Shown: in pieces, positions 1-64,000 of the stretch | Layout of the letters: each line of letters begins with the position of its first letter | Numbering within the stretch: the first letter of the stretch is position 1 | Assembly (NCBI RefSeq): GCF_020886775.1 | Contig: NZ_AP024525.1 | Span: 1,612,001-1,676,000 of the forward strand | DNA length: 64,000 nt | Source: Sinomonas cyclohexanicum | GTDB taxonomy: Bacteria > Actinomycetota > Actinomycetes > Actinomycetales > Micrococcaceae | Reading direction: 5' to 3' | Notes under the pieces: model-generated | What the model was told of the DNA's origin: nothing | Databases searched by the model: none | The model's input: the letters and a program-made list of their open reading frames with translations, nothing else | Program-made: the position numbers and the translations under genes

Positions 1-107
1 AACCCGTGGTCCGCGAAGAGGCGCCCCGCGGCGGCGAGGATGCGCGCGCGCCGGTCCCCGCCGTCGTCGGGCCTGCCCCGCTTCGCCGTGCGGCCCACTG
101 AGCTCAT
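1..107 (-). CDS. TetR-family transcriptional regulator, N-terminal fragment cut by window edge
   Basis: Only the first 35 codons lie in the window. After a basic lead the peptide reads RRARILAAAGRLFADHG, the opening helix of the TetR DNA-binding domain. The ATG at 107 overlaps the TGA of the upstream permease (ATGA, 104-107), so it is the last visible gene of a three-gene operon and is probably translationally coupled. TetR proteins usually repress their own operon. A perfect palindrome over the operon promoter at 1673-1694 is the obvious candidate operator. The ligand-binding domain is outside the window, so the inducer cannot be guessed. Confidence 0.85.
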   Translation of the reverse strand, partial: MSSVGRTAKRGRPDDGGDRRARILAAAGRLFADHG

Positions 108-859
108 GAGCTCTTCCGCGGGAGCGTGAACGAGGCGAGCGCGAGGAGGCCGATCACGATCGCGGCCATGATGCCGAAGTCGCGCCACATCGTCCCTGTC
201 GGGTCGGTGTTCTTCGCGATCTCTTGGAGGGCGTTGACCGAGTAGGTCAGAGGCATCCAGTCGGAGACGGCCTGGAACACGTCGTTCATGCGGTCGCGGG
301 CCACGAAGAGGCCGCAGAGCAGGATCTGCGGGATCACGACCACCGGCATGAACTGCACCGCCTGGAACTCCGTGCGGGCGAACGCGCTGCAGAACAGGCC
401 CAGGGCCACTCCGAGCACGGCGTTCACGACCGCGACGAGCACCACGAACCCGCCGTTGCCCTTGATGTCGAGGTTGAACACCCAGTACGCGACCCCGGTG
501 GCGATCGCGGACTGGAGAGCGGCCATGAGCGAGAACGCGATGCCGTACCCGAACAGCAGGTCGGCGGTGTGGATCGGCGTGGTCATGAGCCGCTCGAGCG
601 TCCCCGTAGTGCGCTCGCGCAGCATCGTGATCGACGTGATGAGGAACATGACGATGAACGGGAAGATCGCGAGCATGATCAGGCCCACGCGGTCGAACGT
701 GCGGGGCGCGCCGGGCGGGAGGGCCTCGTTCTCGTAGAGCCAGTACACGACCGCGAGCAGCGCCGAGGGCACCACGACGATGAGCGCGAGGCTGCGGTGG
801 TCGTGGCGCAGCTGGGTCAGGACGCGCACCGTGGTGGCCCACAGCATCCGGGGGTTCAT
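104..859 (-). CDS. ABC-2 type transporter permease
   Basis: The product is 251 aa with about six hydrophobic segments and the loop RERTTGTLERLMTTPI typical of ABC-2 permeases of the DrrB/YhhJ type, where the export pore is built from two such subunits. The ATG at 859 overlaps the corrected stop of the ATPase gene (ATGA, 856-859), and its own stop overlaps the tetR start. The order ATPase, permease, TetR suggests a drug or lipid exporter induced by its substrate. In the sequence as given, this reading frame is also entered from the ATPase because of a frameshift, but the ATG AAC start and overlap show it is a separate gene. Confidence 0.85.
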   Translation of the reverse strand: MNPRMLWATTVRVLTQLRHDHRSLALIVVVPSALLAVVYWLYENEALPPGAPRTFDRVGLIMLAIFPFIVMFLITSITMLRERTTGTLERLMTTPIHTADLLFGYGIAFSLMAALQSAIATGVAYWVFNLDIKGNGGFVVLVAVVNAVLGVALGLFCSAFARTEFQAVQFMPVVVIPQILLCGLFVARDRMNDVFQAVSDWMPLTYSVNALQEIAKNTDPTGTMWRDFGIMAAIVIGLLALASFTLPRKSS

Positions 860-1645
860 GCGGCATGCTCCTTCGCCGGAACGGGCAGACCGGCGGCCTG
901 GCGGTCGAGGTCCGCCCGGATGATGCCGAGGAAGGCCTGCTCGAGGTCGTCGCTCCCGCCGCTCGCGCAGCTGGGCGGGCGTGAGCTGACCCAGGAGCCG
1001 GCCCTCGCGCAGCAGCAGGAGCGAGTCGCAGCGGCTCGCCTCCTCCATGACGTGGCTCGAGATCAGGAGGGTGCAGCCGGAGTCTGCGAGGGCGCGGAAG
1101 CGCTCCCACAGGTCCACGCGGAGCACGGGGTCCAGGCCCACGGTCGGCTCGTCGAGGACGAGCAGCACCGGGTCGCCCACGAGGGCGCACGCGAGGGAAA
1201 CGCGGCTGAACTGGCCGCCGGAGAGGTCGGAGGCCTTGCGCCTGGCCAGGTCGGTGAGACCGACGGCCTCGACGGCCCCGCGGGCGTCCGCGGCCGATCT
1301 GCCGTGGAGGGCGCCGAAGTACCGGACGTTGTCCAGGACCGTGAGGTCCCGGTAGATGCTCGCGTCCTGGGTCATGTAGCCCAGCGACCCGCGCAGCGAC
1401 GCGGCCCCGGCAGGCCGCCCGAGGACGGTGAGGGAGCCCCCGGCCAGCCGCTGCACGCCCACGATAGAGCGCATGAGGGTGCTCTTGCCGCTTCCGGAGG
1501 GGCCCAGCAGCCCCGTGACGCGACCTGCCGGAACGGTGAAGTCGAGTTCGTGGAGGATCGGCGCCCGGCGGATGCGGACGGAGAGCCGGTCCGCCTCGAT
1601 CGCGGGCGCCGTCGTGGCGGCGTGTGCGCCGGTGGTGTGCTGCAT
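856..1645 (-). CDS. ABC transporter ATP-binding protein, frameshifted near its 3' end
   Basis: From the ATG at 1645 the protein shows Walker A GPSGSGKS (residues 48-55), a Q-loop (YMTQD), the signature LSGGQFSRVS (about 141) and Walker B LLVLDEPTVGLDP, so it is the nucleotide-binding subunit partnering the downstream permease. After QLTPAQLRER the frame runs into an unlikely Arg/Pro-rich stretch. One frame over, the expected tail SDDLEQAFLGIIRADL continues to a TGA that overlaps the permease ATG. The span is 790 nt, 263 codons plus exactly one surplus base, located around 951-964. With that base removed the product is 262 aa. The shift may be a sequencing error or a real mutation. ATG 1645 is preferred over an upstream in-frame ATG because the latter falls inside the promoter. 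Confidence 0.8.
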
Positions 1646-1672
1646 GCTGACTCCCGGGGGATGGGGGCGCTG

Positions 1673-1694
1673 GAATTCATCACTCGATGAATTC
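1673..1694. promoter_or_regulatory. candidate TetR operator, perfect inverted repeat
   Basis: Two 9-bp arms, GAATTCATC and GATGAATTC, are perfectly complementary across a 4-bp spacer. The site lies between the -10 of the exporter promoter and the ATPase start and covers the predicted transcription start. Position and symmetry fit a repressor operator for the TetR protein encoded last in the same operon. Binding is inferred. Confidence 0.7.
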
Positions 1695-1695
1695 G

Positions 1696-1724
1696 AGGCT
1701 AGGCCCACCCGGGGGCGCGGTCAA
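1696..1724 (-). promoter_or_regulatory. promoter of the ABC exporter/tetR operon
   Basis: On the minus strand TTGACC (1719-1724) and TAGCCT (1696-1701) are separated by 17 bp, close to the actinobacterial housekeeping pattern TTGACN-17-TANNNT. Transcription would start near 1689, inside the palindrome at 1673-1694. Confidence 0.65.
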
Positions 1725-1746
1725 TGAGGCCTGAGGCAGAAATGAA

Positions 1747-1776
1747 CCAGGCACCGGCGGGGAGACCGGTGCCTGG
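1747..1776 (-). terminator. strong stem-loop downstream of the DUF2249 gene
   Basis: An 11-bp perfect stem (CCAGGCACCGG with CCGGTGCCTGG) closes an 8-nt loop. Read on the minus strand it follows the DUF2249 stop at 1816 and is trailed by a T-rich TTCATTT, fitting an intrinsic terminator. Confidence 0.7.
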
Positions 1777-1815
1777 TGGCTGAGAGGGGCGGGGTGGGGG
1801 GTCGGACGCCGCGGG

Positions 1816-2121
1816 CTACGCCTCGCGGCGGAACTGGACCTTCCACTCCTCGGGCCCTTCGGTGAGGTACGTGACCTCGAAGGCGCCCTCGCGGTACCGC
1901 TGCTCTACCTGCGCGAGGAGCGGGAGCGGGGCGTGGTTGGCGATGATCACGAGCCCGGAGCCCACGGCGAGCGAGTCCAGCGCGCCGAAGATCGTCGCGT
2001 GCCGGATGGCGTGCGGGATCACGCGGACGTCGAGTTCGGGGAAGCCCTCGGCCTCGTGCTCGCCGCACGCGCAGGACGACTTCTGGGTGAGGGTCAGCGG
2101 GTTTGCTTCGGTGTATTCCAT
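1816..2121 (-). CDS. DUF2249 domain protein
   Basis: This 101-aa protein carries the DUF2249 pattern: an ELDVRVIPHAIRH start of the domain, a hydrophobic strand with the turn IIANHAPLPLL, and a C-terminal EGPEEWKVQF. A short N-terminal extension holds a CAC motif (KSSCACGE) that might bind metal. ATG 2121 is chosen because AAGGA sits about 7 nt upstream; an in-frame ATG at 2154 lacks a comparable site. Family members occur in denitrification and nitric-oxide gene sets, but their biochemical role is not settled. The gene is divergent from the regulator at 2175 and shares a 53-bp promoter region with it. Confidence 0.75.
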   Translation of the reverse strand: MEYTEANPLTLTQKSSCACGEHEAEGFPELDVRVIPHAIRHATIFGALDSLAVGSGLVIIANHAPLPLLAQVEQRYREGAFEVTYLTEGPEEWKVQFRREA

Positions 2122-2156
2122 CTCATGTCCTTCCGGAGAGGTGTCCTGTCTCAAAC

Positions 2157-2170
2157 TTTACTACACTAAA
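2157..2170. promoter_or_regulatory. AT-rich palindrome with -10 element between the DUF2249 gene and the regulator gene
   Basis: TTTA and TAAA flank CTACAC in an otherwise GC-rich region. TACACT (2162-2167) is a TANNNT -10 lying 7 nt before the GTG start of the regulator, consistent with a leaderless transcript. A repressor bound here could control both divergent genes; that is inference. Confidence 0.45.
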
Positions 2171-2174
2171 TTCC

Positions 2175-2906
2175 GTGACAAATCATTCCGTGAAAGGCGC
2201 GCCTCTCGGTCCGCAGCCCACGCTTCCGGGTCCGGCACTGCCCCTGTCCGGGGCGCGTGCGGGCATCGTCGACCTGCTGCGCGCCGCGGGTGGTCCGTGT
2301 ACGGTCGAGGAGCTCGCCGGGGAGACGGGCCAGCACCCCAACACGGTGAGGGAGCACCTCGAGGCCCTCGTCGGCGCGGGCCTCGCCGAACTCGCCGACG
2401 GCCCTCCGCTGGGGGAGGGCCGTCCCGGCCGAAGGGGGCGCCCGGCGAAGCACTACCGGGCCGTGGAGCAGGCCCCCGCGGCGGGCTACGCAGGCCTCGC
2501 GGGCGTGCTGGCCGCGGAGGTGGCGCGCCTCGCGCCGGATCCGGACCGTGCCGGGGTGGAGGCTGGCCGCAGCTGGGCCCGCCGGACCCTCGGCGCCCCG
2601 GCACCCGGCGACTCGCGCCGCGCAGTCACCGCCACAGAGGCACGACGCCGCGTGCTCGCCGAACTGGACGAGCTCGGCTTCGGCGTCGACGAGCCACGGG
2701 AGGGCGGGACCCACGCCGGCGGGACGGTACGCCTCGTGGCGTGCCCGCTGCTGTCCGCGGCAAAGGACCAGCCGCGCGTGGTCTGCTCGGTCCACGCCGG
2801 CCTCGTCGAGGAGTCGCTGAGACTCCTCGGCCACCCCGAGCTGGGCTCGCGGCTTGAGCCGTTCGCCGAACCCGGTGCGTGCCTGCTGACGATCGGCCGC
2901 CCGTGA
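2175..2906 (+). CDS. HTH regulator of the COG2345 (DeoR/ArsR-like) type with C-terminal cysteines
   Basis: The 243-aa protein starts with a winged helix-turn-helix (CTVEELAGETGQHPNTVREH, then the wing GRRGRPAKHYR). The C-terminal half has three spaced cysteines in VACPLL, RVVCSVHAG and PGACLLTI. COG2345 regulators share this arrangement; the SufR subgroup uses such cysteines to hold an Fe-S cluster. GTG 2175 is taken as the start because a -10 hexamer lies 7 nt upstream. The stop overlaps the next GTG (GTGA, 2903-2906), so it leads the operon with the NnrS-like and copper nitrite reductase genes and probably senses nitric oxide, nitrite stress or redox state. The sensed signal is inferred. 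Confidence 0.75.
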   Translation: MTNHSVKGAPLGPQPTLPGPALPLSGARAGIVDLLRAAGGPCTVEELAGETGQHPNTVREHLEALVGAGLAELADGPPLGEGRPGRRGRPAKHYRAVEQAPAAGYAGLAGVLAAEVARLAPDPDRAGVEAGRSWARRTLGAPAPGDSRRAVTATEARRRVLAELDELGFGVDEPREGGTHAGGTVRLVACPLLSAAKDQPRVVCSVHAGLVEESLRLLGHPELGSRLEPFAEPGACLLTIGRP

Positions 2907-4123
2907 GCCGTCGCCCTGCACCCACCGCCAGCACGGCGCCGAAGATCGCCACAACCGTCTGGCCGCGCGCCCTCCTCCTGGCCCTCGGCGGGGCCTCCCT
3001 GCTCGCCGGGCTCGACGCCGCCCTGACCCTTCTGGGCGTCGCCGCGCCCGTCGGCCCAAGCACGGCGCCCACGCTGCCGCCCTCGCATGGGACGCTCATG
3101 GTGTTCGGGTTCGTCGGCACACTTATCGCCCTCGAGAGGGCGGTCGCCCTCCGGCGCGTCTGGGGCTACTCGGCCCCCGCGCTCTTGGGCGCCGGCTCGA
3201 TCGCCCAGCTCGTCCCAGCGTTCGGCGAGGGCACCGCCTGGGTGCCGCGCGCCGTCGTGCTCGGGGGAGCCGTAATGTTCGCGGTGGTGTATGTGCCGCT
3301 GTGGCGCCGACAGCGGGACCCCGCAGTGCTCGTGCAGGCGTTGGGCGCGGTCGCGGCAGCGGGGGGTGCGGGCCTTCTCGCGGCGGGGGTCGGCGTGCCC
3401 GCCGTTGTGCCGTGGTTCGCCGCCTTCCTGCTCGCGACCATTGCGGGAGAGCGGCTCGAGCTTGCCCGGCTGCGGATCTCTGGCCGCTGGGCGGAACCAC
3501 TGCTCGTCACCGCGTGCGCCGCGATCGTGGCACTGGGTCCCGCCACTCTGCTCTGGCCCGCGGTGGGGTACCCGCTGTTCGGGCTGGCACTGCTCGGGCT
3601 TGCCGCGTGGCTCGTGAAGTATGACGTCGCGCGGGCCACCATCCGATCGAAGGGCCTGCCGCGCTTCGTGGCCGCGTGCCTCCTGGCCGGCTACGCGTGG
3701 CTTGCCGTCGCGGCGGGCGTGTGCCTCCTGAACCCCGGCGCAGGGTCCGGATCCCTGGCGGGTGCCGCCTACGACGCGTTCCTCCACGCGACATTCCTTG
3801 GCTTCGTCATGTCCATGATCATGGCCCACGCGCCCGTGATCCTGCCGGCCGTCCTGCGCCGGCCGCTGCCATACCTGCCGGTGATGTGGGTCCCAGCGGT
3901 GCTCCTGCACGCGACGCTCGTGCTGCGCCTCGCCGTCGGCGACGCCCGCGGGGACATCGTTGCGTGGCAGTGGGGCGGCATGGGCAACGTCGCGGCGGTG
4001 CTCGCGTTCGTGGCGCTCGCGGCGTACGCGGCGGCCGCCGGGGGGCAAGTTCGCCCACGGGCGCAGCCCACGATCTCGGATCCTGCCCGTGCGGGGCGCG
4101 CCAAGCAGGAGGGTGCGGCATGA
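2903..4123 (+). CDS. NnrS-like polytopic membrane protein
   Basis: The 406-aa product has about twelve hydrophobic helices. Conserved-looking histidines sit at helix ends: PSHGTLMVFGFVGTLIALER (near residue 60) and HATFLGFVMSMIMAHAPVI. This resembles NnrS, a haem/copper membrane protein linked to nitric-oxide tolerance in denitrifiers, though similarity is judged by eye. GTG 2903 is chosen because it overlaps the regulator stop. Its own stop overlaps the ATG of the copper reductase gene (ATGA, 4120-4123), so the two membrane proteins are made together and may form one complex. A haem-copper-oxidase-like fold is an alternative description. Confidence 0.65.
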   Translation: MSRRPAPTASTAPKIATTVWPRALLLALGGASLLAGLDAALTLLGVAAPVGPSTAPTLPPSHGTLMVFGFVGTLIALERAVALRRVWGYSAPALLGAGSIAQLVPAFGEGTAWVPRAVVLGGAVMFAVVYVPLWRRQRDPAVLVQALGAVAAAGGAGLLAAGVGVPAVVPWFAAFLLATIAGERLELARLRISGRWAEPLLVTACAAIVALGPATLLWPAVGYPLFGLALLGLAAWLVKYDVARATIRSKGLPRFVAACLLAGYAWLAVAAGVCLLNPGAGSGSLAGAAYDAFLHATFLGFVMSMIMAHAPVILPAVLRRPLPYLPVMWVPAVLLHATLVLRLAVGDARGDIVAWQWGGMGNVAAVLAFVALAAYAAAAGGQVRPRAQPTISDPARAGRAKQEGAA

Positions 4124-6903
4124 TGCCCACCCTGCCGCCCAAGGGGCAGACGCCCGGCAACTCCGCGGCCGCCAAAGACCCGAACGGCCCCGGGCGCCCC
4201 GGCACCGGCCGGGCCACGTGGCACCGCTGGGCCAACGCCCCAACCCTCGTGTGGCTGCTGGCCATCGCGGTGCTCTCCGGCATCCACCGCGGCATCCCTG
4301 CCTCCGGGTGGCTCCTGACCCACCTCGCACTGCTCGGGGCGGCGACGAACGCCATCATGGTCTACTCGTGGCACTTCGCCGAGGCCCTGCTGCGCCTGCC
4401 CGTGCCGTCCCGGCGGGCGCTCGCGGCGCGCCTCGTGCTGCTGAACGTCGGGGCGGCCGCGGCGATGGGCGGCGTCTTGGGCCAGGCCTGGCTCGCGGCC
4501 GTCGCAGGGGCAGCCGCCGTGGGTGCCGCGGCGGGCTGGCACGGAATCGCCCTGCTGCTGCGGGTGCGCCGGGCCCTCCCCTCCCGGTTCGCATCCACCC
4601 TGCGCTACTACCTCGCGGCCTGCGCCCTCCTGCCCTTCGGGGCTGCCGCGGGGGCCCTCCTCGCCCTCCCCGGCATGGACGACGCCGGCGACCTCCACCC
4701 GCGCCTCCTGCTCGCCCACGAGTCGGTCAACGTGCTCGGCTGGGTGGGCCTGAGCGTGCTCGGCACGCTCGTGACCCTGTTCCCGACGATGCTGCGGACC
4801 CGCGCGCACGACGCCGCCGAGCCCACCTCGCGCCGCGCCCTCTGGGCCCTCCTGGCCGGCGTCGGCCTGGCCGCGGTGGGCGCGCTCGCTGGCCTGCGGC
4901 CCCTCGCCGCCGTGGGCGTGCTCGTCTACCTGGGCGGGGTGGTCGTCTCGGCCGTCCCGCTCGCCCGGGCCGTGCGCAGCAAGCCGCCCGTGACCTTCGC
5001 GACGCTCTCGGCGCTCGCGTCCCTGCTGTGGCTCATCGGCGCGCTCGGGCGGCTCGCGTGGCTGTGCGCGACCGCCCCCGACTGGGATTCGCTGCACATG
5101 GCTCTCGCCGATCTCACCCCGGCGCTGGCCGCCGGGTTCGCGGCGCAGGTGCTGCTCGGTGCCCTCTCCTACCTGCTGCCGGTCGTGTTCGGCGGCGGGC
5201 CGTCCGTGGTGCGCCGGCGTACCGACATGCTCGACGCCGCCGCGTGGCTCCGCGTGGTCCTCGCCAATGGCGCGCTCGCCCTCTACCTCCTGCCCGTGCC
5301 CAGCACGGTGCGGGTCGCCGCCGCCGTGGCCGGGCTCGTGGCGCTCGCAGCCTTCATCTGGCTCGCGGCCCGGGCGTGGTTCTCCCGCCCCCGCCCAGAG
5401 GACCAGCCCCGGCACCCGGCCGGCTCGGGCCCCATCGCCGTCGGCGCGTCGGTCCGCAGCAGGCTCGGATCCGGCGCGGTAGGCCTCGCCGTCCTGCTGG
5501 CCGCCGTTGTCTCCGGTGTCGCCGCGGACCCGTCCGTGCTTCCGGTCGCGGCGGGCGGCTCGCCTGTGGCAGCCACGGCGGCGGGCGCGGTGGGCGCGAA
5601 GGGGGGCAGCGGCGTCGTGCCGACAGGCCACACCACCACGGTGGAGGTCGCGATGTCCGGGATGCGGTTCGTGCCGGACACCGTGACCGTCCCGGCCGGC
5701 GACCGGCTCGTGATCGAGCTGGCCAACAAGGACCAGACCCCGCACGACCTCGTGCTCGCCACAGGCCAGGACTCCGGGCGGATCTACCCGGGCAAAGACG
5801 GCCAGCTCGACGCCGGCGTGATGGGCGCGTCCGTGGACGGCTGGTGTTCCGTGGTGGGGCACAAGCAGATGGGCATGGTGTTCCGCGTGAATGTGTCGGG
5901 CGCCCAAAGTAGTGCAGGGCCGAGCACGCCGCAGGCCGGTGCGATGGACATGCCCGGCATGCAGCACGCTGCCCCCGCCTCTCCCGGTGCCACAGGCTCC
6001 TCGGCGCCGAGTGCCGCCGCGCCGCACGCCCCGTACCCGGCCGACCTCCCGCCCGTGCCGGCCGGCACGACCCACAAGGTGACCCTCACGGTGCGGGACA
6101 CAGTCACCGAGGTGGCGCCCGGCGTCGAGCAGACGCTGTGGACGTACAACGGCACCGCGCCGGGGCCCGTGCTGCACGGGCGGGTGGGGGACACGTTCGA
6201 GGTCACGCTCGTCAACGACGCGTCCGCTGGGCACTCGATCGACTTCCACGCTGGTGCGCTCGCCCCGGACGGGCCCATGCGGACCATCGACCCGGGCCAG
6301 CAGCTCACGTACACGTTCACGGCCACGCAGCCGGGAATCTGGATGTACCACTGCTCCACGATGCCGATGTCCCTGCACATCGCCAACGGGATGTTCGGGG
6401 CCGTCGTGATCGACCCGCCGGACGCGCCGCCCGTGGACCACGAGTTCGTGCTCGTCCAGAGCGAGCAGTACCACGGCGCCGCGGCCAACGGCGTGCCGGG
6501 CATCGCCGGCCTTGACGCTGTCTCAGCCAAGATCGCCGCGGGCACACCGGACGCGGTCGTGTTCAACGGGTACCCGAACCAGTACGACGCCGCCCCGCTC
6601 GCCGCGCGCGCGGGCGAGCGGGTGCGCGTGTGGGTGCTCGACGCCGGCCCGGGCCGCGCGACGTCGTTCCACGTGGTCGGCGCGCAGTTCAGCGCGGTAT
6701 GGGCCGAGGGCGCGTACCGACTCGCGCCCGGCGCCGGTGGTGCCCAGACCGGCGGCTCCCAGGCCATGGACCTCGCGCCAGCCCAGGGCGGCTTCGTGGA
6801 CCTGACGTTCCCCGCCGCGGGCCACTACCCGTTCGTGAGCCACTACATGGTGGACGCCGAGCGGGGGGCACACGGGGTCTTCGATGTCGCCGCGGCGAAG
6901 TGA
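4120..6903 (+). CDS. nirK: membrane-anchored cupredoxin/copper-containing nitrite reductase fusion (multicopper oxidase family)
   Basis: The 927-aa protein has three parts. Residues about 35-440 form some 10-12 membrane helices resembling the neighbouring NnrS-like protein (for example HESVNVLGWVGLSVLG). After another hydrophobic segment, residues about 500-595 form a cupredoxin with blue-copper ligands in TPHDLVL and GWCSVVGHKQMGM. A Met/His-rich linker (MDMPGMQHA) leads to a two-domain copper nitrite reductase (about 645-927): HSIDFHAG, MYHCSTMPMSLHIANGM and the second-domain SFHVVGAQFSAVW supply the type 1 and type 2 copper ligand positions. CuNIR reduces nitrite to nitric oxide outside the membrane. 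The fused cupredoxin and membrane domain could feed electrons from quinol. ATG 4120 overlaps the upstream stop. Confidence 0.8.
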   Translation: MMPTLPPKGQTPGNSAAAKDPNGPGRPGTGRATWHRWANAPTLVWLLAIAVLSGIHRGIPASGWLLTHLALLGAATNAIMVYSWHFAEALLRLPVPSRRALAARLVLLNVGAAAAMGGVLGQAWLAAVAGAAAVGAAAGWHGIALLLRVRRALPSRFASTLRYYLAACALLPFGAAAGALLALPGMDDAGDLHPRLLLAHESVNVLGWVGLSVLGTLVTLFPTMLRTRAHDAAEPTSRRALWALLAGVGLAAVGALAGLRPLAAVGVLVYLGGVVVSAVPLARAVRSKPPVTFATLSALASLLWLIGALGRLAWLCATAPDWDSLHMALADLTPALAAGFAAQVLLGALSYLLPVVFGGGPSVVRRRTDMLDAAAWLRVVLANGALALYLLPVPSTVRVAAAVAGLVALAAFIWLAARAWFSRPRPEDQPRHPAGSGPIAVGASVRSRLGSGAVGLAVLLAAVVSGVAADPSVLPVAAGGSPVAATAAGAVGAKGGSGVVPTGHTTTVEVAMSGMRFVPDTVTVPAGDRLVIELANKDQTPHDLVLATGQDSGRIYPGKDGQLDAGVMGASVDGWCSVVGHKQMGMVFRVNVSGAQSSAGPSTPQAGAMDMPGMQHAAPASPGATGSSAPSAAAPHAPYPADLPPVPAGTTHKVTLTVRDTVTEVAPGVEQTLWTYNGTAPGPVLHGRVGDTFEVTLVNDASAGHSIDFHAGALAPDGPMRTIDPGQQLTYTFTATQPGIWMYHCSTMPMSLHIANGMFGAVVIDPPDAPPVDHEFVLVQSEQYHGAAANGVPGIAGLDAVSAKIAAGTPDAVVFNGYPNQYDAAPLAARAGERVRVWVLDAGPGRATSFHVVGAQFSAVWAEGAYRLAPGAGGAQTGGSQAMDLAPAQGGFVDLTFPAAGHYPFVSHYMVDAERGAHGVFDVAAAK

Positions 6904-6984
6904 GGGGCGGACTGAGCGCAGGCCCACTGGGATACATTGGTAGCTGACATTTTTCCCGCTCCACATCCAGAAACGGATTGCCCT

Positions 6985-8820
6985 GTGGTCCTGCGACTCT
7001 CCACCCTGTTCCTCCGCACGCTCCGCGAGGACCCCGCCGACGCCGAGGTTGCGAGCCACAAGCTCTTGGTCCGCGCCGGCTACATCCGCCGTGCGGCCCC
7101 GGGCATCTACACGTGGCTCCCGCTCGGGCTCGCGGTGCTGCGCAAGGTCGAGCAGGTGATCCGCGAGGAGATGGCCGCGATCGGCTCGCAGGAGGTCCAC
7201 TTCCCGGCGCTACTGCCGAAGGAGCCCTACGAGGCGACCAACCGCTGGACCGAGTACGGCGAGGGCATCTTCCGCCTCAAGGACCGCAAGGACGCCGACT
7301 ACCTCCTGGCCCCCACCCACGAGGAGATGTTCACCCTCCTGGTGAAGGACCTGTACTCCTCGTACAAGGACCTCCCTCTTTCGCTCTACCAGATCCAGAA
7401 CAAGTACCGCGACGAGGCCCGGCCGCGAGCCGGCCTCCTGCGCGGGCGTGAGTTCATCATGAAGGACTCCTACTCGTTCGACGTGGACGACGCCGGTCTG
7501 GACGTCAGCTACGCGAAGCACCGTGAGGCGTACCTGAAGATCTTCGCCCGGCTCGGCCTCGAGGTGATTCCCGTCAAGGCGACCGCGGGTGCGATGGGCG
7601 GGTCCAAGAGCGAGGAGTTCCTCCACCCGACCGAGGTCGGCGAGGACACGTTCGTCCGTTCCGCCGGCGGCTACGCGGCGAATGTCGAGGCCGTCGCGAC
7701 CGTGGTGCCGGGCGAGGTCGACTACTCCGATGCCCCGGCCGCGCAGGTCCTCGACACCCCTGACACCCCCACGATCGACACGCTCGTGGCCGCGTCCCAG
7801 ACGATCTTCCCGAACCCCGAGCGTCCCTGGACCGGCGCGGACACGCTCAAGAACGTGGTCCTCGCGGTCACGCTGCCCACGGGTGAGACCCAGCTTGTGG
7901 TGATCGGCCTCCCCGGCGACAGGGCCGTGGACCTCAAGCGCGTCGAGGCGAACATCGGGGCGTTCCTGCCCATCGCCGGCGAGATCGGCATCGAGGCCGC
8001 GAGCGACGAGCAGCTCAAGGCGCAGCCGCTCATCGTCAAGGGCTACCTCGGTCCGGGCCTGGACCGCGACGACGCGCTCCTCGGCCTCGAGGGCAAGGCG
8101 AAGATCCTCTACCTCGTGGACCCGCGCGTGGTCTCCGGCACCCGCTGGATCACCGGTGCCAACGAGCACGGCAAGCACGTCTACGGCCTCGTGGCCGGCC
8201 GCGACTTCGGCTGGGACGGCGTCATCGAGTGCACCGAGGTCCGCGCGGGCGATCCCGCCCCGGACGGCTCCGGGCCGCTCGAGACCGCGCGCGGGATCGA
8301 GATGGGCCACATCTTCCAGCTCGGTCGCAAGTACGCCGAGGCGCTCGAGCTCAAGGTCCTCAACGAGAACGGCAAGCAGGTCACCGTGACGATGGGCTCC
8401 TACGGGATCGGCGTGACCCGCGCGGTAGCTGCCCTCGCCGAGTCCAACCACGACGACCGTGGCCTTGTCTGGCCGCGCGCCGTGGCACCCGCGGACGTGC
8501 ACGTGGTCGCCGTGGGCCGCGGCGAGGAGATCTTCGCCGAGGCCGAGCGCATCACCGCCGAGTTCGAGGCCCGCGGCCTGACCGTGATGCTCGACGACCG
8601 TCCCAAGGTCTCCCCGGGCGTCAAGTTCGGCGACGCCGAGCTCATCGGCGTCCCGACCATCGTCGCCGTCGGCAAGGGCCTCGCCACGGGTACGCTCGAG
8701 GTCAAGGACCGCCGCAGCGGCACCGCCGAGGACGTCCCGGTCGCCGAGGTCGTGGACCGCGTCGTTGCGATGGTCCGGGACGGCGCCACCGCGGTGCTGG
8801 CCTCGGCCGACGTCGACTAG
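6985..8820 (+). CDS. proS: proline--tRNA ligase
   Basis: A 611-aa class II synthetase of the bacterial type, charging tRNA-Pro in the cytoplasm. Motif 2 ([16 protein letters not shown]) and motif 3 (GSYGIGVTR) are clear, and between them lies the long insertion domain (about residues 225-400) that in bacterial ProRS edits mischarged alanine. The C-terminal anticodon domain begins around [15 protein letters not shown] 6985 gives the expected N-terminus [16 protein letters not shown]; upstream in-frame GTG codons would add an implausible leader. TACATT at 6933-6938 is a possible -10. No T-box specifier/antiterminator elements were found in the short leader. Confidence 0.95.
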
Positions 8821-8829
8821 CGCCCCCGC

Positions 8830-9633
8830 GTGGTCAGCGGCTTCGAGGCCGTCGATCCCCTCACCCTGATCCTGATCATCGTCGCGGGGTTCTGCGCGGG
8901 GTGGGTCGACGCCGTCGTGGGCGGCGGCGGGCTCATCCAGCTGCCCGCCCTCCTCGCTGTCCCCGGCATCGCCCCTGTGCAGGCCCTCGCGACGAACAAG
9001 ATGGGCTCGGTCTTCGGCACGACGACGAGCGCGCTCACCTACGCGCGCCGTGTCCGCCCCGACCTGCGCACGGCCATCCCGATGGCCGTCGTGGCCCTCG
9101 TCGGCGCGTTCGGCGGAGCGTCCGTGGCCACCGTGCTGCCCGGAAGAGTGTTCAAGCCGATCATCCTGGCCGCGATCGTCGCCGTCGCGCTCTTCACCGC
9201 GTTCAAGCCGCAGATGGGCCAGTACACCCAGCTGCGGCTCAAGGGCCGCCGCCACCTCGCGGCGGCCTGCGGACTGGGCCTCGCGATCGGGTTCTACGAC
9301 GGGCTGATCGGTCCCGGCACGGGCTCGTTCCTCGTCATCGCGCTCGTCTCAGGCATGGGGTACGCGTTCCTCGAGGCCAGCGCGAAGGCCAAGATCGTGA
9401 ACATGGCCACCAACATCGGCGCGCTCATCCTTTTCGGCCTCTTCGCCCCGGCGGGCACGCTCCTCTGGGGGCTCGGGCTCGTGCTGGGCGCGGCGAACAT
9501 GCTCGGCGGCTACACCGGCGCCCGCATGGCCGTGGCCCGCGGCAACACGTTCATCCGGTGGGTGTTCCTGGCCGTGGTCGCGGCCCTCGCCGTCAAGCTC
9601 GGGATCGACGTCTGGAACGAGAACTTCGCCTGA
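8830..9633 (+). CDS. TauE/SafE-family membrane transporter (sulfite exporter-like)
   Basis: The 267-aa protein has about eight hydrophobic helices and the family signature near the N-terminus, AGWVDAVVGGGGLIQLP, followed by ATNKMGSVFGTTTS and, in the second half, GFYDGLIGPGTGSF. TauE/SafE proteins export or import sulfonates, sulfite or related organic anions; the substrate here cannot be read from sequence. GTG 8830 lies 9 nt after the proS stop, so the gene is probably cotranscribed with proS, although no functional link is known. Confidence 0.85.
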   Translation: MVSGFEAVDPLTLILIIVAGFCAGWVDAVVGGGGLIQLPALLAVPGIAPVQALATNKMGSVFGTTTSALTYARRVRPDLRTAIPMAVVALVGAFGGASVATVLPGRVFKPIILAAIVAVALFTAFKPQMGQYTQLRLKGRRHLAAACGLGLAIGFYDGLIGPGTGSFLVIALVSGMGYAFLEASAKAKIVNMATNIGALILFGLFAPAGTLLWGLGLVLGAANMLGGYTGARMAVARGNTFIRWVFLAVVAALAVKLGIDVWNENFA

Positions 9634-9676
9634 CACGGCCCTGTCTGTGCGCCGCGGCCCGGCGTAGCATGCAGCC

Positions 9677-11083
9677 ATGCTGCGCCCCGAGGACTACGAC
9701 GAACCGCTGTCCCGCGCCGCCGAACGGGCCCGCGCCTGGCTGAAGGGCCTGCCGGACCGCCACGTGGGTCCGCGCGCGACGGCGGACGAGCTCGCCGAGG
9801 CATTCGGCGGCACCATGCCCGAGGAGGGCCTCGACCCGGCTGCGACGGTTGATCTGCTCGCGGACCTCGCGGATCCGGGGCTCATGGCGATGGGCTCGGG
9901 CCGCTTCTACGGCTGGGTGATCGGCGGCACCCTGCCGGCGGCCATGGCCGCGGACTGGCTCGTCTCGGCGTGGGACCAGAACACCGGCCTCCGGTTCGCC
10001 ACGCCTGCCGTCGCGGCCGCAGAGGAGGCCGCGGGCCGCTGGGTGCTCGACCTCCTCGGGCTGCCAGGCGGCTCGGACGTGGGGTTCGCGACCGGGGCCA
10101 GCATGGCGAACTTCTCGGGCCTTGCGGCCGCCCGGTGGCGGGTCCTTGAGCGCGTGGGCTGGGACGTGAACGTCCGCGGCCTCACGGGCGCGCCAAGGGT
10201 CCGGGTGCTCGTGGGCGCCGAGCGGCACGACACGGTGGACATGGCGCTGAGGCTCCTCGGGCTCGGGGCCCCCGAGGCCGTTCCGGTGGACGAGCAGGGC
10301 CGCATCCGGCCCGACGCGCTCTCGGAGGCTCTAGAAGCCGGCGACGGCCCAGCGATCGTGGTCCTGCAGGCGGGGAACATCCACTCGGGTGCCTTCGACC
10401 CGTTCCCGGAGGCGATCGCCGCCGCCCGCGCACACGGGGCGTGGGTGCACGTCGACGGGGCCTTCGGGCTCTGGGCCGGCGCCTCCGCCGCCACGAGGCA
10501 CCTCGTGCACGGCATGGACGCCGCGGACTCGTGGGGCACCGACGCCCACAAGAACCTCAACGTGCCCTACGACTGCGGGATCGTGGTTTGCCGTGACGTG
10601 CCCGCCCTCCGCACGGCCCTCGGCATGCACGCGGACTACCTCGTCCACGATGCGCAGGGAGACCACGGCCCCGGGGACCCGCTCGAACGGGTGCCGGAGC
10701 TCTCGCGCAGGGCCCGCGGCGTGCCGGTCTGGGCCGTCCTGAGGTCGCTGGGACGATCGGGCGTCGACGCGCTCGTGTCCCGGCTCGTCGCGCATGCGCA
10801 GGAGCTCGCCCGGCGCATTGGGGAGCTTCCCGGGGCGGAGGTGCTCAACGTCGTCGTCTTCAGCCAGGTCTGCCTCGCGTTCGGCTCGGACGCGCGCACG
10901 GAGGCGGTCGCCGCATTCCTCGCCCAGGACGGGCGCGTGTGGATGAGCGGGTCACGGTGGCGGGGACGGTCCGTGCTGAGGATCTCGGTGGCCAACTGGT
11001 CCTCGGACGCCGCCGACGTCGAGGTCTCGGTCGCGGCCGTCCGCGACGCCCTCGCGGCGACGGATGGGACGGGGGCGCCGTGA
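9677..11083 (+). CDS. PLP-dependent group II decarboxylase / aminotransferase class V-like protein
   Basis: The 468-aa enzyme shows the group II decarboxylase pattern: FATGASMANFSGLAAARW near residue 140, the cofactor aspartate in HVDGAFGLWAG, and the pyridoxal-phosphate lysine in TDAHKNLNVPYD. Relatives decarboxylate aromatic or acidic L-amino acids (Ddc/GadB class), but several actinobacterial homologues have unknown substrates. TAGCAT (9665-9670) ends 6 nt before the ATG, suggesting a leaderless mRNA. The gene converges on the phosphotransferase gene with only 9 bp between the stop codons. Confidence 0.85.
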   Translation: MLRPEDYDEPLSRAAERARAWLKGLPDRHVGPRATADELAEAFGGTMPEEGLDPAATVDLLADLADPGLMAMGSGRFYGWVIGGTLPAAMAADWLVSAWDQNTGLRFATPAVAAAEEAAGRWVLDLLGLPGGSDVGFATGASMANFSGLAAARWRVLERVGWDVNVRGLTGAPRVRVLVGAERHDTVDMALRLLGLGAPEAVPVDEQGRIRPDALSEALEAGDGPAIVVLQAGNIHSGAFDPFPEAIAAARAHGAWVHVDGAFGLWAGASAATRHLVHGMDAADSWGTDAHKNLNVPYDCGIVVCRDVPALRTALGMHADYLVHDAQGDHGPGDPLERVPELSRRARGVPVWAVLRSLGRSGVDALVSRLVAHAQELARRIGELPGAEVLNVVVFSQVCLAFGSDARTEAVAAFLAQDGRVWMSGSRWRGRSVLRISVANWSSDAADVEVSVAAVRDALAATDGTGAP

Positions 11084-11092
11084 GGTCGTCCT

Positions 11093-12094
11093 TCAGTCGA
11101 GGCGCTTGAGGTCCTCCACGGCCGGCAGCCCGGGCAGGAGCCGGTCACTCAGTGCGCTCGCCACCCACAGCGACCGCTCGGCGTCGCCCCGGTGCCCGGG
11201 GCGCTCGGCGTACCACAGGGCGTTCTCGACCTCGCGTGCCACCGACCAGGCGCGGCTCGCCTCGGGGTCGAGCCCAGCGGCCGTGGCGAGGCGCCCGCAG
11301 CGCTCGAGGAGGGACGACGGCGCGTCGGTCCCGGCGAGCTCGGGGAGGCGGTTCCACAGCATCGGGGCGACCGCGAACTCCGCCTCGCCGACCGCCGCCT
11401 GGGGATCGATCGCGCGGAAGGCGGGCACGTCAGGCGTGGGGACGTCCGCCGCGAGGACGTTCATCCCGTGGAAGTCCGTATGGACGAGCACGTCGCGACC
11501 GCCGCGCCGGCCCACGGCACCGCGGGTCTGGCACACCTCGAGCGCGGCCTCGAGCAGCCAGCGCGGAAAGGGGCGCCCGAGCCCCTCCCAGCGCTCCGGG
11601 AGCTCGTCGGTCCATCGCTCGGCCGTCGCATCGATGCGCTCGAACGCGTCCCAGCCCGGCCGGCCGTCGGGGACGATCGAGAGTTCCCGCACGAGCTCGC
11701 CCCAGATGTACGCCGCCTCGGGGAACGGGACGTCCTGGAGGCGGCGGCCCGCGTCGAGGCGCTCGAGCAGGAGTGAGCAGGAGGCGGGGTCATGCTCCAT
11801 GAGCCGGACGGCGCCGGTCCCGTCCCACAGCCCCAGAGCTGCGGGCTCGGCGGCCGCCTCCGGGAACGGGCAGGAGATCTTCAGCGCGAGCCTCTCGCCG
11901 CCGCGCAGCACGGGCACCACCACGGCCCACATGCCCGCGTGCGCCCCGCCGCCCGACGGGAGGTCGGGGACCAGACCCCAGGCAGTGAGGCGGTCGGCGT
12001 AGAGGTCCGGAACGGCGTCGAGCCACGCGCGGCCCTCAGGGGTGCGCGTGGCTCGATGCTGCAGGGACTCCGGGACGAGCCCCGGGGGCGTCAT
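11093..12094 (-). CDS. aminoglycoside phosphotransferase-family kinase (APH(6)-like)
   Basis: The 333-aa product has a protein-kinase-like fold with the catalytic loop LVHTDFHGMNVLA and the metal-binding AIDPQAAVGEAEFAVA. The N-terminal part (LALKISCPFPEAAAEPAAL) resembles streptomycin 6-phosphotransferase and related small-molecule kinases. Whether it confers resistance or phosphorylates another metabolite is unknown. ATG 12094 is chosen because it overlaps the stop of the upstream VIT transporter gene (ATGA, 12091-12094), so the two are cotranscribed; upstream in-frame sequence is the transporter gene in another frame. Confidence 0.8.
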   Translation of the reverse strand: MTPPGLVPESLQHRATRTPEGRAWLDAVPDLYADRLTAWGLVPDLPSGGGAHAGMWAVVVPVLRGGERLALKISCPFPEAAAEPAALGLWDGTGAVRLMEHDPASCSLLLERLDAGRRLQDVPFPEAAYIWGELVRELSIVPDGRPGWDAFERIDATAERWTDELPERWEGLGRPFPRWLLEAALEVCQTRGAVGRRGGRDVLVHTDFHGMNVLAADVPTPDVPAFRAIDPQAAVGEAEFAVAPMLWNRLPELAGTDAPSSLLERCGRLATAAGLDPEASRAWSVAREVENALWYAERPGHRGDAERSLWVASALSDRLLPGLPAVEDLKRLD

Positions 12095-12813
12095 GCGATG
12101 CCCGTGGTCCCCAGAAGGGTGCCGAGGCCGAACGTGGCCGCGAGCGCCAGCGCGCCGCCGACCACGACCCGCGTGGAGGCCCTGACGCGGGAGCCGCCGC
12201 CGATCCAGGCGCCGACCCAGCCGGTGACCGCGAGCGCGATCAGGACGGCCACGAACGTCAGGGGGACGCGGATTCCCGCGGGGGCGAGGAGGATCGTGAG
12301 CATCGGCAGAATGGAGCCGATGAGGAACGAGACCGCCGAGGCGAAAGCCGCGTGCCATGCGCTCACGATCTCGTCCGGGTTGATGCCCAGCTCGATGTCG
12401 AGGTGGGCCCGCAGCGGGTCCTTCTCGGTGAGCTCCTTCGCGACCGTCCGCGCGGTCTCCTCGGACAGGCCCTTGTGCCGGTAGAGGCCCACGAGCTCCT
12501 CGAATTCCTCGGCAGGCTGTTCGCGGAGCTCCCGGGTCTCCTTCGCGATGAGGTCCTTCTGGCTGTCGCTCTGGCTGCTTACCGAGACGTACTCGCCGAG
12601 GGCCATCGAGATCGCGCCACCCACGACGGCGGCGAGGCCTGCGACGAGGATCGGGGCGCTATCGCTGGTGACGCCCGCGACGCCGACGACGACCGCCGCG
12701 ACCGACACAATGCCGTCGTTGGCGCCGAGGACGCCCGCACGGAGCCAGTTGAGCTTGGCCGCGAGATCGGTGCCCTGAGGTTCGGGATGAAGCTGGGTGG
12801 CTGGTTCGCTCAT
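12091..12813 (-). CDS. VIT1/CCC1-family Fe2+/Mn2+ transporter
   Basis: The 240-aa protein has five likely membrane helices and the family's first-helix motif GANDGIVSVAAVVVGVAG, then GGAISMALGEYVSVSSQSD and a cytosolic charged hairpin (about 80-140) that in VIT1 gathers metal ions. VIT/CCC1 transporters export iron or manganese from the cytosol. An imperfect palindrome resembling a DtxR/IdeR iron box lies 37-56 bp before the start (12850-12869), suggesting iron control. It is followed by the overlapping phosphotransferase gene. Confidence 0.85.
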   Translation of the reverse strand: MSEPATQLHPEPQGTDLAAKLNWLRAGVLGANDGIVSVAAVVVGVAGVTSDSAPILVAGLAAVVGGAISMALGEYVSVSSQSDSQKDLIAKETRELREQPAEEFEELVGLYRHKGLSEETARTVAKELTEKDPLRAHLDIELGINPDEIVSAWHAAFASAVSFLIGSILPMLTILLAPAGIRVPLTFVAVLIALAVTGWVGAWIGGGSRVRASTRVVVGGALALAATFGLGTLLGTTGIA

Positions 12814-12849
12814 GGCACCACTTTGGCACCCCCGCCGCCGCTGTACCAG

Positions 12850-12869
12850 CTAAGCAAGGCTCTCCTTAG
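12850..12869. promoter_or_regulatory. candidate DtxR/IdeR iron box
   Basis: CTAAGCAAGGCTCTCCTTAG is palindromic at 14 of 20 positions and, counted by eye, matches 12 of 19 positions of the iron-box consensus TTAGGTTAGGCTAACCTAA, including the central AGGCT and the right-hand CCT. It is placed just upstream of the VIT-type transporter gene, where iron regulation makes sense. Confidence 0.5.
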
Positions 12870-12887
12870 GCGTGCGCCGGCGGCCTG

Positions 12888-14057
12888 TCAGTGAGCAGCG
12901 GCCCCCTGCGCGGCGAGGTCCCCGGGGAAGGCGGCCGACGCCGTCGTCCCGTGGTCCGCGGTCCCGGCGGCGAGGGCGGCCGCGCGGCGGGCCGATTCGA
13001 GGAGCCCGTCGGCTGCGGAGGCCCTCAGGCCCGGGTCCACGGCGCCGACCAGCGCACACCACGCCGCGATGGCGGAGTCTTCGAGCCCCGCGAGCTGGGC
13101 CGGGGCGCCCGCATCGGCGGGGAGCGCGTAGCCGGGCGCGGGCGCGGGAAGCATGACGGCCGCCCGCCCGGCCAGCGCGCCGAGGTCTCCGAGGCGGGCG
13201 CGGTGCGTGTCTGCCGCGGCGAGGTCGGCCGCCCGGGCTGCGGCCTCGCTCCGCGCTGCGAGGACGGTGTACGCCCACACGGCAGCCTGCTCCGCGGACT
13301 GGACGGCCTCGAACGCGGCCCGCTCGGGGGTCTCGGCCGCGTTTGCCGAGGTGCCCGCTTGTGCCGAGGTGCCCGCCGCTGAGGGGGTATCCGCGGCTGG
13401 CGAGGACGGGACGGCGGACGACGGCGCACCGCCGGCCGCCGCGGTCGGCGCACCGCCCGTGGGGGATCCCTGCTGACTGGCCGGAGTGCTGGCGGCAGGA
13501 GCGAGCCGCTCGGCCTCGAGCGTCTGCCCGGTGGCCACGGACGCGAGCAGAGCCGCCGTGGGGCCGTCAACGGCCTCGAGGTCCGCGCGCCGGGCGGCGG
13601 CGCTCGCGGCCAGCTGCGATGCCAGCTGCCGTGCCAGAGACCCGGCGCTCGCGCCCGACGGCGTCGACGCTGAGGCGCTGGCGGTGGCGGTTGCGCCGGT
13701 GCCGGTCGCGGCAGTGCCGGTCGGGGCCGCGCCGGTCGAGTCAGGAGTGGGGGAGGCCGCACGGGTGGCCCATCTGGGAGGGAGCGAGGCCTCGAGGACC
13801 TGCGCCTGAAGGCTCAGGATGCCCTGGGTGCGCGAGGCGCCCACCGGCAGCGCGGCGGCCGTCTGGGCGAGGCGAGCGGCGTCGTCGTGCGCGCGCAGCA
13901 GCGCCGCCTCGCCCGCGGTGGGCATCGGCTCGGGCGGCGCCGGGGCGGCCACCACCGAGGCGCCTACGCCCAGCGCCGCCGCCGCTGCCAGGGCGGCGGG
14001 CCAGGCCCATGGGCGCACGCCGCGGCGCGGGGCGGGGGAGTCGGTGGCGGATCTCAC
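12888..14057 (-). CDS. DUF4439 ferritin-like domain protein, exported or membrane-anchored
   Basis: The 389-aa protein has an N-terminal hydrophobic segment (PWAWPAALAAAAALGVGASV), then a low-complexity Ala/Thr/Ser/Pro stretch (about 95-240). It ends in a DUF4439 domain with QSAEQAAVWAYTVLAARS, the HRARLGDL helix, PGYALPADAGAPAQLAGLE and a final Ala-rich helix. DUF4439 has a ferritin-like four-helix fold; its role is unknown. The start is GTG 14057 and has only a weak ribosome-binding site. It is divergent from rimP, a common neighbour in Micrococcaceae. Confidence 0.7.
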   Translation of the reverse strand: MRSATDSPAPRRGVRPWAWPAALAAAAALGVGASVVAAPAPPEPMPTAGEAALLRAHDDAARLAQTAAALPVGASRTQGILSLQAQVLEASLPPRWATRAASPTPDSTGAAPTGTAATGTGATATASASASTPSGASAGSLARQLASQLAASAAARRADLEAVDGPTAALLASVATGQTLEAERLAPAASTPASQQGSPTGGAPTAAAGGAPSSAVPSSPAADTPSAAGTSAQAGTSANAAETPERAAFEAVQSAEQAAVWAYTVLAARSEAAARAADLAAADTHRARLGDLGALAGRAAVMLPAPAPGYALPADAGAPAQLAGLEDSAIAAWCALVGAVDPGLRASAADGLLESARRAAALAAGTADHGTTASAAFPGDLAAQGAAAH

Positions 14058-14153
14058 GGACTCGATGATGCCACGGACCCTGCGCTCGCCCTCGCCGGGC
14101 CCTGCGAGCGGATAGTCTAGGAGGACAACTCAAGCAAAAGGAGGCGGACCCCC

Positions 14154-14795
14154 ATGTCCGAGCCCGACCTGCCCTCGCGGGACGCCCCGACGCAGGCAGA
14201 GCAGGACCAGCGCGCTGGCGGGGAGGAATCCCGCCTCCACACGCTCCTCGAACCGGCCGTTGAGGCCCGGGGGCTCGTGCTCGAGGGGGTCACCGTCAAG
14301 GCCGCAGGCAGGCACCGCACCGTGCACGTCGTCGTGGACCTGTCAGACGACCAGACCGGCGGTGTGGGCCTGGACCTCATCGCGGAGCTCTCGCGCGAGC
14401 TCTCCGACGTCATGGACGCCGATCCGGAGGGGGACACCCGGCCGTACGACCTCGAGGTGTCCTCGCCTGGCGTGAGCCGGCCTCTGACCGAGGTCCGCCA
14501 CTGGCGCCGTGCGCGCGGTCGGCTCGTCAAGGTGAACGTGATCGGCGAGGAGAACGTCACCGGGCGGCTGCGCGAGGTCACGGACACGGGGATCGTCGTC
14601 GTGCCCGATCTGCCCGCGAAGAAGGGCGTCAAGCCCAAGCCCGGGGAGCCGCTCGAGCTCCCCTTCGAGAAGGTCCGCTCCGGCAGGGTCGAGATCGAGT
14701 TCACCCACCTCGGGGACGTCCCAGACGACGCGGCCCCCGACCATGCCGCAAGCGGCGCAGACCACCACGACACCGACAACGCCGAGGAGGCCTAG
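14154..14795 (+). CDS. rimP: ribosome maturation factor RimP
   Basis: The 213-aa protein contains the RimP N-domain ([19 protein letters not shown]), the central [16 protein letters not shown] and the SH3-like C-domain. It helps assemble the 30S subunit. The actinobacterial form has acidic tails at both ends, rich in Asp/His at the C-terminus. A strong AGGAGG lies upstream of ATG 14154, and TAGTCT at 14113-14118 is a likely -10, so rimP heads the rimP-nusA-ylxR-infB-rbfA cluster. Its TAG shares one base with the nusA GTG. Confidence 0.95.
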
Positions 14796-15775
14796 TGGAC
14801 ATCGACATGGGCGCGCTGCGCCTGCTGGAGCGGGAGCGGGACATCCCCGTCGAGAAGCTCATCCCCACCATCGAGCAGGCCCTCCTGCTCGCCTACCACA
14901 AGTCGCCCGGGGCAATCGAGCGCGCCCGCGCCGAGGTGGACCGCAAGAGCGGCCACGTCACGATCTGGGCCGTCGAGGAGGACGAGGACGGCAACGCCGT
15001 CGGCGAGTTCGACGACACTCCCGAGGGATTCGGGCGGATCGCGGCCACGACCGCGCGGCAGGTCATCCTCCAGCGGCTCCGCGACGTCGAGGATGACAAC
15101 GTCCTCGGCGAGTTCAAGGGCCGCGAGGGCGAGCTGGTCGCCGGCCTGATCCAGCAGGGGCACAACCCGAACATGGTCCAGGTGAACCTCGGCACGGTCG
15201 AGGCCGTCCTGCCGCCGCCGGAGCAGGTCCCGGGCGAGAAGTACCTGCACGGGTCCAGGATCCGCGCCTACGTCGTGGACGTGCACCGGGGCATGAAGGG
15301 CCCGTCCATCACGCTCTCGCGGTCGCACCCGGGCCTCGTCAAGAAGCTCTTCGAGCTCGAGGTGCCGGAGATCGCGGACCGCAGCGTGGAGATCGTGGCG
15401 ATCGCCCGCGAGGCTGGCCACCGCACCAAGATCGCCGTCCGGTCGCTCGTGCCGGGCGTGAACGCGAAGGGCGCGTGCATCGGCGAAATGGGCTCGCGCG
15501 TGCGGGCCGTCATGACCGAGCTGAACGACGAGAAGATCGACATCGTGGACTACAGCGACGTCCCCGCGACCTTCATCGCGAACGCCCTCTCGCCGTCGAA
15601 GGTCACCAACGTGACGATCGTGGACGAGGCCACACGCTCGGCCCGCGTGCTCGTGCCCGACTACCAGCTCTCTCTCGCGATCGGCAAGGAGGGCCAGAAC
15701 GCCCGCCTCGCCGCGAAGCTCACGGGCTGGCGCATCGACATCGGCTCCGACGCGCAGTCCCACGAAAGGGTCTAG
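14795..15775 (+). CDS. nusA: transcription termination/antitermination factor NusA
   Basis: The 326-aa protein has the RNA-polymerase-binding N-domain ([20 protein letters not shown]), an S1 domain (about 125-200) and two KH domains ([14 protein letters not shown] and [20 protein letters not shown]). It lacks the acidic C-terminal repeats of Proteobacteria, as is usual in actinobacteria. It modulates pausing and rRNA antitermination. GTG 14795 overlaps the rimP stop by one base, implying coupling. Confidence 0.95.
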
Positions 15776-15826
15776 AATAGATAAGTCCGGGTCTGTGCCC
15801 GGCGGCAGGATGCGAGAGAGCAGGGA

Positions 15827-16147
15827 ATGACGCAGACACCCGGTCAGCCTCTGCGAACATGCATCGGATGCCGCCGCATCGCGGCCCGGTCGGAACTGCT
15901 CCGGCTGGTGGTAGATCCTGATGACGCGCTCCGCGTCGTCGTCGATCCCCGCCGCCGGCTGCCCGGTCGCGGCGCATGGCTGCATCCCGACCGGGCATGC
16001 CTGAAGCAAGCCGTCAAGCGGCGGGCGTTCCATCGTGCCTTCCGGGGCCCGGTGGATGCACGCGGCCTCGACGACTACTTCGGCACCTCCGCCCCGGCCC
16101 CCGCCGGGACGGGAACCGTCCAAGCTGAAAGCGGGTCAGAAATCTGA
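15827..16147 (+). CDS. ylxR: YlxR (DUF448) RNA-binding protein, RnpM type
   Basis: The 106-aa basic protein has the YlxR core RTCIGCRRIAARSELLRLV, a DPRRRLPGRGAWLHP turn and a KRRAFHRAFRG helix. YlxR folds around an RNA-binding surface; in Bacillus subtilis the homologue (RnpM) binds RNase P RNA and lowers its activity. The gene sits between nusA and infB as in most Gram-positive bacteria, and is preceded by GAGAGCAGGGA before ATG 15827. Confidence 0.9.
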   Translation: MTQTPGQPLRTCIGCRRIAARSELLRLVVDPDDALRVVVDPRRRLPGRGAWLHPDRACLKQAVKRRAFHRAFRGPVDARGLDDYFGTSAPAPAGTGTVQAESGSEI

Positions 16148-16303
16148 TGGACACGCGATGAGTCCCCAACCGATGAGTGCGTAGCAATGACCTTCTCGTT
16201 GCGCACCGCCGAGGGCTCCACGAGGCGTACCCGCGCTGAGGGAGCCTGCAGCAAGCAGTAGACGGTCCGTGCCTGGCTCGGTGCGGACCGAGACAGGAGA
16301 AAT
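16148..16303 (+). promoter_or_regulatory. infB leader with a chain of overlapping stop/start signals
   Basis: The 156-nt stretch between ylxR and infB holds no larger gene. The ylxR stop is immediately followed by ATGGACACGCGATGA, a five-codon frame (Met-Asp-Thr-Arg-stop, 16147-16161), and GATGAGT occurs twice (16156-16162 and again near 16171). These ATGA units could allow ribosome reinitiation or mark a translation-control leader for IF-2. This is inference. Confidence 0.35.
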
Positions 16304-19244
16304 GTGGCCAAGGTCCGCGTACACGAGCTCGCCAAGGAGCTCGGTATCACCTCAAAGGACGCCGTCGCCAAGCTCGCAGAGCTCGGCGAGTTCGTGCGTT
16401 CTGCGTCCTCGACCATCGAGGCGCCCGTCGTGAAGAAGCTTCGCGACGCCTACCCCGGCGAAGCCGGGAAGAACACCGGCAAGAACGGAGCGGGTTCTAA
16501 GTCCTCCGCGACGGCGGCGGAGAAGCCCTCGCGCCCGGCTCCCCGGCCGTCCTCCGGTGCCCCGACCCCCGGTCCGGCGCGCCCGGCGCCCGCCCCGAAG
16601 GCGGCAGCGCCCGCCCCGAAGGCGGCAGCGCCCGCCTCGGCCCCGGCACGCGCCGAGGCACCGCGGCAGCCCGCCGCGGAGTCGGCGCCGCGTCCCGCGG
16701 CCCAGCCGGCTCGCCCCGCGGCGTCGGATGCTCCGCGCCCCGCGACGCGTCCGGCCGCCGGCTCGTCTGCACCGCGGCCCGGTGCCCGTCCGGCGGCGAC
16801 CCCCGGCCCGCGCCCGAGCGGTCCGCGTCCCGGCAACAACCCGTTCTCGTCGTCGCAGGGCATGCAGCGCCCCGCGCGCGACGGCGATCGCGCACCTCGC
16901 CCGGGCAACAACCCGTTCGCCTCGTCCCAGGGCATGCCCCGTCCGGGTGGCCGTGACGGCGACCGCCCGGGTGGTCCGCGCCCCGCGGGCCCGCGTCCCG
17001 GCGGCACGTCCGGGATCCCGCGCCCGGGTGCCCCGCGTCCGGGTGCTCCGCGTCCCGGCGGCGCTCCGCGTCCCGGCGGCGCTCCGCGTCCCGGTGGCGC
17101 TCCCCGTCCCGGCGGTGCTCCGCGTCCCGGCGGTTCGGGCGGTCCCCGCCCGAACCCCGGCATGATGCCTCCTCGTACTGACCGTCCGCAGCCGGGTGCC
17201 CGTCCCGCAGGCACCGGCGGACGCGGTCCGGGCCGCCCGGGCGGCGCCCCCGGCGGCGGCGGCCCCGCTGGCGGCGGCTTCGGCAAGGGCGGCCGCGGCC
17301 GCGGCGGCACGCAGGGCGCGTTCGGCAAGGGCGGCGCCGGTCGTGGCAAGCAGCGCAAGTCGAAGCGCGCGAAGCGCCAGGAACTGGAGCAGATGAGCGC
17401 ACCGTCGCTCGGCGGCGTCTCGGTGCCCCGTGGCGACGGCTCGACGATCGTCCGGCTCCGCCGCGGCGCGTCGATCACGGACTTCGCGGAGAAGATCAAC
17501 GCGAACCCCGCCTCGCTCGTGACCGTGCTGTTCCACCTCGGTGAGATGGCCACGGCCACGCAGTCCCTCGACGAGGAGACCTTCTCGGTGCTCGGCGAGG
17601 AGCTCGGCTACAAGATCCAGGTCGTCTCGCCGGAGGACGAGGAGCGCGAGCTCCTCGAGTCCTTCGACATCGACCTCGAGGCAGAGCTCGAAGCCGAGAC
17701 CGACGAGGACCTCGAGAAGCGTCCCGCCGTCGTGACCGTCATGGGCCACGTTGACCACGGCAAGACGCGCCTGCTCGATGCCATCCGAAACACCAATGTG
17801 GTGGAGGGCGAGCACGGCGGCATCACGCAGCACATCGGTGCGTACCAGATCGCCTTCGACCACGACGGCCGCGAGCGCAAGCTCACCTTCATCGACACCC
17901 CGGGCCACGAGGCGTTCACCGCCATGCGTGCCCGCGGTGCCCAGGTGACGGACATCGCGGTGCTCGTGGTGGCCGCGGATGACGGCGTCATGCCGCAGAC
18001 CGTCGAGGCGCTCAACCACGCCCAGGCGGCCGGCGTGCCGATCGTGGTCGCGGTGAACAAGATCGACAAGGAGGGCGCGAACCCGGAGAAGATCCGCGGT
18101 CAGCTCACCGAGTACGGCCTGGTTCCCGAGGAGTACGGCGGCGACACCATGTTCGTCGACGTCTCCGCACGCCAGAACCTGCACATCGATGACCTGCTCT
18201 CCGCGGTCCTGCTCACGGCCGACGCCCGCGCTGGACCTGCGCGCGAACCCGAACAAGGATGCGCGCGGCGTTGCGATCGAGGCGAACCTCGACAAGGGCC
18301 GCGGCGCCGTCGCGACCGTGCTCGTGCAGTCCGGCACGCTCCACGTCGGCGACAACATGGTCGCGGGCACGGCCCACGGCCGCGTCCGTGCGATGTTCGA
18401 CGAGGACGGCGAGTCCGTCGAGGCCGCGACCCCGTCGCGACCGGTCCAGGTCCTGGGCCTGTCCTCGGTGCCGCGTGCAGGCGACACGTTCCTCGTGACC
18501 GAGGACGACCGCACCGCGCGGCAGATCGCCGAGAAGCGCGAGGCCGCCGACCGCAACGCGCAGCTGGCCAAGCGCCGCAAGCGGATCAGCCTCGAGGACT
18601 TCGACCAGGCTGTGGCCGAGGGCAAGATCGACACCCTCAACCTCATCCTCAAGGGCGATGTGTCCGGTGCCGTCGAGGCGCTCGAGGACTCGCTGCTCAA
18701 GATCGATGTGGGCGAGGACGTCCAGCTCCGGGTCATCCACCGCGGCGTCGGTGCGATCACCCAGAACGATGTCAACCTCGCCACGGTCGACAACGCGATC
18801 ATCATCGGCTTCAACGTCAAGCCGGCGGAGCGCGTTGCCGAGCTCGCGGACCGCGAGGGCGTGGACATGCGCTTCTACTCGGTCATCTACGCGGCGATCG
18901 ACGACATCGAGCTTGCGCTCAAGGGCATGCTCAAGCCGGAGTACGAGGAGGTCCAGCTCGGCACCGCCGAGGTCCGGGAGATCTTCAAGTCCTCCAAGTT
19001 CGGCAACATCGCCGGCTCGATCGTCCGCAGCGGCCTCATCCGCCGCAACGCGAAGGCCCGCGTGCTGCGCAACGGCGTCGTGGTGGGCGACAAGCTCACG
19101 ATCGAGTCGCTCAAGCGGTTCAAGGACGACGCGACTGAGGTCCGAGAGGGCTTCGAGTGCGGTATCGGGCTCGGCTCGTTCAACGACCTCCAGCTCGAGG
19201 ACATCATCGAGACGTTCGAGATGCGCGAGAAGCCGCGCGTCTAG
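16304..19244 (+). CDS. infB: translation initiation factor IF-2, one-base frameshift in this sequence
   Basis: IF-2 is a GTPase that places initiator tRNA on the 30S subunit. From GTG 16304 (GACAGGAG upstream) come the IF2_N helix domain ([20 protein letters not shown]), a long Pro/Arg/Gly/Ala linker (about residues 50-350), and the G domain with G1 [13 protein letters not shown]3 [17 protein letters not shown] and G4 VNKIDKEG. At 18224-18230 the frame breaks. Dropping one C of the run 18225-18227 restores [18 protein letters not shown] and leads through domains II-IV to TAG at 19244. The length is 980 codons plus exactly one base, giving 979 aa when corrected. Since infB is essential, the extra C is almost surely a sequencing error. 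Confidence 0.95.
17018..17134 (+). repeat. in-frame 15/18-bp tandem repeats in infB
   Basis: Seven consecutive units encode Pro-Arg-Pro-Gly-(Gly)-Ala, two of 15 nt then five of 18 nt, with near-identical codons such as CCGCGTCCCGGCGGCGCT. They lie in the disordered linker of IF-2, whose length varies between strains in related genera; replication slippage is the likely cause. Confidence 0.8.
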
Positions 19245-19255
19245 TCGGCTCGGAA

Positions 19256-19285
19256 GGAAGGGGTCCCGCCCGCGGGGCCCCTTCC
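19256..19285 (+). terminator. stem-loop between infB and rbfA
   Basis: GGAAGGGGTCCC pairs with GGGGCCCCTTCC over a 6-nt loop (12 bp, one G-T pair). No T-run follows, so it may be a partial terminator or an mRNA-stabilising structure rather than a full stop before rbfA. Confidence 0.5.
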
Positions 19286-19325
19286 GCCTGTCCTGTCCAC
19301 GGACCTTCCCATGAAGGAGAACACC

Positions 19326-19820
19326 ATGGCCGATCCGGCCCGCGCCGCGCGCCTCGCGCAGCGCATCAAGGTGGTCGTCGCTGAGGCCCTGCGCAAGTCC
19401 GTCAAGGACGAGCGCGCGGAGGCGATCACGATCACCGACGCCCGCGTGACCAACGACCTCCAGCACGCCACCGTGTACTACACCGTGCTCGGCGACAGCG
19501 CCGCTGCGGAGGCCGCCCGCGAGGTGCTCGAGACCAAGAAGGGGGTGCTCCGCCGCGAGGTGGGGCGCAACCTTACGATCCGGCTCACGCCGACGCTCGA
19601 GTTCGTCGCCGACGAGATCCCCGTCAATGCCTCGCACCTCGAGGACCTTCTGCGTCAGGCCAAGGCGCGTGACGCCGAGGTGGCCCAGCTCGCCCAAGGC
19701 GCGACCCCCGCGGGCGACGCCGACCCGTACCGCAAGGCGGAGGACGACGTTCTCGCCGGCGACGGGGACGAGTACGACGGCGAGGACGAGTCCGACGGCG
19801 TCGAGCCGCGCGACGACTGA
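19326..19820 (+). CDS. rbfA: ribosome-binding factor A
   Basis: The 164-aa protein has the RbfA KH-like fold: an ARAARLAQRIKVVVAEALRK opening, ITITDARVTNDLQHATVYYT and IRLTPTLEFVADEIPVNA. It binds immature 30S subunits and helps 17S to 16S rRNA processing. ATG 19326 follows AAGGAGAACACC; an in-frame ATG 15 nt earlier covers that ribosome-binding site and is unlikely. The acidic tail (DGDEYDGEDESDGVE) is typical for the lineage. Confidence 0.95.
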   Translation: MADPARAARLAQRIKVVVAEALRKSVKDERAEAITITDARVTNDLQHATVYYTVLGDSAAAEAAREVLETKKGVLRREVGRNLTIRLTPTLEFVADEIPVNASHLEDLLRQAKARDAEVAQLAQGATPAGDADPYRKAEDDVLAGDGDEYDGEDESDGVEPRDD

Positions 19821-19840
19821 CGCGCGCCGTCTCACGACGA

Positions 19841-19880
19841 AGGGGCGGCGCCTCATCCGATCGGATGAGGCGCCGCCCCT
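19841..19880. terminator. perfect 40-nt palindromic terminator
   Basis: The two 20-nt halves are exact reverse complements, beginning AGGGGCGGCGCC and ending GGCGCCGCCCCT, with no spacer. It closes the rimP-rbfA cluster and can also stop transcription coming from the other strand. Confidence 0.85.
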
Positions 19881-19898
19881 CTGCTGCCTTCCCGAGGC

Positions 19899-20103
19899 TC
19901 AGAGCTTGAGGGAGACGAGCTTGCCATTCGGCGGATCGTTCTCGCTCATGGGCAAGGCATCAGTGGTCGCGTACAGCGTGCTGCCCTGGACCGCGAGGGC
20001 GTAGGCGTGCGAGTCGACATGGCCCGAGTACGGCGCCCTGGCTCTCGAGGAAGTACGTCGTGCTTCCCTGGGCCGCCGACCCCGCGACGTCCCACCCGGT
20101 GTG
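19899..20103 (-). pseudogene. remnant of the C-terminal end of an unidentified protein, frameshifted
   Basis: On the minus strand a coding-like stretch reads TGWDVAGSAAQGSTTYFLES and then, after a one-base frame change near 20030-20040, GHVDSHAYALAVQGSTLYAT followed by NDPPNGKLVSLKL and TGA. The repeated AxQGSTLY/TTY pattern resembles blades of a beta-propeller. No start codon or N-terminal part exists before the divergent deaminase gene, so this is a decayed or truncated gene tail. Identity is unknown, and part of the frameshift could be sequencing error. Confidence 0.45.
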
Positions 20104-20159
20104 TGGCCATGATTCGCGCCCTCGCATCCCTGCACCGCCGGGGCCCCTAGGATGGGCCC

Positions 20160-20666
20160 ATGCCTGAGATGTCCCAGCCCGCACGATCGGACGACGTCGA
20201 GCGGTACCTCGCGCGCGCCGTCGACCTTGCGGTAGCGAACGTCGCGGAGGGCGGTGGCCCGTTCGGCGCCGTGGTCGTGCTGCCCGACGGGCGGACGTTC
20301 GAGGGCCAGAACCGCGTGACTCGGGACAACGATCCCACCGCCCACGCGGAAGTGGTCGCGATCCGCGGGGCGGCAGCTGCGGCGGGGTTCGACCTCACCG
20401 GCGCGGCGCTGTACGCGAGCTGCGAGCCCTGCCCGCTGTGCCTTGCCGCTGCCCTGTGGGCGCGGATCGGCTCCGTTCACTATGCGGCGGACCGCCACGA
20501 CGCGGCGGCCGTCGGCTTCGACGACGCGGCGTTCTACGAGTACTTCGACGCCGGTTCTGGCGGCCACGGCGAGCACTCGCTCCTTCCGATCATCAGGACC
20601 CAGATGCCCACTCAGGGGCGCCCCTTCACGGCATGGACCGAATTCGAGGGCCGCGTCGAGTACTGA
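20160..20666 (+). CDS. guaD: guanine deaminase-like nucleoside/base deaminase
   Basis: The 168-aa zinc enzyme has the deaminase signatures TAHAEVVAIR (zinc His, catalytic Glu) and SCEPCPLCLAA (two zinc Cys). The ending PFTAWTEFEGRVEY and the run YAADRHDAAAVGFDD match the CDA-fold guanine deaminase of Bacillus subtilis rather than tRNA adenosine deaminase. It would convert guanine to xanthine and ammonia. TAGGAT (20148-20153) ends 6 nt before ATG 20160, suggesting a leaderless transcript and fixing the start. Confidence 0.8.
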   Translation: MPEMSQPARSDDVERYLARAVDLAVANVAEGGGPFGAVVVLPDGRTFEGQNRVTRDNDPTAHAEVVAIRGAAAAAGFDLTGAALYASCEPCPLCLAAALWARIGSVHYAADRHDAAAVGFDDAAFYEYFDAGSGGHGEHSLLPIIRTQMPTQGRPFTAWTEFEGRVEY

Positions 20667-20690
20667 TCCCGGCTCCATATACTGGGAGGC

Positions 20691-21578
20691 GTGCTTTCAG
20701 GACTGGTGATCGTGGACAAGCCACGCGGGTGGACGAGCCACGACGTGGTGGGGAAGGTCCGCAGGCTCGCGGGCACGCGCAAGGTGGGCCATGCCGGCAC
20801 GCTGGACCCCATGGCCACGGGGGTGCTCGTGGTGGGCATCAACAAGGCCACCCGCCTCCTCTCCCACATCGTCGGCACCGAGAAGACGTACACGGCGACG
20901 ATCCGGCTGGGCCAGCGCACGGTCACCGACGACGCCGAGGGCGAGATCCTCGAGGAACGGATCGCCGCCGCGGTCACCGAGCAGCAGGTCCGCGACGCCG
21001 CCGCCCGGCTCACAGGGGACATCCTCCAGGTGCCCAGCAGCGTGAGCGCCATCAAGGTCGCGGGCGAGCGCTCGTACGCGCGCGTCCGGGCGGGGGAGCA
21101 GGTCACCTTGGAAGCCCGGCCCGTCACGATCCACGCGTTCGAGATCCACGGCATCCGCCGCGAGCGGGCCGGCAAGCTCCAGGACGTCGACGTCACCGTG
21201 CGCTGCTCCTCGGGCACGTACATCCGGGCCCTGGCGCGCGACCTCGGCGCCGACCTCGGGGTCGGCGGTCACCTCACGGCCCTGCGTCGCACCCAGGTCG
21301 GGCCCTACGGGATCGAGCAGGCACGGACCCTCGAACAGCTCGCCGAGGACTTCGAGGTGCTCCCGCTCGCGGATGCCGCGCGCGAGCTGCTGCCTGTGCG
21401 CGAGCTCAGTGCCGACGAGACGGTCGAGCTGTCGTTCGGGCGCCGCATCCCCGCGACGGGCACGGAGGCGCTCACCGCTGCGTTCGCGCCCGACGGCGCG
21501 CTGGTCGCCCTCGTGAAGGACGTCGCCGGCCTCGCCAAGCCCGAGCTCGTCTTCGCCGCGCAGGGAGAGGACGCCTGA
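20691..21578 (+). CDS. truB: tRNA pseudouridine(55) synthase
   Basis: The 295-aa enzyme makes pseudouridine 55 in tRNA. It shows GLVIVDKPRGWTSHDVV, the catalytic aspartate in HAGTLDPMATGVLVVG, the KTYTATIRLGQRT strand and SGTYIRALARDLG. The C-terminal extension is the actinobacterial PUA-like domain. GTG 20691 follows GGGAGG closely, and TATACT at 20678-20683 is a plausible -10. Confidence 0.95.
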   Translation: MLSGLVIVDKPRGWTSHDVVGKVRRLAGTRKVGHAGTLDPMATGVLVVGINKATRLLSHIVGTEKTYTATIRLGQRTVTDDAEGEILEERIAAAVTEQQVRDAAARLTGDILQVPSSVSAIKVAGERSYARVRAGEQVTLEARPVTIHAFEIHGIRRERAGKLQDVDVTVRCSSGTYIRALARDLGADLGVGGHLTALRRTQVGPYGIEQARTLEQLAEDFEVLPLADAARELLPVRELSADETVELSFGRRIPATGTEALTAAFAPDGALVALVKDVAGLAKPELVFAAQGEDA

Positions 21579-21580
21579 GC

Positions 21581-21949
21581 GTGGACCCCTTCTTCATCGT
21601 CGGCACAGCCCTGTGTGCCCTCTCGCTCATCCTGTGCGTCGCGGCCGTGATCACGAAGACCTATCCCGGGGACGCGGCCATCGTATCGGTGGCCGTCGTC
21701 GAGGTCTTCCTCGTCGTGTTCGGCGTGGCCGCCGGGATCCGGCAGGCCGGCGGCGAGTCGATCCGTGGGGAGGCCTGGGAGTTCTGGGGGTACTTCGCCA
21801 CCGCCCTCATCGTCCCGATCGTCGCGTTCTGGTGGGCCATCGCGGACAAGACCCGGTGGAGCAACGCGGTGCTCGGTGCGGTGCCGCTGACGATCTTTGT
21901 GATGCTGTTCCGCATGGAGCAGATCTGGAATGGAGCCCCCTTCTCATGA
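21581..21949 (+). CDS. small hypothetical membrane protein
   Basis: This 122-aa protein has four hydrophobic helices (first: FFIVGTALCALSLILCVAAV) and a central acidic/aromatic loop GEAWEFWGYF. It is not recognised beyond occurring between truB and ribF in related genomes. GTG 21581 lies 2 nt after the truB stop, and its TGA overlaps the next ATG (21946-21949), so it is translated as part of the truB-ribF unit. Function unknown. Confidence 0.75.
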   Translation: MDPFFIVGTALCALSLILCVAAVITKTYPGDAAIVSVAVVEVFLVVFGVAAGIRQAGGESIRGEAWEFWGYFATALIVPIVAFWWAIADKTRWSNAVLGAVPLTIFVMLFRMEQIWNGAPFS

Positions 21950-22407
21950 CCCCCAGCACGCCCGCGCCCAAGCCCGAGCACTCTCCCCGCACCCGCAGCG
22001 TCGGGCTCGGGCGGATCCTCGTGGCCGTCTACGGCGTCTTCGCGCTCTCGGCCACCGCCCGCGCCGGCTACCAGATCGCGACCCAGTTCTCCGCGGCGCC
22101 GCTCGCCTACCTCCTGAGCGCGGTCGCGGCCGTCGTCTATATCGTCGCCACCATCGCGATGGCCCGGCGCGGCGTGACCAGCTGGTACGTGACGCTCGGG
22201 GCGATCCTCCTCGAGCTCGTCGGCGTCGTCGCTGTCGGAGCGGCCAGCGTGCTGGACCCCGCGGCCTTCCCGCATGACACGGTCTGGAGCGGCTTCGGAC
22301 GCGGGTACGGCTACGTGCCGCTGGTCCTGCCGTTCCTCGGGATCGCGTGGCTGCTCTACAACAGGCCCCGAAAGACGGCCGACGTGGGCGAGGGCGGAGA
22401 CCGGTAG
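21946..22407 (+). CDS. small hypothetical membrane protein
   Basis: The 153-aa product has four membrane helices (ILVAVYGVFALSATARAGYQ, then LLSAVAAVVYIVATIAMARR and two more) with a basic C-terminal tail NRPRKTADV. It is coupled to the previous gene by an ATGA overlap. The pair looks like two interacting small membrane proteins; no family is recognised. Its TAG forms part of TAGTCT (22405-22410), a possible promoter -10 for ribF. Confidence 0.75.
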   Translation: MTPSTPAPKPEHSPRTRSVGLGRILVAVYGVFALSATARAGYQIATQFSAAPLAYLLSAVAAVVYIVATIAMARRGVTSWYVTLGAILLELVGVVAVGAASVLDPAAFPHDTVWSGFGRGYGYVPLVLPFLGIAWLLYNRPRKTADVGEGGDR

Positions 22408-22444
22408 TCTTGACAGGCACATACATGGCGACGAGGCGAGGACG

Positions 22445-23449
22445 ATGGTCTTGATCTGGCACGGAACGGACGAGATTCCCGGGAACATCGGTCCCACGGC
22501 CGTCACCATCGGGAACTTCGACGGCGTCCACCGCGGCCACCAACAGGTCCTCGCACAGCTGACGGAGACTGCCAGGCAGAGCGGGAGCCGGGCCGTCGCC
22601 ATCACGTTCGATCCCCACCCTGCCCAGGTCCACCGCCCGGACACGGCCCCCCATCTCATCATGGGCATCGAAGACCGCCTCGCCGCGCTGTCGGCCTACG
22701 GGCTCGACGCGATCCTCGTGCTGCACTACACGCTCGAGTTCGCCCAGCAGAGCGCCGAGGAGTTTGTCCGCGGGATCTTCGTCGACGCGCTGCACGCCTC
22801 CCACGTCGTGGTGGGCCACGACGTCCGGTTCGGGCGCGGCAACGCCGGCGACCTGGCCACGATGCAGGAACTCGGCGATCGCTTCGGGTTCGGCGTCGTC
22901 GTAGTCGAGGAGTTCACCGAGCACGCTCCGGCGAGCGCGGGGCAGGAGGTGGACGACGACGAGGAGCGCCGCTGCTCGTCGACGTGGGTCCGCGAGGCCC
23001 TCGAGAAGGGCGACGTGCGCACCGCCGCCGAGATCCTCGGACGGCCGCACTCGATGCACGGCGAGGTGGTCCACGGGGCGGCGCGTGGCCGCGCACTCGG
23101 CTTCCCCACCGCGAACCTCGCGCACGAGGCCGTCGGACACATTCCGGCCGACGGCATCTATGCCGGCTGGCTCGTCGACGAGTCGGGCACGCGCTGGCCC
23201 GCGGCCATCTCGGTGGGCTCCAACCCCACCTTCGCGGGGGTTTCCCGGCAGGTCGAGGCCCACGTGATCGACCGCCCCGACGAGGCACCGGAGTCCTTCG
23301 ACCTCTACGGGCAGAAGGTCGTCGTGGAGTTCGTCGAGCGGCTCCGAGGCATGGTCGCCTACCGCGGTCCCGAGGCCCTCGTCGAACAGATGAAGCTCGA
23401 CGTCGACCAGGCCCGCCACGTTCTGGCGGGTCGCGGACTTCAGGCCTAG
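22445..23449 (+). CDS. ribF: bifunctional riboflavin kinase/FAD synthetase
   Basis: The 334-aa enzyme first phosphorylates riboflavin to FMN and then adenylates it to FAD. The N-terminal nucleotidyltransferase domain has IGNFDGVHRGHQQVL and VVGHDVRFGRGNAGD; the C-terminal kinase has GRALGFPTANLA and NPTFAG. An acidic insert (QEVDDDEE) before STWVREALEKG is unusual but in a loop. ATG 22445 has GAGGCGAGG upstream and gives the usual start before WHGTDEIP. Confidence 0.95.
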   Translation: MVLIWHGTDEIPGNIGPTAVTIGNFDGVHRGHQQVLAQLTETARQSGSRAVAITFDPHPAQVHRPDTAPHLIMGIEDRLAALSAYGLDAILVLHYTLEFAQQSAEEFVRGIFVDALHASHVVVGHDVRFGRGNAGDLATMQELGDRFGFGVVVVEEFTEHAPASAGQEVDDDEERRCSSTWVREALEKGDVRTAAEILGRPHSMHGEVVHGAARGRALGFPTANLAHEAVGHIPADGIYAGWLVDESGTRWPAAISVGSNPTFAGVSRQVEAHVIDRPDEAPESFDLYGQKVVVEFVERLRGMVAYRGPEALVEQMKLDVDQARHVLAGRGLQA

Positions 23450-23459
23450 AATCCGGCAC

Positions 23460-24083
23460 ATGAGCGGGATTCCGGCGGGCCGCGGCGGTTCGGGCCGGGC
23501 CTGGATCCGGTGGGCGGCCCTCGGCATGATCGTGGGCGGAGCCGCCATGTTCCTCCTCCACACCGGAGGGTTCGCGGCCACGAGCGTCGCGGGGTACTTC
23601 ATGGCGGTGGGGCCCGGGATCGGCATCGCTCAGCTCCTGCTTACTGCCGGCGCCGTCGGGCTGTGGTCGGACCACTCCTTCGGCGGTGGCGCACTGGCCC
23701 GCACGGGGCTCGGGCTCGCCATCGTGGGGCTGGCCGTCCTGGCGATCTCGAATCTGGTCCGCCCCTTCGGGGACCTGTGGTACTTCGCCGCGGCCGCGTC
23801 CGTCCTGGCTCCGCTCGGCTTCATCCTCGCCGGTGTCGCGGAGCTGCGGAACCACGCGTGGACCGGGTGGGAGCGGTTCGTTCCCCTCGGTGTCGGCATC
23901 CTGCCGATCGTGATCGTGTACCCCGGGCTGGCGCTCGGCGGCTCCTCCGCCGTCGGTGAGTTCCTCGTGGGGGTCTGGGGCCTGGCATTCGTCGTGCTCG
24001 GCTGGGCCGAACTGCGCGAGCCGCCGCTCGAGCCGATTCGCATCAGGGATCACGTTTCGACACGGCGCCCCAAGAACCGATAG
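23460..24083 (+). CDS. DUF998-like six-helix membrane protein
   Basis: The 207-aa product has six membrane helices, starting [20 protein letters not shown], and a cytosolic basic tail. It resembles small DUF998/DUF308-type membrane proteins of unknown function, by eye only. TAGAAT at 23447-23452 overlaps the ribF stop and ends 7 nt before ATG 23460, pointing to its own leaderless transcript. Confidence 0.65.
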
Positions 24084-24086
24084 AAT
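24057..24086 (+). promoter_or_regulatory. rpsO promoter
   Basis: TCGACA (24057-24062) and TAGAAT (24081-24086) are 18 bp apart; the -10 includes the stop codon of the preceding membrane protein gene. It would give a leader of about 125 nt before rpsO, long enough for the S15 autoregulation known in other bacteria. Confidence 0.6.
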
Positions 24087-24217
24087 CCTCTGTGGCCCTC
24101 GCTGCAGTCCGTGGCGGCCTGGGCCGCGCCGGGCGCATCAACCGCAGCAGCGGGCGGCCGGTGTTCCCCGGGGACGCAGCGTCCAGCGGGCCGCACGGCA
24201 CGAAACGAGGAGCTCCA

Positions 24218-24487
24218 ATGGCTTTGGATCCCGCCGTCAAGCAGGAGATCATCAAGGAATACGCGACGAAGGAAGGCGACACCGGGTCCCCCGAGGTCCA
24301 GATCGCCGTCCTCACCAAGCGCATCAAGGACTTGACTGAGCACATGAAGCAGCACAAGCACGACTTCCACACCCAGCGCGGCCTGCTCGCGCTCGTGGGT
24401 CGCCGCAAGCGCATGCTCGCCTACCTGCACGACACCGACATCGCGCGCTACCGCTCGCTCATCGAGCGCCTCGGCCTGCGCCGGTAG
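24218..24487 (+). CDS. rpsO: 30S ribosomal protein S15
   Basis: The 89-aa protein is canonical S15: a helical bundle with [38 protein letters not shown] and a final [12 protein letters not shown]. It binds the 16S rRNA central domain early in 30S assembly. ATG 24218 follows GAGGAG; upstream in-frame codons are leader sequence. It is followed by a strong stem-loop and pnp, the usual rpsO-pnp pair. Confidence 0.97.
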
Positions 24488-24494
24488 TCTTGGG

Positions 24495-24532
24495 AGCGGC
24501 CCGACCTTCTTCTTGAGGAAGGGCGGGCCGCT
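24495..24532 (+). terminator. rpsO-pnp intergenic stem-loop
   Basis: AGCGGCCCG (24495-24503) pairs with CGGGCCGCT (24524-24532), and inside it CCTTC pairs with GAAGG over an 8-nt loop. In other bacteria the equivalent hairpin is both a terminator and an RNase III site controlling pnp; here that is inference. Confidence 0.65.
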
Positions 24533-24718
24533 TCTCACAACGGGCTTCCGGCGCCGCCGGGCCCCACAACCGAATCACCACCAGGAGGCACCGGCTGCCT
24601 GCGGTCCTCGGTAGTGGCCTTTGCGGGCATGGCGTCCTCGACGCCCATGCGCCAAGGGCCTCGATCGAAGACCGGGTTCCGAGTTGCCTCCACGCTCACG
24701 AAATGGAGGTGCTCTCCC
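24533..24718 (+). ncRNA. structured pnp leader, candidate Actino-pnp-type RNA element
   Basis: The 186-nt leader contains a long hairpin: GCATGG-CGTC (24627-24636) pairs with GACG and CCATGC (24640-24650) leaving one bulged C, and the flanking GGCC at 24616 pairs with GGCC at 24657 through further TT/GCG pairs. A second G/C-rich stem can form near 24540-24565. Actinobacteria often carry the Actino-pnp RNA motif in this position; the assignment rests on location and structure, not on a covariance search. Confidence 0.45.
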
Positions 24719-27010
24719 ATGGAGGGTCCCGAGATCCAGTTCTCTGAGGCCGTCATCGACAACGGCCGCTTCGGTCAGCGCGTCGTGCGCTTCGAGACCG
24801 GCCGTCTGGCCAAGCAGGCCGCCGGTGCCGCGATGGTCTACATCGACGACGACACCGCGCTCCTCTCGGCCACGACGGCCGGCAAGTCCCCGCGCGAGGG
24901 CTTCGACTTCTTCCCGCTGACGGTTGACGTCGAGGAGCGCATGTACGCCGCGGGCCGCATCCCCGGCTCGTTCTTCCGCCGCGAGGGCCGCCCCTCGACC
25001 GAGGCCATCCTCGCGTGCCGCCTCATGGACCGCCCGCTGCGCCCGGCGTTCGTCAAGGGCCTGCGCAACGAGGTCCAGGTCGTCGTGACCGTCCTCGCCG
25101 TCAACCCCGACGAGCTCTACGACGCCGTGGCGATCAACGCCGCGTCGATGTCCACCCAGCTCGGCGGCCTGCCGTTCTCGGGCCCGATCGGCGGCGTGCG
25201 AGTCGCGCTCGTGCACGACGAGAACGGCGCCCAGTGGGTCGCCTTCCCGAAGCACTCCCAGCTGGCCAAGGCGACGTTCTCGATGGTCGTCGCCGGCCGT
25301 GTCGTCTCCGGCGGTACTGGCTCCGGCGCTGCCGGCGACGACATCGCCATCATGATGGTCGAGGCCGAGGCCACCGACAACGCGTGGAACCTCATCAAGG
25401 ACGAGGGCGCCACCGCCCCGACCGAGGAGATCGTGGCCGAGGGCCTCGAGGCCGCTAAGCCGTTCATCCGCGCCCTGTGCGAGGCCCAGCAGGACCTCGC
25501 CGACCGCGCGGCGAAGCCCACCACGGAGTTCCCGATCTTCCTCGACTACGAGGCGGACGCGTACGACGCCGTCGACGGGGCTTCCGCTGCCAAGCTCGCC
25601 GAGGTCTTCCAGATCGCGGACAAGCAGGAGCGCGACACCGCGTCCGACGCACTCAAGGCCGAGGTGCTCGCGCAGCTCGCCGAGCAGTTCGAGGGCCGCG
25701 AGAAGGAGCTCTCCGCAGCGTTCCGCTCGGTGACCAAGAAGGTCGTCCGCCAGCGCATCCTCAAGGACCAGGTCCGCATCGACGGCCGCGGCCTGACGGA
25801 CATCCGCCAGCTCACCGCCGAGGTCGAGGTGCTCCCGCGCGTCCACGGCTCCGCGATCTTCGAGCGGGGCGAGACCCAGATCCTGGGCGTCACGACGCTG
25901 AACATGCTCAAGATGGAGCAGCAGATCGACTCGCTCTCGCCGGTCACGCACAAGCGCTACATGCACAACTACAACTTCCCGCCGTACTCCACGGGCGAGA
26001 CGGGCCGCGTCGGCTCGCCGAAGCGCCGCGAGATCGGCCACGGCGCCCTCGCCGAGCGCGCCCTCGTGCCGGTCCTGCCCTCGCGCGAGGAGTTCCCGTA
26101 CGCGATCCGCCAGGTGTCCGAGGCCCTCGGCTCGAACGGCTCGACCTCGATGGGCTCCGTGTGCGCCTCGACCCTGTCGCTCCTCAACGCCGGCGTGCCG
26201 CTCAAGGCTCCGGTCGCGGGCATCGCGATGGGGCTCGTCTCCGACGAGGTGGACGGTCAGACCCGCTACGCGGCGCTGACCGACATCCTCGGCGCCGAGG
26301 ACGCGTTCGGGGACATGGACTTCAAGGTCGCCGGCACCTCCGAGTTCGTCACCGCGATCCAGCTCGACACGAAGCTCGACGGCATCCCCGCCTCGGTCCT
26401 CGCCGCCGCGCTCAAGCAGGCCCGTGAGGCCCGCCTGCACATCCTCTCGGTGATCAACGCCGCGATCGACCGCCCGGACGAGCTCTCCGAGTTCGCCCCG
26501 CGCATCATCGCGATCAAGATCCCCGTGGACAAGATCGGCGAGGTCATCGGCCCCAAGGGCAAGATGATCAACCAGATCCAGGAGGACACGGGCGCCGACA
26601 TCTCGATCGAGGACGACGGCACCGTGCTCATCGGCGCGACCGACGGCTCCTCCGCCGAGGCGGCCCGGGCCGCGGTCAACGCGATCGCGAACCCGCAGCT
26701 GCCCGAGGTCGGCGAGCGCTACCTCGGCACCGTCGTGAAGACCACCACGTTCGGCGCCTTCGTCTCGCTCACCCCGGGCAAGGACGGCCTGCTGCACATC
26801 TCCGAGCTGCGCAAGCTCGCCGGCGGCAAGCGCGTCGACAACGTCGAGGATGTCGTCTCGGTGGGCCAGAAGGTCCAGGTCGAGATCACGAAGATCGACG
26901 ACCGTGGCAAGCTCTCCCTCGCGCCCGTCGTGGACGAGAAGCCCCAGGACGCCGACTCTGGCGCTGATGCTGTCTCTGCCGAGCCGGCGGCCGAATCGGC
27001 CGACGCGTAG
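24719..27010 (+). CDS. pnp: polyribonucleotide nucleotidyltransferase
   Basis: The 763-aa PNPase degrades RNA 3' to 5' with phosphate and can add tails. It has two RNase PH domains (first from residue about 15, with [20 protein letters not shown]; second from about 345, with [20 protein letters not shown]), an all-helical linker, a KH domain ([17 protein letters not shown]) and an S1 domain ([20 protein letters not shown]). ATG 24719 has GGAGG 8 nt upstream and starts [16 protein letters not shown] as in relatives; an in-frame ATG at 24614 lies inside the leader structure. Confidence 0.97.
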
Positions 27011-27014
27011 CCGC

Positions 27015-28379
27015 ATGGCGACAGTCGAACTGCCGCTGACCGCTGGCCAGCTCGTGGACGGCGCCCCCGCGTCGACCACGATCTTCGGGAAGGAGGGCGG
27101 CGCCGTCGTGCGCCGTTCCATCCTCCCCGGGGGCGTGCGCGTCCTCACGGAGGCGATGCCCGGCCAGCGGTCGGCGTCGATCGGCTTCTGGGTCGGTGTG
27201 GGCTCCCGTGACGAGGCCGAGGGCCAGCACGGGTCCACGCACTTCCTCGAGCACCTGCTGTTCAAGGGCACCGGTCGCCGCACCGCCCTCGAGATCGCCT
27301 CGGCGTTCGACGAGGTGGGTGGCGAGTCGAACGCCGCCACGGCGAAGGAGAGCACGTGCTACTACGCGCGGGTGCTCGACACTGACCTGCCGATGGCGAT
27401 CGACGTCATCGCGGACATGGTCACGTCCGCGGTGCTGGACGCCGACGAGCTCGAGCAGGAGCGCGACGTCATCCTCGAGGAGATCGCCATGGACGGCGAC
27501 GACCCGACGGATGTCGCTCACGAGCACTTCGTCGCCGCGGTCCTCGGCGAGCACCCGCTGGGCCGCCCCATCGGCGGCACCCCCGAGGCCATCAAGGCCG
27601 TTCCCCGGGAGTCCGTCTTCCAGCACTACCGGCGCTACTACCGGCCCGACGAGCTCGTGATCACCGCCGCGGGCGGGCTCGACCACGAGACCGTGTGTGC
27701 CCTCGTGCTCGACGCGCTGCGCACCGCCGGCTGGAACCTCACCGAGGGCGCGGCGCCGGTCGCGCGGCGCACGACGGCGCCCGCGGCCATCACGGGCCGG
27801 CCCGGCCTGACCGTGGTCAAGCGTCAGGTCGAGCAGGCCAACGTGATCATGGGCTGCCCGTCGATCATCGCCACCGACTCGCGGCGGTACGTCATGAGCG
27901 TGCTCAACGCGGTCCTCGGCGGGGGCATGTCCTCGCGGCTGTTCCAGGAGATCCGCGAGAAGCGCGGTCTCGTGTACTCGACCTACTCGTTCGCCTCGGC
28001 GTATGCCGACGCCGGGTACTTCGGGATCTACGGCGGGTGCGCCCCGGCGAAGGTCCCGCAGGTGCTGGCGCTCATGGCCGCCGAGCTCGAGAAGCTCGCT
28101 GAGCACGGGATCACCGAGGAGGAGCTGCGCAAGGCCGTGGGGCAGCTGCGCGGAGGGATCGTCCTCGCGCTCGAGGACACCGGCTCGCGCATGTCCCGCC
28201 TCGGCCGCGCCGAGCTCGTCTCGGGAGAGTTCCAGGACATCGAGGAGACCCTCGCGCAGATCGCGGCCGTCACGGCCAGCGAGGTGCAGGAGCTCGCCCG
28301 GGTCCTCGCGACGGCGCCGAGGACCACCACCGTGGTCGGCCCCTTCGAGGAGACGGAGACCTTCGGCCTCGCGCTCTGA
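27015..28379 (+). CDS. M16-family zinc metallopeptidase (processing-peptidase type)
   Basis: The 454-aa protein has the inverted zinc motif HFLEHLLF (HxxEH) near residue 78 with the downstream glutamate in the AKEST region, and the C-terminal half contains REKRGLVYSTYSF, the pattern of the pitrilysin/mitochondrial processing peptidase family. The substrate is unknown. ATG 27015 is 4 nt after the pnp stop, so it is expressed with pnp, a widely conserved arrangement in Gram-positive bacteria. Confidence 0.9.
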   Translation: MATVELPLTAGQLVDGAPASTTIFGKEGGAVVRRSILPGGVRVLTEAMPGQRSASIGFWVGVGSRDEAEGQHGSTHFLEHLLFKGTGRRTALEIASAFDEVGGESNAATAKESTCYYARVLDTDLPMAIDVIADMVTSAVLDADELEQERDVILEEIAMDGDDPTDVAHEHFVAAVLGEHPLGRPIGGTPEAIKAVPRESVFQHYRRYYRPDELVITAAGGLDHETVCALVLDALRTAGWNLTEGAAPVARRTTAPAAITGRPGLTVVKRQVEQANVIMGCPSIIATDSRRYVMSVLNAVLGGGMSSRLFQEIREKRGLVYSTYSFASAYADAGYFGIYGGCAPAKVPQVLALMAAELEKLAEHGITEEELRKAVGQLRGGIVLALEDTGSRMSRLGRAELVSGEFQDIEETLAQIAAVTASEVQELARVLATAPRTTTVVGPFEETETFGLAL

Positions 28380-28398
28380 CGTTGCCCTGTGTCCTTGA

Positions 28399-28509
28399 GA
28401 AGTGACCCCTCAATGGTGAAGTGACCCCTCAATGGTGAAGTGACCCCCCATCCTGTTCTGGGTGGGGTGTTCTGGGTGAGGGGTCACTTCACGGATGGGG
28501 GGTCACTTC
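28399..28509. repeat. palindromic repeat cluster built on GAAGTGACCCC
   Basis: A 19-bp unit (GAAGTGACCCCTCAATGGT) occurs twice in tandem (28399-28417, 28418-28436) and a third partial copy starts at 28437. Two inverted copies GGGGTCACTTC end near 28490 and 28509. The outer pair GAAGTGACCCCCCATCC (28437-28453) and its exact complement (28493-28509) form a 17-bp stem. It sits between converging genes and could end transcription from both sides. It looks like a REP- or MITE-type element; copy number in the genome cannot be seen here. Confidence 0.8.
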
Positions 28510-28522
28510 CCTGCGCTGGGGG

Positions 28523-29377
28523 TCAGGCCAGGATGTCCTTCGTGGTGAACCGGCCGTAGGCGAGCGCCCCGAACAGCGCGATGTAGCCGACTTGGAGCCA
28601 CGCGTTCTGCCCGAACGAGTCCCAGGAGATCGGGTCACGCAGGAAGTCCGCGAGCCCGAGCCAGTGGTCGGTGAAGAGCCACGGGTGCAGCCAGTCCAGC
28701 TGGTCGAGCGCGCCGAGGATCTGCGAGACGACCGCGAGCACGGCCGTCGCGGCCATCGCGCCGACCGGCACAGAAGTCAGGGTCGAGGCGAACAGGCCGA
28801 TCGCCGCGAGCCCCAGCAGCGAGACGGTCACATAGGCCGCCATGAGCAGGAGCCTCACGAGGGACTCGCCCGCGCCGATCTGGGTCCCCGAGAGGAGCGT
28901 CGCCTTCCCGAGCGGGAACAGCACCACTCCCACCGCCGTCCCACCGAGGACGACGGCGAGTGCGGCCGCCGCGCAGAACACGAGCGCGCTGAGGTACTTC
29001 ACCGCGAGCAGGCGCACGCGGCCGACCGGCGCCGCGAGCAGGTACCGCAGGGTGCCGAGGCTCGCCTCGCCCGCGATCGCGTCCCCCGAGACGACGCTGA
29101 CCGTCAGCGGAAGGAACAGGGGGGTGCACACCACGAGCCCCACAACGCCCGCGAACAGCCCGTTGTCCGTGATCTGGTCCAGGAAGGCGGGCCCGCGGCC
29201 GCTGGGCGGACGGCCGGGGGCGAAACGTACCGCGAGGCCGATCACCACCGGCACGGCGGCGAGCGCGGCCAGCATGGCCCACGTGCGCCAGCGCGTGAAC
29301 ATGACCCGCAGCTCGGAGCCCAGGAGCCGGACGGCATGTGCGCCCGGCGCGGGGGAGAGCACCTCAGCCTGCGACAT
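28523..29377 (-). CDS. ABC-2 type transporter permease
   Basis: The 284-aa product has six hydrophobic segments and the ABC-2 loop SGDAIAGEASLGTLRYLLAA, as in bacitracin/lantibiotic-type export permeases. Its ATG at 29377 lies 14 nt inside the end of the ATPase gene, so both are made from one mRNA with the LolA-like gene upstream. The substrate is not predictable. Confidence 0.85.
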   Translation of the reverse strand: MSQAEVLSPAPGAHAVRLLGSELRVMFTRWRTWAMLAALAAVPVVIGLAVRFAPGRPPSGRGPAFLDQITDNGLFAGVVGLVVCTPLFLPLTVSVVSGDAIAGEASLGTLRYLLAAPVGRVRLLAVKYLSALVFCAAAALAVVLGGTAVGVVLFPLGKATLLSGTQIGAGESLVRLLLMAAYVTVSLLGLAAIGLFASTLTSVPVGAMAATAVLAVVSQILGALDQLDWLHPWLFTDHWLGLADFLRDPISWDSFGQNAWLQVGYIALFGALAYGRFTTKDILA

Positions 29378-30374
29378 CGAACCCCTCTCCGGTGAGCTCT
29401 ACGAACCGCTCCTCGAGCGTCGCTGCCTCTGCGCTGAACCCGCGCACGCGCACGCCCGACGCCACGAGCGCCGCGACCACGTCCTCCGGCGCCGGGGAAC
29501 CGTCGGGTGAGGCGGCCGCGCCCGAGGCGCGCTGAGCGCCCGAAGGCGAGGTGGCGCCGTCGTGCCCCGTCTTCGGCAGCACACCGATCACGGTTCCCTG
29601 CGCCGCCGGCTCGAGCTCGAGCCCGAGGGCCCGCAGAACGCCCGCGGCCTCGGAGAGATCGGGCGTGCGGACCGTGAGCCGTGGGCGGGCGGCGCCCCGG
29701 AGGGCGTCGAGGGTGCCGTGAGCCACGAGCCGACCCGTGCGGAGCACTGCCGCATGGGTGCACACCTGCTCGACCTCGGCGAGGAGGTGGCTCGAGACGA
29801 AGACGCTGGTGCCGTCCTCGGCGAGGGACCGGATCAGCGCGCGGACCTCGCGAGTCCCCTGGGGGTCGAGGCCGTTGGTGGGCTCGTCGAGCACCAGCAG
29901 CGTGCGCGGGGCCAGCAGCGCGGCGGCGAGGCCGAGGCGCTGCTTCATGCCGAGCGAATACGCATGCACCTTCTTCGCCGCCGCGTGGGACAGGCCCACG
30001 CGCTCGAGTGCCGCTCCGATCCGGGCGGGGCGGGTGCGGGCCGGCGCGAGCGGGTCCGCGGTGTCGAACCGGGCCAGATTCGCCGCGCCGCTGAGGAACG
30101 GGTAGAAGGCCGGCCCCTCCACGAGGGCGCCCACGTGGGGCAGGACCTCCCGCGCGCCGCGCGGCATGGCCCTCCCGAGCACCTCGGCCCGCCCGGCGCT
30201 CGGGGCCACGAGGCCCAGCAGCATGCGGATGGTAGTGGTCTTGCCGGAGCCGTTCGGCCCGAGGAACCCGTACACCGAGCCCCGCGGCACCTCGAGGCTC
30301 AGGCCGTCGACGGCGGTGTGCGCGCCGAAGCGCTTGGTGAGGCCGTCCGTGAGGATCGCGGGGCCGTCGGTCAC
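29364..30374 (-). CDS. ABC transporter ATP-binding protein
   Basis: The 336-aa ATPase has Walker A GPNGSGKTTT (from residue 39), signature YSLGMKQRLGLAAALL and Walker B LLVLDEPTNGLDP followed by the H-loop SSHLLAEVEQ. A C-terminal extension of about 100 residues includes a low-complexity Ser/Ala/Gly/Pro insert (TSPSGAQRASGAAASPDGSP). GTG 30374 overlaps the stop of the upstream secreted-protein gene (GTGA, 30371-30374). It pairs with the permease at 28523-29377. Confidence 0.9.
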   Translation of the reverse strand: MTDGPAILTDGLTKRFGAHTAVDGLSLEVPRGSVYGFLGPNGSGKTTTIRMLLGLVAPSAGRAEVLGRAMPRGAREVLPHVGALVEGPAFYPFLSGAANLARFDTADPLAPARTRPARIGAALERVGLSHAAAKKVHAYSLGMKQRLGLAAALLAPRTLLVLDEPTNGLDPQGTREVRALIRSLAEDGTSVFVSSHLLAEVEQVCTHAAVLRTGRLVAHGTLDALRGAARPRLTVRTPDLSEAAGVLRALGLELEPAAQGTVIGVLPKTGHDGATSPSGAQRASGAAASPDGSPAPEDVVAALVASGVRVRGFSAEAATLEERFVELTGEGFDVAG

Positions 30375-31525
30375 TTGGTTCCTGTGCCTGCGGCCGCCGC
30401 CTCGAGGGCTGATGCCGGCACGGCGCCGGCGAGGACGCGCCCGTCCGCCGCGAGGAGCACCGTGAACAGCGACGACGAGACGACCCGGCCGCCCGCCACC
30501 GGCGTGGCCAGCTGCTTCACGAGCGGCTGGTCCGCGAACCCCGCCGGGACCTTGTCCGCCGGGATCGTCACGACGGTGTCCCAGCCCCGGGGCGCGTGGG
30601 TGGGGGCCGCCTGGGGGGCCGCGCTCGAAGGTGCCTTGTTCGCGGCGGCCTTGCCGGCCGGTGCGGGCAGCGTCTTCTCGGTGACCTTGGCCCCCGGGGG
30701 CGGGGTGAACGCGAACACGGACTGATCCGGGGCCGCCAGGTCCAGCTTCGTGAAGGCCGCGTGCACCGCGGGATCCGACTGGCCCTTCGCGAAGACGTCC
30801 ACGGCGAGGGGCAGCCCGGTCTGGGCCTCGACGGCGATCCGCACCTGGGCCACGAGGGTCGCGGAGGCCTTCGGGGTGAGGACGAGGGTGTAGGCGCTGT
30901 GGCCGGCCACGGTGGCCGGGTCGCCGAGCGACACGTCCGTGCTCGGGCCGGCCGCGGCGAGGAGCCGCTGGGCGAGTTGCTCGGGGGTCAGGGGCGCCGC
31001 GCTCGCCGTTGCCTCGGGCGAGCCCGCGGTTCCGGCGGGCAGCACGGCGTGGGTCACGGCGTTCGTCGAGGAATCGTACGTCCATGCGTCGGCGCCATTG
31101 CGGATCGCATCGCGTTCGGCGAGCTGGTCGATGACCTGCACGCGCTGCCGGGTGGGCCCGTCGGCGTAGACGTTGGCGGTGTGCGCGGCGGTGAGGAGGT
31201 CGAGGAGGGCGGCCTCGGAGCCGAGGCTCGAGCTGCCCTTCGCGGCGCTGAGCGCCTGCCCCGGGATCGACGGCAGGCCGAGGTCGGTGCGCTCCTCCAT
31301 GGTCCCGGAGAAGGCCTGCGCCGTGTGCCCCGCCACGAGCGAGAGTACCTGGCTCGGGGTCGCAGGCGGGGGCGGAGAGCCCGCCGTCGCGCCAGACGCG
31401 AGCACGCCGACGGCCACCACGGCGGGGACCGCCGCGGCCGGAATCCAGCGGAGCCAGCGCCGCTGCGTGGCACCTCCAGGCATGGCTCTCTTCTGTGCCG
31501 CAGTCCTGCGCGCCGCATCCGTCAT
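30371..31525 (-). CDS. exported LolA/MucB-like protein linked to an ABC transporter
   Basis: The 384-aa protein has a cytosolic basic start, one membrane or signal segment (WIPAAAVPAVVAVGVLASGA) and an extracellular region. In it, AFSGTMEERTDLGLP, DAWTYDSSTNAVTHAVLP and VRIAVEAQTGLPLAVDVFA match the curved beta-sheet of the LolA/RsbB-like lipoprotein carrier family (DUF2092-like). Being first in an operon with an ABC ATPase and permease by a GTGA overlap, it may deliver a hydrophobic ligand to the transporter or sense it. The role is inferred. Confidence 0.7.
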   Translation of the reverse strand: MTDAARRTAAQKRAMPGGATQRRWLRWIPAAAVPAVVAVGVLASGATAGSPPPPATPSQVLSLVAGHTAQAFSGTMEERTDLGLPSIPGQALSAAKGSSSLGSEAALLDLLTAAHTANVYADGPTRQRVQVIDQLAERDAIRNGADAWTYDSSTNAVTHAVLPAGTAGSPEATASAAPLTPEQLAQRLLAAAGPSTDVSLGDPATVAGHSAYTLVLTPKASATLVAQVRIAVEAQTGLPLAVDVFAKGQSDPAVHAAFTKLDLAAPDQSVFAFTPPPGAKVTEKTLPAPAGKAAANKAPSSAAPQAAPTHAPRGWDTVVTIPADKVPAGFADQPLVKQLATPVAGGRVVSSSLFTVLLAADGRVLAGAVPASALEAAAAGTGTK

Positions 31526-31613
31526 GGCAACCTCCCGGGGGGATCTGATTCAACGCTACGCCGCCGAGGCGGGCATGTCGTCATCCCTGCGGGGGATGTG
31601 CGGGTCTTCCCGC

Positions 31614-31883
31614 TCAGCCGCCCGCGAACGGCGGCAGGACGTCCACCTGGTCGCCCGAGGCGAGCGGCCTGGCGTGGTCCTTCGCCGCGACCTCGTTGAC
31701 GAGGAAGGAGCACCGGCGCAGCACGTCCGCGAGCTGCGGGGCGCCGTCGCGTGCCGGACGCACGACGGCGCGCACCGCCTCGAGCGCGTCGGCGAGGGTG
31801 CCGCCGTCGGGCATCTCGAGGTGCTCGGCAGCGGTCCCGGCGGCGGCCTGGGCCGCGGCGTAGTACCGCAGGGTGATCTGCAC
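31614..31883 (-). CDS. moaD: molybdopterin synthase small subunit MoaD
   Basis: The 89-aa ubiquitin-like protein begins ITLRYYAAAQAAAGTAAEHL and ends LPPFAGG; the C-terminal Gly-Gly is the thiocarboxylated sulfur carrier for molybdopterin synthase. GTG 31883 has AAGGAG 7 nt upstream. It follows moaA by 16 nt, while its partner moaE lies about 5 kb away in the divergent arm. Confidence 0.9.
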   Translation of the reverse strand: MQITLRYYAAAQAAAGTAAEHLEMPDGGTLADALEAVRAVVRPARDGAPQLADVLRRCSFLVNEVAAKDHARPLASGDQVDVLPPFAGG

Positions 31884-31899
31884 GGGCGCTCCTTGGGTC

Positions 31900-33033
31900 T
31901 CAGCCGCCGATGGCGGACATCGAGCGGTCGGGCTGGACGAAGTCGGAGGCGCCGAGGCCCGTGTGGTCCATGCCGTGGGCCTTCGGCTTGAGCCACATGG
32001 CCTCCTGCCAGCGCTGGGCCACCTGCTCGTCGGAGGCGCCGGAGCGCAGGAGGCCGCGCAGGTCCACCTCTTCATGGGAGAAGAGGCAGCTCATGACCTT
32101 GCCCTCGGCGGTGATGCGCGTGCGCTTGCAGTCCGCGCAGAACGGCTCCGTCACCGAGGCGATGATGCCGACTGTTCCCAGTACCGGTTCCGGCGTGCTG
32201 GGCGCCGGTGCCGCGCCGTCGCACCGGCGGCGCACCTCGAAGCGCTCGGCGGGGGCGCCGTCGCGGGCCCGGGGGTCCGTGGCGAGGCTGAAGTGCTCCG
32301 AGAGGATTCCGCGGATCTCGTCGGCGGTGACCATGCCCTGCCGGGTCCAGCCGTGGTCGGCGTCGAGGGGCATCTGCTCGATGAACCGCAGCTCGTAGCC
32401 GCGCTCGAGGCACCACGCCAGGAGGTCCGGGGCGTCCGCGTCGTTGACGCCGCGCATGAGCACGGAGTTGATCTTGATGGGACCGAGCCCGGCGGCATCG
32501 GCGGCCTCGATCCCGGCGAGCACGCGGTCGAAGAACGGTCGGCGGGCCAGCTTCGCGAACGTCTCGGGGTGGAGCGTGTCGAGGGAGATGTTGATGCGGG
32601 TCAGCCCCGCCTCCTTGAGGGCCGACGCCTTCGTGTCCAGGCCCACGGCGTTCGTGGTCAGCGCGATGGGCAGCTCCGGGTGCGCGGCGCGCAGCGCGGC
32701 GATGATCTCGATCAGGTCCGCCCGCACGAGCGGTTCACCGCCCGTGAGCCTGAGCTCGCGCACCCCGAGGAGGTGCACCCCGATCCCCACGATGCGCACG
32801 ATCTCCTCCGCGGAGAGCACCGCGTCCTTGGTGAGCCACGGCAGGCCCTCGGCCGGCATGCAGTAGGAGCAGCGCAGGTTGCACTTGTCCGTGAGCGAGA
32901 GCCTCATGTCTGTCGCGACGCGGCCGTAACGGTCCACGAGCCCGGGCAGCCCGGCGGGCCGGTCGGCGGCGCGGGGATCCGGGCCCGGGGCGTCCGTGGC
33001 ACGTAGTCGCGGCATCCCGAGCTCAACAGTCAT
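31900..33033 (-). CDS. moaA: GTP 3',8-cyclase MoaA (molybdenum cofactor biosynthesis)
   Basis: The 377-aa radical-SAM enzyme converts GTP to 3',8-cyclo-dihydro-GTP. The N-terminal cluster motif is CNLRCSYC (Cys 51, 55, 58); the C-terminal cluster is FCADCKRTR followed by MSCLF; the tail ends in the catalytic Gly-Gly (SAIGG). ATG 33033 is preceded on the minus strand by TACCGT (33040-33045) with 6 nt between, so the mRNA is probably leaderless. It is divergent from the molybdoenzyme gene at 33092. Confidence 0.95.
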   Translation of the reverse strand: MTVELGMPRLRATDAPGPDPRAADRPAGLPGLVDRYGRVATDMRLSLTDKCNLRCSYCMPAEGLPWLTKDAVLSAEEIVRIVGIGVHLLGVRELRLTGGEPLVRADLIEIIAALRAAHPELPIALTTNAVGLDTKASALKEAGLTRINISLDTLHPETFAKLARRPFFDRVLAGIEAADAAGLGPIKINSVLMRGVNDADAPDLLAWCLERGYELRFIEQMPLDADHGWTRQGMVTADEIRGILSEHFSLATDPRARDGAPAERFEVRRRCDGAAPAPSTPEPVLGTVGIIASVTEPFCADCKRTRITAEGKVMSCLFSHEEVDLRGLLRSGASDEQVAQRWQEAMWLKPKAHGMDHTGLGASDFVQPDRSMSAIGG

Positions 33034-33091
33034 GCATCTACGGTACGCCAGAGGGGCCTCCGGGGGAGCGGGACGGACCTATTCTGGACGC

Positions 33092-34765
33092 ATGGGCGCC
33101 CACGAGCCTTCCTCCTCCACCTCCGCGCGGACGCCGCGGACCAGTGCGAGGGCCCGCGGCTTGGCCGCGATCGCCGGCCTGCTCGCGGCCGCCGCGGGGG
33201 TCCTCGCGGGGGAAGTGTGCGCCGGCTTCCTGAGCCCCTCGCTGAGCCCGGTCTCGGCGGTGGGCGGCGCGGTGGTGGACTTCGCCCCGCCCGCCGCGAA
33301 GGACTGGGCGATCCAGACGTTCGGCACCGGAGACAAGGCCTTCCTCGTCACGGTCATCGCGCTCGCCGTCGCCGTCCTCGGGGCGGGCGCAGGTGTGCTC
33401 GAGCTGCGCCGACCGGGTTTCGGGGTGGGGCTCGCAGGGGCGGTGGGGCTCGTGGGCCTCGCGGCCGTCGTGACCCGCTCACTCTCCAGTCCGGCCGCGT
33501 GGCTGTGCGCCCTGGCGGCGGGAATCGTCGCGATGGCCCTTGTACGGTGGCTCGTGGGACGGCTCCGGCGCGAGGCCCCGGCGCTGACGGCAGGGACGAC
33601 AGCGCACGACGCCGCAGGTCCGGCCGCCGCCGGCGGTCCGCCTCCCGCCGCCGGCCTACCCGCCGCAGGTCCGTCGGGGTGGGGCTCCCTTGGCTTCCCG
33701 CGACGGGGCTTCCTGAGGGGCCTGGCGGGGACGGCCGGCGCGGTCGCGCTGGGAGGCGTTCTCACCGCCGTCGTGCGCGGGGCCTCCCTCGCGGCGACGG
33801 CGGCCCGGGACGCGCTCCGGCTCCCGAAAGCCGCCGACCCGGCGCCGCCGGTCCCCGCCGGGGCCGAGGTGGGCGTGGTGGGCATCACGCCGCTCCTCAC
33901 CCTGAACGCAGAGTTCTACCGCATCGACACCGCGTTCGTGGTGCCCTCCGTGGACCCGTCAGGGTGGCGCCTCGCCGTGACGGGGCTCGTCGAGCAGCCG
34001 ATCACCATCACGTGGGCCGAGCTGCTCGCCCAGCCGCTCGTGGAACGCTACGTGACGCTCACGTGCGTCTCGAACGAGGTGGGAGGGACGCTCGCCGGCA
34101 ACGCGCGATGGCTCGGCTGGCCGGTGCGCGAGCTCCTCGCGCGGGCGCGGCCGCAGGCCGGGGCGGACATGGTGCTCTCCCGCAGCGTGGACGGCTTCAC
34201 GGCGGGGACCCCGCTCGAGGCGCTCACCGATCCCGGCCGCGACGCCCTTCTGGCGGTGGCGATGAACGGGGAGCCGCTGCCGCCGGAGCACGGGTTCCCC
34301 GTCCGGCTCGTCGTGCCGGGCCTGTATGGCTACGTGTCCGCGACGAAGTGGGTCACCGAGCTCAAGGTCACGACGTTCGCGGCCGACACCGCCTACTGGA
34401 GCACGCGCGGCTGGAGCGAGAAGGGACCGATCAAGACAGCGTCCCGCATTGACGTGCCCCGCGCCGGGGCCAAGGTCTCCGCCGGGGACGTCACCGTGGC
34501 GGGCGTCGCGTGGGCGCAGCACCGCGGCATCTCACGGGTCGAGGTGAGCGCGGACGACGGCGCGTGGGAGCCCGCGCGGCTCGGCGCCGGGATCTCCCGC
34601 GATACTTGGTACCAGTGGGCCGTCTCCGTCCGGCTGTCCGCCGGCCATCACCGGATCGCCGTCCGGGCCACCGACGGCGACGGGCAGGTCCAGACCGCGA
34701 ACGTGGCCCCGCCCGCCCCGGACGGGGCCACTGGCTACGACATCATCGACGTGGAGGCCGCATGA
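33092..34765 (+). CDS. membrane-anchored molybdopterin-dependent oxidoreductase, sulfite oxidase family
   Basis: The 557-aa protein has about four N-terminal membrane helices (residues 20-155), a Tat-like FPRRGFLRGLAGTAG with another helix (about 205-230), then a Moco-binding sulfite-oxidase fold. There, TLTCVSNEVGG supplies the molybdenum cysteine (about residue 324), followed by FPVRLVVPGLYGY. It ends in an Ig-like dimerisation domain (ISRVEVSADDGAWEPARL). The catalytic part should lie outside the cell; the substrate is uncertain. TATTCT (33080-33085) ends 6 nt before ATG 33092. The stop overlaps moeA, so the enzyme is made with the cofactor genes. Confidence 0.85.
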   Translation: MGAHEPSSSTSARTPRTSARARGLAAIAGLLAAAAGVLAGEVCAGFLSPSLSPVSAVGGAVVDFAPPAAKDWAIQTFGTGDKAFLVTVIALAVAVLGAGAGVLELRRPGFGVGLAGAVGLVGLAAVVTRSLSSPAAWLCALAAGIVAMALVRWLVGRLRREAPALTAGTTAHDAAGPAAAGGPPPAAGLPAAGPSGWGSLGFPRRGFLRGLAGTAGAVALGGVLTAVVRGASLAATAARDALRLPKAADPAPPVPAGAEVGVVGITPLLTLNAEFYRIDTAFVVPSVDPSGWRLAVTGLVEQPITITWAELLAQPLVERYVTLTCVSNEVGGTLAGNARWLGWPVRELLARARPQAGADMVLSRSVDGFTAGTPLEALTDPGRDALLAVAMNGEPLPPEHGFPVRLVVPGLYGYVSATKWVTELKVTTFAADTAYWSTRGWSEKGPIKTASRIDVPRAGAKVSAGDVTVAGVAWAQHRGISRVEVSADDGAWEPARLGAGISRDTWYQWAVSVRLSAGHHRIAVRATDGDGQVQTANVAPPAPDGATGYDIIDVEAA

Positions 34766-36048
34766 CCCCGCACCACCCCAGCGTGACAGGGCCCGGCCGC
34801 GTCACAGGGCACGTCAGCGTGGCCGGGCACCGCCGCGTGACGGCGCACCGCGACAGGATCGCCGGCCTGCTCGCTCCGCTGGCCGACCTCCCGCTCCACC
34901 GCGTGCCGCTGTCCGCGGGGCTCGGGGCAGCGCTCGGCGAGGACCTCGTGGCGCCCGTGAGCCTGCCGCCGTTCGACAACTCCCAGATGGACGGGTTCGC
35001 CGTGCGCTCGGCGGACTTCCGCGGTGACCTCGACGGGGGCCCTAGGGCGTTCACCGTCGCGGACCCGATCCCCGCCGGGGCCGTGCCCGCCCCTCTGGCG
35101 CCGGGGCACGCCGCCCCGATCATGACGGGGGCCATGATGCCCCCGGGCGCGGACGCCGTCGTGCCCGTGGAACGTGCCGTCCCCTCCACGTACCCCGCGC
35201 CCGGCGAGACCGTGGGGCTTCCGCCGGTGGAGGCGGGTACCTACGTGCGGCGGGCCGGCAGCGACGTGGAGGCGGGCGCCGTCGTGCTTCGCGCCGGGGC
35301 CGCGCTGGGTGCGGCGCAGATCGGGCTCGCTGCGGGCCTCGGGATCGAGGACGTGCCCGTGCGGCCGGCCCTGCGGGCGGTGGTGGTCAGCACGGGCGCC
35401 GAGCTAGCGGCCCCGGGTACCGCGCTTGCGCCCGGCCAGATCCACGACGCCAACGGCCCCCTGCTGGCGGCGGCGCTGCGGGAGTCGGGCCTCACGGTCG
35501 GGAACGTCGCCGTGCGCAGCGACGAACCGGGCGAGCTGCGGCGCGAGCTCAGGGGCCTGGCCCGGCTCGGCGCGGAGGACAGGCCCGACCTCGTCATCAC
35601 GACCGGCGGAGTGTCCAAGGGCGCGTTCGAGGCGACCAAGCTCGCGCTCGCGGGAAGCGACGTCGAGTTCTCCCACCTCGCGATGCAGCCCGGCGGCCCG
35701 CAGGGACTCGGGACGTTCGAGGGGCTGCCGATCATCGCGTTCCCCGGGAACCCCGTAAGCTGCTGGATCTCGTGGGAAGTGCTCCTGAGGCCGGTCCTCT
35801 CAGAGCTGCTCGGAGCGCCACGCCACCGGCGCGTGCTCAGGGCGCCGCTCGCACACGGCCTCGCCTCTCCCGCGGGCAAGCTCCAGGTGCGCCGGGCCCG
35901 GCTGCGGCGCGACGGCGCCGCGGAGCTCGTGGGCGGCCCGGGCTCCCACCTGCTCGGGGCGCTCGCCGCCTCGGACGCACTCGTCATGGTGCCGGAAGAC
36001 GTCACGGAGCTCCCGGCCGGCGCGGAGGTGGAAGTATGGCTGACGTGA
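34762..36048 (+). CDS. moeA: molybdopterin molybdotransferase MoeA
   Basis: The 428-aa enzyme inserts molybdate into adenylylated molybdopterin. Motifs include [35 protein letters not shown] and the catalytic-face [11 protein letters not shown] and [15 protein letters not shown] 34762 overlaps the molybdoenzyme stop (ATGA). It has a His-rich N-terminal extension of about 25 residues, and its last 13 bases overlap moaC. Confidence 0.95.
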
Positions 36049-36578
36049 ACAAGACCCCCGAGCACCCGTTCGAGCCACCGCCGCGGCTCACCCATGTGCG
36101 CGCCGACGGGAGCGCCCACATGGTGGATGTGAGCAGCAAGCAGGAGACCACACGGGAAGCGACCGCGCAGGCCGTCCTCACGACGACCCCGGAGGTCGTG
36201 GCGCTCCTGGCCGAGGGCGGCCTTCCCAAGGGCGATGCCCTCTCCGTGGCCCGCATCGCGGGGATCATGGCGGCGAAGAAGACGCCCGAGCTCATCCCGC
36301 TGTGCCACCCGCTGCCCATCGCCAAAGTCACGGTGGACTTCGAGCTCGGCCGCGCGTCAGTGGCCGTGTACGCGACGGTCAAGACCAGAGGCGTGACAGG
36401 GGTGGAAATGGAGGCGCTCACCGCCGCGTCCGTCGCGGCGCTCGGTGTCTACGACATGATCAAGGCGGTGGACAAGCACGCCGTCATCTCCGAGGTCAAG
36501 GTCCTGGCCAAGTCCGGCGGCAAGAGCGGCGACTGGTCCCTGCCCGGTGCCGGGCCCGTCGGCGGGGCGGGCTCGTGA
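36036..36578 (+). CDS. moaC: cyclic pyranopterin monophosphate synthase MoaC
   Basis: The 180-aa protein carries out the second step of Moco synthesis with MoaA. It shows [35 protein letters not shown] and [17 protein letters not shown] with the catalytic lysine in [12 protein letters not shown] 36036 is inside the end of moeA; the stop overlaps the mog start (GTGA, 36575-36578). Confidence 0.95.
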
Positions 36579-37048
36579 GGCGCGCGGGGATCCTCATCGC
36601 GTCCACCCGCGCCGCGACCGGGGTCTACGAGGACCGGACCGGGCCGGTCATCGCGGACTGGCTCGCCGAGCACGGCTTCGAGGTCATCCCGGCCGCCGTG
36701 GTCCCGGACGGCCCGAGCGTCGGCGCGGCCCTGCGAGCGCTGCTCTCCCTCGGCCCGTCGCTGGTCGTCACGAGCGGCGGCACGGGCCTGAGCCCCGACG
36801 ACGTCACGCCCGAGGAGACGCTGACCCTGTTGGACCGAGAGGTCCCGGGCGTCATGGAGGCCATCCGCGCCGCTGGCCTCGCCAAGACGCCCCTCGCGGC
36901 GCTGTCCCGGGGGCACGCGGGGCTCGCGGGCACGACATTCGTGGTCAACCTCCCCGGATCCCCGTCCGGCGTCATGGACGGACTCGCCGTCCTCGACCCG
37001 ATCGTCGAGCACATCTGCGACCAGGTGGAAGGAAGCCATGCCCACTGA
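36575..37048 (+). CDS. mog: MogA/MoaB-family molybdenum cofactor protein
   Basis: The 157-aa protein has the Mog fold: [37 protein letters not shown] and the final [15 protein letters not shown]. The family adenylylates molybdopterin before MoeA inserts the metal. GTG 36575 overlaps moaC, and moaE begins 11 nt before its end, so the arm is tightly coupled. Confidence 0.9.
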
Positions 37049-37505
37049 GCAGCCCACGGTCGAGGTGGTCCACGCCGCGGTGACCATCGACCCGCTCTCG
37101 GAGACCGCAGCGCGCGCCGCCGTCGACGCGGCGGATGCGGGCGCCGTCGTCCTCTTCTCCGGCGTGGTGCGAGACCACGACGACGGCCGCGGCGTCACGC
37201 GCCTGTCGTACACCGCCCACCCCACGGCCGAGGCGATCCTGCGCGACGTCGTGGACGCGGTCATCCACGAGCACGCCGCGGAGCACGGGGCGTCCGAGCG
37301 GGCCATGCGCGTCTGGATCGCCCACCGAGTCGGCGAGCTGGCGGTGGGCGACGCCGCGTTCGTCTGCGCAGTCTCGGCCGCTCACCGCGGGGAGGCGTTC
37401 CGGCTCTGCGCCGACCTCGTGGACCGGGTCAAGGAAGAGGTGCCGATCTGGAAGGAGCAGTTCTTCGACGACGGCGGGAGCGAGTGGGTGGCCGCGCTGG
37501 GCTGA
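37038..37505 (+). CDS. moaE: molybdopterin synthase catalytic subunit MoaE
   Basis: The 155-aa protein has AGAVVLFSGVVRDHDDGR, RVWIAHRVGELAVGDAAFVC, AHRGEAFRLCADLVDRVK and the lysine-bearing EEVPIWKEQFFDDGG, all typical of MoaE, which uses thiocarboxylated MoaD to make the dithiolene. It closes the plus-strand Moco arm. Confidence 0.95.
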   Translation: MPTEQPTVEVVHAAVTIDPLSETAARAAVDAADAGAVVLFSGVVRDHDDGRGVTRLSYTAHPTAEAILRDVVDAVIHEHAAEHGASERAMRVWIAHRVGELAVGDAAFVCAVSAAHRGEAFRLCADLVDRVKEEVPIWKEQFFDDGGSEWVAALG

Positions 37506-37530
37506 CCTGGGCTGGGCTAGGCTTGAACCC

Positions 37531-38289
37531 ATGGCAGAACGACTTCCCGTGGCAGTGCTGGGCGCGAATGGGCGCATGGGTTCCGAGGCAGTCAGGGCAG
37601 TCGACGCAGCCGGCGACATGGACGTCGTCGCGGCGCTCGGGCGAGGCGACTCGCTCGAGGCCCTGGTGGACGCGGGCGCGCGCTACATCGTGGACCTCAC
37701 CGTGCCGGACGCCACCGAGGCCAACGTGCGCTTCGCGGTCGAGCACGGGATGCACGCGGTGGTGGGCACCACCGGGTGGACCGCCGCGCGGCTCGAGTCT
37801 CTCGGCACCCTGCTCTCCGAGTACCCCGACACCGGCGTGCTCATCGCCCCCAACTTCGCGCTCGGCTCGGTGCTGGCCTCGGCGTTCGCCGCGAAGGCGG
37901 CCCGCTACTTCGAATCCGTCGAGGTCATAGAGCTCCATCACCCCGACAAGGTGGACGCGCCCTCCGGCACCGCCGTGCGCACCGCCCAGCTCATCGCGGC
38001 CTCGCGTTCGGAGGCAGGCGTCGGGCCCTCGCCGGACGCCACCACGAAGGCGCTCGACGGCGCGCGGGGGGCCGACGTCGACGGCGTCCGGGTGCACTCG
38101 GTGCGCCTCCGCGGGCTCGTGGCGCATCAGGAAGTGCTCCTCGGCAGTGAGGGGGAGGAGCTGACGATCCGGCATGACTCGTTCGACCGCGCGTCCTTCA
38201 TGCCCGGCGTGCTCCTCGGGCTGCGCGGGGTCGCGGCCCACCCCGGGCTCACTGTGGGCCTCGACGGCTACCTGGACCTCGGGCTGTGA
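37531..38289 (+). CDS. dapB: 4-hydroxy-tetrahydrodipicolinate reductase
   Basis: The 252-aa enzyme of lysine/diaminopimelate synthesis has the nucleotide-binding VLGANGRMGSEAVRAV, VVGTTGW, APNFALGSVL and the catalytic ELHHPDKVDAPSGTA. TAGGCT (37518-37523) ends 7 nt before ATG 37531, suggesting a leaderless transcript separate from the Moco genes. The stop overlaps the next GTG (GTGA, 38286-38289). Confidence 0.96.
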   Translation: MAERLPVAVLGANGRMGSEAVRAVDAAGDMDVVAALGRGDSLEALVDAGARYIVDLTVPDATEANVRFAVEHGMHAVVGTTGWTAARLESLGTLLSEYPDTGVLIAPNFALGSVLASAFAAKAARYFESVEVIELHHPDKVDAPSGTAVRTAQLIAASRSEAGVGPSPDATTKALDGARGADVDGVRVHSVRLRGLVAHQEVLLGSEGEELTIRHDSFDRASFMPGVLLGLRGVAAHPGLTVGLDGYLDLGL

Positions 38290-38753
38290 GCGCGGTGGAG
38301 TGGCTCAAGGCCAACAAGGTCAAGATCGGCGTGGTCGCCGTGACGGTCCTGCTGGTCTTCTACCTCATCGTCACGTTCGACCGGGCCCGGATCCTGCTGA
38401 CCGATCCTCAGCCGGTCGCGAAGGCCATCGGCGCGGCGTACCTCGTGCTGCCGATCGTGGGCGCGTGGGCGCTCCTGCGAGAGCTCTCCTTCGGGGCGCG
38501 CCTCGAGCGGATGGGCAAGGAACTCGCGGCCGAGGGCGGCCTCCCGGAGGACAACCTGCCGCGCACCGCGGGTGGCCGGATTGTGCGCGCGGCCGCTGAC
38601 GCCGAGTTCGGGCGGTATCGCGGTGAGGCCGAGGCTGCGCCGGCTGACTGGCGGTCGTGGTACCGGCTCGGCCTCGCCTATGACGCGTCCGGCGACCGGA
38701 AGCAGGCCCGCGCCGCGATGCGCCGAGCCGCCACGCTCCACCGCGGACGCTAG
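38286..38753 (+). CDS. membrane protein with one TPR-like unit
   Basis: The 155-aa protein has two membrane helices (VKIGVVAVTVLLVFYLIVTF and AIGAAYLVLPIVGAWALL), then a soluble helical tail in which WRSWYRLGLAYDASGDRKQA looks like a single tetratricopeptide repeat. It is coupled to dapB by a GTGA overlap and is often found there in Micrococcaceae. Function unknown. Its stop shares CTAG with the converging gene on the other strand. Confidence 0.75.
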   Translation: MSAVEWLKANKVKIGVVAVTVLLVFYLIVTFDRARILLTDPQPVAKAIGAAYLVLPIVGAWALLRELSFGARLERMGKELAAEGGLPEDNLPRTAGGRIVRAAADAEFGRYRGEAEAAPADWRSWYRLGLAYDASGDRKQARAAMRRAATLHRGR

Positions 38754-39982
38754 CGGCGCCGTGTCCGGGCCGCGCGAGAGCTGAGGAGCCCGGCACGAGA
38801 GGCCCCGTGGGCGAGCCACTCAAGCGGCCCGCGCCAGCCGTTCGCCCGGACGAACAGTCCGATCGCGAGCGCCGCGGCAAGGTGGACGGCGAGGAGTGCC
38901 TCGCGTGTGAGGTGTGCCGCGTCCGCGAGCGGCAGCGAGAGGGCCCACACGTGGGCCGAATAGAGGGTCAGGGTCATCGCCCCGGCGCCCGCGAGCGGCG
39001 CGAGCAGCCCGGTGCGCACCAGCGGGCCGATGCGCGCGAGCAGGAGGAACGCGCCGATCGCGGCCGCGGACGTCCCGCACGTGTGCAGGAGGTCCAGCGT
39101 GGTCCCCGAGTGGGGCGCAGCCGTCGTGAGCCACCACCAGGTCCCCGTCTGGTCCACACCGCTCAGGTTCGCCTCGAGCATCGCCCGCAGCGGCCAGATG
39201 CGTGCCTGCTCGGTGCCGAGCAGCACGTTCATCCCGCCGAGCGGTGAGAGGAATGCCCACGCGCAGGCCTTGGCGATGACTGCGGCCGCGAGACCGCCCA
39301 CAACCAGCCATGCCTGGTTTGCGGCACGGCCCAGGTCCGCCCGACCGATCCACAGGCCCACGAGGATGTAGCCGAACCATTGGAGGGCCGGGTAGTAGCC
39401 GGTCACCGTGAGGTCCGCGAGGAGACGTGCCGGGCTCGCGAGATCGCCCCATGCGGGATTGTGGCCGAGGCGCAGGGGCGGAACTGCGCTGAGCAGCGCA
39501 GGCCGGACCAGGTACGCCACGATCGGCGCCCCGAGGAGCCACGCCGCCGCGAGCAGGCCCAGCGCCTGCCGGTGCAGCCGCACGACCGGCAGGGCGCACC
39601 AGAAGAGCAGGGCGTACTGGACAAGGATCACAGCAACGTTGACCTCGGCAAGGCCAAGGGTGAGGCCGACGGCGGCGATCACCGCCGCGCGAAGGGCGAG
39701 GCCAGCGCGGTTGGCCGCCGCCGGGACGCTGCCGAGCGTCAGGGACACGCCGGCGAGGACGGCGAAGAGCGCGGCGGCCCGGCCCGAGAACGCCAGGCCG
39801 ATCCACGTGGGGAGCCAGGCGGACGTCGCAGGGTCCTGCTCGTACGTGGGCAGGACATGGGTGGCCATCATGGCCAGGAGGGCGGCGCCGCGGGCCATGT
39901 CGATCCCCTCAAGGCGGCTGACGCGGGCGGGGCGCGGCCGGGTGTCCCGCCTCGCGCGGGGTGATTGCGATGGTCCGCCCAT
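38750..39982 (-). CDS. heparan-alpha-glucosaminide N-acetyltransferase-like / DUF418-type membrane protein
   Basis: The 410-aa product has about ten membrane helices and begins, after a basic lead, with SRLEGIDMARGAALLAMMATH. This is the R-x-x-x-x-D-x-x-RG pattern of the HGSNAT/DUF1624 and DUF418 acyltransferase families, which move acyl groups across membranes. No substrate can be named. ATG 39982 is preferred; an in-frame ATG at 40072 would run through the divergent SOS-type promoter. It converges with the TPR-like gene, overlapping by 4 bp. Confidence 0.7.
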   Translation of the reverse strand: MGGPSQSPRARRDTRPRPARVSRLEGIDMARGAALLAMMATHVLPTYEQDPATSAWLPTWIGLAFSGRAAALFAVLAGVSLTLGSVPAAANRAGLALRAAVIAAVGLTLGLAEVNVAVILVQYALLFWCALPVVRLHRQALGLLAAAWLLGAPIVAYLVRPALLSAVPPLRLGHNPAWGDLASPARLLADLTVTGYYPALQWFGYILVGLWIGRADLGRAANQAWLVVGGLAAAVIAKACAWAFLSPLGGMNVLLGTEQARIWPLRAMLEANLSGVDQTGTWWWLTTAAPHSGTTLDLLHTCGTSAAAIGAFLLLARIGPLVRTGLLAPLAGAGAMTLTLYSAHVWALSLPLADAAHLTREALLAVHLAAALAIGLFVRANGWRGPLEWLAHGASRAGLLSSRAARTRRR

Positions 39983-40033
39983 GGCGCCGATCGTCTCACG
40001 ATGCCCGGCATCGCAGAGATTCGGATTCGATGA

Positions 40034-40063
40034 TTGCCATCCGAAGATATGTTCGATTAGAGT
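40034..40063 (+). promoter_or_regulatory. promoter containing a LexA-type SOS box
   Basis: TTGCCA (40034-40039) and TAGAGT (40058-40063) are 18 bp apart. In the spacer, 40041-40056 reads CCGAAGATATGTTCGA, matching 10 of 12 fixed positions of the actinobacterial box TCGAAC-N4-GTTCGA. Its 14-bp core differs by one base from the box before recA in this window. LexA bound here would block the promoter. Confidence 0.65.
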
Positions 40064-40070
40064 GCTTCCC

Positions 40071-40412
40071 ATGAGCAGGGACGAGACGCCCGTTCAGGGA
40101 ACCTCCACCGCCCCGTTCCTGTCCCCCGGGGCGGTGGGCTTCCTCTCCCGGCAGCTGGTGGAGAGGACGCTGGGGCGGGACCCCTCGGTGCACGCCTGGC
40201 GCGCCGCGGGCCCGCTCCTGCCCGGTGACCCGCCGCCGGGGGAGCTTGCGCGCCGCCTGGCGGAGACTGATGTGGCATTCCTCACGGAACGCGAACTCGT
40301 GGCGTACGTGGAGGCCTGCGGACACCTGGGGTTGTGGGCAGCGGGGCGAGCCGGGGCGGCCCGCGCGGAGCTCGAGGGCCGCACCCGGATCGCGGCCCGG
40401 GGACGCCCCTGA
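40071..40412 (+). CDS. small SOS-box-controlled protein, weakly like the N-terminal part of DUF222/13E12 proteins
   Basis: The 113-aa protein starts 7 nt after a TAGAGT -10, so the mRNA is probably leaderless. It has a polar lead, FLSPGAVGFLSRQLVERTLG, a Pro-rich loop, and a helical end: ELARRLAETDVAFLTERELV then HLGLWAAGRAGAARAELEGR. That end resembles the first helices of DUF222 proteins, the actinobacterial family that usually carries an HNH nuclease and includes the M. tuberculosis 13E12 repeats, some of which have LexA boxes. No HNH domain follows; 20 bp after the stop the nitrilase-like gene begins. A DNA-damage role is inferred from the promoter only. Confidence 0.55.
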   Translation: MSRDETPVQGTSTAPFLSPGAVGFLSRQLVERTLGRDPSVHAWRAAGPLLPGDPPPGELARRLAETDVAFLTERELVAYVEACGHLGLWAAGRAGAARAELEGRTRIAARGRP

Positions 40413-40432
40413 GCGTGCCCTACGATGGCGGT

Positions 40433-41188
40433 ATGTCCGCCGAACTCACCGTCGCAGCCGTGCAGTCCGTGCCGCTCCCGGGGGGCCTCCATGCGAACAT
40501 CGACGAGCACGTCAGGCTCCTCGAAGATGCCGACGGGCACGGCGCCCGGCTCGCCGTGTTCCCCGAACTGTCGCTCACCGGCTACGACCTCTCTCTGTTC
40601 GCGGACGAGTCGGCGTGGATCACGAGCCCGTCGGCCCAGCTCGCGGAGATCCAGGCCGCGTGCGAGGACATGGGGATCGCAGCGGCCGTGGGCGCCGCCG
40701 TCCGCGAGCCGGACGGCACGCCCCGCCTCGCCTCGCTCCTGCTCCGCCCAGGCACTGCGCCGCTCATCGCCCCAAAGGTGCACCTGCACGGCGCGGAGCG
40801 CGAACTCTTCGAGCCTGGAGACCACCCGACCCTGGTCGAGGTCGACGGGTGGAAGGTCGCGCTTGCCGTGTGCTTCGACGTCTCACAGCCGCGCCACGCC
40901 GCCGAGGCGGCAGCCTCCGGCGCGGACCTCTACGCGGCGTCGTCGGTCTACGTCGCGGGGGAGGAGCGCCGCCTTGACCTCCACTTCGGGGCGCGGGCCA
41001 TGGACAGCCGGTTCTTCGCACTCCTCGCGAACGCCGGCGGGACGAGCGCGCTCGGCGAGTCCTGCGGGGAGAGCGGGATCTGGGGCCCCGACGGCCACCG
41101 CATGGCCGCTGCGCGGGGCACGGGCACGCAAGTCGTCCCGGCCGTCCTCTTCCGATCTGCGCTGATGCGGTACCGGCCTCGCGCCTGA
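40433..41188 (+). CDS. carbon-nitrogen hydrolase (nitrilase superfamily)
   Basis: The 251-aa enzyme shows the nitrilase triad: Glu in AVFPELSLTGYDLS, Lys in IAPKVHLHGAERELF and Cys in VALAVCFDVSQPRHA. Members hydrolyse amides or nitriles, such as omega-amidase or carbamoylputrescine amidase; the substrate here is unknown. TACGAT (40421-40426) ends 6 nt before ATG 40433, so it has its own leaderless promoter rather than depending on the SOS gene. Confidence 0.85.
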   Translation: MSAELTVAAVQSVPLPGGLHANIDEHVRLLEDADGHGARLAVFPELSLTGYDLSLFADESAWITSPSAQLAEIQAACEDMGIAAAVGAAVREPDGTPRLASLLLRPGTAPLIAPKVHLHGAERELFEPGDHPTLVEVDGWKVALAVCFDVSQPRHAAEAAASGADLYAASSVYVAGEERRLDLHFGARAMDSRFFALLANAGGTSALGESCGESGIWGPDGHRMAAARGTGTQVVPAVLFRSALMRYRPRA

Positions 41189-41232
41189 CGCGCGTTGCCC
41201 AAAGCGGCGGCCCACACGGTAACGTTCTGTGC

Positions 41233-42144
41233 ATGGCTGACTCCGACAACCGCGCGCGCACTTTCGGCACCCTCCTGACCGCAATGGTGACCCCGTTCAC
41301 CGAGGACGGCGAGGTCGATTTCGACGCGGCGGGCAAGCTGGCGGCCAAACTGGTCGACGACGGCTGCGACGGCCTCGTGGTCACGGGCACGACGGGCGAG
41401 ACCTCGACCCTCACGGACGAGGAGAACCTCGGCATGTTCAAGGCCGTCCTCGAGGCCGTGGGCGGGCGCGCAAAGGTCATCGCGGGCACCGGCACGAACG
41501 ACACCCGTCACTCGGTGAGCCTCTCGCGCCGCGCAGCTGACCTCGGCGTCGACGGGCTCCTGCTCGTCACCCCGTACTACAACAAGCCGAGCCAGGCGGG
41601 CGTCCAGGCCCACTTCGAGACTGTCGCGTCCGCGACCGACCTCCCGGTCATGCTCTACGACATCCCGGGCCGCACCGGCATCGCGGTGGAGACCGACACC
41701 ATCCTCCGTCTCGCTGAGCACCCCAACATCGCCGGCCTCAAGGACGCCAAGGCAGACTTCGCCGCCGTCACCCGCGTGCTCGCCAAGACGGACCTCGCCG
41801 TCTACTCGGGCGACGACGGGCTCACCCTTCCGTGGATGGCCGCGGGGGCACTCGGCGTCGTGTCGGTCACGGCGCACGTGGCCACCGCGCAGTTCCGCGC
41901 CCTCGTCGACGCGGCGCTCGCGGGGGACTTCGCGACCGCCCGCCGCATCCACTTCGAGCTGGACCCGGTAATCCGCGGCGTCATGACGCGCGTCCAGGGC
42001 GCGGTCGCCACCAAGCAGGTTCTCAAGTGGCAGGGAGTCCTGCCCAACTCCGTGGTCCGTCTTCCCCTTGTGGAGCCGGGCGACGCGGAGCTTTCCCTCA
42101 TCCGCAACGATCTGGCCGAAGCCGGAATGGACTTCGCCGCCTAG
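41233..42144 (+). CDS. dapA: 4-hydroxy-tetrahydrodipicolinate synthase
   Basis: The 303-aa aldolase condenses pyruvate with aspartate semialdehyde. Key parts are LVVTGTTGETSTLTDEE, TPYYNKPSQAG with the proton-relay tyrosine, and the Schiff-base lysine in IAGLKDAKADFAA. TAACGT (41220-41225) ends 7 nt before the ATG. It is followed after 13 nt by rnj, a common pairing in actinobacteria. Confidence 0.96.
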   Translation: MADSDNRARTFGTLLTAMVTPFTEDGEVDFDAAGKLAAKLVDDGCDGLVVTGTTGETSTLTDEENLGMFKAVLEAVGGRAKVIAGTGTNDTRHSVSLSRRAADLGVDGLLLVTPYYNKPSQAGVQAHFETVASATDLPVMLYDIPGRTGIAVETDTILRLAEHPNIAGLKDAKADFAAVTRVLAKTDLAVYSGDDGLTLPWMAAGALGVVSVTAHVATAQFRALVDAALAGDFATARRIHFELDPVIRGVMTRVQGAVATKQVLKWQGVLPNSVVRLPLVEPGDAELSLIRNDLAEAGMDFAA

Positions 42145-42157
42145 GAGCAGCACCAGC

Positions 42158-43849
42158 ATGACCCAACGAGCCCTGTCCGTCCTCACCACCCCGCCGCCGC
42201 TCCCTTCGGGGAGCCTGCGGATCGTCCCGCTCGGCGGGCTCGGTGAGGTCGGGCGGAATATGGCCGTCTTCGAGATCGGGGGCAAGCTCCTGGTGGTCGA
42301 CTGCGGCGTCCTGTTCCCCGAGGAGACGCAGCCCGGCGTCGACCTCATCCTCCCCGACTTCTCGTACATCGAGGACCGGCTGGACGACATCCTCGCCGTC
42401 GTGCTCACCCACGGCCACGAAGACCACATCGGCGGCGTCCCGTACCTCCTGCGGCGCCGCAGGGACATCCCCCTCGTGGGCTCCCAGCTGACGCTCGCCT
42501 TCGTCGAGGCGAAGCTCGCCGAGCACCGCATCACCCCGGTGCTGCGCGTGGTCGAGGAGGGGCAGGTGCTCGACTTCGGCCCGTTCCAGACCGAGTTCAT
42601 CGCCGTGAACCACTCCATCCCGGACGCCCTCGCCGTGTTCATCCGCACCGCGGGCGGCACTGTGCTGCACACGGGCGACTTCAAGATGGACCAGCTCCCG
42701 CTCGACGGCCGCATCACGGACCTGCGCCACTTCGCCCGCCTCGGCGAGGAGGGCGTGGACCTGTTCATGGCGGACTCGACGAACGCGGACGTCCCGGGGT
42801 TCACGACTGCGGAGAAGGAGATCGGCCCCACGCTCGACCGCTTCTTCGGGCAGGCCCGCAAGCGGATCATCGTGGCGAGCTTCTCCTCGCACGTCCACCG
42901 CGTGCAGCAGGTGCTCGACGCCGCGCATCACCACGGCCGGAAGGTCGCCTTCGTGGGGCGGTCGATGGTGCGCAACATGGGCATCGCCGCGAAGCTCGGC
43001 TACCTCGACGTGCCCCCGGGCATCCTCGTGGACATCAAGCAGATCGACGAGATCCCCGACCACCGGCTCGTGCTCATGTCCACCGGATCGCAGGGCGAGC
43101 CCATGGCCGCACTCTCGCGCATGGCCAGCGGCGACCACCGGGTCCAGGTCGGGCAGGGCGACATGGTCATCCTCGCGTCATCGCTCATCCCCGGCAACGA
43201 GAACGCCGTCTTCCGCGTGGTCAACGGGCTGCTCAAGCTCGGCGCGACCGTCGTCCACAAGGGCATGGCCAAGGTCCACGTCTCCGGCCATGCCGCCGCC
43301 GGCGAGCTGCTCTACTGCTACAACATCGTCGAGCCCCTCAACGCGATGCCTGTGCACGGGGAGACCCGGCACCTCATCGCCAACGGCAACCTCGCGCTCG
43401 AGACCGGAATGGAGCCCGAGAGCGTGATCCTCGCGGACAACGGCACGGTCGTGGACCTCGCCGACGGCGTCGCGAAGATCGTCGGCCAGGTCGAGGTCGG
43501 CTTCGTCTACGTCGACGGCAGCAGCGTCGGCGAGATCACCGATGTCGACCTCAAGGACCGCCGGATCCTCGGCGAGGAGGGGTTCATCTCGGTCATCACG
43601 GTCGTGAACCGCTCCACGGGCAAGGTCGTCTCCGGCCCGGAGATCCACGCGCGCGGCGTCGCCGAGGACGATTCAGTGTTCGACGACATCATCCCCAAGG
43701 TCAACGAGGCGCTCGAGGAAGCCATCCTGGCCAGGCCGGACCACACCGCCCATCAGCTCCAGCAGGTGGTGCGGCGCGTCATCGGCACGTGGGTGAGCCG
43801 CAAGCTCCGTCGCAAGCCGATGATCATCCCGGTAGTCCTCGAGGCCTGA
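42158..43849 (+). CDS. rnj: ribonuclease J
   Basis: The 563-aa metallo-beta-lactamase enzyme has the zinc motif LTHGHEDHIGG, the beta-CASP signatures VLHTGDFKMDQ, ASFSSHVHRVQQ and MSTGSQGEPMAAL, and the C-terminal HVSGHAAAGELLY. RNase J has 5' exonuclease and endonuclease activity in RNA maturation and decay. ATG 42158 has GGAG upstream. The gene ends before a strong hairpin. Confidence 0.95.
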   Translation: MTQRALSVLTTPPPLPSGSLRIVPLGGLGEVGRNMAVFEIGGKLLVVDCGVLFPEETQPGVDLILPDFSYIEDRLDDILAVVLTHGHEDHIGGVPYLLRRRRDIPLVGSQLTLAFVEAKLAEHRITPVLRVVEEGQVLDFGPFQTEFIAVNHSIPDALAVFIRTAGGTVLHTGDFKMDQLPLDGRITDLRHFARLGEEGVDLFMADSTNADVPGFTTAEKEIGPTLDRFFGQARKRIIVASFSSHVHRVQQVLDAAHHHGRKVAFVGRSMVRNMGIAAKLGYLDVPPGILVDIKQIDEIPDHRLVLMSTGSQGEPMAALSRMASGDHRVQVGQGDMVILASSLIPGNENAVFRVVNGLLKLGATVVHKGMAKVHVSGHAAAGELLYCYNIVEPLNAMPVHGETRHLIANGNLALETGMEPESVILADNGTVVDLADGVAKIVGQVEVGFVYVDGSSVGEITDVDLKDRRILGEEGFISVITVVNRSTGKVVSGPEIHARGVAEDDSVFDDIIPKVNEALEEAILARPDHTAHQLQQVVRRVIGTWVSRKLRRKPMIIPVVLEA

Positions 43850-43868
43850 CGCCTCCGGCGAGAAGCAT

Positions 43869-43920
43869 CGCGAAAGGCCGCCGCTCCCGTGGAAATCCGC
43901 GGGGACGGCGGCCTTTCGCG
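43869..43920 (+). terminator. rnj terminator hairpin
   Basis: CGCGAAAGGCCGCCG (43869-43883) is perfectly complementary to 43906-43920, a 15-bp stem whose inner TCCC/GGGA can extend it. It separates rnj from the leaderless ftsK promoter, whose TACGGT begins 2 nt later. Confidence 0.8.
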
Positions 43921-43934
43921 GTACGGTTGCGAAT

Positions 43935-46865
43935 ATGGCGACTCGTACCTCCTCCACGCCACCCACCAGATCGAACCCGTCGCGATCCGGCGCCTCGAAC
44001 CGGTCCAGCGCGTCCAAGCCGGGCGCCCGGACCGGGACCGGCGCGCCCCGCGGGAAGACGGGCAACGGGAGGACGACGACGCGCGGCGTCACCACGACGG
44101 ACGCCGGCCAGCCGTGGCTGGCGCGCATGATCGGCGGGACATGGGGGGCGCTCGCCCACGCGGTCGGCGGAGGGGTGCGCCGCATCGGGACAGACGTGAG
44201 CGACCTCGACCCCGAAGAGCGCCGCGACGGCGCCGCCCTGTTCAACCTGGTCCTTGCCGTGTTCATCGCGACCTTTGCCTGGTGGGGCTGGACAGGCTGG
44301 TTCCCCGACACGGTCTACGCCGTGGTCAACGGCACCTTCGGGTGGGTCTCGCTCCTGCTCCCGCTCATGCTCGGGGTGTGCGCGTTCCGGCTCTTCCGGA
44401 AGCCGGCCGACCACCGCGGCAACAACCGGGTGGGGATCGGATTCCTCGTCATGACCTTCGCCGCCACCGGTCTGGCCCACGTGCTCGGGGGCCTGCCCTC
44501 GGCGGCCAACGGCTTCGACGGGCTCCGGATGGCGGGCGGCATGCTCGGCTTCCTCGCCGCCTCGCTCCTCGCGGCGATCCACCCCGCGGTTCCGGTCATC
44601 GTCTACTCCCTTCTCGCGTTCGTCTCCGTCCTGATCGTCACCGCGACGCCGTTCGCCGCCATCCCACGCCGCATCCGCGCCGCGTGGGAGCACCTCATGG
44701 GCCTCGATCTCGGGCCCGAGGAGACGGACGGCCATGACCGCAGCTACCTCTACGACACCGATCGCAGGGCTCAGGAGGCGGCCCGAGAGCGGCGCAAGAA
44801 GAAGCGCCGCCTCTTCGGCAAGGACGCCGAGGACGCCGGCGACCATCCCGACGGACTGGCCGGGGACGAGCCGTACGAGCAGGCCCTCGTCGACGACCCG
44901 GCCGCGGCGGACGCCACGGTGCCAATGCCGGCCGCAGCGCCGGGCCGCTCCCAGGCCGAGGCGGCGATCCAGAAGATCCGGGCTGCGCAGGGGCGCGGCG
45001 GTGCGGCTGGTGCGGGAGCGGCGTCGGCCTCGACGGGGGAGCCCACCGAGGCGATCCCCACGGTGGGCCTCCCGACGCCCAACCCCGGCGCGACGACCCA
45101 CGTGCCCTCGACGCCGGTCGCACCGACCCCGCCGCCGACCCCGATCCCGCAGCGCACCGAGCAGCTCCAGCTCTCGGGCGACGTCGCATACACCCTCCCG
45201 TCGTCGGACTTCCTCGTGCAGGGCTCGGCGCCGAAGGAGCGGACCGAGGCGAACGACGCCGTGGTGGCGGCGCTCACGAGCACGCTGACGCAGTTCAACG
45301 TCGATGCCGAGGTCACCGGGTTCTCCCGTGGGCCGACCGTCACGCGGTACGAGATCGAGCTCTCGCCGGGTACCAAGGTCGAGAAGGTCACGGCGCTGTC
45401 CAAGAACATCGCCTACGCCGTCGCGAGCTCGGACGTGCGCATCCTCAGCCCCATCCCCGGCAAGAGCGCGATCGGCATCGAGATCCCCAACACGGACCGC
45501 GAGACCGTCTCGCTCGGCGACGTGCTGCGCAGCCAGAACGCGCGCCGCACCGAGCACCCCATGGTCATGGGAGTCGGCAAAGACGTCGAGGGCGGCTTCG
45601 TCGTGGCGAACCTCGCCAAGATGCCCCACCTGCTCGTGGCGGGTGCGACCGGCGCCGGCAAGTCCTCCTTCGTGAACTCGATGATCACCTCGATCCTCAT
45701 GCGCGCCACGCCGGACGAGGTGCGCATGGTCATGGTCGACCCCAAGCGCGTCGAGCTCACCGCGTACGAGGGCGTCCCGCACCTCATCACGCCCATCATC
45801 ACGAACCCGAAGAAGGCCGCCGAGGCGCTCCAGTGGGTCGTCCGGGAGATGGACGCCCGGTATGACGACCTCGCGAACTACGGCTTCAAGCACATCGACG
45901 ACTTCAACAAGGCCGTCCGTGCCGGCAAGGTCGTCCCACCGCCGGGATCCGAGCGCAAGGTGCGGCCGTACCCGTACCTGCTTGTCATCGTCGACGAGCT
46001 CGCCGACCTCATGATGGTCGCGCCGCGGGACGTCGAGGATTCGATCGTGCGCATCACCCAGCTCGCGCGAGCGGCCGGCATCCACCTCGTCCTCGCGACC
46101 CAGCGCCCGTCCGTGGACGTGGTCACGGGCCTCATCAAGGCCAACGTGCCCTCGCGCATGGCATTCGCGACCTCGTCGGTCACGGATTCCCGCGTGGTGC
46201 TCGACCAGCCCGGGGCCGAGAAGCTCATCGGCCAGGGCGATGCGCTGTTCCTGCCCATGGGCGCCTCGAAGCCCATGCGCGTCCAGGGCGCGTGGGTGTC
46301 CGAGTCGGAGATCCACAAGGTCGTCGAGCACGTCAAGGGCCAGCTCACCGTGACGTACCGCGACGACGTCGCGGTCGAGGCGGAGAAGAAGCAGATCGAC
46401 GAGGAGATCGGCGACGACCTCGAGGTGCTCCTCCAGGCCACCGAGCTCGTGGTCACGACCCAGTTCGGCTCGACCTCCATGCTCCAGCGCAAGCTGCGCG
46501 TCGGCTTCGCCAAGGCCGGGCGCCTGATGGACCTCCTCGAGAGCCGCGGCGTGGTCGGACCGTCGGAGGGCTCCAAGGCGCGCGATGTCCTCGTCAAGCC
46601 CGACGACCTGCCCGCGGTGCTCTCCGCGCTGCGAGGCGAGGACGCGCCGTCGTCCGCGTCTAACCCCACAGACCAGGCGTTGGCCGACAACGCGAGCGCG
46701 AACCACCACGTCGGCCAGTACGAGGTCGACTCGCCCTACGCCGAGGACCTCGTGGCCAAGGACCTCGACTCCCGTCCGCACGCCGTCGACTACCACGACG
46801 GGGACGACGCCTCTGGCGGCGACGACGAGGGCGGCGAGGACGCGTGGCAGCTGACTGGACGCTAG
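43935..46865 (+). CDS. ftsK: DNA translocase FtsK
   Basis: The 976-aa protein couples chromosome segregation to division. It has a Ser/Thr/Arg-rich lead, four membrane helices (about 105-250), a linker rich in Pro/Ala, the alpha/beta motor with Walker A LLVAGATGAGKSSFVN and Walker B YLLVIVDELADLMM, and a C-terminal gamma winged helix (QRKLRVGFAKAGRLMDLLES) that reads orientation sequences. A long acidic tail follows. TACGGT (43922-43927) ends 7 nt before ATG 43935, so no ribosome-binding site is expected. Confidence 0.95.
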   Translation: MATRTSSTPPTRSNPSRSGASNRSSASKPGARTGTGAPRGKTGNGRTTTRGVTTTDAGQPWLARMIGGTWGALAHAVGGGVRRIGTDVSDLDPEERRDGAALFNLVLAVFIATFAWWGWTGWFPDTVYAVVNGTFGWVSLLLPLMLGVCAFRLFRKPADHRGNNRVGIGFLVMTFAATGLAHVLGGLPSAANGFDGLRMAGGMLGFLAASLLAAIHPAVPVIVYSLLAFVSVLIVTATPFAAIPRRIRAAWEHLMGLDLGPEETDGHDRSYLYDTDRRAQEAARERRKKKRRLFGKDAEDAGDHPDGLAGDEPYEQALVDDPAAADATVPMPAAAPGRSQAEAAIQKIRAAQGRGGAAGAGAASASTGEPTEAIPTVGLPTPNPGATTHVPSTPVAPTPPPTPIPQRTEQLQLSGDVAYTLPSSDFLVQGSAPKERTEANDAVVAALTSTLTQFNVDAEVTGFSRGPTVTRYEIELSPGTKVEKVTALSKNIAYAVASSDVRILSPIPGKSAIGIEIPNTDRETVSLGDVLRSQNARRTEHPMVMGVGKDVEGGFVVANLAKMPHLLVAGATGAGKSSFVNSMITSILMRATPDEVRMVMVDPKRVELTAYEGVPHLITPIITNPKKAAEALQWVVREMDARYDDLANYGFKHIDDFNKAVRAGKVVPPPGSERKVRPYPYLLVIVDELADLMMVAPRDVEDSIVRITQLARAAGIHLVLATQRPSVDVVTGLIKANVPSRMAFATSSVTDSRVVLDQPGAEKLIGQGDALFLPMGASKPMRVQGAWVSESEIHKVVEHVKGQLTVTYRDDVAVEAEKKQIDEEIGDDLEVLLQATELVVTTQFGSTSMLQRKLRVGFAKAGRLMDLLESRGVVGPSEGSKARDVLVKPDDLPAVLSALRGEDAPSSASNPTDQALADNASANHHVGQYEVDSPYAEDLVAKDLDSRPHAVDYHDGDDASGGDDEGGEDAWQLTGR

Positions 46866-46874
46866 GCTGAGACG

Positions 46875-47483
46875 GTGACCACCCCTCCGGCCGCACCCTC
46901 CTCACAGCTGTGGAACGTGCCCAACATCCTCACGATGGTGAGGATCGTCCTCGTCCCGTTCTTCATCTGGTCCATGCTCGCGGACGGCACGCAGCACGGC
47001 GGGCTGCGGTGGGTCGCCTTCGTCCTGTTCGCCGTCGCGATCTACACGGACCAGCTGGACGGCTCGATCGCCCGGAAGCGCAACCTCATCACGGATTTCG
47101 GCAAGATCGCGGATCCCATTGCCGACAAGCTCCTCACCGGCTCGGCGCTCGTGCTGCTCTCGGTGCTCGGCGAACTGCCGTGGTGGATCACGATCCTCAT
47201 TCTCGTCCGGGAGTGGGGCATCACGGCCCTGCGGTTCGTCGTGATCCGGTATGGGGTCATGCCCGCATCGCCCGGTGGGAAGCTCAAGACCGTACTCCAG
47301 ACGGTCGCGATCCTGCTGTACCTGTTCCCGCTCACCCCGGGGACCCCCATCCTGGCCGCCATCGCGTTCTGGATCATGATCCTCGCCCTCGCGGTGACCG
47401 TGGTGACCGGCATCGACTACATCGCCAAGGCCGTCCGCCTGCGTGCTACCGCCTTGAAGGGCCGGCATCCTGAAGGGCGATGA
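46875..47483 (+). CDS. pgsA: CDP-diacylglycerol--glycerol-3-phosphate 3-phosphatidyltransferase
   Basis: The 202-aa membrane enzyme has the CDP-alcohol phosphatidyltransferase motif spelled DQLDGSIARKRNLITDFG and ending KIADPIADK, plus about five helices. It makes phosphatidylglycerophosphate. TAGGCT (46863-46868), which contains the ftsK stop, ends 6 nt before GTG 46875, again a leaderless pattern. The order ftsK-pgsA-cinA-clgR-recA is conserved. Confidence 0.93.
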   Translation: MTTPPAAPSSQLWNVPNILTMVRIVLVPFFIWSMLADGTQHGGLRWVAFVLFAVAIYTDQLDGSIARKRNLITDFGKIADPIADKLLTGSALVLLSVLGELPWWITILILVREWGITALRFVVIRYGVMPASPGGKLKTVLQTVAILLYLFPLTPGTPILAAIAFWIMILALAVTVVTGIDYIAKAVRLRATALKGRHPEGR

Positions 47484-47487
47484 GCTG

Positions 47488-47985
47488 ATGGGGAGCATCG
47501 CCGGAGGCGAGGCGACGACGGCACGCGAGGTCGTCGAGGCGTTCATCGCCCGAGGGGTGACCGCGGCTACCGCCGAGTCGCTCACGGCGGGCCTCGTCGC
47601 GGCTACGATCGCGGACGTGGCGGGGGCGTCGGCGATGCTGCGCGGCGGCGTCGTGAGCTACTCGAGCGAGGTGAAGGCAGACGTGCTCGGCGTGTCCCGC
47701 GAGCTGCTCGACGCGGCGGGGTCGGTGGACGCCGAGGTGGCGCGGCAGATGGCCGACGGCGCGAGGCGGGTCTGCGGCGCCGACTACGGGGTGGCGACGA
47801 CCGGGGTGGCCGGGCCCGAGCCCCATGACGGCAAGCCCGTGGGCACAGTCTTCGTCGCGGTGGCCGGTCCCACCGGCACCACGGTGGGATCGTACCGGTT
47901 CGACGGCGACCGCCCGGCGATCCGGACCGCCGCTACTCGGGCCGCCTTGGTCCGCCTCCTGGAAGCGCTGCGCGCCGACGCCTGA
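47488..47985 (+). CDS. cinA: CinA C-terminal-type nicotinamide-nucleotide amidohydrolase
   Basis: The 165-aa single-domain protein has [37 protein letters not shown] and [18 protein letters not shown], the PncC/CinA-C motifs. It deamidates nicotinamide mononucleotide in NAD salvage. The N-terminal molybdopterin-binding-like domain of full CinA is absent, as in most actinobacteria. ATG 47488 is 4 nt after the pgsA stop. Confidence 0.9.
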
Positions 47986-48110
47986 AACTGGGAGTCAGCT
48001 GTGAATTATGTCTGACGGGCGGATGCCGGGGAACAATGCAGGTGTCGCGGAAGTTGTGGATAGTGTCGTCAGCGATTGCCGGCGGCACTAGGATGATTCA
48101 CACGGAGCCT

Positions 48111-48121
48111 CGCATCACGCG
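48111..48121. promoter_or_regulatory. candidate ClgR binding site upstream of clgR
   Basis: CGC-ATCAC-GCG fits the CGC-N5-GCG core of the actinobacterial ClgR box. It lies 125-135 nt before the clgR start, just after a possible -10 TAGGAT (48089-48094), so it could serve autoregulation. The core is short and could occur by chance in GC-rich DNA. Confidence 0.35.
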
Positions 48122-48245
48122 GGGGCCTGGACCAAGGAGCGCATCGATACACATGGTTAAGCAGCCCGTATCCGTCGACGGCGTAGTGCGCTGGCGTGAC
48201 GTGGGCTTGGCCGACATCGGTAAGCAGGAACAGAAGGAGCGCAAG

Positions 48246-48578
48246 ATGGTTGTTCTGCGTCATGAGATCGGAGACGTCCTGCGTGACGTCCGTCAGCGCC
48301 AGGGCCGTACGCTCCGTGAAGTCTCGCACAACGCGCGTGTGTCCCTCGGCTATCTGAGTGAGGTTGAGCGCGGCCAGAAGGAGGCCTCCTCCGAGCTGCT
48401 TTCATCGATCTGCTCAGCACTCGATGTGCCGCTTTCGGTCATGCTCCGCGAGGTCAGCGACCGCGTGGCCATCGCCGAGGGCATCACCATCCCCGACACT
48501 GTGCCGCAGGAGTTCGCCCAGCGGTACGGCCGGGAAATGAACACGGACTTGGACGCCGAGCTGACCAAGATCAGCTGA
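48246..48578 (+). CDS. clgR: ClgR-type XRE transcriptional regulator
   Basis: The 110-aa protein is a single helix-turn-helix: [20 protein letters not shown], then [20 protein letters not shown] and a helix to [11 protein letters not shown]. This is the ClgR signature, a regulator of clp protease and stress genes in actinobacteria, and the position after cinA and before recA matches other genomes. ATG 48246 has AAGGAG 9 nt upstream. The frame is open to an ATG at 48153, giving 31 more residues with coding-like composition, so a longer form is possible. Confidence 0.85.
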
Positions 48579-48597
48579 CGCCAGCACGAGGAGACAG

Positions 48598-48623
48598 GGG
48601 CCGGACGCTGATGCGTCCGGCCC
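48598..48623. terminator. terminator between clgR and the marR-type gene
   Basis: GGGCCGGACGC pairs perfectly with GCGTCCGGCCC over a TGAT loop. It ends clgR transcription and, read from the other strand, follows the MarR-type gene whose stop is at 48657. Confidence 0.75.
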
Positions 48624-48656
48624 GTGTCTGTGTTCGGCTTCTGTGTTCCGCTGTGC

Positions 48657-49121
48657 TCAGTGCCGGGGTGCGAGGGCTTCGTTCATCCGACGGATGTACC
48701 GGGCGAGGTCTGCGAGCTCCTGGGGCTCCCACGAGGCGAGCCGCTCGGCGAAGAACTCGTGGCGACGGCGCTTCAACTCGGCAACATGACGGTCGCCCTC
48801 AGGGGTCAGGGTGACCTGCTGCGCGCGCCGGTCGCTCGGATCCGACTCCTTGGCGACCAGGCCGACCTCCTCGAGGAGCGCGATCTGCCGGCTCACGGTC
48901 GGCTTGCCGACGCCCACGGCCACCGCGAGGTCCGTCACGCGCTGAGGGCCATCCCGGTGCAGGATCGTCAGGAGGCCGTAGGCGGCCGGGTCCAGATCCG
49001 GATGGAGATCGCGGGACAGGCCCATGGATGCGGCGCGGCCGCGGCGCCAGAAGACGGCGAGCTGCTGCTCGACGTCGATGAGGGCGTCGTCGAACGCGGC
49101 TGACGCATGCGGGGTGGACAT
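48657..49121 (-). CDS. MarR-family transcriptional regulator
   Basis: The 154-aa protein has the MarR winged helix: AAYGLLTILHRDGPQRVTDL, VGVGKPTVSRQIALLEEVGL and the wing SDPSDRRAQQVTLTPEG. The target and ligand are unknown; it stands alone. On the minus strand TAAGAT (49128-49133) ends 6 nt before ATG 49121, so the mRNA is likely leaderless. Confidence 0.88.
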   Translation of the reverse strand: MSTPHASAAFDDALIDVEQQLAVFWRRGRAASMGLSRDLHPDLDPAAYGLLTILHRDGPQRVTDLAVAVGVGKPTVSRQIALLEEVGLVAKESDPSDRRAQQVTLTPEGDRHVAELKRRRHEFFAERLASWEPQELADLARYIRRMNEALAPRH

Positions 49122-49192
49122 GCCTTCATCTTAGGGGCGGACGCCGTGGGCGACGGGCGCGTCCCCGGGGGCTCATGGGGGATAATTGCTGA

Positions 49193-49414
49193 GTGCGGAA
49201 CAGTGATTTCTGGCGGCTGATGGAAGACGAGTTCGGCGCGGGCTATGCGCACGTGCTGGCGTCCTCCGCCGTGCTGGCAGCGGTGGGGGGCCGCACGGCC
49301 GAGGAGGCCCTCAAGGCCGGGGTCCATCCTCGCAGCGTGTGGAGTGCCGTCTGCGACCTCCAGGATGTCCCGCCGGAACGCCGTCTCGGCAAGGACCGTC
49401 CCGTCAAGGACTGA
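49193..49414 (+). CDS. DUF3046 protein
   Basis: The 73-aa protein (start SDFWRLMEDEFGAGYAHVLA, end WSAVCDLQDVPPERRLGKD) is the small actinobacterial DUF3046 family, typically found just before recA. Function is unknown; the location hints at DNA repair. GATAAT (49181-49186) ends 6 nt before GTG 49193. Confidence 0.85.
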   Translation: MRNSDFWRLMEDEFGAGYAHVLASSAVLAAVGGRTAEEALKAGVHPRSVWSAVCDLQDVPPERRLGKDRPVKD

Positions 49415-49472
49415 ACCGGCCGTTCTCGGCCCGCGGGAAGAGTTCCGCGAAGAGATCGGCGACACGCCGGGG

Positions 49473-49501
49473 TTGATTCGAAGATGTGTTCGGGATAGCG
49501 G
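49473..49501 (+). promoter_or_regulatory. recA: LexA-type SOS box and upstream recA promoter
   Basis: TCGAAGATGTGTTCGG (49478-49493) matches 10 of 12 fixed positions of the actinobacterial LexA box and overlaps a TTGATT-17-TAGCGG promoter-like pair. It lies about 170 nt before recA and would be the LexA-repressed promoter. Confidence 0.7.
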
Positions 49502-49573
49502 TAAAGTCCTCCACAGAGGATTCCAAGTGCAAACTATGCCGAATTGTCCACATAGCGGGGCCATGTGCTTCGA

Positions 49574-49596
49574 CTGTCGGTGGGCGTCGGTAGCGT
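49574..49596 (+). promoter_or_regulatory. recA: RecA-NDp (PafBC-type) promoter of recA
   Basis: CTGTCGGTG, exactly 8 nt, then TAGCGT reproduces the mycobacterial RecA-NDp motif (TTGTCRGTG-N8-TANNNT) except for the first base. In mycobacteria this LexA-independent promoter is activated by PafBC after DNA damage. Here it lies nearest the gene, as in M. tuberculosis. Confidence 0.75.
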
Positions 49597-49663
49597 GAGC
49601 GGCATGGAGGAGCGGCAGGCAGGACAGGGCGCTGCCGCGGCAGACCAGACTCGGAGGTAGACC

Positions 49664-50719
49664 ATGGCAGCATCAACGCCGGACCGCCAGAAGGCACTCG
49701 AGGCGGCGCTCGCGCAGATCGACAAGCAGTTCGGCAAGGGCTCGATTATGCGGCTCGGGGACGACACCCGCGCCCCGATCGAGGTCATCCCCACGGGCTC
49801 CATCGCGCTGGACGTAGCCCTCGGCATCGGCGGGCTCCCGCGGGGCCGTGTGGTCGAGATCTACGGCCCGGAATCGTCCGGTAAGACGACCGTGGCCCTC
49901 CATGCGGTGGCCAATGCCCAGCGCAACGGCGGCATCGCCGCGTTCATCGACGCCGAGCATGCCCTCGACCCCGAGTACGCAGCCAAGCTCGGCGTCGACA
50001 CGGATGCGCTGCTCGTGTCCCAGCCGGATACCGGCGAGCAGGCGCTCGAGATCATGGACATGCTCGTGGGCTCGGGATCGCTCGACATCATCGTCATCGA
50101 CTCCGTGGCCGCGCTCGTGCCGCGCGCCGAGATCGAGGGCGAGATGGGAGACAGCCACGTCGGCCTCCAGGCCCGCCTCATGAGCCAGGCGCTGCGGAAG
50201 GTCACCGGCCGGCTCAACCAGACGAAGACCACGGCGATCTTCATCAACCAGCTGCGCGAGAAGATCGGCGTGTTCTTCGGTTCCCCGGAGACCACGACGG
50301 GTGGCAAGGCGCTCAAGTTCTACGCCTCGGTCCGCATCGATGTCCGCCGGATCCAGACCCTCAAGGAGGGTGCCGACTCGGTCGGAAACCGCACCAAGGC
50401 GAAGATCGTCAAGAACAAGATGGCCCCGCCCTTCAAGCAGGCCGAGTTCGACATCATCTACGGTCAGGGGATCTCCCGCGAGGGCGGCATCATCGACATG
50501 GGCGTCGAGCACGGCATCATCAAGAAGTCCGGCTCGTGGTTCACGTATGACGGCGACCAGCTCGGTCAGGGCATGGAGAACTCCCGCCGGTTCCTCCGCG
50601 ACAACCCCGAGCTCGCCGAGGAGCTCGAGCGGCTCATCAAGGAGAAGCTCGGCGTGGGTGTCAAGAAGGACGCCGAGGACGAGGAGCAGCCGCGCCTCAA
50701 GGCTGTCGACGGGGACTAG
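49664..50719 (+). CDS. recA: recombinase RecA
   Basis: The 351-aa protein performs strand exchange and activates LexA self-cleavage. It shows Walker [27 protein letters not shown], Walker [14 protein letters not shown] and loop L2 [20 protein letters not shown]. No intein is present. GGAGG precedes ATG 49664, and two damage-type promoters lie upstream. recX follows directly after the stop. Confidence 0.98.
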
Positions 50720-51286
50720 GTGGCGGGCCGCAGCCGCCCCCAGGGGCCTCCGCCGCCCGAGCAGGATCCCGATGCAGACCCCGAGTCGGTGGCGCGCGCC
50801 ATCCTGCTCCGGCAGCTGACCATGGGGCCCCGGAGCCGTCACCAGCTCGAGCAGAAGCTGCGCGATCGGAAGGTGCCCGAGGACGTGTCGGCGGCGCTCC
50901 TCGCCCGCTTCGAGGACGTCGGCCTCGTGGACGATGCGGAGTTCGCCCGCATGTGGGTCCGCAGTCGCGGCGAGACGAGGTCGCTCGGCCGGGCCGCGCT
51001 CCGACGCGAACTGGGCGAGAAGGGCATCAAGGGCGAGACCGCCGAGGAGGCGCTCGACGAGCTCACCCCTGAGGCCGAGGAGCACTCCGCGCGGCGGCTC
51101 CTCGCGCGCCGCATGAGGCCGTTCGACCGGGCGGATCCAGCCGCCCGGGACAAGGAGCTCCGCAGGCTCGTGGGCATGCTCGCCCGGAAAGGGCACGCCC
51201 CCGGAACCGCCTTCCGGCTGGCGGCGGAGGCCCTCGGCGACACCGGCCAAGTCGACGACGGAGAGGTCGGATTCGAGCCGAACTGA
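50720..51286 (+). CDS. recX: RecX regulatory protein
   Basis: The 188-aa helical protein inhibits RecA filaments. Repeats include LTMGPRSRHQLEQKLRDRKV, LVDDAEFARMWVRSR and the final GMLARKGHAPGTAFRLAAEA. GTG 50720 abuts the recA stop, so RecX is made from the same mRNA. A Pro-rich lead (residues 5-20) is common in actinobacteria. Confidence 0.93.
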   Translation: MAGRSRPQGPPPPEQDPDADPESVARAILLRQLTMGPRSRHQLEQKLRDRKVPEDVSAALLARFEDVGLVDDAEFARMWVRSRGETRSLGRAALRRELGEKGIKGETAEEALDELTPEAEEHSARRLLARRMRPFDRADPAARDKELRRLVGMLARKGHAPGTAFRLAAEALGDTGQVDDGEVGFEPN

Positions 51287-51344
51287 GGTGAAGCGCCGCG
51301 GCGCCGGGCGTGTCTGTGCGCTTACTGGGAATTCTGTGACTAGA

Positions 51345-51372
51345 GTGACAAATGGGATTACTGCGGTATTCT
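51345..51372 (+). promoter_or_regulatory. promoter of the secreted lytic transglycosylase-like gene
   Basis: GTGACA (51345-51350) and TATTCT (51367-51372) are 16 bp apart, and the -10 ends 7 nt before the GTG start, giving a leaderless mRNA. Confidence 0.55.
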
Positions 51373-51379
51373 CGAACTC

Positions 51380-52732
51380 GTGCGATCAGAGCAGAGCCTC
51401 AGCTCGGGCTGGCATCTCGGCCCACTCCGCACTGCCCTGCTGCTCGTGGTAGCAGTGGCCTGGGTCGCCCCAGCGGGCGCGACGGTGGCATTGGGTGACG
51501 ACGGGCCGCCCTCGGGCCACCCCACCTGGGCGGACGTCCAGGCCGCGAAGGCCAACGCCGACTCCGCCAAGGCAGAGGCGGACCGGATCGGATCTCTGCT
51601 GACCACGGTCGAGAGCGCTGCTGCCGACGCCTCGGCCAAGGCGGTCACGGCGGGAGCCGCATCGGCCAAGGCCGCCCAAGCGGTCAAGGACCAAGAGCAG
51701 GTCGTCGCCGTGCTCGACCAGGAGGCTACCAAGCGCGCGAGCGAGCGGGACGCAGCCCAGCGCAACGCGGGGCAGCTCGCCGCCGATTCCTACATGGGCG
51801 GCTCGGGCACGGGGCCGCTCGAGACGCTCTCCGTCCTCGGCCAGCAGGACGGCATCAACCGACTCCAGACCCTCCAAGTCCTCGGCGACCAAGCCGCCCA
51901 GGCCGTGGCGGACTACCGGGTCGCGGCCAACGCAGCTGCCGCGGCAGAGGACAAGTCCCGCGCGGCAAAGGACGCCCTCGCGGACCTCGCGGCAACCGCG
52001 GCCCAGCAGCTCGATGACGCCCAGACGGCGCAGAAGCAGGCCCAGGACGTGGTCGCCCAGACACAGCAGCACGAGGACGTCCTCTTGGCCCAGCTCGCCG
52101 ACCTCAAGGGCACGTCGGTGGCCGTCGAACAGAAGTACCGGGAAGGACAGGCGGCCCAGGCCGCCTACGAGGCGGCCCAAGAGGCCAAGCGGCGCGCAGC
52201 CGAGCAGGCAGCCCAGCAGGCCGCACTCGACGCCCAGCGTCGCCAGCAGGAGGCCCAGCAGCTCGCGCAGTCCCGGCAACAGGCGAATCAGCAGGGCGCG
52301 GGGGCCGCGCAGGCCGTGGCCCCCGCGGCGCCCGCACCCGCCGCCCCCGCACAAGCAGCCCCAGTGGTCGTCCCCGCGCCCTCGCCCCCGCAGCCCGCGG
52401 TGAGTCCCGGCGCGGGCGTCGTGAACGATCCGGCGGGTGCGCAGGCCTATGCGTCCTCCCAGCTCGGCTCCTACGGCTGGGGCGGCGGCGAGTTCGGGTG
52501 CCTCGTCAAGCTGTGGACGCAGGAGTCGAGCTGGCTCACCGACGCCACCAACCCCTCGAGCGGCGCCTATGGCATCGCCCAGGCGCTCCCGCCCACCAAG
52601 TACTACACGGCAGGCAACGACTGGCTCACCAATTACCGCACCCAGATCAACTGGGGGCTCGGCTATGTCGCCAACCGCTACGGCTCGCCCTGCAATGCCT
52701 GGGCCCACGAGGTATCGGCCGGCTGGTACTAG
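51380..52732 (+). CDS. secreted coiled-coil protein with a C-terminal transglycosylase SLT-like domain
   Basis: The 450-aa protein has a signal peptide (LRTALLLVVAVAWVAPAGA), two long coiled-coil arms rich in Ala/Gln/Lys/Glu (about 50-310), a Pro/Ala linker and a C-terminal lysozyme-like domain. In that domain LVKLWTQESSWLTDATNPSS and GAYGIAQALPPTKY supply the glutamate and the SLT-type glycine/glutamine pattern; it ends in GW. The coiled coil resembles those of NlpC/P60 and PcsB-type hydrolases that are switched on by FtsEX-like partners. It probably cuts peptidoglycan at the cell surface. Confidence 0.8.
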   Translation: MRSEQSLSSGWHLGPLRTALLLVVAVAWVAPAGATVALGDDGPPSGHPTWADVQAAKANADSAKAEADRIGSLLTTVESAAADASAKAVTAGAASAKAAQAVKDQEQVVAVLDQEATKRASERDAAQRNAGQLAADSYMGGSGTGPLETLSVLGQQDGINRLQTLQVLGDQAAQAVADYRVAANAAAAAEDKSRAAKDALADLAATAAQQLDDAQTAQKQAQDVVAQTQQHEDVLLAQLADLKGTSVAVEQKYREGQAAQAAYEAAQEAKRRAAEQAAQQAALDAQRRQQEAQQLAQSRQQANQQGAGAAQAVAPAAPAPAAPAQAAPVVVPAPSPPQPAVSPGAGVVNDPAGAQAYASSQLGSYGWGGGEFGCLVKLWTQESSWLTDATNPSSGAYGIAQALPPTKYYTAGNDWLTNYRTQINWGLGYVANRYGSPCNAWAHEVSAGWY

Positions 52733-52783
52733 GGGCGTCCCGCCCAAGCGGCCCGTGGAGGAACCTGACGGTACCCTTGATGG

Positions 52784-54325
52784 GTGAGTTCCACCCTGCC
52801 CACCCCCACGGCTGAGACCGCACCGCGCTCCTACGAGGTGCGAACGTTCGGCTGCCAGATGAACGTCCACGACTCCGAGCGCATGTCCGGCCTCCTCGAG
52901 GCCGCCGGCTACGTGCGCGCCGAGGAGGGCAGCGAGCCGGACGTCGTCGTGTTCAACACGTGCGCCGTCCGGGAGAACGCGGACAACAAGCTGTACGGCC
53001 ACCTCGGCCAGCTGCGCCCGGTCAAGGACCGCCACCCGGGGATGCAGATCGCCGTAGGCGGCTGCCTGGCCCAGAAGGACCGCGACACGATCCTCGCGAA
53101 GGCGCCGTGGGTCGACGCGGTGTTCGGTACCCACAATGTCGGTGCGCTCCCGGCGCTGCTCGAGCGGGCACGCCACAACGCCCAAGCCCAGCTGGAGATC
53201 CTCGAATCCCTCGAGGTCTTCCCCTCCACGCTGCCCACCAAGCGCGATTCGGTATACAGCGGCTGGGTCTCGATCTCGGTGGGCTGCAACAACACGTGCA
53301 CGTTCTGCATCGTGCCCAGCCTGCGCGGCAAGGAGCGCGACCGCCGCCCTGGAGAGATCCTCGCCGAGGTCCAGGCCCTCGTCGACGACGGCGCGATCGA
53401 GGTGACGCTGCTGGGCCAGAACGTCAACTCCTACGGCGTCGAGTTCGGCGACCGGCTCGCGTTCGGCAAGCTCCTGCGCGCGTGCGGGCAGATCGAGGGC
53501 CTCGAGCGCGTCCGCTTCACGAGCCCGCATCCCGCCGCGTTCACCGACGACGTCATCGAAGCCATGGCCGAGACCCCCAACGTCATGCCCCAGCTGCACA
53601 TGCCGCTCCAGTCCGGCTCGGACCGGATCCTGCGCGAGATGCGCCGCTCCTACCGCAGCGCCAAGTTCCTCGGGATCCTGGACAAGGTCCGCGAGCGGAT
53701 CCCGCATGCGGCGATCACCACGGACATCATCGTCGGCTTCCCGGGCGAGACCGAGGAGGACTTCCAGGCCACCCTTGAGGTCGTCGAGCGCTCGCGCTTC
53801 TCGAATGCGTTCACGTTCCAGTACTCCCAGCGGCCCGGCACGCCGGCGGCCACGCTCCCGGACCAGCTGCCCAAGCCCGTGGTCCAGGAGCGCTACGAGC
53901 GTCTCATCGCCCTCCAGGACCGCATCGCGGCCGAGGAGAACGCGACCCAGGTGGGCCGCACGGTCGAGGTCATGGCCACCGCGCAGGCCGGCCGGAGGGC
54001 GGGCGAGACGCACCGCCTGTCCGGGCGCGCCCGGGACAACCGCCTCGTCCACTTCTCCGTCCCGGACGGCGCGCAGGCCCCGCGGCCCGGTGACCTCGTG
54101 ACCGTCACCGTCACCGAGGCGGCCCCGTTCCACCTCATCGCGGATCCCGCGACGGCCGCCGACTACTCGCTGCGCCGCTCGCGCGCCGGCGACGCGTGGG
54201 ACCGCTCCCAGGCGGACTCCTGCGGCGTCCCGCCCGCCGGCGTGGCCGGGGCGGCGGGCACGGCGGCGGGCGGCGGCCGCGCGGTCAGCCTCGGGATGCC
54301 GTCGGTCCCCGTCCGCACGGTCTAG
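52784..54325 (+). CDS. miaB: tRNA-2-methylthio-N6-dimethylallyladenosine synthase MiaB
   Basis: The 513-aa radical-SAM methylthiotransferase modifies A37 of tRNAs. It has an N-terminal UPF0004 domain ([40 protein letters not shown]), the SAM cluster [18 protein letters not shown] and a C-terminal TRAM domain (about 385-450), then a lineage-specific tail of about 60 residues. TACCCT (52772-52777) ends 6 nt before GTG 52784. Its i6A substrate is made by the neighbouring MiaA. Confidence 0.95.
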
Positions 54326-54328
54326 CCG

Positions 54329-55342
54329 GTGCACCCTAGCGAGCGCGGGGGCGAGGCGGACGACGCCGGCCGCCTGCCCGCCGTCGTCCGCGGCCCGTCC
54401 GCCGTGGGCACCGCATCCGAGGAGAGCGTTCCGCCCATCATCGCGATCGTCGGGCCGACGGGTTCCGGCAAGTCCGACCTCGCGGTGGAGCTAGCGCTAG
54501 CCCTGGACGGCGAGGTGGTCAACGCGGACGCGCTGCAGTTCTACCGTGGCATGGACGTCGGTACGGCCAAGATCCCGGTCCGGGAGCGGCGCGGTGTGCC
54601 GCACCACCTCCTCGACGTCCTCGACGTCACCGAGGATGCCTCCGTGTCTGCATTCCAGGGGTGGGCGCGCGAGGCCATCGCGGACATCCAGCATCGGGGG
54701 CGCCGCGCCATCCTCGTCGGGGGCTCGGGCCTGTACGTACGCGCTGCGCTCGACGTCCTCGAGTTCCCAGGCACTGATCCCGCCGTCAGGGCCCGCCTCG
54801 AGGCCGAGGCCGAGCAGGAGGGCATCGGGCCGCTGCGGCAGCGCCTGCGCGCCGTCGACCCGGTCTCGGCCGACAGGCTCGGCGATGCCCGCCGGATCAT
54901 CCGCGCCCTCGAGGTCCACGAGCTCACGGGCCGGCCGTTCAGCTCGTTCATGCCCGAGCGGCAGTATGCGGCGCCGGCGGTCCAGATCGGACTCGACCTG
55001 GACCGTCGCACGCTGCACGAGCGGCTCGCGGCGCGGGTGCACCGGATGGTCGACGCCGGCCTCCCGGCCGAGGTCGCCCGGCTCGCCGCCGCAGGGCTGC
55101 GCCAGGGGAAGACGGCCTCCCGGGCGCTGGGCTACGGGCAGTTCCTCAGGGTCCTCGATGGAGAGTCCACGCCCGAGCAGGCCGCCGAGGAGACGATCGT
55201 CGCGACCCGGCAGTTCGCCCGCCGGCAGCTCACGTGGTTCCGCGCTGATCCCCGGGTGCACTGGCTCGACGCCCTGGCGCCTGGCCTGCCCGGGCGGGCA
55301 CTCGCCGTCGTGCGCGAGGCCGACGGTAGGCTTGGTCCATGA
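54329..55342 (+). CDS. miaA: tRNA dimethylallyltransferase
   Basis: The 337-aa enzyme adds an isopentenyl group to A37. It has the P-loop [53 protein letters not shown] and [15 protein letters not shown] 54329 lies 3 nt after miaB. A later in-frame start near residue 34 would give a more typical length, so the N-terminal Arg/Gly/Ser extension may not be translated. Its stop overlaps dapF (ATGA, 55339-55342). Confidence 0.93.
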
Positions 55343-56286
55343 CCCTCCCCGCCGCCGCCCAGTCCGCCCCTGACGTCATCCACGGCCTTGCGGGCCTGCC
55401 CTTCGCGAAGGGGCACGGCACGGGCAACGACTTCGTGCTCGTCGCCGACCCGGCGGGGGACCGGCACCTCGCCGAGGCCGAGGCCGCGGCGCTGTGCGAT
55501 CGGCACCAAGGCATCGGTGCGGACGGGCTCATCCGCGCTATCCGCTCCCGCGAGCTCCCCGAGGGCATCTCCGTCCTCGCCGAGGAGCCTGAAGCGGAGT
55601 GGTTCATGGACTACCGCAACGCGGACGGCTCGCTCTCGGAAATGTGCGGCAACGGCGTGCGCGTCTTCGTGGCATTCCTGCTCGACCAGGGCCTCGTCGA
55701 GCTCGCCCCCGGCGAGGTGCTGCCCATCGGCACGCGGGCCGGAGTGAAGCGCGTCGAGCGCCGGTCCGACGGCTTCGCCGTCGACATGGGGCCGTGGGAG
55801 TTCATCGATCCGCAGCGCGCCGCGGCGGACGCGAGCGATGCGACGGTCACCGCCGTGGGGCTCGACGTCGCGCGGCCCGCCCTGAGCGTGAGCATGGGCA
55901 ATCCGCACACGGTCGTGGCGCTGGCCGAGCCGAGCGAGCTCGCGGGCCTCGGCCTGCACACGGCACCGGCGGTGGACCCCGTTCCGCCGCACGGGACGAA
56001 CGTCGAGTTCGTGGTGCCGTCCGAGCCGCTCGTGGCGGACGGGGTCGGGAGTGTGACGATGCGCGTGCACGAACGCGGCGTCGGCGAGACCCAGTCCTGC
56101 GGGACCGGCGCGTGCGCGGCCGCCGTCGCGATCCGGTACTGGGCTGGCGCCGGGGCCCCGGATCGGTGGGACGTCGTGGTTCCCGGCGGGCGGGTCGGCG
56201 TCGCGTTCATCCCTGGCGCCGACGGCCGCGAGCACGTGGAGCTCTCGGGCCCGGCCGTCATCGTTGCCCACGGCACCCTCGGGTAG
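55339..56286 (+). CDS. dapF: diaminopimelate epimerase
   Basis: The 315-aa enzyme makes meso-diaminopimelate. The two catalytic cysteines are in [11 protein letters not shown] and [14 protein letters not shown], with [14 protein letters not shown] at the start. ATG 55339 overlaps miaA. It converges on the reductase-like gene; a small GC hairpin (56287-56302) between them may end transcription. Confidence 0.95.
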
Positions 56287-56319
56287 CGGGGTTCGCGCCC
56301 CGAGCTTCCAACTGCCGCA

Positions 56320-57063
56320 CTAGGGGGCACGCCGATAGCGCAGGAGGAGCTCGTCCCCTGCGCGCAGAACACCCGCGAGCGACATCCGCGTGGGAGCGGC
56401 CGCCGGGTCGCGGGCAATGCGGCCCGCGTCGCCTGACTCGAGTGTCGGAGCCAGGGTGAGCAGGAGTTCGTCGAGCGCGTCGGCCGCGAGGATTGCCCCG
56501 AAGAGCGTCGGTCCGCCCTCGGCGTGCACGTGGACCAGTCCGCGGGCGGCGAGGTCCGCGCGCACGGCGTGCGGATCGAGCGCTGCACCGCCGGCGTCCA
56601 CCACATCGGCCACGGGGGCGAGGCCCGACCGCCGGTCTGCGGGGGCGCCCGCGAGCGTGTAGACGATCGGCCGTACGGGGGCCTCGGCGAAGATCGGCGA
56701 GGCCGGGTCGAGGCGCAGGGACCCGCTCACGAGGACGAACACGGGGTGGCTCCCCATGCCCCGTGCCTCGCGCCAGTCCTGGGCTTCCTCGGACAGCAGC
56801 ATTGCCCCGTAGCCCTCTGTCCGGGCAGTCCCTGCCCCGACCAGCACGGCGTCGGCATGCCTGCGAAGGAGCTCGAAGACGCGGCGATCGGCGTCATCCC
56901 CGAGGCCGCCCGAACGGCCCTGCCTTGTGGCCGCGCCGTCGAGGGAGGATACGAAGTTCATCCGCAGCCACGGACCAGGCGGCGGAGCGTAGAGGCGAAG
57001 CAGCGCCGCGTCGTCGAGGTCGGACGCCGCCTCGGGCCAGAGGCTGTCGATGCGTGCGCTCAT
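56320..57063 (-). CDS. RibD C-terminal/dihydrofolate-reductase-like pyrimidine reductase
   Basis: The 247-aa protein has the RibD-C fold: WLRMNFVSSLDGAATRQGRS, ADAVLVGAGTARTEGYG, PVFVLVSGSLRLDP and HVHAEGGPTLFGAILAADAL. RibD-C and DHFR share this fold and reduce pterin- or pyrimidine-type substrates with NADPH; whether it serves riboflavin, folate or another pterin is unknown. ATG 57063 overlaps the stop of the FolP-like gene (57060-57063), placing it in a pterin-linked operon. Confidence 0.8.
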   Translation of the reverse strand: MSARIDSLWPEAASDLDDAALLRLYAPPPGPWLRMNFVSSLDGAATRQGRSGGLGDDADRRVFELLRRHADAVLVGAGTARTEGYGAMLLSEEAQDWREARGMGSHPVFVLVSGSLRLDPASPIFAEAPVRPIVYTLAGAPADRRSGLAPVADVVDAGGAALDPHAVRADLAARGLVHVHAEGGPTLFGAILAADALDELLLTLAPTLESGDAGRIARDPAAAPTRMSLAGVLRAGDELLLRYRRAP

Positions 57064-57938
57064 ACGTTGTGGGAGGGGTGGGTGTTGTGGACGAGCCACG
57101 CCGGGGCGCGCATCCCGAGGACGGCCTCGGTCATCCTGGCGGCGTCGACGGCGGCCGCTACATCATGCACCCGCACGATCCGTGCACCGTTCAGGATGCA
57201 GGCGACCATCGCGGCAAGGGACCCTGCGAGCCGCTGGCCGCGTTCGCGATCGATCGATTCCCCGACGAAGTCCTTGTTGGACACCGCGGCCAGCACCGGG
57301 AGCCCGAGATCGGTGATCTCGCCGAGGCGGCGCGTGAGCTCGAGGGAGTGCAGGGTGTTCTTGTCGAGATCGTGCCCGGGGTCGACGATGATGCGGTCCC
57401 GGGCGACGCCCGCCGCTTCCGCGCGGGCCACACGCTCGGCGAGGAACCGGCGCACCTCGAGGACCACGTCGTCGAAGTGCGCGGGCGGCTTCTCCGTCCG
57501 TGGGGGACCGACGCTGTGCGTGATGACCACGTGCGCCCCGCCCTCAGCGACGGCCCGGGCCATGGCTGGGTCGCCGAGACCACTCGTGTCGTTCACGACC
57601 GCGGCGCCCGCGGCGATCGCGGCGCGCGCCACCTCGGCCCTGTTGGTGTCGACGGAGATCACTACGCTGCTCGTGGCGGCGATGGCCTCGATGACGGGCA
57701 CGACCCGGTCGATCTCCGCGGCGACGGAGACGGCGGGGCCGCGTCCGAACGGAACTCCTCCGATGTCCACCCAGTCGGCACCGAGCTCGGCTGCTTCCAG
57801 GCCGGCGTCGACGGCCTTCTCGAGTGCGAAGGTCGCGCCCCGGTCGTGGAACGAGTCTAGGGTGCGGTTGACGATCGCCATCACCGCGACCTGCCGGTCG
57901 AAGTCGAAGAGGCGCCGGCCGATGGTCTGCACTGGCAT
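57060..57938 (-). CDS. folP: dihydropteroate synthase-like protein of the FolP2 type
   Basis: The 292-aa TIM-barrel protein has the pterin-binding frame but reads VAVMAIVNRTLDSFHDRGAT where true DHPS has MGILNVTPDSFSDGG, like mycobacterial FolP2. Other motifs: GADWVDIGGVPFGRGPA, VVNDTSGLGDP and IIVDPGHDLDKN. FolP2 proteins are not thought to make dihydropteroate, so the activity is unclear. ATG 57938 has AAGGAG 6 nt upstream; the in-frame ATG at 57962 lacks one. Confidence 0.85.
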   Translation of the reverse strand: MPVQTIGRRLFDFDRQVAVMAIVNRTLDSFHDRGATFALEKAVDAGLEAAELGADWVDIGGVPFGRGPAVSVAAEIDRVVPVIEAIAATSSVVISVDTNRAEVARAAIAAGAAVVNDTSGLGDPAMARAVAEGGAHVVITHSVGPPRTEKPPAHFDDVVLEVRRFLAERVARAEAAGVARDRIIVDPGHDLDKNTLHSLELTRRLGEITDLGLPVLAAVSNKDFVGESIDRERGQRLAGSLAAMVACILNGARIVRVHDVAAAVDAARMTEAVLGMRAPAWLVHNTHPSHNV

Positions 57939-58009
57939 GGTCTGCTCCTTCACGTGGATCATCTCTCGTCGGGGCCCTCGCGGAATCCGGGCGTGGCCAT
58001 GTAGTCGGC

Positions 58010-59239
58010 CTAGAGGTCGGCATAGGCAACGCCGGGATCGGCGAGGCGCTCAGGGTCGACCGCTCGGCCGGCCGCGATGATCGGCTTGACCTGGTCGACG
58101 ACGTCCCAGACGTTGACGTTCATGGCCGCCTTGATCCGGTTCGCGCCATCGAGCCAGAACGAGACGAACTCGCGCTTTTCCGGGTCGCCGCGCACCACGA
58201 CGCGCTCGTAGGAACCGCGCGGGGCGTGCCCGATGTACTCCATGCCCAGGTCGTACTGGTCGCTGTAGAAGTACGGGAGCCCGCTGTAGGCCGCGTCGCC
58301 TCCCAGCAGCGACGCGACGGCGGCTGCCGGCTGGTGGAGCGCATTCGCCCAGTGCTCCACCCGAACCCGCATCCCGAGGCCGGGGTGGTCGTGGTTGGCG
58401 ATGTCGCCGACCACATAGACGTCCCGGTCGCTGGAGCGCAGCGACGCATCGACGAGCACCCCGTTGTCCACTGTGAGTCCGGCAGCTTGAGCGAGGGCGA
58501 CGTCGGGCGCGACGCCGACGCCGATGACGATCCCGTCCGCCTCGATCGCCGTGCCGTCCTCGAGCCGCACGCCGGTGGCCTTGCCGTCCGTTGTGGTGAT
58601 CTCCGCCGTGCGTGCCGCGAGACGGAGGTCCACCCCGTGGTCGCGGTGCAGGTCGGCGAAGACCGTGGCAAGTTCAGGTCCGAGGACGGTGAGGAGCGGC
58701 AGGTCTGCCGCCTCGATGACCGTGACGTCGGTGCCGCCAGCACGTGCCGCGGCGGCCACCTCGAGCCCGATCCAGCCGGCGCCGATGATGGCCAGACGCC
58801 GCCCCTGCCCGAAGATGGACCGGATGGCGTCGGAGTCCTCGACCGTGCGCAGGGTGTGGACGCCGGCGGCGTCGGCTCCAGGCAGGGGGAGCCTGCGCGG
58901 GACGGACCCGGTGGCCAGGACCAGCTTGTCGTAGTGCAGGGAGCCGCCGTCGTCCAGGCCGACGGCGTGTGCGCCGAGGTCGATGGACTCCGCTCGGGTG
59001 CCCAGATGGAGGTCGATGCTGTTCTCCCGGTACCAGTCTTCGGGATGGAGCACGGCCTCCGCGAATGGTGCGGTCCCCATGAGATAGGCCTTGGACAGCG
59101 GGGGGCGCTCGTATGGGGGGTGGTTCTCGGCGGCCACGAGGGTGACCGTGCCTTCGAAGCCCTGCGCGCGCAGCGCCTCGGCGGTCTTGCCGCCGGCGAG
59201 TCCGCCCCCGATGACGACGACGTGGTTCAGGGTGCCCAT
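58010..59239 (-). CDS. FAD-dependent NAD(P)H:ferredoxin/rubredoxin reductase-type oxidoreductase
   Basis: The 409-aa flavoprotein has two Rossmann sites (VVVIGGGLAGGKTAEALRAQ for FAD, LAIIGAGWIGLEVAAAARAG for NAD(P)H), the ATGSVPRRLPLPGAD turn and DVYVVGDIANHDHPGLG. The C-terminal reductase domain (YFYSDQYDLGMEYIGHAP) is the one found in ferredoxin reductases of oxygenase systems and in AIF-like proteins. No ferredoxin or oxygenase lies next to it. ATG 59239 follows GGAAGGAG. It stands between folE and folP on the same strand. Confidence 0.85.
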   Translation of the reverse strand: MGTLNHVVVIGGGLAGGKTAEALRAQGFEGTVTLVAAENHPPYERPPLSKAYLMGTAPFAEAVLHPEDWYRENSIDLHLGTRAESIDLGAHAVGLDDGGSLHYDKLVLATGSVPRRLPLPGADAAGVHTLRTVEDSDAIRSIFGQGRRLAIIGAGWIGLEVAAAARAGGTDVTVIEAADLPLLTVLGPELATVFADLHRDHGVDLRLAARTAEITTTDGKATGVRLEDGTAIEADGIVIGVGVAPDVALAQAAGLTVDNGVLVDASLRSSDRDVYVVGDIANHDHPGLGMRVRVEHWANALHQPAAAVASLLGGDAAYSGLPYFYSDQYDLGMEYIGHAPRGSYERVVVRGDPEKREFVSFWLDGANRIKAAMNVNVWDVVDQVKPIIAAGRAVDPERLADPGVAYADL

Positions 59240-59298
59240 GGCGTTCTCCTTCCGTTGACGTTCAACTGGCTCACGCGGCCGCCGCGGGCGCCGGCCGG

Positions 59299-59943
59299 TC
59301 AGTGCATGAGGCCCGCGAGCGAGAGGAACTCCTGCCGCGAGCGGGCATCATCGCGCAGTTGGCCGAGGAGCGCGGAGGTGACCGTGCTCGAGCCGGTCGC
59401 GTACGCGCCGCGGAGCGTCATGCACGTGTGCTCGGCGGAGATCACGACTCCCACTGCGCGAGGGTGCAGACGCTCCTGGAGCCAGTCGGCGATCTGCTGA
59501 GTGAGTCGTTCCTGGGTCTGGGGGCGGCAGGCGTAGTGCTCGACCACTCGGGCGAGCTTGGAGAGTCCCAGGATCCGCTCGCCCGGGAGGTACCCGACGC
59601 ACGCGCGGCCGGTAAAGGGCAGGAGATGATGCTCGCAGACCGAGCGGAACGGGATGTCCCGGACCAGGACCAGCTCGTCGTACCCCTCGTCGTTGGGGAA
59701 GGTTGTCGGCTCGAAGGGCCTCGGCGTGAGCATCTCGGCCCACGCGCGCGCCATCCTGGCGGGCGTGGCCCTGAGGTGTTCCGCCTCCAGCGGCACTCCC
59801 AGAGCGCGCAGGAACAGCGCCGCGGCGGCCTCCGCATCGGACAGGTCCGGATTGCCCGAGGGGCCCACGGCGTGGAGCGCGGCGCGCTGAGGGCGCGGAA
59901 CGATGGGACGGTGGCCTGACTCCGTGCTGACTGCGTGCGTCAT
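59299..59943 (-). CDS. folE: GTP cyclohydrolase I
   Basis: The 214-aa enzyme converts GTP to dihydroneopterin triphosphate. Zinc and active-site motifs are clear: RSVCEHHLLPFTGRACVGYL, LGLSKLARVVEHYACRPQTQ and AEHTCMTLRGAY. ATG 59943 has GGAAGG upstream. It may be a second copy, since actinobacterial folate operons usually sit beside ftsH. An AT-rich inverted repeat (59955-59989) lies directly upstream. Confidence 0.93.
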   Translation of the reverse strand: MTHAVSTESGHRPIVPRPQRAALHAVGPSGNPDLSDAEAAAALFLRALGVPLEAEHLRATPARMARAWAEMLTPRPFEPTTFPNDEGYDELVLVRDIPFRSVCEHHLLPFTGRACVGYLPGERILGLSKLARVVEHYACRPQTQERLTQQIADWLQERLHPRAVGVVISAEHTCMTLRGAYATGSSTVTSALLGQLRDDARSRQEFLSLAGLMH

Positions 59944-59954
59944 GGCCCTGCCTT

Positions 59955-59989
59955 CCACTCTAATATTTCGAGGTCCATTTTTAGAGTGG
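59955..59989. promoter_or_regulatory. inverted repeat upstream of folE, candidate operator
   Basis: CCACTCTAA (59955-59963) and its exact complement TTAGAGTGG (59981-59989) are 17 bp apart in an AT-rich patch unusual for this window. A TAGAGT -10-like hexamer lies in one arm. This suggests a regulator acting on folE and perhaps the genes downstream. Confidence 0.5.
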
Positions 59990-60060
59990 TCCCGCGTGGC
60001 TCGGTCTGTCAACAGCCGTGCACGTCCAAACGCGGCCGGCCCGTGCGGAGTTCGCCCCCC

Positions 60061-60672
60061 TCAGCCCTCGCGGGTGACCACGAGCACGCGGAAGCCCTTC
60101 GACGTCGCCGCCCGCGCGACGTCGTACGCCTCGCCGAGCTCCTCGGCGAGCCACCGCGCGAGCGAGTCCGCGCCGAGGTTCTTCTGCACCACGAGCCACG
60201 CCTGCCCGCCCACCTCGAGGCGGGGGAGCCACTGGGTGAGGAGCGCGTGGAGCTCGGCCTTGCCGATGCGGATGGGCGGGTTGGACCAGATGGTGGCGAA
60301 GCGCAGGCCCGGATCGACCTCCTCGGGCAGCTCGGCGGAGACGTTCTCCAGGCCCAGGAGCGCCGCGTTTTCCCGCGTGAGGGAGAGGCTGCGGTTGTTG
60401 ACGTCGACCGCGTGGACGGTCGCCGCGGGGGAACGGAGGGCCATGGTCAGCGCGATCGGCCCCCAGCCGCACCCGACGTCCAGCAGGTGCCCCTCCGCCG
60501 CGGGGTCAGGGACCTCGGCCAGAAGAACGGCCGTGCCCTTGTCGATCCCGTCGGGGCTGAAGATGCCCGCCGAGGTGCGCAGCGTCACCTCACGTCCGTC
60601 GAGCACGACGGCGAGAGGACGCCGCACGTCCGGAATGTCCGGCTCGGCATTGAAGTAGTGGGCCTGGTCCAT
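60061..60672 (-). CDS. RsmC-like class I SAM-dependent methyltransferase
   Basis: The 203-aa protein has the SAM-binding GHLLDVGCGWGPIALTMAL, VHAVDVNNRSLSL and the catalytic NPPIRIGKAELH of the N2-guanine rRNA methyltransferase (RsmC/RlmG) type, and begins with the family's HYFNAEPD. It probably methylates guanine in 16S rRNA. ATG 60672 is preferred over 60678 because the minus-strand -10 TAGGCT (60681-60686) leaves only 2 nt before the latter. It is divergent from hflX. Confidence 0.85.
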   Translation of the reverse strand: MDQAHYFNAEPDIPDVRRPLAVVLDGREVTLRTSAGIFSPDGIDKGTAVLLAEVPDPAAEGHLLDVGCGWGPIALTMALRSPAATVHAVDVNNRSLSLTRENAALLGLENVSAELPEEVDPGLRFATIWSNPPIRIGKAELHALLTQWLPRLEVGGQAWLVVQKNLGADSLARWLAEELGEAYDVARAATSKGFRVLVVTREG

Positions 60673-60726
60673 AGGCATCCAGCCTAGTGGCCACGGGCCA
60701 AGGAGCGGTCCGGTAGAATGGATGGC

Positions 60727-60744
60727 ATGCTGCTGTTCGACTGA
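60727..60744 (+). other. possible five-codon leader frame upstream of hflX
   Basis: TAGAAT (60714-60719) ends 7 nt before an ATG that encodes Met-Leu-Leu-Phe-Asp-stop. If transcription starts at that ATG, this would be a tiny leaderless leader peptide about 200 nt before hflX. No other gene is seen in 60745-60945. It could be chance. Confidence 0.2.
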
Positions 60745-60945
60745 CGCCCTGGATGCCTTGAGCTGCATTCAGCTGAGCCACCCCGTCCCCGCCGACGTCC
60801 ACTCCGGCCGGGCACCGAACAGTCATTCCCGAGGAGAGCAGTGCAACCCGAGCATTCGCGCCGGGCTTTTCCACAGGCCCCCGCACCCACCACCGCCGGC
60901 GCCCAGCGCCCGCACTATTCTGGAACTCCATCCGTGAAGGAGACC

Positions 60946-62544
60946 ATGACCGACAACCAGCAGAACCCGCAGGACCTCAGCCCCGCGGACATCCAGGCCG
61001 TCATCGACCGGATCCTCGCAAAGGAGGAGGCCGCTGCCGCCAAGGGCGCGAAGGGCGGGGCGGGGGCCAACGCCCCGGCGGGCCGGGACGAGGAGCCCGC
61101 CCCGCGCGGCGCCCTCGGGGAAGGCCGGGCTCTCGCGATCTCGGACCTGACGACCGAGCACGGCGACTACGACGGGGACCAGCAGGATCTCGCCGAGCGC
61201 CGCGCGCTGCGGCGCGTTGCCGGGCTCTCGACCGAGCTCGAGGACGTCACCGAGGTCGAGTACCGGCAGCTGCGCCTCGAGCGCGTGGTCCTCGCCGGGA
61301 TCTGGTCCGAGGGCACGCTCGAGGACGCCGAGAACTCGCTGCGGGAGCTTGCCGCACTCGCCGAGACGGCCGGATCGGAGGTGCTCGACGGGGTCGTGCA
61401 GCGGCGTCAGAAGCCGGACGCCGGGACGTTCCTCGGCTCGGGCAAGGCGCTCGAGCTGCGCGACATCGTCGCGGCCACCGGCGCGGACACCGTGATCGTG
61501 GACTCGGAGCTCTCCCCGTCCCAGAGGCGTGGCCTCGAGGACATCGTCAAGGTCAAGGTGATCGACCGCACGGCCCTGATCCTGGACATCTTCGCCCAGC
61601 ACGCCAAGAGCCGCGAGGGCAAGGCGCAGGTCGAGCTCGCGCAGCTCGAGTACCTCCTCCCGCGCCTGCGCGGCTGGGGCGAGTCCATGTCCCGTCAGGC
61701 GGGCGGCCGCGTCGGCGCCGCGGGCGGCGGCATCGGGTCCCGCGGTCCTGGCGAGACGAAGATCGAGCTCGACCGGCGGCGCATCCGCACCCGCATGGCC
61801 AAGCTCCGCCGCGAGATCGCGGCGATGAAGCCGGCGCGAGAGACCAAGCGCGCCAACCGCAAGCGCAACGAGGTCCCCTCAGTGGCGATCGCGGGCTACA
61901 CGAACGCAGGCAAGTCCTCGCTGCTGAACCGGCTCACGGACGCGGGCGTGCTCGTGCAGAACGCCCTGTTCGCGACCCTCGACCCGACCGTTCGCCGGGC
62001 CGTGACGCCGGACGGGCTCCCGTACACGATCGCGGACACGGTCGGGTTCGTCCGGTCGCTGCCCACGCAGCTGGTCGAGGCGTTCCGGTCGACGCTCGAG
62101 GAGGTGGCCGACGCGGACCTCATCCTGCATGTCGTGGACGCCTCGCACCCTGACCCCGAGGGCCAGATAGCCGCGGTCCGGCAGGTGCTCTCCGACGTGG
62201 ATGCGCGCAAGGTGCCCGAGATCATCGTGCTGAACAAGGCCGACGCCGCGGATCCGTTCGTCCTCGAGCGGCTCCTGCAGCGTGAGCCCCGCAACGTGGT
62301 GGTCTCCGCCCGCACGGGCGAGGGCATCGAGGAGCTCAAGAACGCGATCAGCGACGCGATCCCGCGGCCGGACGTCGCGATGACGCTGCTCGTCCCCTAC
62401 AGCCGCGGGGACATCCTCAACCGGCTGCACACCTCGAGCGCGGAGATCCGCTCGCTCGAGCACGTGGCCGAGGGGACGCGCGTCGAGGCCGTGGTCCGGG
62501 AGGAGTTTGCGGCGGAGCTCGCGCCGTTCGTAGTCCATGACTGA
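60946..62544 (+). CDS. hflX: GTPase HflX
   Basis: The 532-aa ribosome-splitting GTPase has its N-terminal domain (FLGSGKALELRDIVAATGAD, then QRRGLEDIVKVKVIDRTALI), the SRGPGETKIELDRRRI linker helix and the G domain GYTNAGKSSLLNRLTD, DTVGFVRSLP and LNKADAAD. It rescues stalled ribosomes under heat or antibiotic stress. ATG 60946 follows GAAGGAGA; TATTCT (60916-60921) is a likely second -10. The last 8 nt overlap the helicase gene. Confidence 0.95.
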   Translation: MTDNQQNPQDLSPADIQAVIDRILAKEEAAAAKGAKGGAGANAPAGRDEEPAPRGALGEGRALAISDLTTEHGDYDGDQQDLAERRALRRVAGLSTELEDVTEVEYRQLRLERVVLAGIWSEGTLEDAENSLRELAALAETAGSEVLDGVVQRRQKPDAGTFLGSGKALELRDIVAATGADTVIVDSELSPSQRRGLEDIVKVKVIDRTALILDIFAQHAKSREGKAQVELAQLEYLLPRLRGWGESMSRQAGGRVGAAGGGIGSRGPGETKIELDRRRIRTRMAKLRREIAAMKPARETKRANRKRNEVPSVAIAGYTNAGKSSLLNRLTDAGVLVQNALFATLDPTVRRAVTPDGLPYTIADTVGFVRSLPTQLVEAFRSTLEEVADADLILHVVDASHPDPEGQIAAVRQVLSDVDARKVPEIIVLNKADAADPFVLERLLQREPRNVVVSARTGEGIEELKNAISDAIPRPDVAMTLLVPYSRGDILNRLHTSSAEIRSLEHVAEGTRVEAVVREEFAAELAPFVVHD

Positions 62545-64000
62545 TCGGGCACGTCCCGGCGCCAGCCCGGAACACCAGCCGGAGGCGACGGACGACGGCG
62601 GGCGCGCACCCGCCGTCGTCCGCTCTCCCTCGGGCGGGGGAGCGCCGGGCACGGCAGTCCCTGGCCCGGAGGGCGAGGCGCTTGCCCTCCTGGACGTCGC
62701 GGTCGGCGCGATGGGCGGCCAGCAGCGCGCCGGGCAGCACGAGATGGCCCGCCAGGTGGCGCGCGCCATCGAGGACGGCCAGCACCTGCTCGTGCAGGCC
62801 GGCACGGGCACGGGCAAGTCGCTCGCGTACCTCGTACCGCTCATCGCGCACGCCCAGAACAGCGACCGCCCGGCCGTCGTCGCGACGGCGACGCTCGCGC
62901 TCCAGGCCCAGATCGTGGGCCGCGACATCCCGCGGCTCCTCGAGGCCATCACGCCCGAGCTGGACCGGCCGGTCGACGTGGCCCTCGTCAAGGGCCGCTC
63001 GAACTACCTGTGCCGGCACAAGCTCGAGGGAGGCTTCCCGACCGACGAGCCCGCCGAGGGGCAGCTTTTCGCGCTGGGTGAGGACAGCGCCGTCGGGCAT
63101 CCCGGTGCCGGGCCGACCACCCAGCTCGGCCGGGAGGTGGCGCGGCTGCGCGACTGGGCGGCCGAGACCGAGACCGGCGACCGCGACGACCTCATGCCCG
63201 GCGTGTCCGACAGGGCCTGGCGGCAGGTGTCCGTGACCGCGCTCGAGTGCCTCGGCGCGCAGAAGTGCCCGTTCGCCGCAGAGTGCTTCAGCGAGCTCGC
63301 GCGAGCGCGCGGCGCCGAGGCGGACATCGTGGTGACAAACCACGCGATGCTCGCGATCAACGCATTCGAGGGGCTCAACGTGCTCCCCGAGTACGACGTC
63401 GTGGTGGTCGACGAGGCCCACGAGCTCGCCGACCGCGTGACCGGCGCCGTGAGCGCGCAGCTTTCCTCCCAGATGATCCAGGCCGCCGCGTCGAGTGCGC
63501 GCCGGCACTGCGGCATCACCGTCGATGCCCTCCACTCCGCGGCGTCCGCGCTCGAGCTGTCGCTTACCTCGGCGCCGACCGGGCTGCTCGCCCGCGGCCT
63601 CACCGAGGAGCAGGCGCAGGACGTGGGGCTCGTGCGGGACGCGTGCCGCGTGGCGCTCTCGGACTCGAAGCCCGGGGACGGGCAGCAGGCCGACGGGGGG
63701 CGGCAGGTCGCCCGGTCACGCCTCCTCGCGGTGCTCGAGGTGTGCGAGCGCATCCTCGACGCCGAAGCGAACCGCGAGGTCCTGTGGGTCACCCGGATGG
63801 GCGCCCCGGACCCTGTCACGGGATATTCCGCGCCGGATGATTCGGCGCCGGCCATGCTGCACATCGCGCCTCTCGGCGTGGGCGGGCGCCTGCGGGAGGG
63901 CCTCTTCGACGGCCACACCGTCGTGCTCACGAGCGCGACTCTCGCGATCGGCTCCGCATTCGAACCGACCGCCGGCAGTCTCGGCCTCCTGGGTCCCGGG
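62537..64000 (+). CDS. dinG: DinG/XPD-type ATP-dependent DNA helicase, 3' end outside window
   Basis: The visible 488 codons show Walker A QAGTGTGKSLAYLVPLIA, motif Ia ATATLALQAQIV, the Fe-S cysteines in GRSNYLCRHKL and ECLGAQKCPFAAECF, motif II VVVDEAHELAD and VLTSATLAIGSAFEPTAG before the edge. This is the superfamily 2 iron-sulfur helicase family (DinG/YoaA), which unwinds damaged or structured DNA. ATG 62537 overlaps the end of hflX, so the two are coupled. No LexA-type box was seen before hflX. Confidence 0.93.
   Translation, partial: MTDRARPGASPEHQPEATDDGGRAPAVVRSPSGGGAPGTAVPGPEGEALALLDVAVGAMGGQQRAGQHEMARQVARAIEDGQHLLVQAGTGTGKSLAYLVPLIAHAQNSDRPAVVATATLALQAQIVGRDIPRLLEAITPELDRPVDVALVKGRSNYLCRHKLEGGFPTDEPAEGQLFALGEDSAVGHPGAGPTTQLGREVARLRDWAAETETGDRDDLMPGVSDRAWRQVSVTALECLGAQKCPFAAECFSELARARGAEADIVVTNHAMLAINAFEGLNVLPEYDVVVVDEAHELADRVTGAVSAQLSSQMIQAAASSARRHCGITVDALHSAASALELSLTSAPTGLLARGLTEEQAQDVGLVRDACRVALSDSKPGDGQQADGGRQVARSRLLAVLEVCERILDAEANREVLWVTRMGAPDPVTGYSAPDDSAPAMLHIAPLGVGGRLREGLFDGHTVVLTSATLAIGSAFEPTAGSLGLLGPG

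Follow-up and report, generated by a model that had tools for sequence, protein, structure and literature searches.

SulA, YneA, SidA, DivS and ChiZ are types of small SOS checkpoint proteins, and such proteins are commonly specific to individual lineages. Another set of proteins to be considered here comprises the DUF222-HNH proteins (PF02720 + PF01844; 13E12 of mycobacteria). In Mycobacterium tuberculosis, some of the 13E12 HNH genes have been assigned to the LexA regulon (PMC4181829), and a mitomycin C response that depends on RecA is reported for five putative HNH endonucleases (PMC8151990). In the same species, lexA itself is leaderless, an experimental precedent (PMC2897130). Streptomyces, according to a Streptomyces venezuelae LexA paper (PMC9380542), has no clear homologues of the known small SOS checkpoint proteins. 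Judged by titles and by the beginnings of abstracts, no stand-alone DUF222-like SOS gene was found among the literature matches listed, and its absence from the literature is not claimed.

The locus examined here lies in a window (the whole stretch of DNA that was analysed, 64 kb) of a Sinomonas genome of 4.41 Mb in one contig. Its features are collected in Table 1. The small gene that it contains resembles those of the SulA, YneA, SidA, DivS and ChiZ types in that its product is small, lineage-restricted and placed under an SOS promoter; unlike them, it gave no family or fold match in general searches. When compared with DUF222-HNH proteins, the small protein shows a short helix, an LTxxEL turn and a long helix that align with theirs, and some Sinomonas members of that family also have LexA-type boxes. 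However, the small protein has only 113 residues, whereas DUF222-HNH open frames mostly span 450-850 aa, it has neither a Pfam DUF222 match nor an HNH domain, and it is encoded mostly by one copy at one conserved locus, in contrast to the many DUF222-HNH genes. With the genes of actinobacterial LexA regulons, it shares a palindromic box over the core promoter, but its product belongs to no family of the searched libraries. The box common in the Arthrobacter group differs by one mismatch from the refined M. tuberculosis LexA motif ending TCGAAMRYWTGTTCGA (PMC4181829).

Table 1. Positions of the features of the small-gene locus, numbered within the 64-kb window.
Feature	Positions	Strand	Evidence
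Promoter TTGCCA-18-TAGAGT	40034..40063	+	Sequence and promoter scan; equivalent conserved in relatives
LexA-type SOS box CCGAAGATATGTTCGA, which occupies the spacer of the promoter	40041..40056	+	Sequence; conserved in relatives
Small SOS-type gene, 113 aa, ATG at the predicted transcript start	40071..40412	+	ORF, homologues, selection in Arthrobacter-group orthologues
Conserved helical core (about residues 56-105), resembling a segment at the DUF222-HNH N-terminal edge	40236..40385	+	Alignment, profile-profile comparison, models
GC-rich hairpin within the ORF, towards its 5' end, with arms 40105-40115 / 40127-40137	40105..40137	+	Covariation in Sinomonas

The -35 element (TTGCCA, 40034-40039) and the -10 element (TAGAGT, 40058-40063) are separated by 18 nt, and the ATG at 40071 follows the -10 element by 7 nt; the stop codon occupies 40410-40412. 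The promoter enclosing an SOS box, the short gap to the ATG and the length of the product had all been proposed beforehand in a sequence-only reading of this DNA, and the same coordinates and spacings were found again. Moreover, this promoter was the sole sigma-70-like site detected between 39800 and 40600 (shuffled sequences: mean 0.0, sd 0.2). As had also been claimed, the 14-bp core of the box, CGAAGATATGTTCG, differs by a single base from the box preceding recA, which was located at 49479-49492, its first base being 185 bp ahead of the start of the recA ORF (49664-50719). From the spacing between the -10 element and the ATG, the mRNA of the small gene is probably leaderless. The layout of box and promoter is what would be expected of a simple LexA-repressed promoter, and from this architecture we infer that LexA would bind the box and that DNA damage probably induces the gene.

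A protein search of 58 related genomes gave matches in 13 of them. In all 11 loci regarded as genuine homologues, among them that of the window, a LexA-type box was present right before the start codon, and no box was detected, by the pattern used, at the two weakest of the 13 loci (L019, L020). A larger set of named loci was then considered, consisting of the best 80 of 97 loci found. In this set, the 16-bp box TCGAATATATGTTCGA was identical in 72/80 loci and the arrangement TCGAA......TTCGA was kept in 78, the other two deviating at one end. An in-frame ATG followed the 14-bp box core at 14-15 nt in 76 of the 80 and at 20 nt in two; no ATG was in frame in the remaining two (L195, L221). Across the 78 loci that were profiled, a -35-like TTGT.T and, 17 nt further, a -10-like TA..AT were nearly invariant, and the bases farther upstream carried little information. 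As these two elements are nearly invariant around the box, the latter fills the promoter spacer. A chance occurrence of box and promoter was set aside on the basis of the 11 homologues and the 72 identical boxes.

The box sits between two divergent genes, the second of which encodes an HGSNAT_cat-type acyltransferase. The longest ORF of this neighbour (38750-40072, minus strand) overlaps the small-gene promoter, and the acyltransferase gene therefore probably begins more internally, at about 39982. It could be argued that the box serves the acyltransferase and not the small gene, the more so as the neighbour matches HGSNAT_cat and is divergently placed beside the small gene in 74 of the 80 named loci (best 80 of 97). 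However, the position of the box is fixed with respect to the -35 element, the -10 element and the ATG of the small gene, whereas the acyltransferase match ends at distances between 77 and more than 2000 nt from this ATG, the longest values being possibly inflated by partial matches. We regard this assignment of the box as highly improbable.

The distribution of the small gene was examined at several taxonomic levels. Among 395 Micrococcaceae genomes, 86 gave a strong match (E <= 5.1e-23) and 9 more a weak match only. In the Arthrobacter group, the gene was matched in 149/150 genomes, including all 141 of good quality; as exceptions, the copy of G804 was a fragment and that of G830 was split into two pieces. 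Together with the 72/80 identical boxes, this prevalence confirmed that gene and box are conserved together in related genomes, a check that had been suggested with the initial reading. Of 396 genomes of the order, 21 were matched. Eleven of these belong to the family and carry the small gene; in the 10 from outside the family, the matches fell in open frames measuring 183 to 856 aa. Only two of 396 genomes of the phylum were matched, both Micrococcaceae. Within the genomes sampled, the small gene belongs to the Micrococcaceae, where it was found mainly in Arthrobacter sensu lato and Sinomonas and, in addition, in one genome of a further genus (G031). It is single-copy in most genomes.

The neighbourhood of the gene is largely shared. 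In the named loci (best 80 of 97), dapA was found inside the 3-kb flanks in 80/80 and a nitrilase gene downstream in 38/80; considered with the divergent acyltransferase, this indicates that a single ancestral locus accounts for most of the inheritance of the small gene. The upstream neighbour in G031 is a different gene. When a plasmid collection was queried with one Arthrobacter-group relative, a single match was obtained, on a 1.35-Mb Arthrobacter replicon; the same collection queried with one DUF222 protein gave no match. No homologue of the window protein or of one Arthrobacter-group relative was found in phages.

Furthermore, the gene is under purifying selection. In 75 sequences of 82 codons from outside Sinomonas (the Arthrobacter group and one Micrococcaceae assembly), pN was 0.139 and pS 0.638 (pN/pS 0.22), and pN was lower than pS in 600/600 sampled pairs. 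The mean column entropy at codon positions 1, 2 and 3 was 0.45, 0.27 and 1.27, respectively, in the same sequences. These data bear on the idea that the ORF is a functionless remnant, in decay, of what was once a DUF222-HNH gene. That its similarity covers one end of a longer protein would fit such an origin, as would the Sinomonas genomes, in 6/15 of which the gene is missing or truncated, but purifying selection, near-complete prevalence and a fixed promoter argue strongly against decay in the Arthrobacter group, and we give this origin very little credence.

The window protein gave no family match in Pfam, NCBIfam, PADLOC or PHROGs. A TVHS-like match, obtained for 2/11 family members with a best E of 0.22, was taken as chance. 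Among the relatives that were read, the product measured 75-239 aa, with an N-terminus of varying length, in which short repeats (e.g. RRIQE) were observed in some Arthrobacter-group species (L038, L041, L070). The conserved part can be written W...ELARRL.E.D...LT..EL...V.A...L..WA. In the AlphaFold2 model, helices were placed at residues 19-34, 38-44, 56-65 and 73-110; only the last two, which form the core, were of high confidence (pLDDT about 90 or more). The protein is probably soluble and helical, with a variable N-terminus followed by a conserved short helix and a conserved helix of about 38 residues. A structure search with the model returned nothing at E <= 0.001, and the only match among PDB sequences (E 0.43) was judged not credible.

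The sequence-only reading had noted a weak resemblance of the C-terminal helices to the start of DUF222 proteins. The Pfam DUF222 model (PF02720) did not match the window protein at E up to 10, nor any of the 11 aligned family members. No HNH domain was matched in the small protein and the ORF ends soon past the helical core, so the nuclease part is indeed absent, as had been stated. By Pfam's definition, the small protein is not a DUF222 member. The resemblance was nevertheless recovered when profiles were used. With the small gene and the truncated copy in G005 set aside, profiles of the small protein matched 22 places, 10 at the Micrococcaceae level and 12 at the order level, and 15/22 were DUF222 proteins above the Pfam cut-off. 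These 15 comprise seven of the Micrococcaceae-level matches, where L068 fell narrowly below the cut-off (24.1 bits vs 24.4) and L066 and L067 were not DUF222, and eight of the order-level ones, where L124 had a sub-threshold HNH match only and L126, L127 and L128 had neither domain. In all, 5/22 were neither DUF222 nor HNH by Pfam.

In profile-profile comparison with 32 DUF222 proteins, a probability of 94.7% was obtained (P 6.2e-8, 58 columns). Because 7/32 of these proteins had been chosen through the small protein's own profile, the comparison was repeated with the other 25. The probability then fell to 22.8% (P 9e-4), the N-terminal position being unchanged, and the score of 31.1 compared with at most 16.2 in 30 column shuffles. 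The segment common to the small protein and the DUF222 proteins is located at and just before the start of the Pfam model. In a modelled DUF222-HNH protein, the aligned helix pair occupies residues 170-178 and 187-217 (pLDDT 91-98 by blocks of ten), and the Pfam DUF222 match begins at residue 205. The alignment and the position of the helix pair at the edge of the Pfam domain thus suggest that the small protein is a free-standing counterpart of the DUF222 N-terminal-edge segment. From these comparisons, the case for homology between the small-protein core and this helical segment is good but not overwhelming.

The DUF222-HNH model (L058 protein, m060a009319a5) was itself used in a structure search, which gave nothing at E <= 0.001. 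Its non-significant matches included ParB/Spo0J (E 0.14, the best) and Noc (E 0.92), and the Gme HNH nicking endonuclease was listed at E 0.70 with a probability of 0.96.

DUF222 proteins were found in 150/150 Arthrobacter-group genomes and in the 12/12 Sinomonas genomes examined, and DUF222-HNH proteins are multicopy in both. Since Sinomonas genomes without the small gene still carry DUF222 proteins, co-occurrence does not discriminate; the presence of DUF222 in all 150 genomes allows the idea of a nuclease partner and does not specifically support it. A Pfam search within the window detected no DUF222 gene. In seven Arthrobacter-group genomes (G265, G396, G249, G840, G404, G829, G796), the small gene has a DUF222 gene some 20-30 kb away, which may represent a conserved second locus.

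The DUF222 genes were also inspected for LexA-type boxes. In the genome of the window, one (L052, G000:C1:2235372-2236367) carries the box TCGAAGATATCTTCTA, with an ATG 14 nt past the box core, the same geometry being seen in L058 and L061 of another genus, and a second DUF222-HNH gene (L056, G000:C1:1373696-1374478) has a LexA-type box near its start. Further DUF222-HNH genes with such boxes were L080, L083 and L094-L097, all from Sinomonas except L094, in which the box precedes the open frame's first start codon by 234 nt. At least 10 of the 12 LexA consensus positions were reached by 12/61 DUF222 genes, mostly top Pfam scorers and not a random sample (two loci cut by the locus end were omitted), compared with 3/61 gene-interior controls. 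In the Arthrobacter group, only 1/29 DUF222 genes reached this level. Co-regulation is thus partial and mainly seen in Sinomonas, and in this sample the proposed partner is mostly not SOS-controlled. That the small protein acts on a DUF222-HNH nuclease is a proposal that we consider possible but rather unlikely.

About as likely is a checkpoint role, in which the small protein would block division or replication directly, as SulA does but with another fold, its likeness to DUF222-HNH proteins reflecting shared ancestry with no functional tie. The 28/29 Arthrobacter-group DUF222 genes tested that lack a good box are in line with this doubtful alternative, and so are the mostly single copy, the near-universal presence in the Arthrobacter-group sample, the strict SOS-type promoter and the general frequency of lineage-specific proteins of this kind. 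Against it, general family and structure searches gave no match to a known checkpoint protein, and the core resembles a nuclease-associated module instead.

In Sinomonas, the hairpin of Table 1 raises the question of a function at the RNA level. It was analysed on 9 of the 10 located copies, the near-identical tenth being left out. Of the cells in the 15 pairs, 90.3% were paired (0/500 shuffles as high), two-sided changes were seen in 8/15 pairs (2/500) and further pair types numbered 15 (32/500). The covariation score of 0.411 exceeded all 500 shuffles (0.176, sd 0.036). Slid structures paired at most 51.5%, a control that leans in the hairpin's favour because the structure was drawn from the aligned sequences. 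A covariance model found one strong copy per genome in 10/15 Sinomonas genomes, nine of which had built it, and its next-best match anywhere had an E of 0.0035. A dispersed palindromic repeat was rejected on this ground and because the stem pattern (which excluded the gene's own hairpin) occurred at four places of the own genome that looked unlike by eye.

The ORF and the hairpin do not always go together. The ORF is intact in 9/15 Sinomonas genomes, six with the hairpin and three without (G008, G010, G013). In G005, the ORF is truncated and the hairpin present; in G003, G006 and G009, box and hairpin are kept where the protein core is absent; and in G004 and G011, neither box nor gene was found at the locus. 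The hairpin may have an RNA function, or it may simply belong to the Sinomonas coding sequence and have outlived a recent loss of the ORF. Under the first of these readings, the SOS-induced hairpin transcript would be the product, or would control translation or stability of the leaderless mRNA. The covariation, the strong copy in each of 10 genomes and the three genomes retaining box and hairpin speak for it, as does the fact that in five related genomes only 4 to 33 of 2000 synonymous recodings were equally stable. Yet the hairpin is missing from three genomes with an intact ORF, the losses of the ORF may be recent, no comparable hairpin was evident in 12 folded non-Sinomonas loci (11 of the Arthrobacter group and one Micrococcaceae assembly), and an Rfam search over 39900-40500 gave only RF01723, below the gathering score (E 0.38). 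A function at the RNA level seems improbable to us, and we find it similarly hard to favour a dual-purpose Sinomonas locus, with a leaderless mRNA encoding the DUF222-N-like protein and a functional structured RNA, either of which some lineages would have lost.

With the geometry of promoter, box and ATG, the conservation, the coding selection, the similarity to DUF222-HNH proteins and the lack of a catalytic part, all drawn from sequence comparison, we are confident that the locus contains a genuine SOS-type gene whose product is a small DUF222-N-like protein. As a whole, our preferred explanation, that of a LexA-repressed, leaderless SOS gene whose DUF222-N module docks to a partner, is more tentative and falls somewhat short of an even chance. 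In an undamaged cell, LexA would sit on the box between the -35 and -10 elements and block RNA polymerase. After damage, cleavage of LexA stimulated by RecA would free the promoter, and transcription starting at or next to the ATG would yield a leaderless mRNA. The product would be the small helical protein, a free-standing equivalent of the helical DUF222-HNH segment described above. As it lacks the remainder of DUF222 as well as the HNH part, this protein would most likely act by docking onto another protein, for which the genome's own DUF222-HNH proteins would be the first choice, their assembly or activity being modulated in trans. The small protein may be a regulator or an effector, as the sequence-only reading had suggested. 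That reading holds in its observations and, to the extent that sequences can show, in its interpretation.

Arthrobacter and related bacteria are widespread in soil, and the small gene seems to belong to the core SOS-type genes of this group; its product matched no Pfam, NCBIfam, PHROGs or PADLOC family. The gene seems to represent a new SOS-type family based on a known module. The DUF222-HNH proteins form a large family of putative nucleases that is still little understood, and a stand-alone, well conserved version of their N-terminal segment may offer a handle on what this segment binds and, thereby, on the role of the family after DNA damage.
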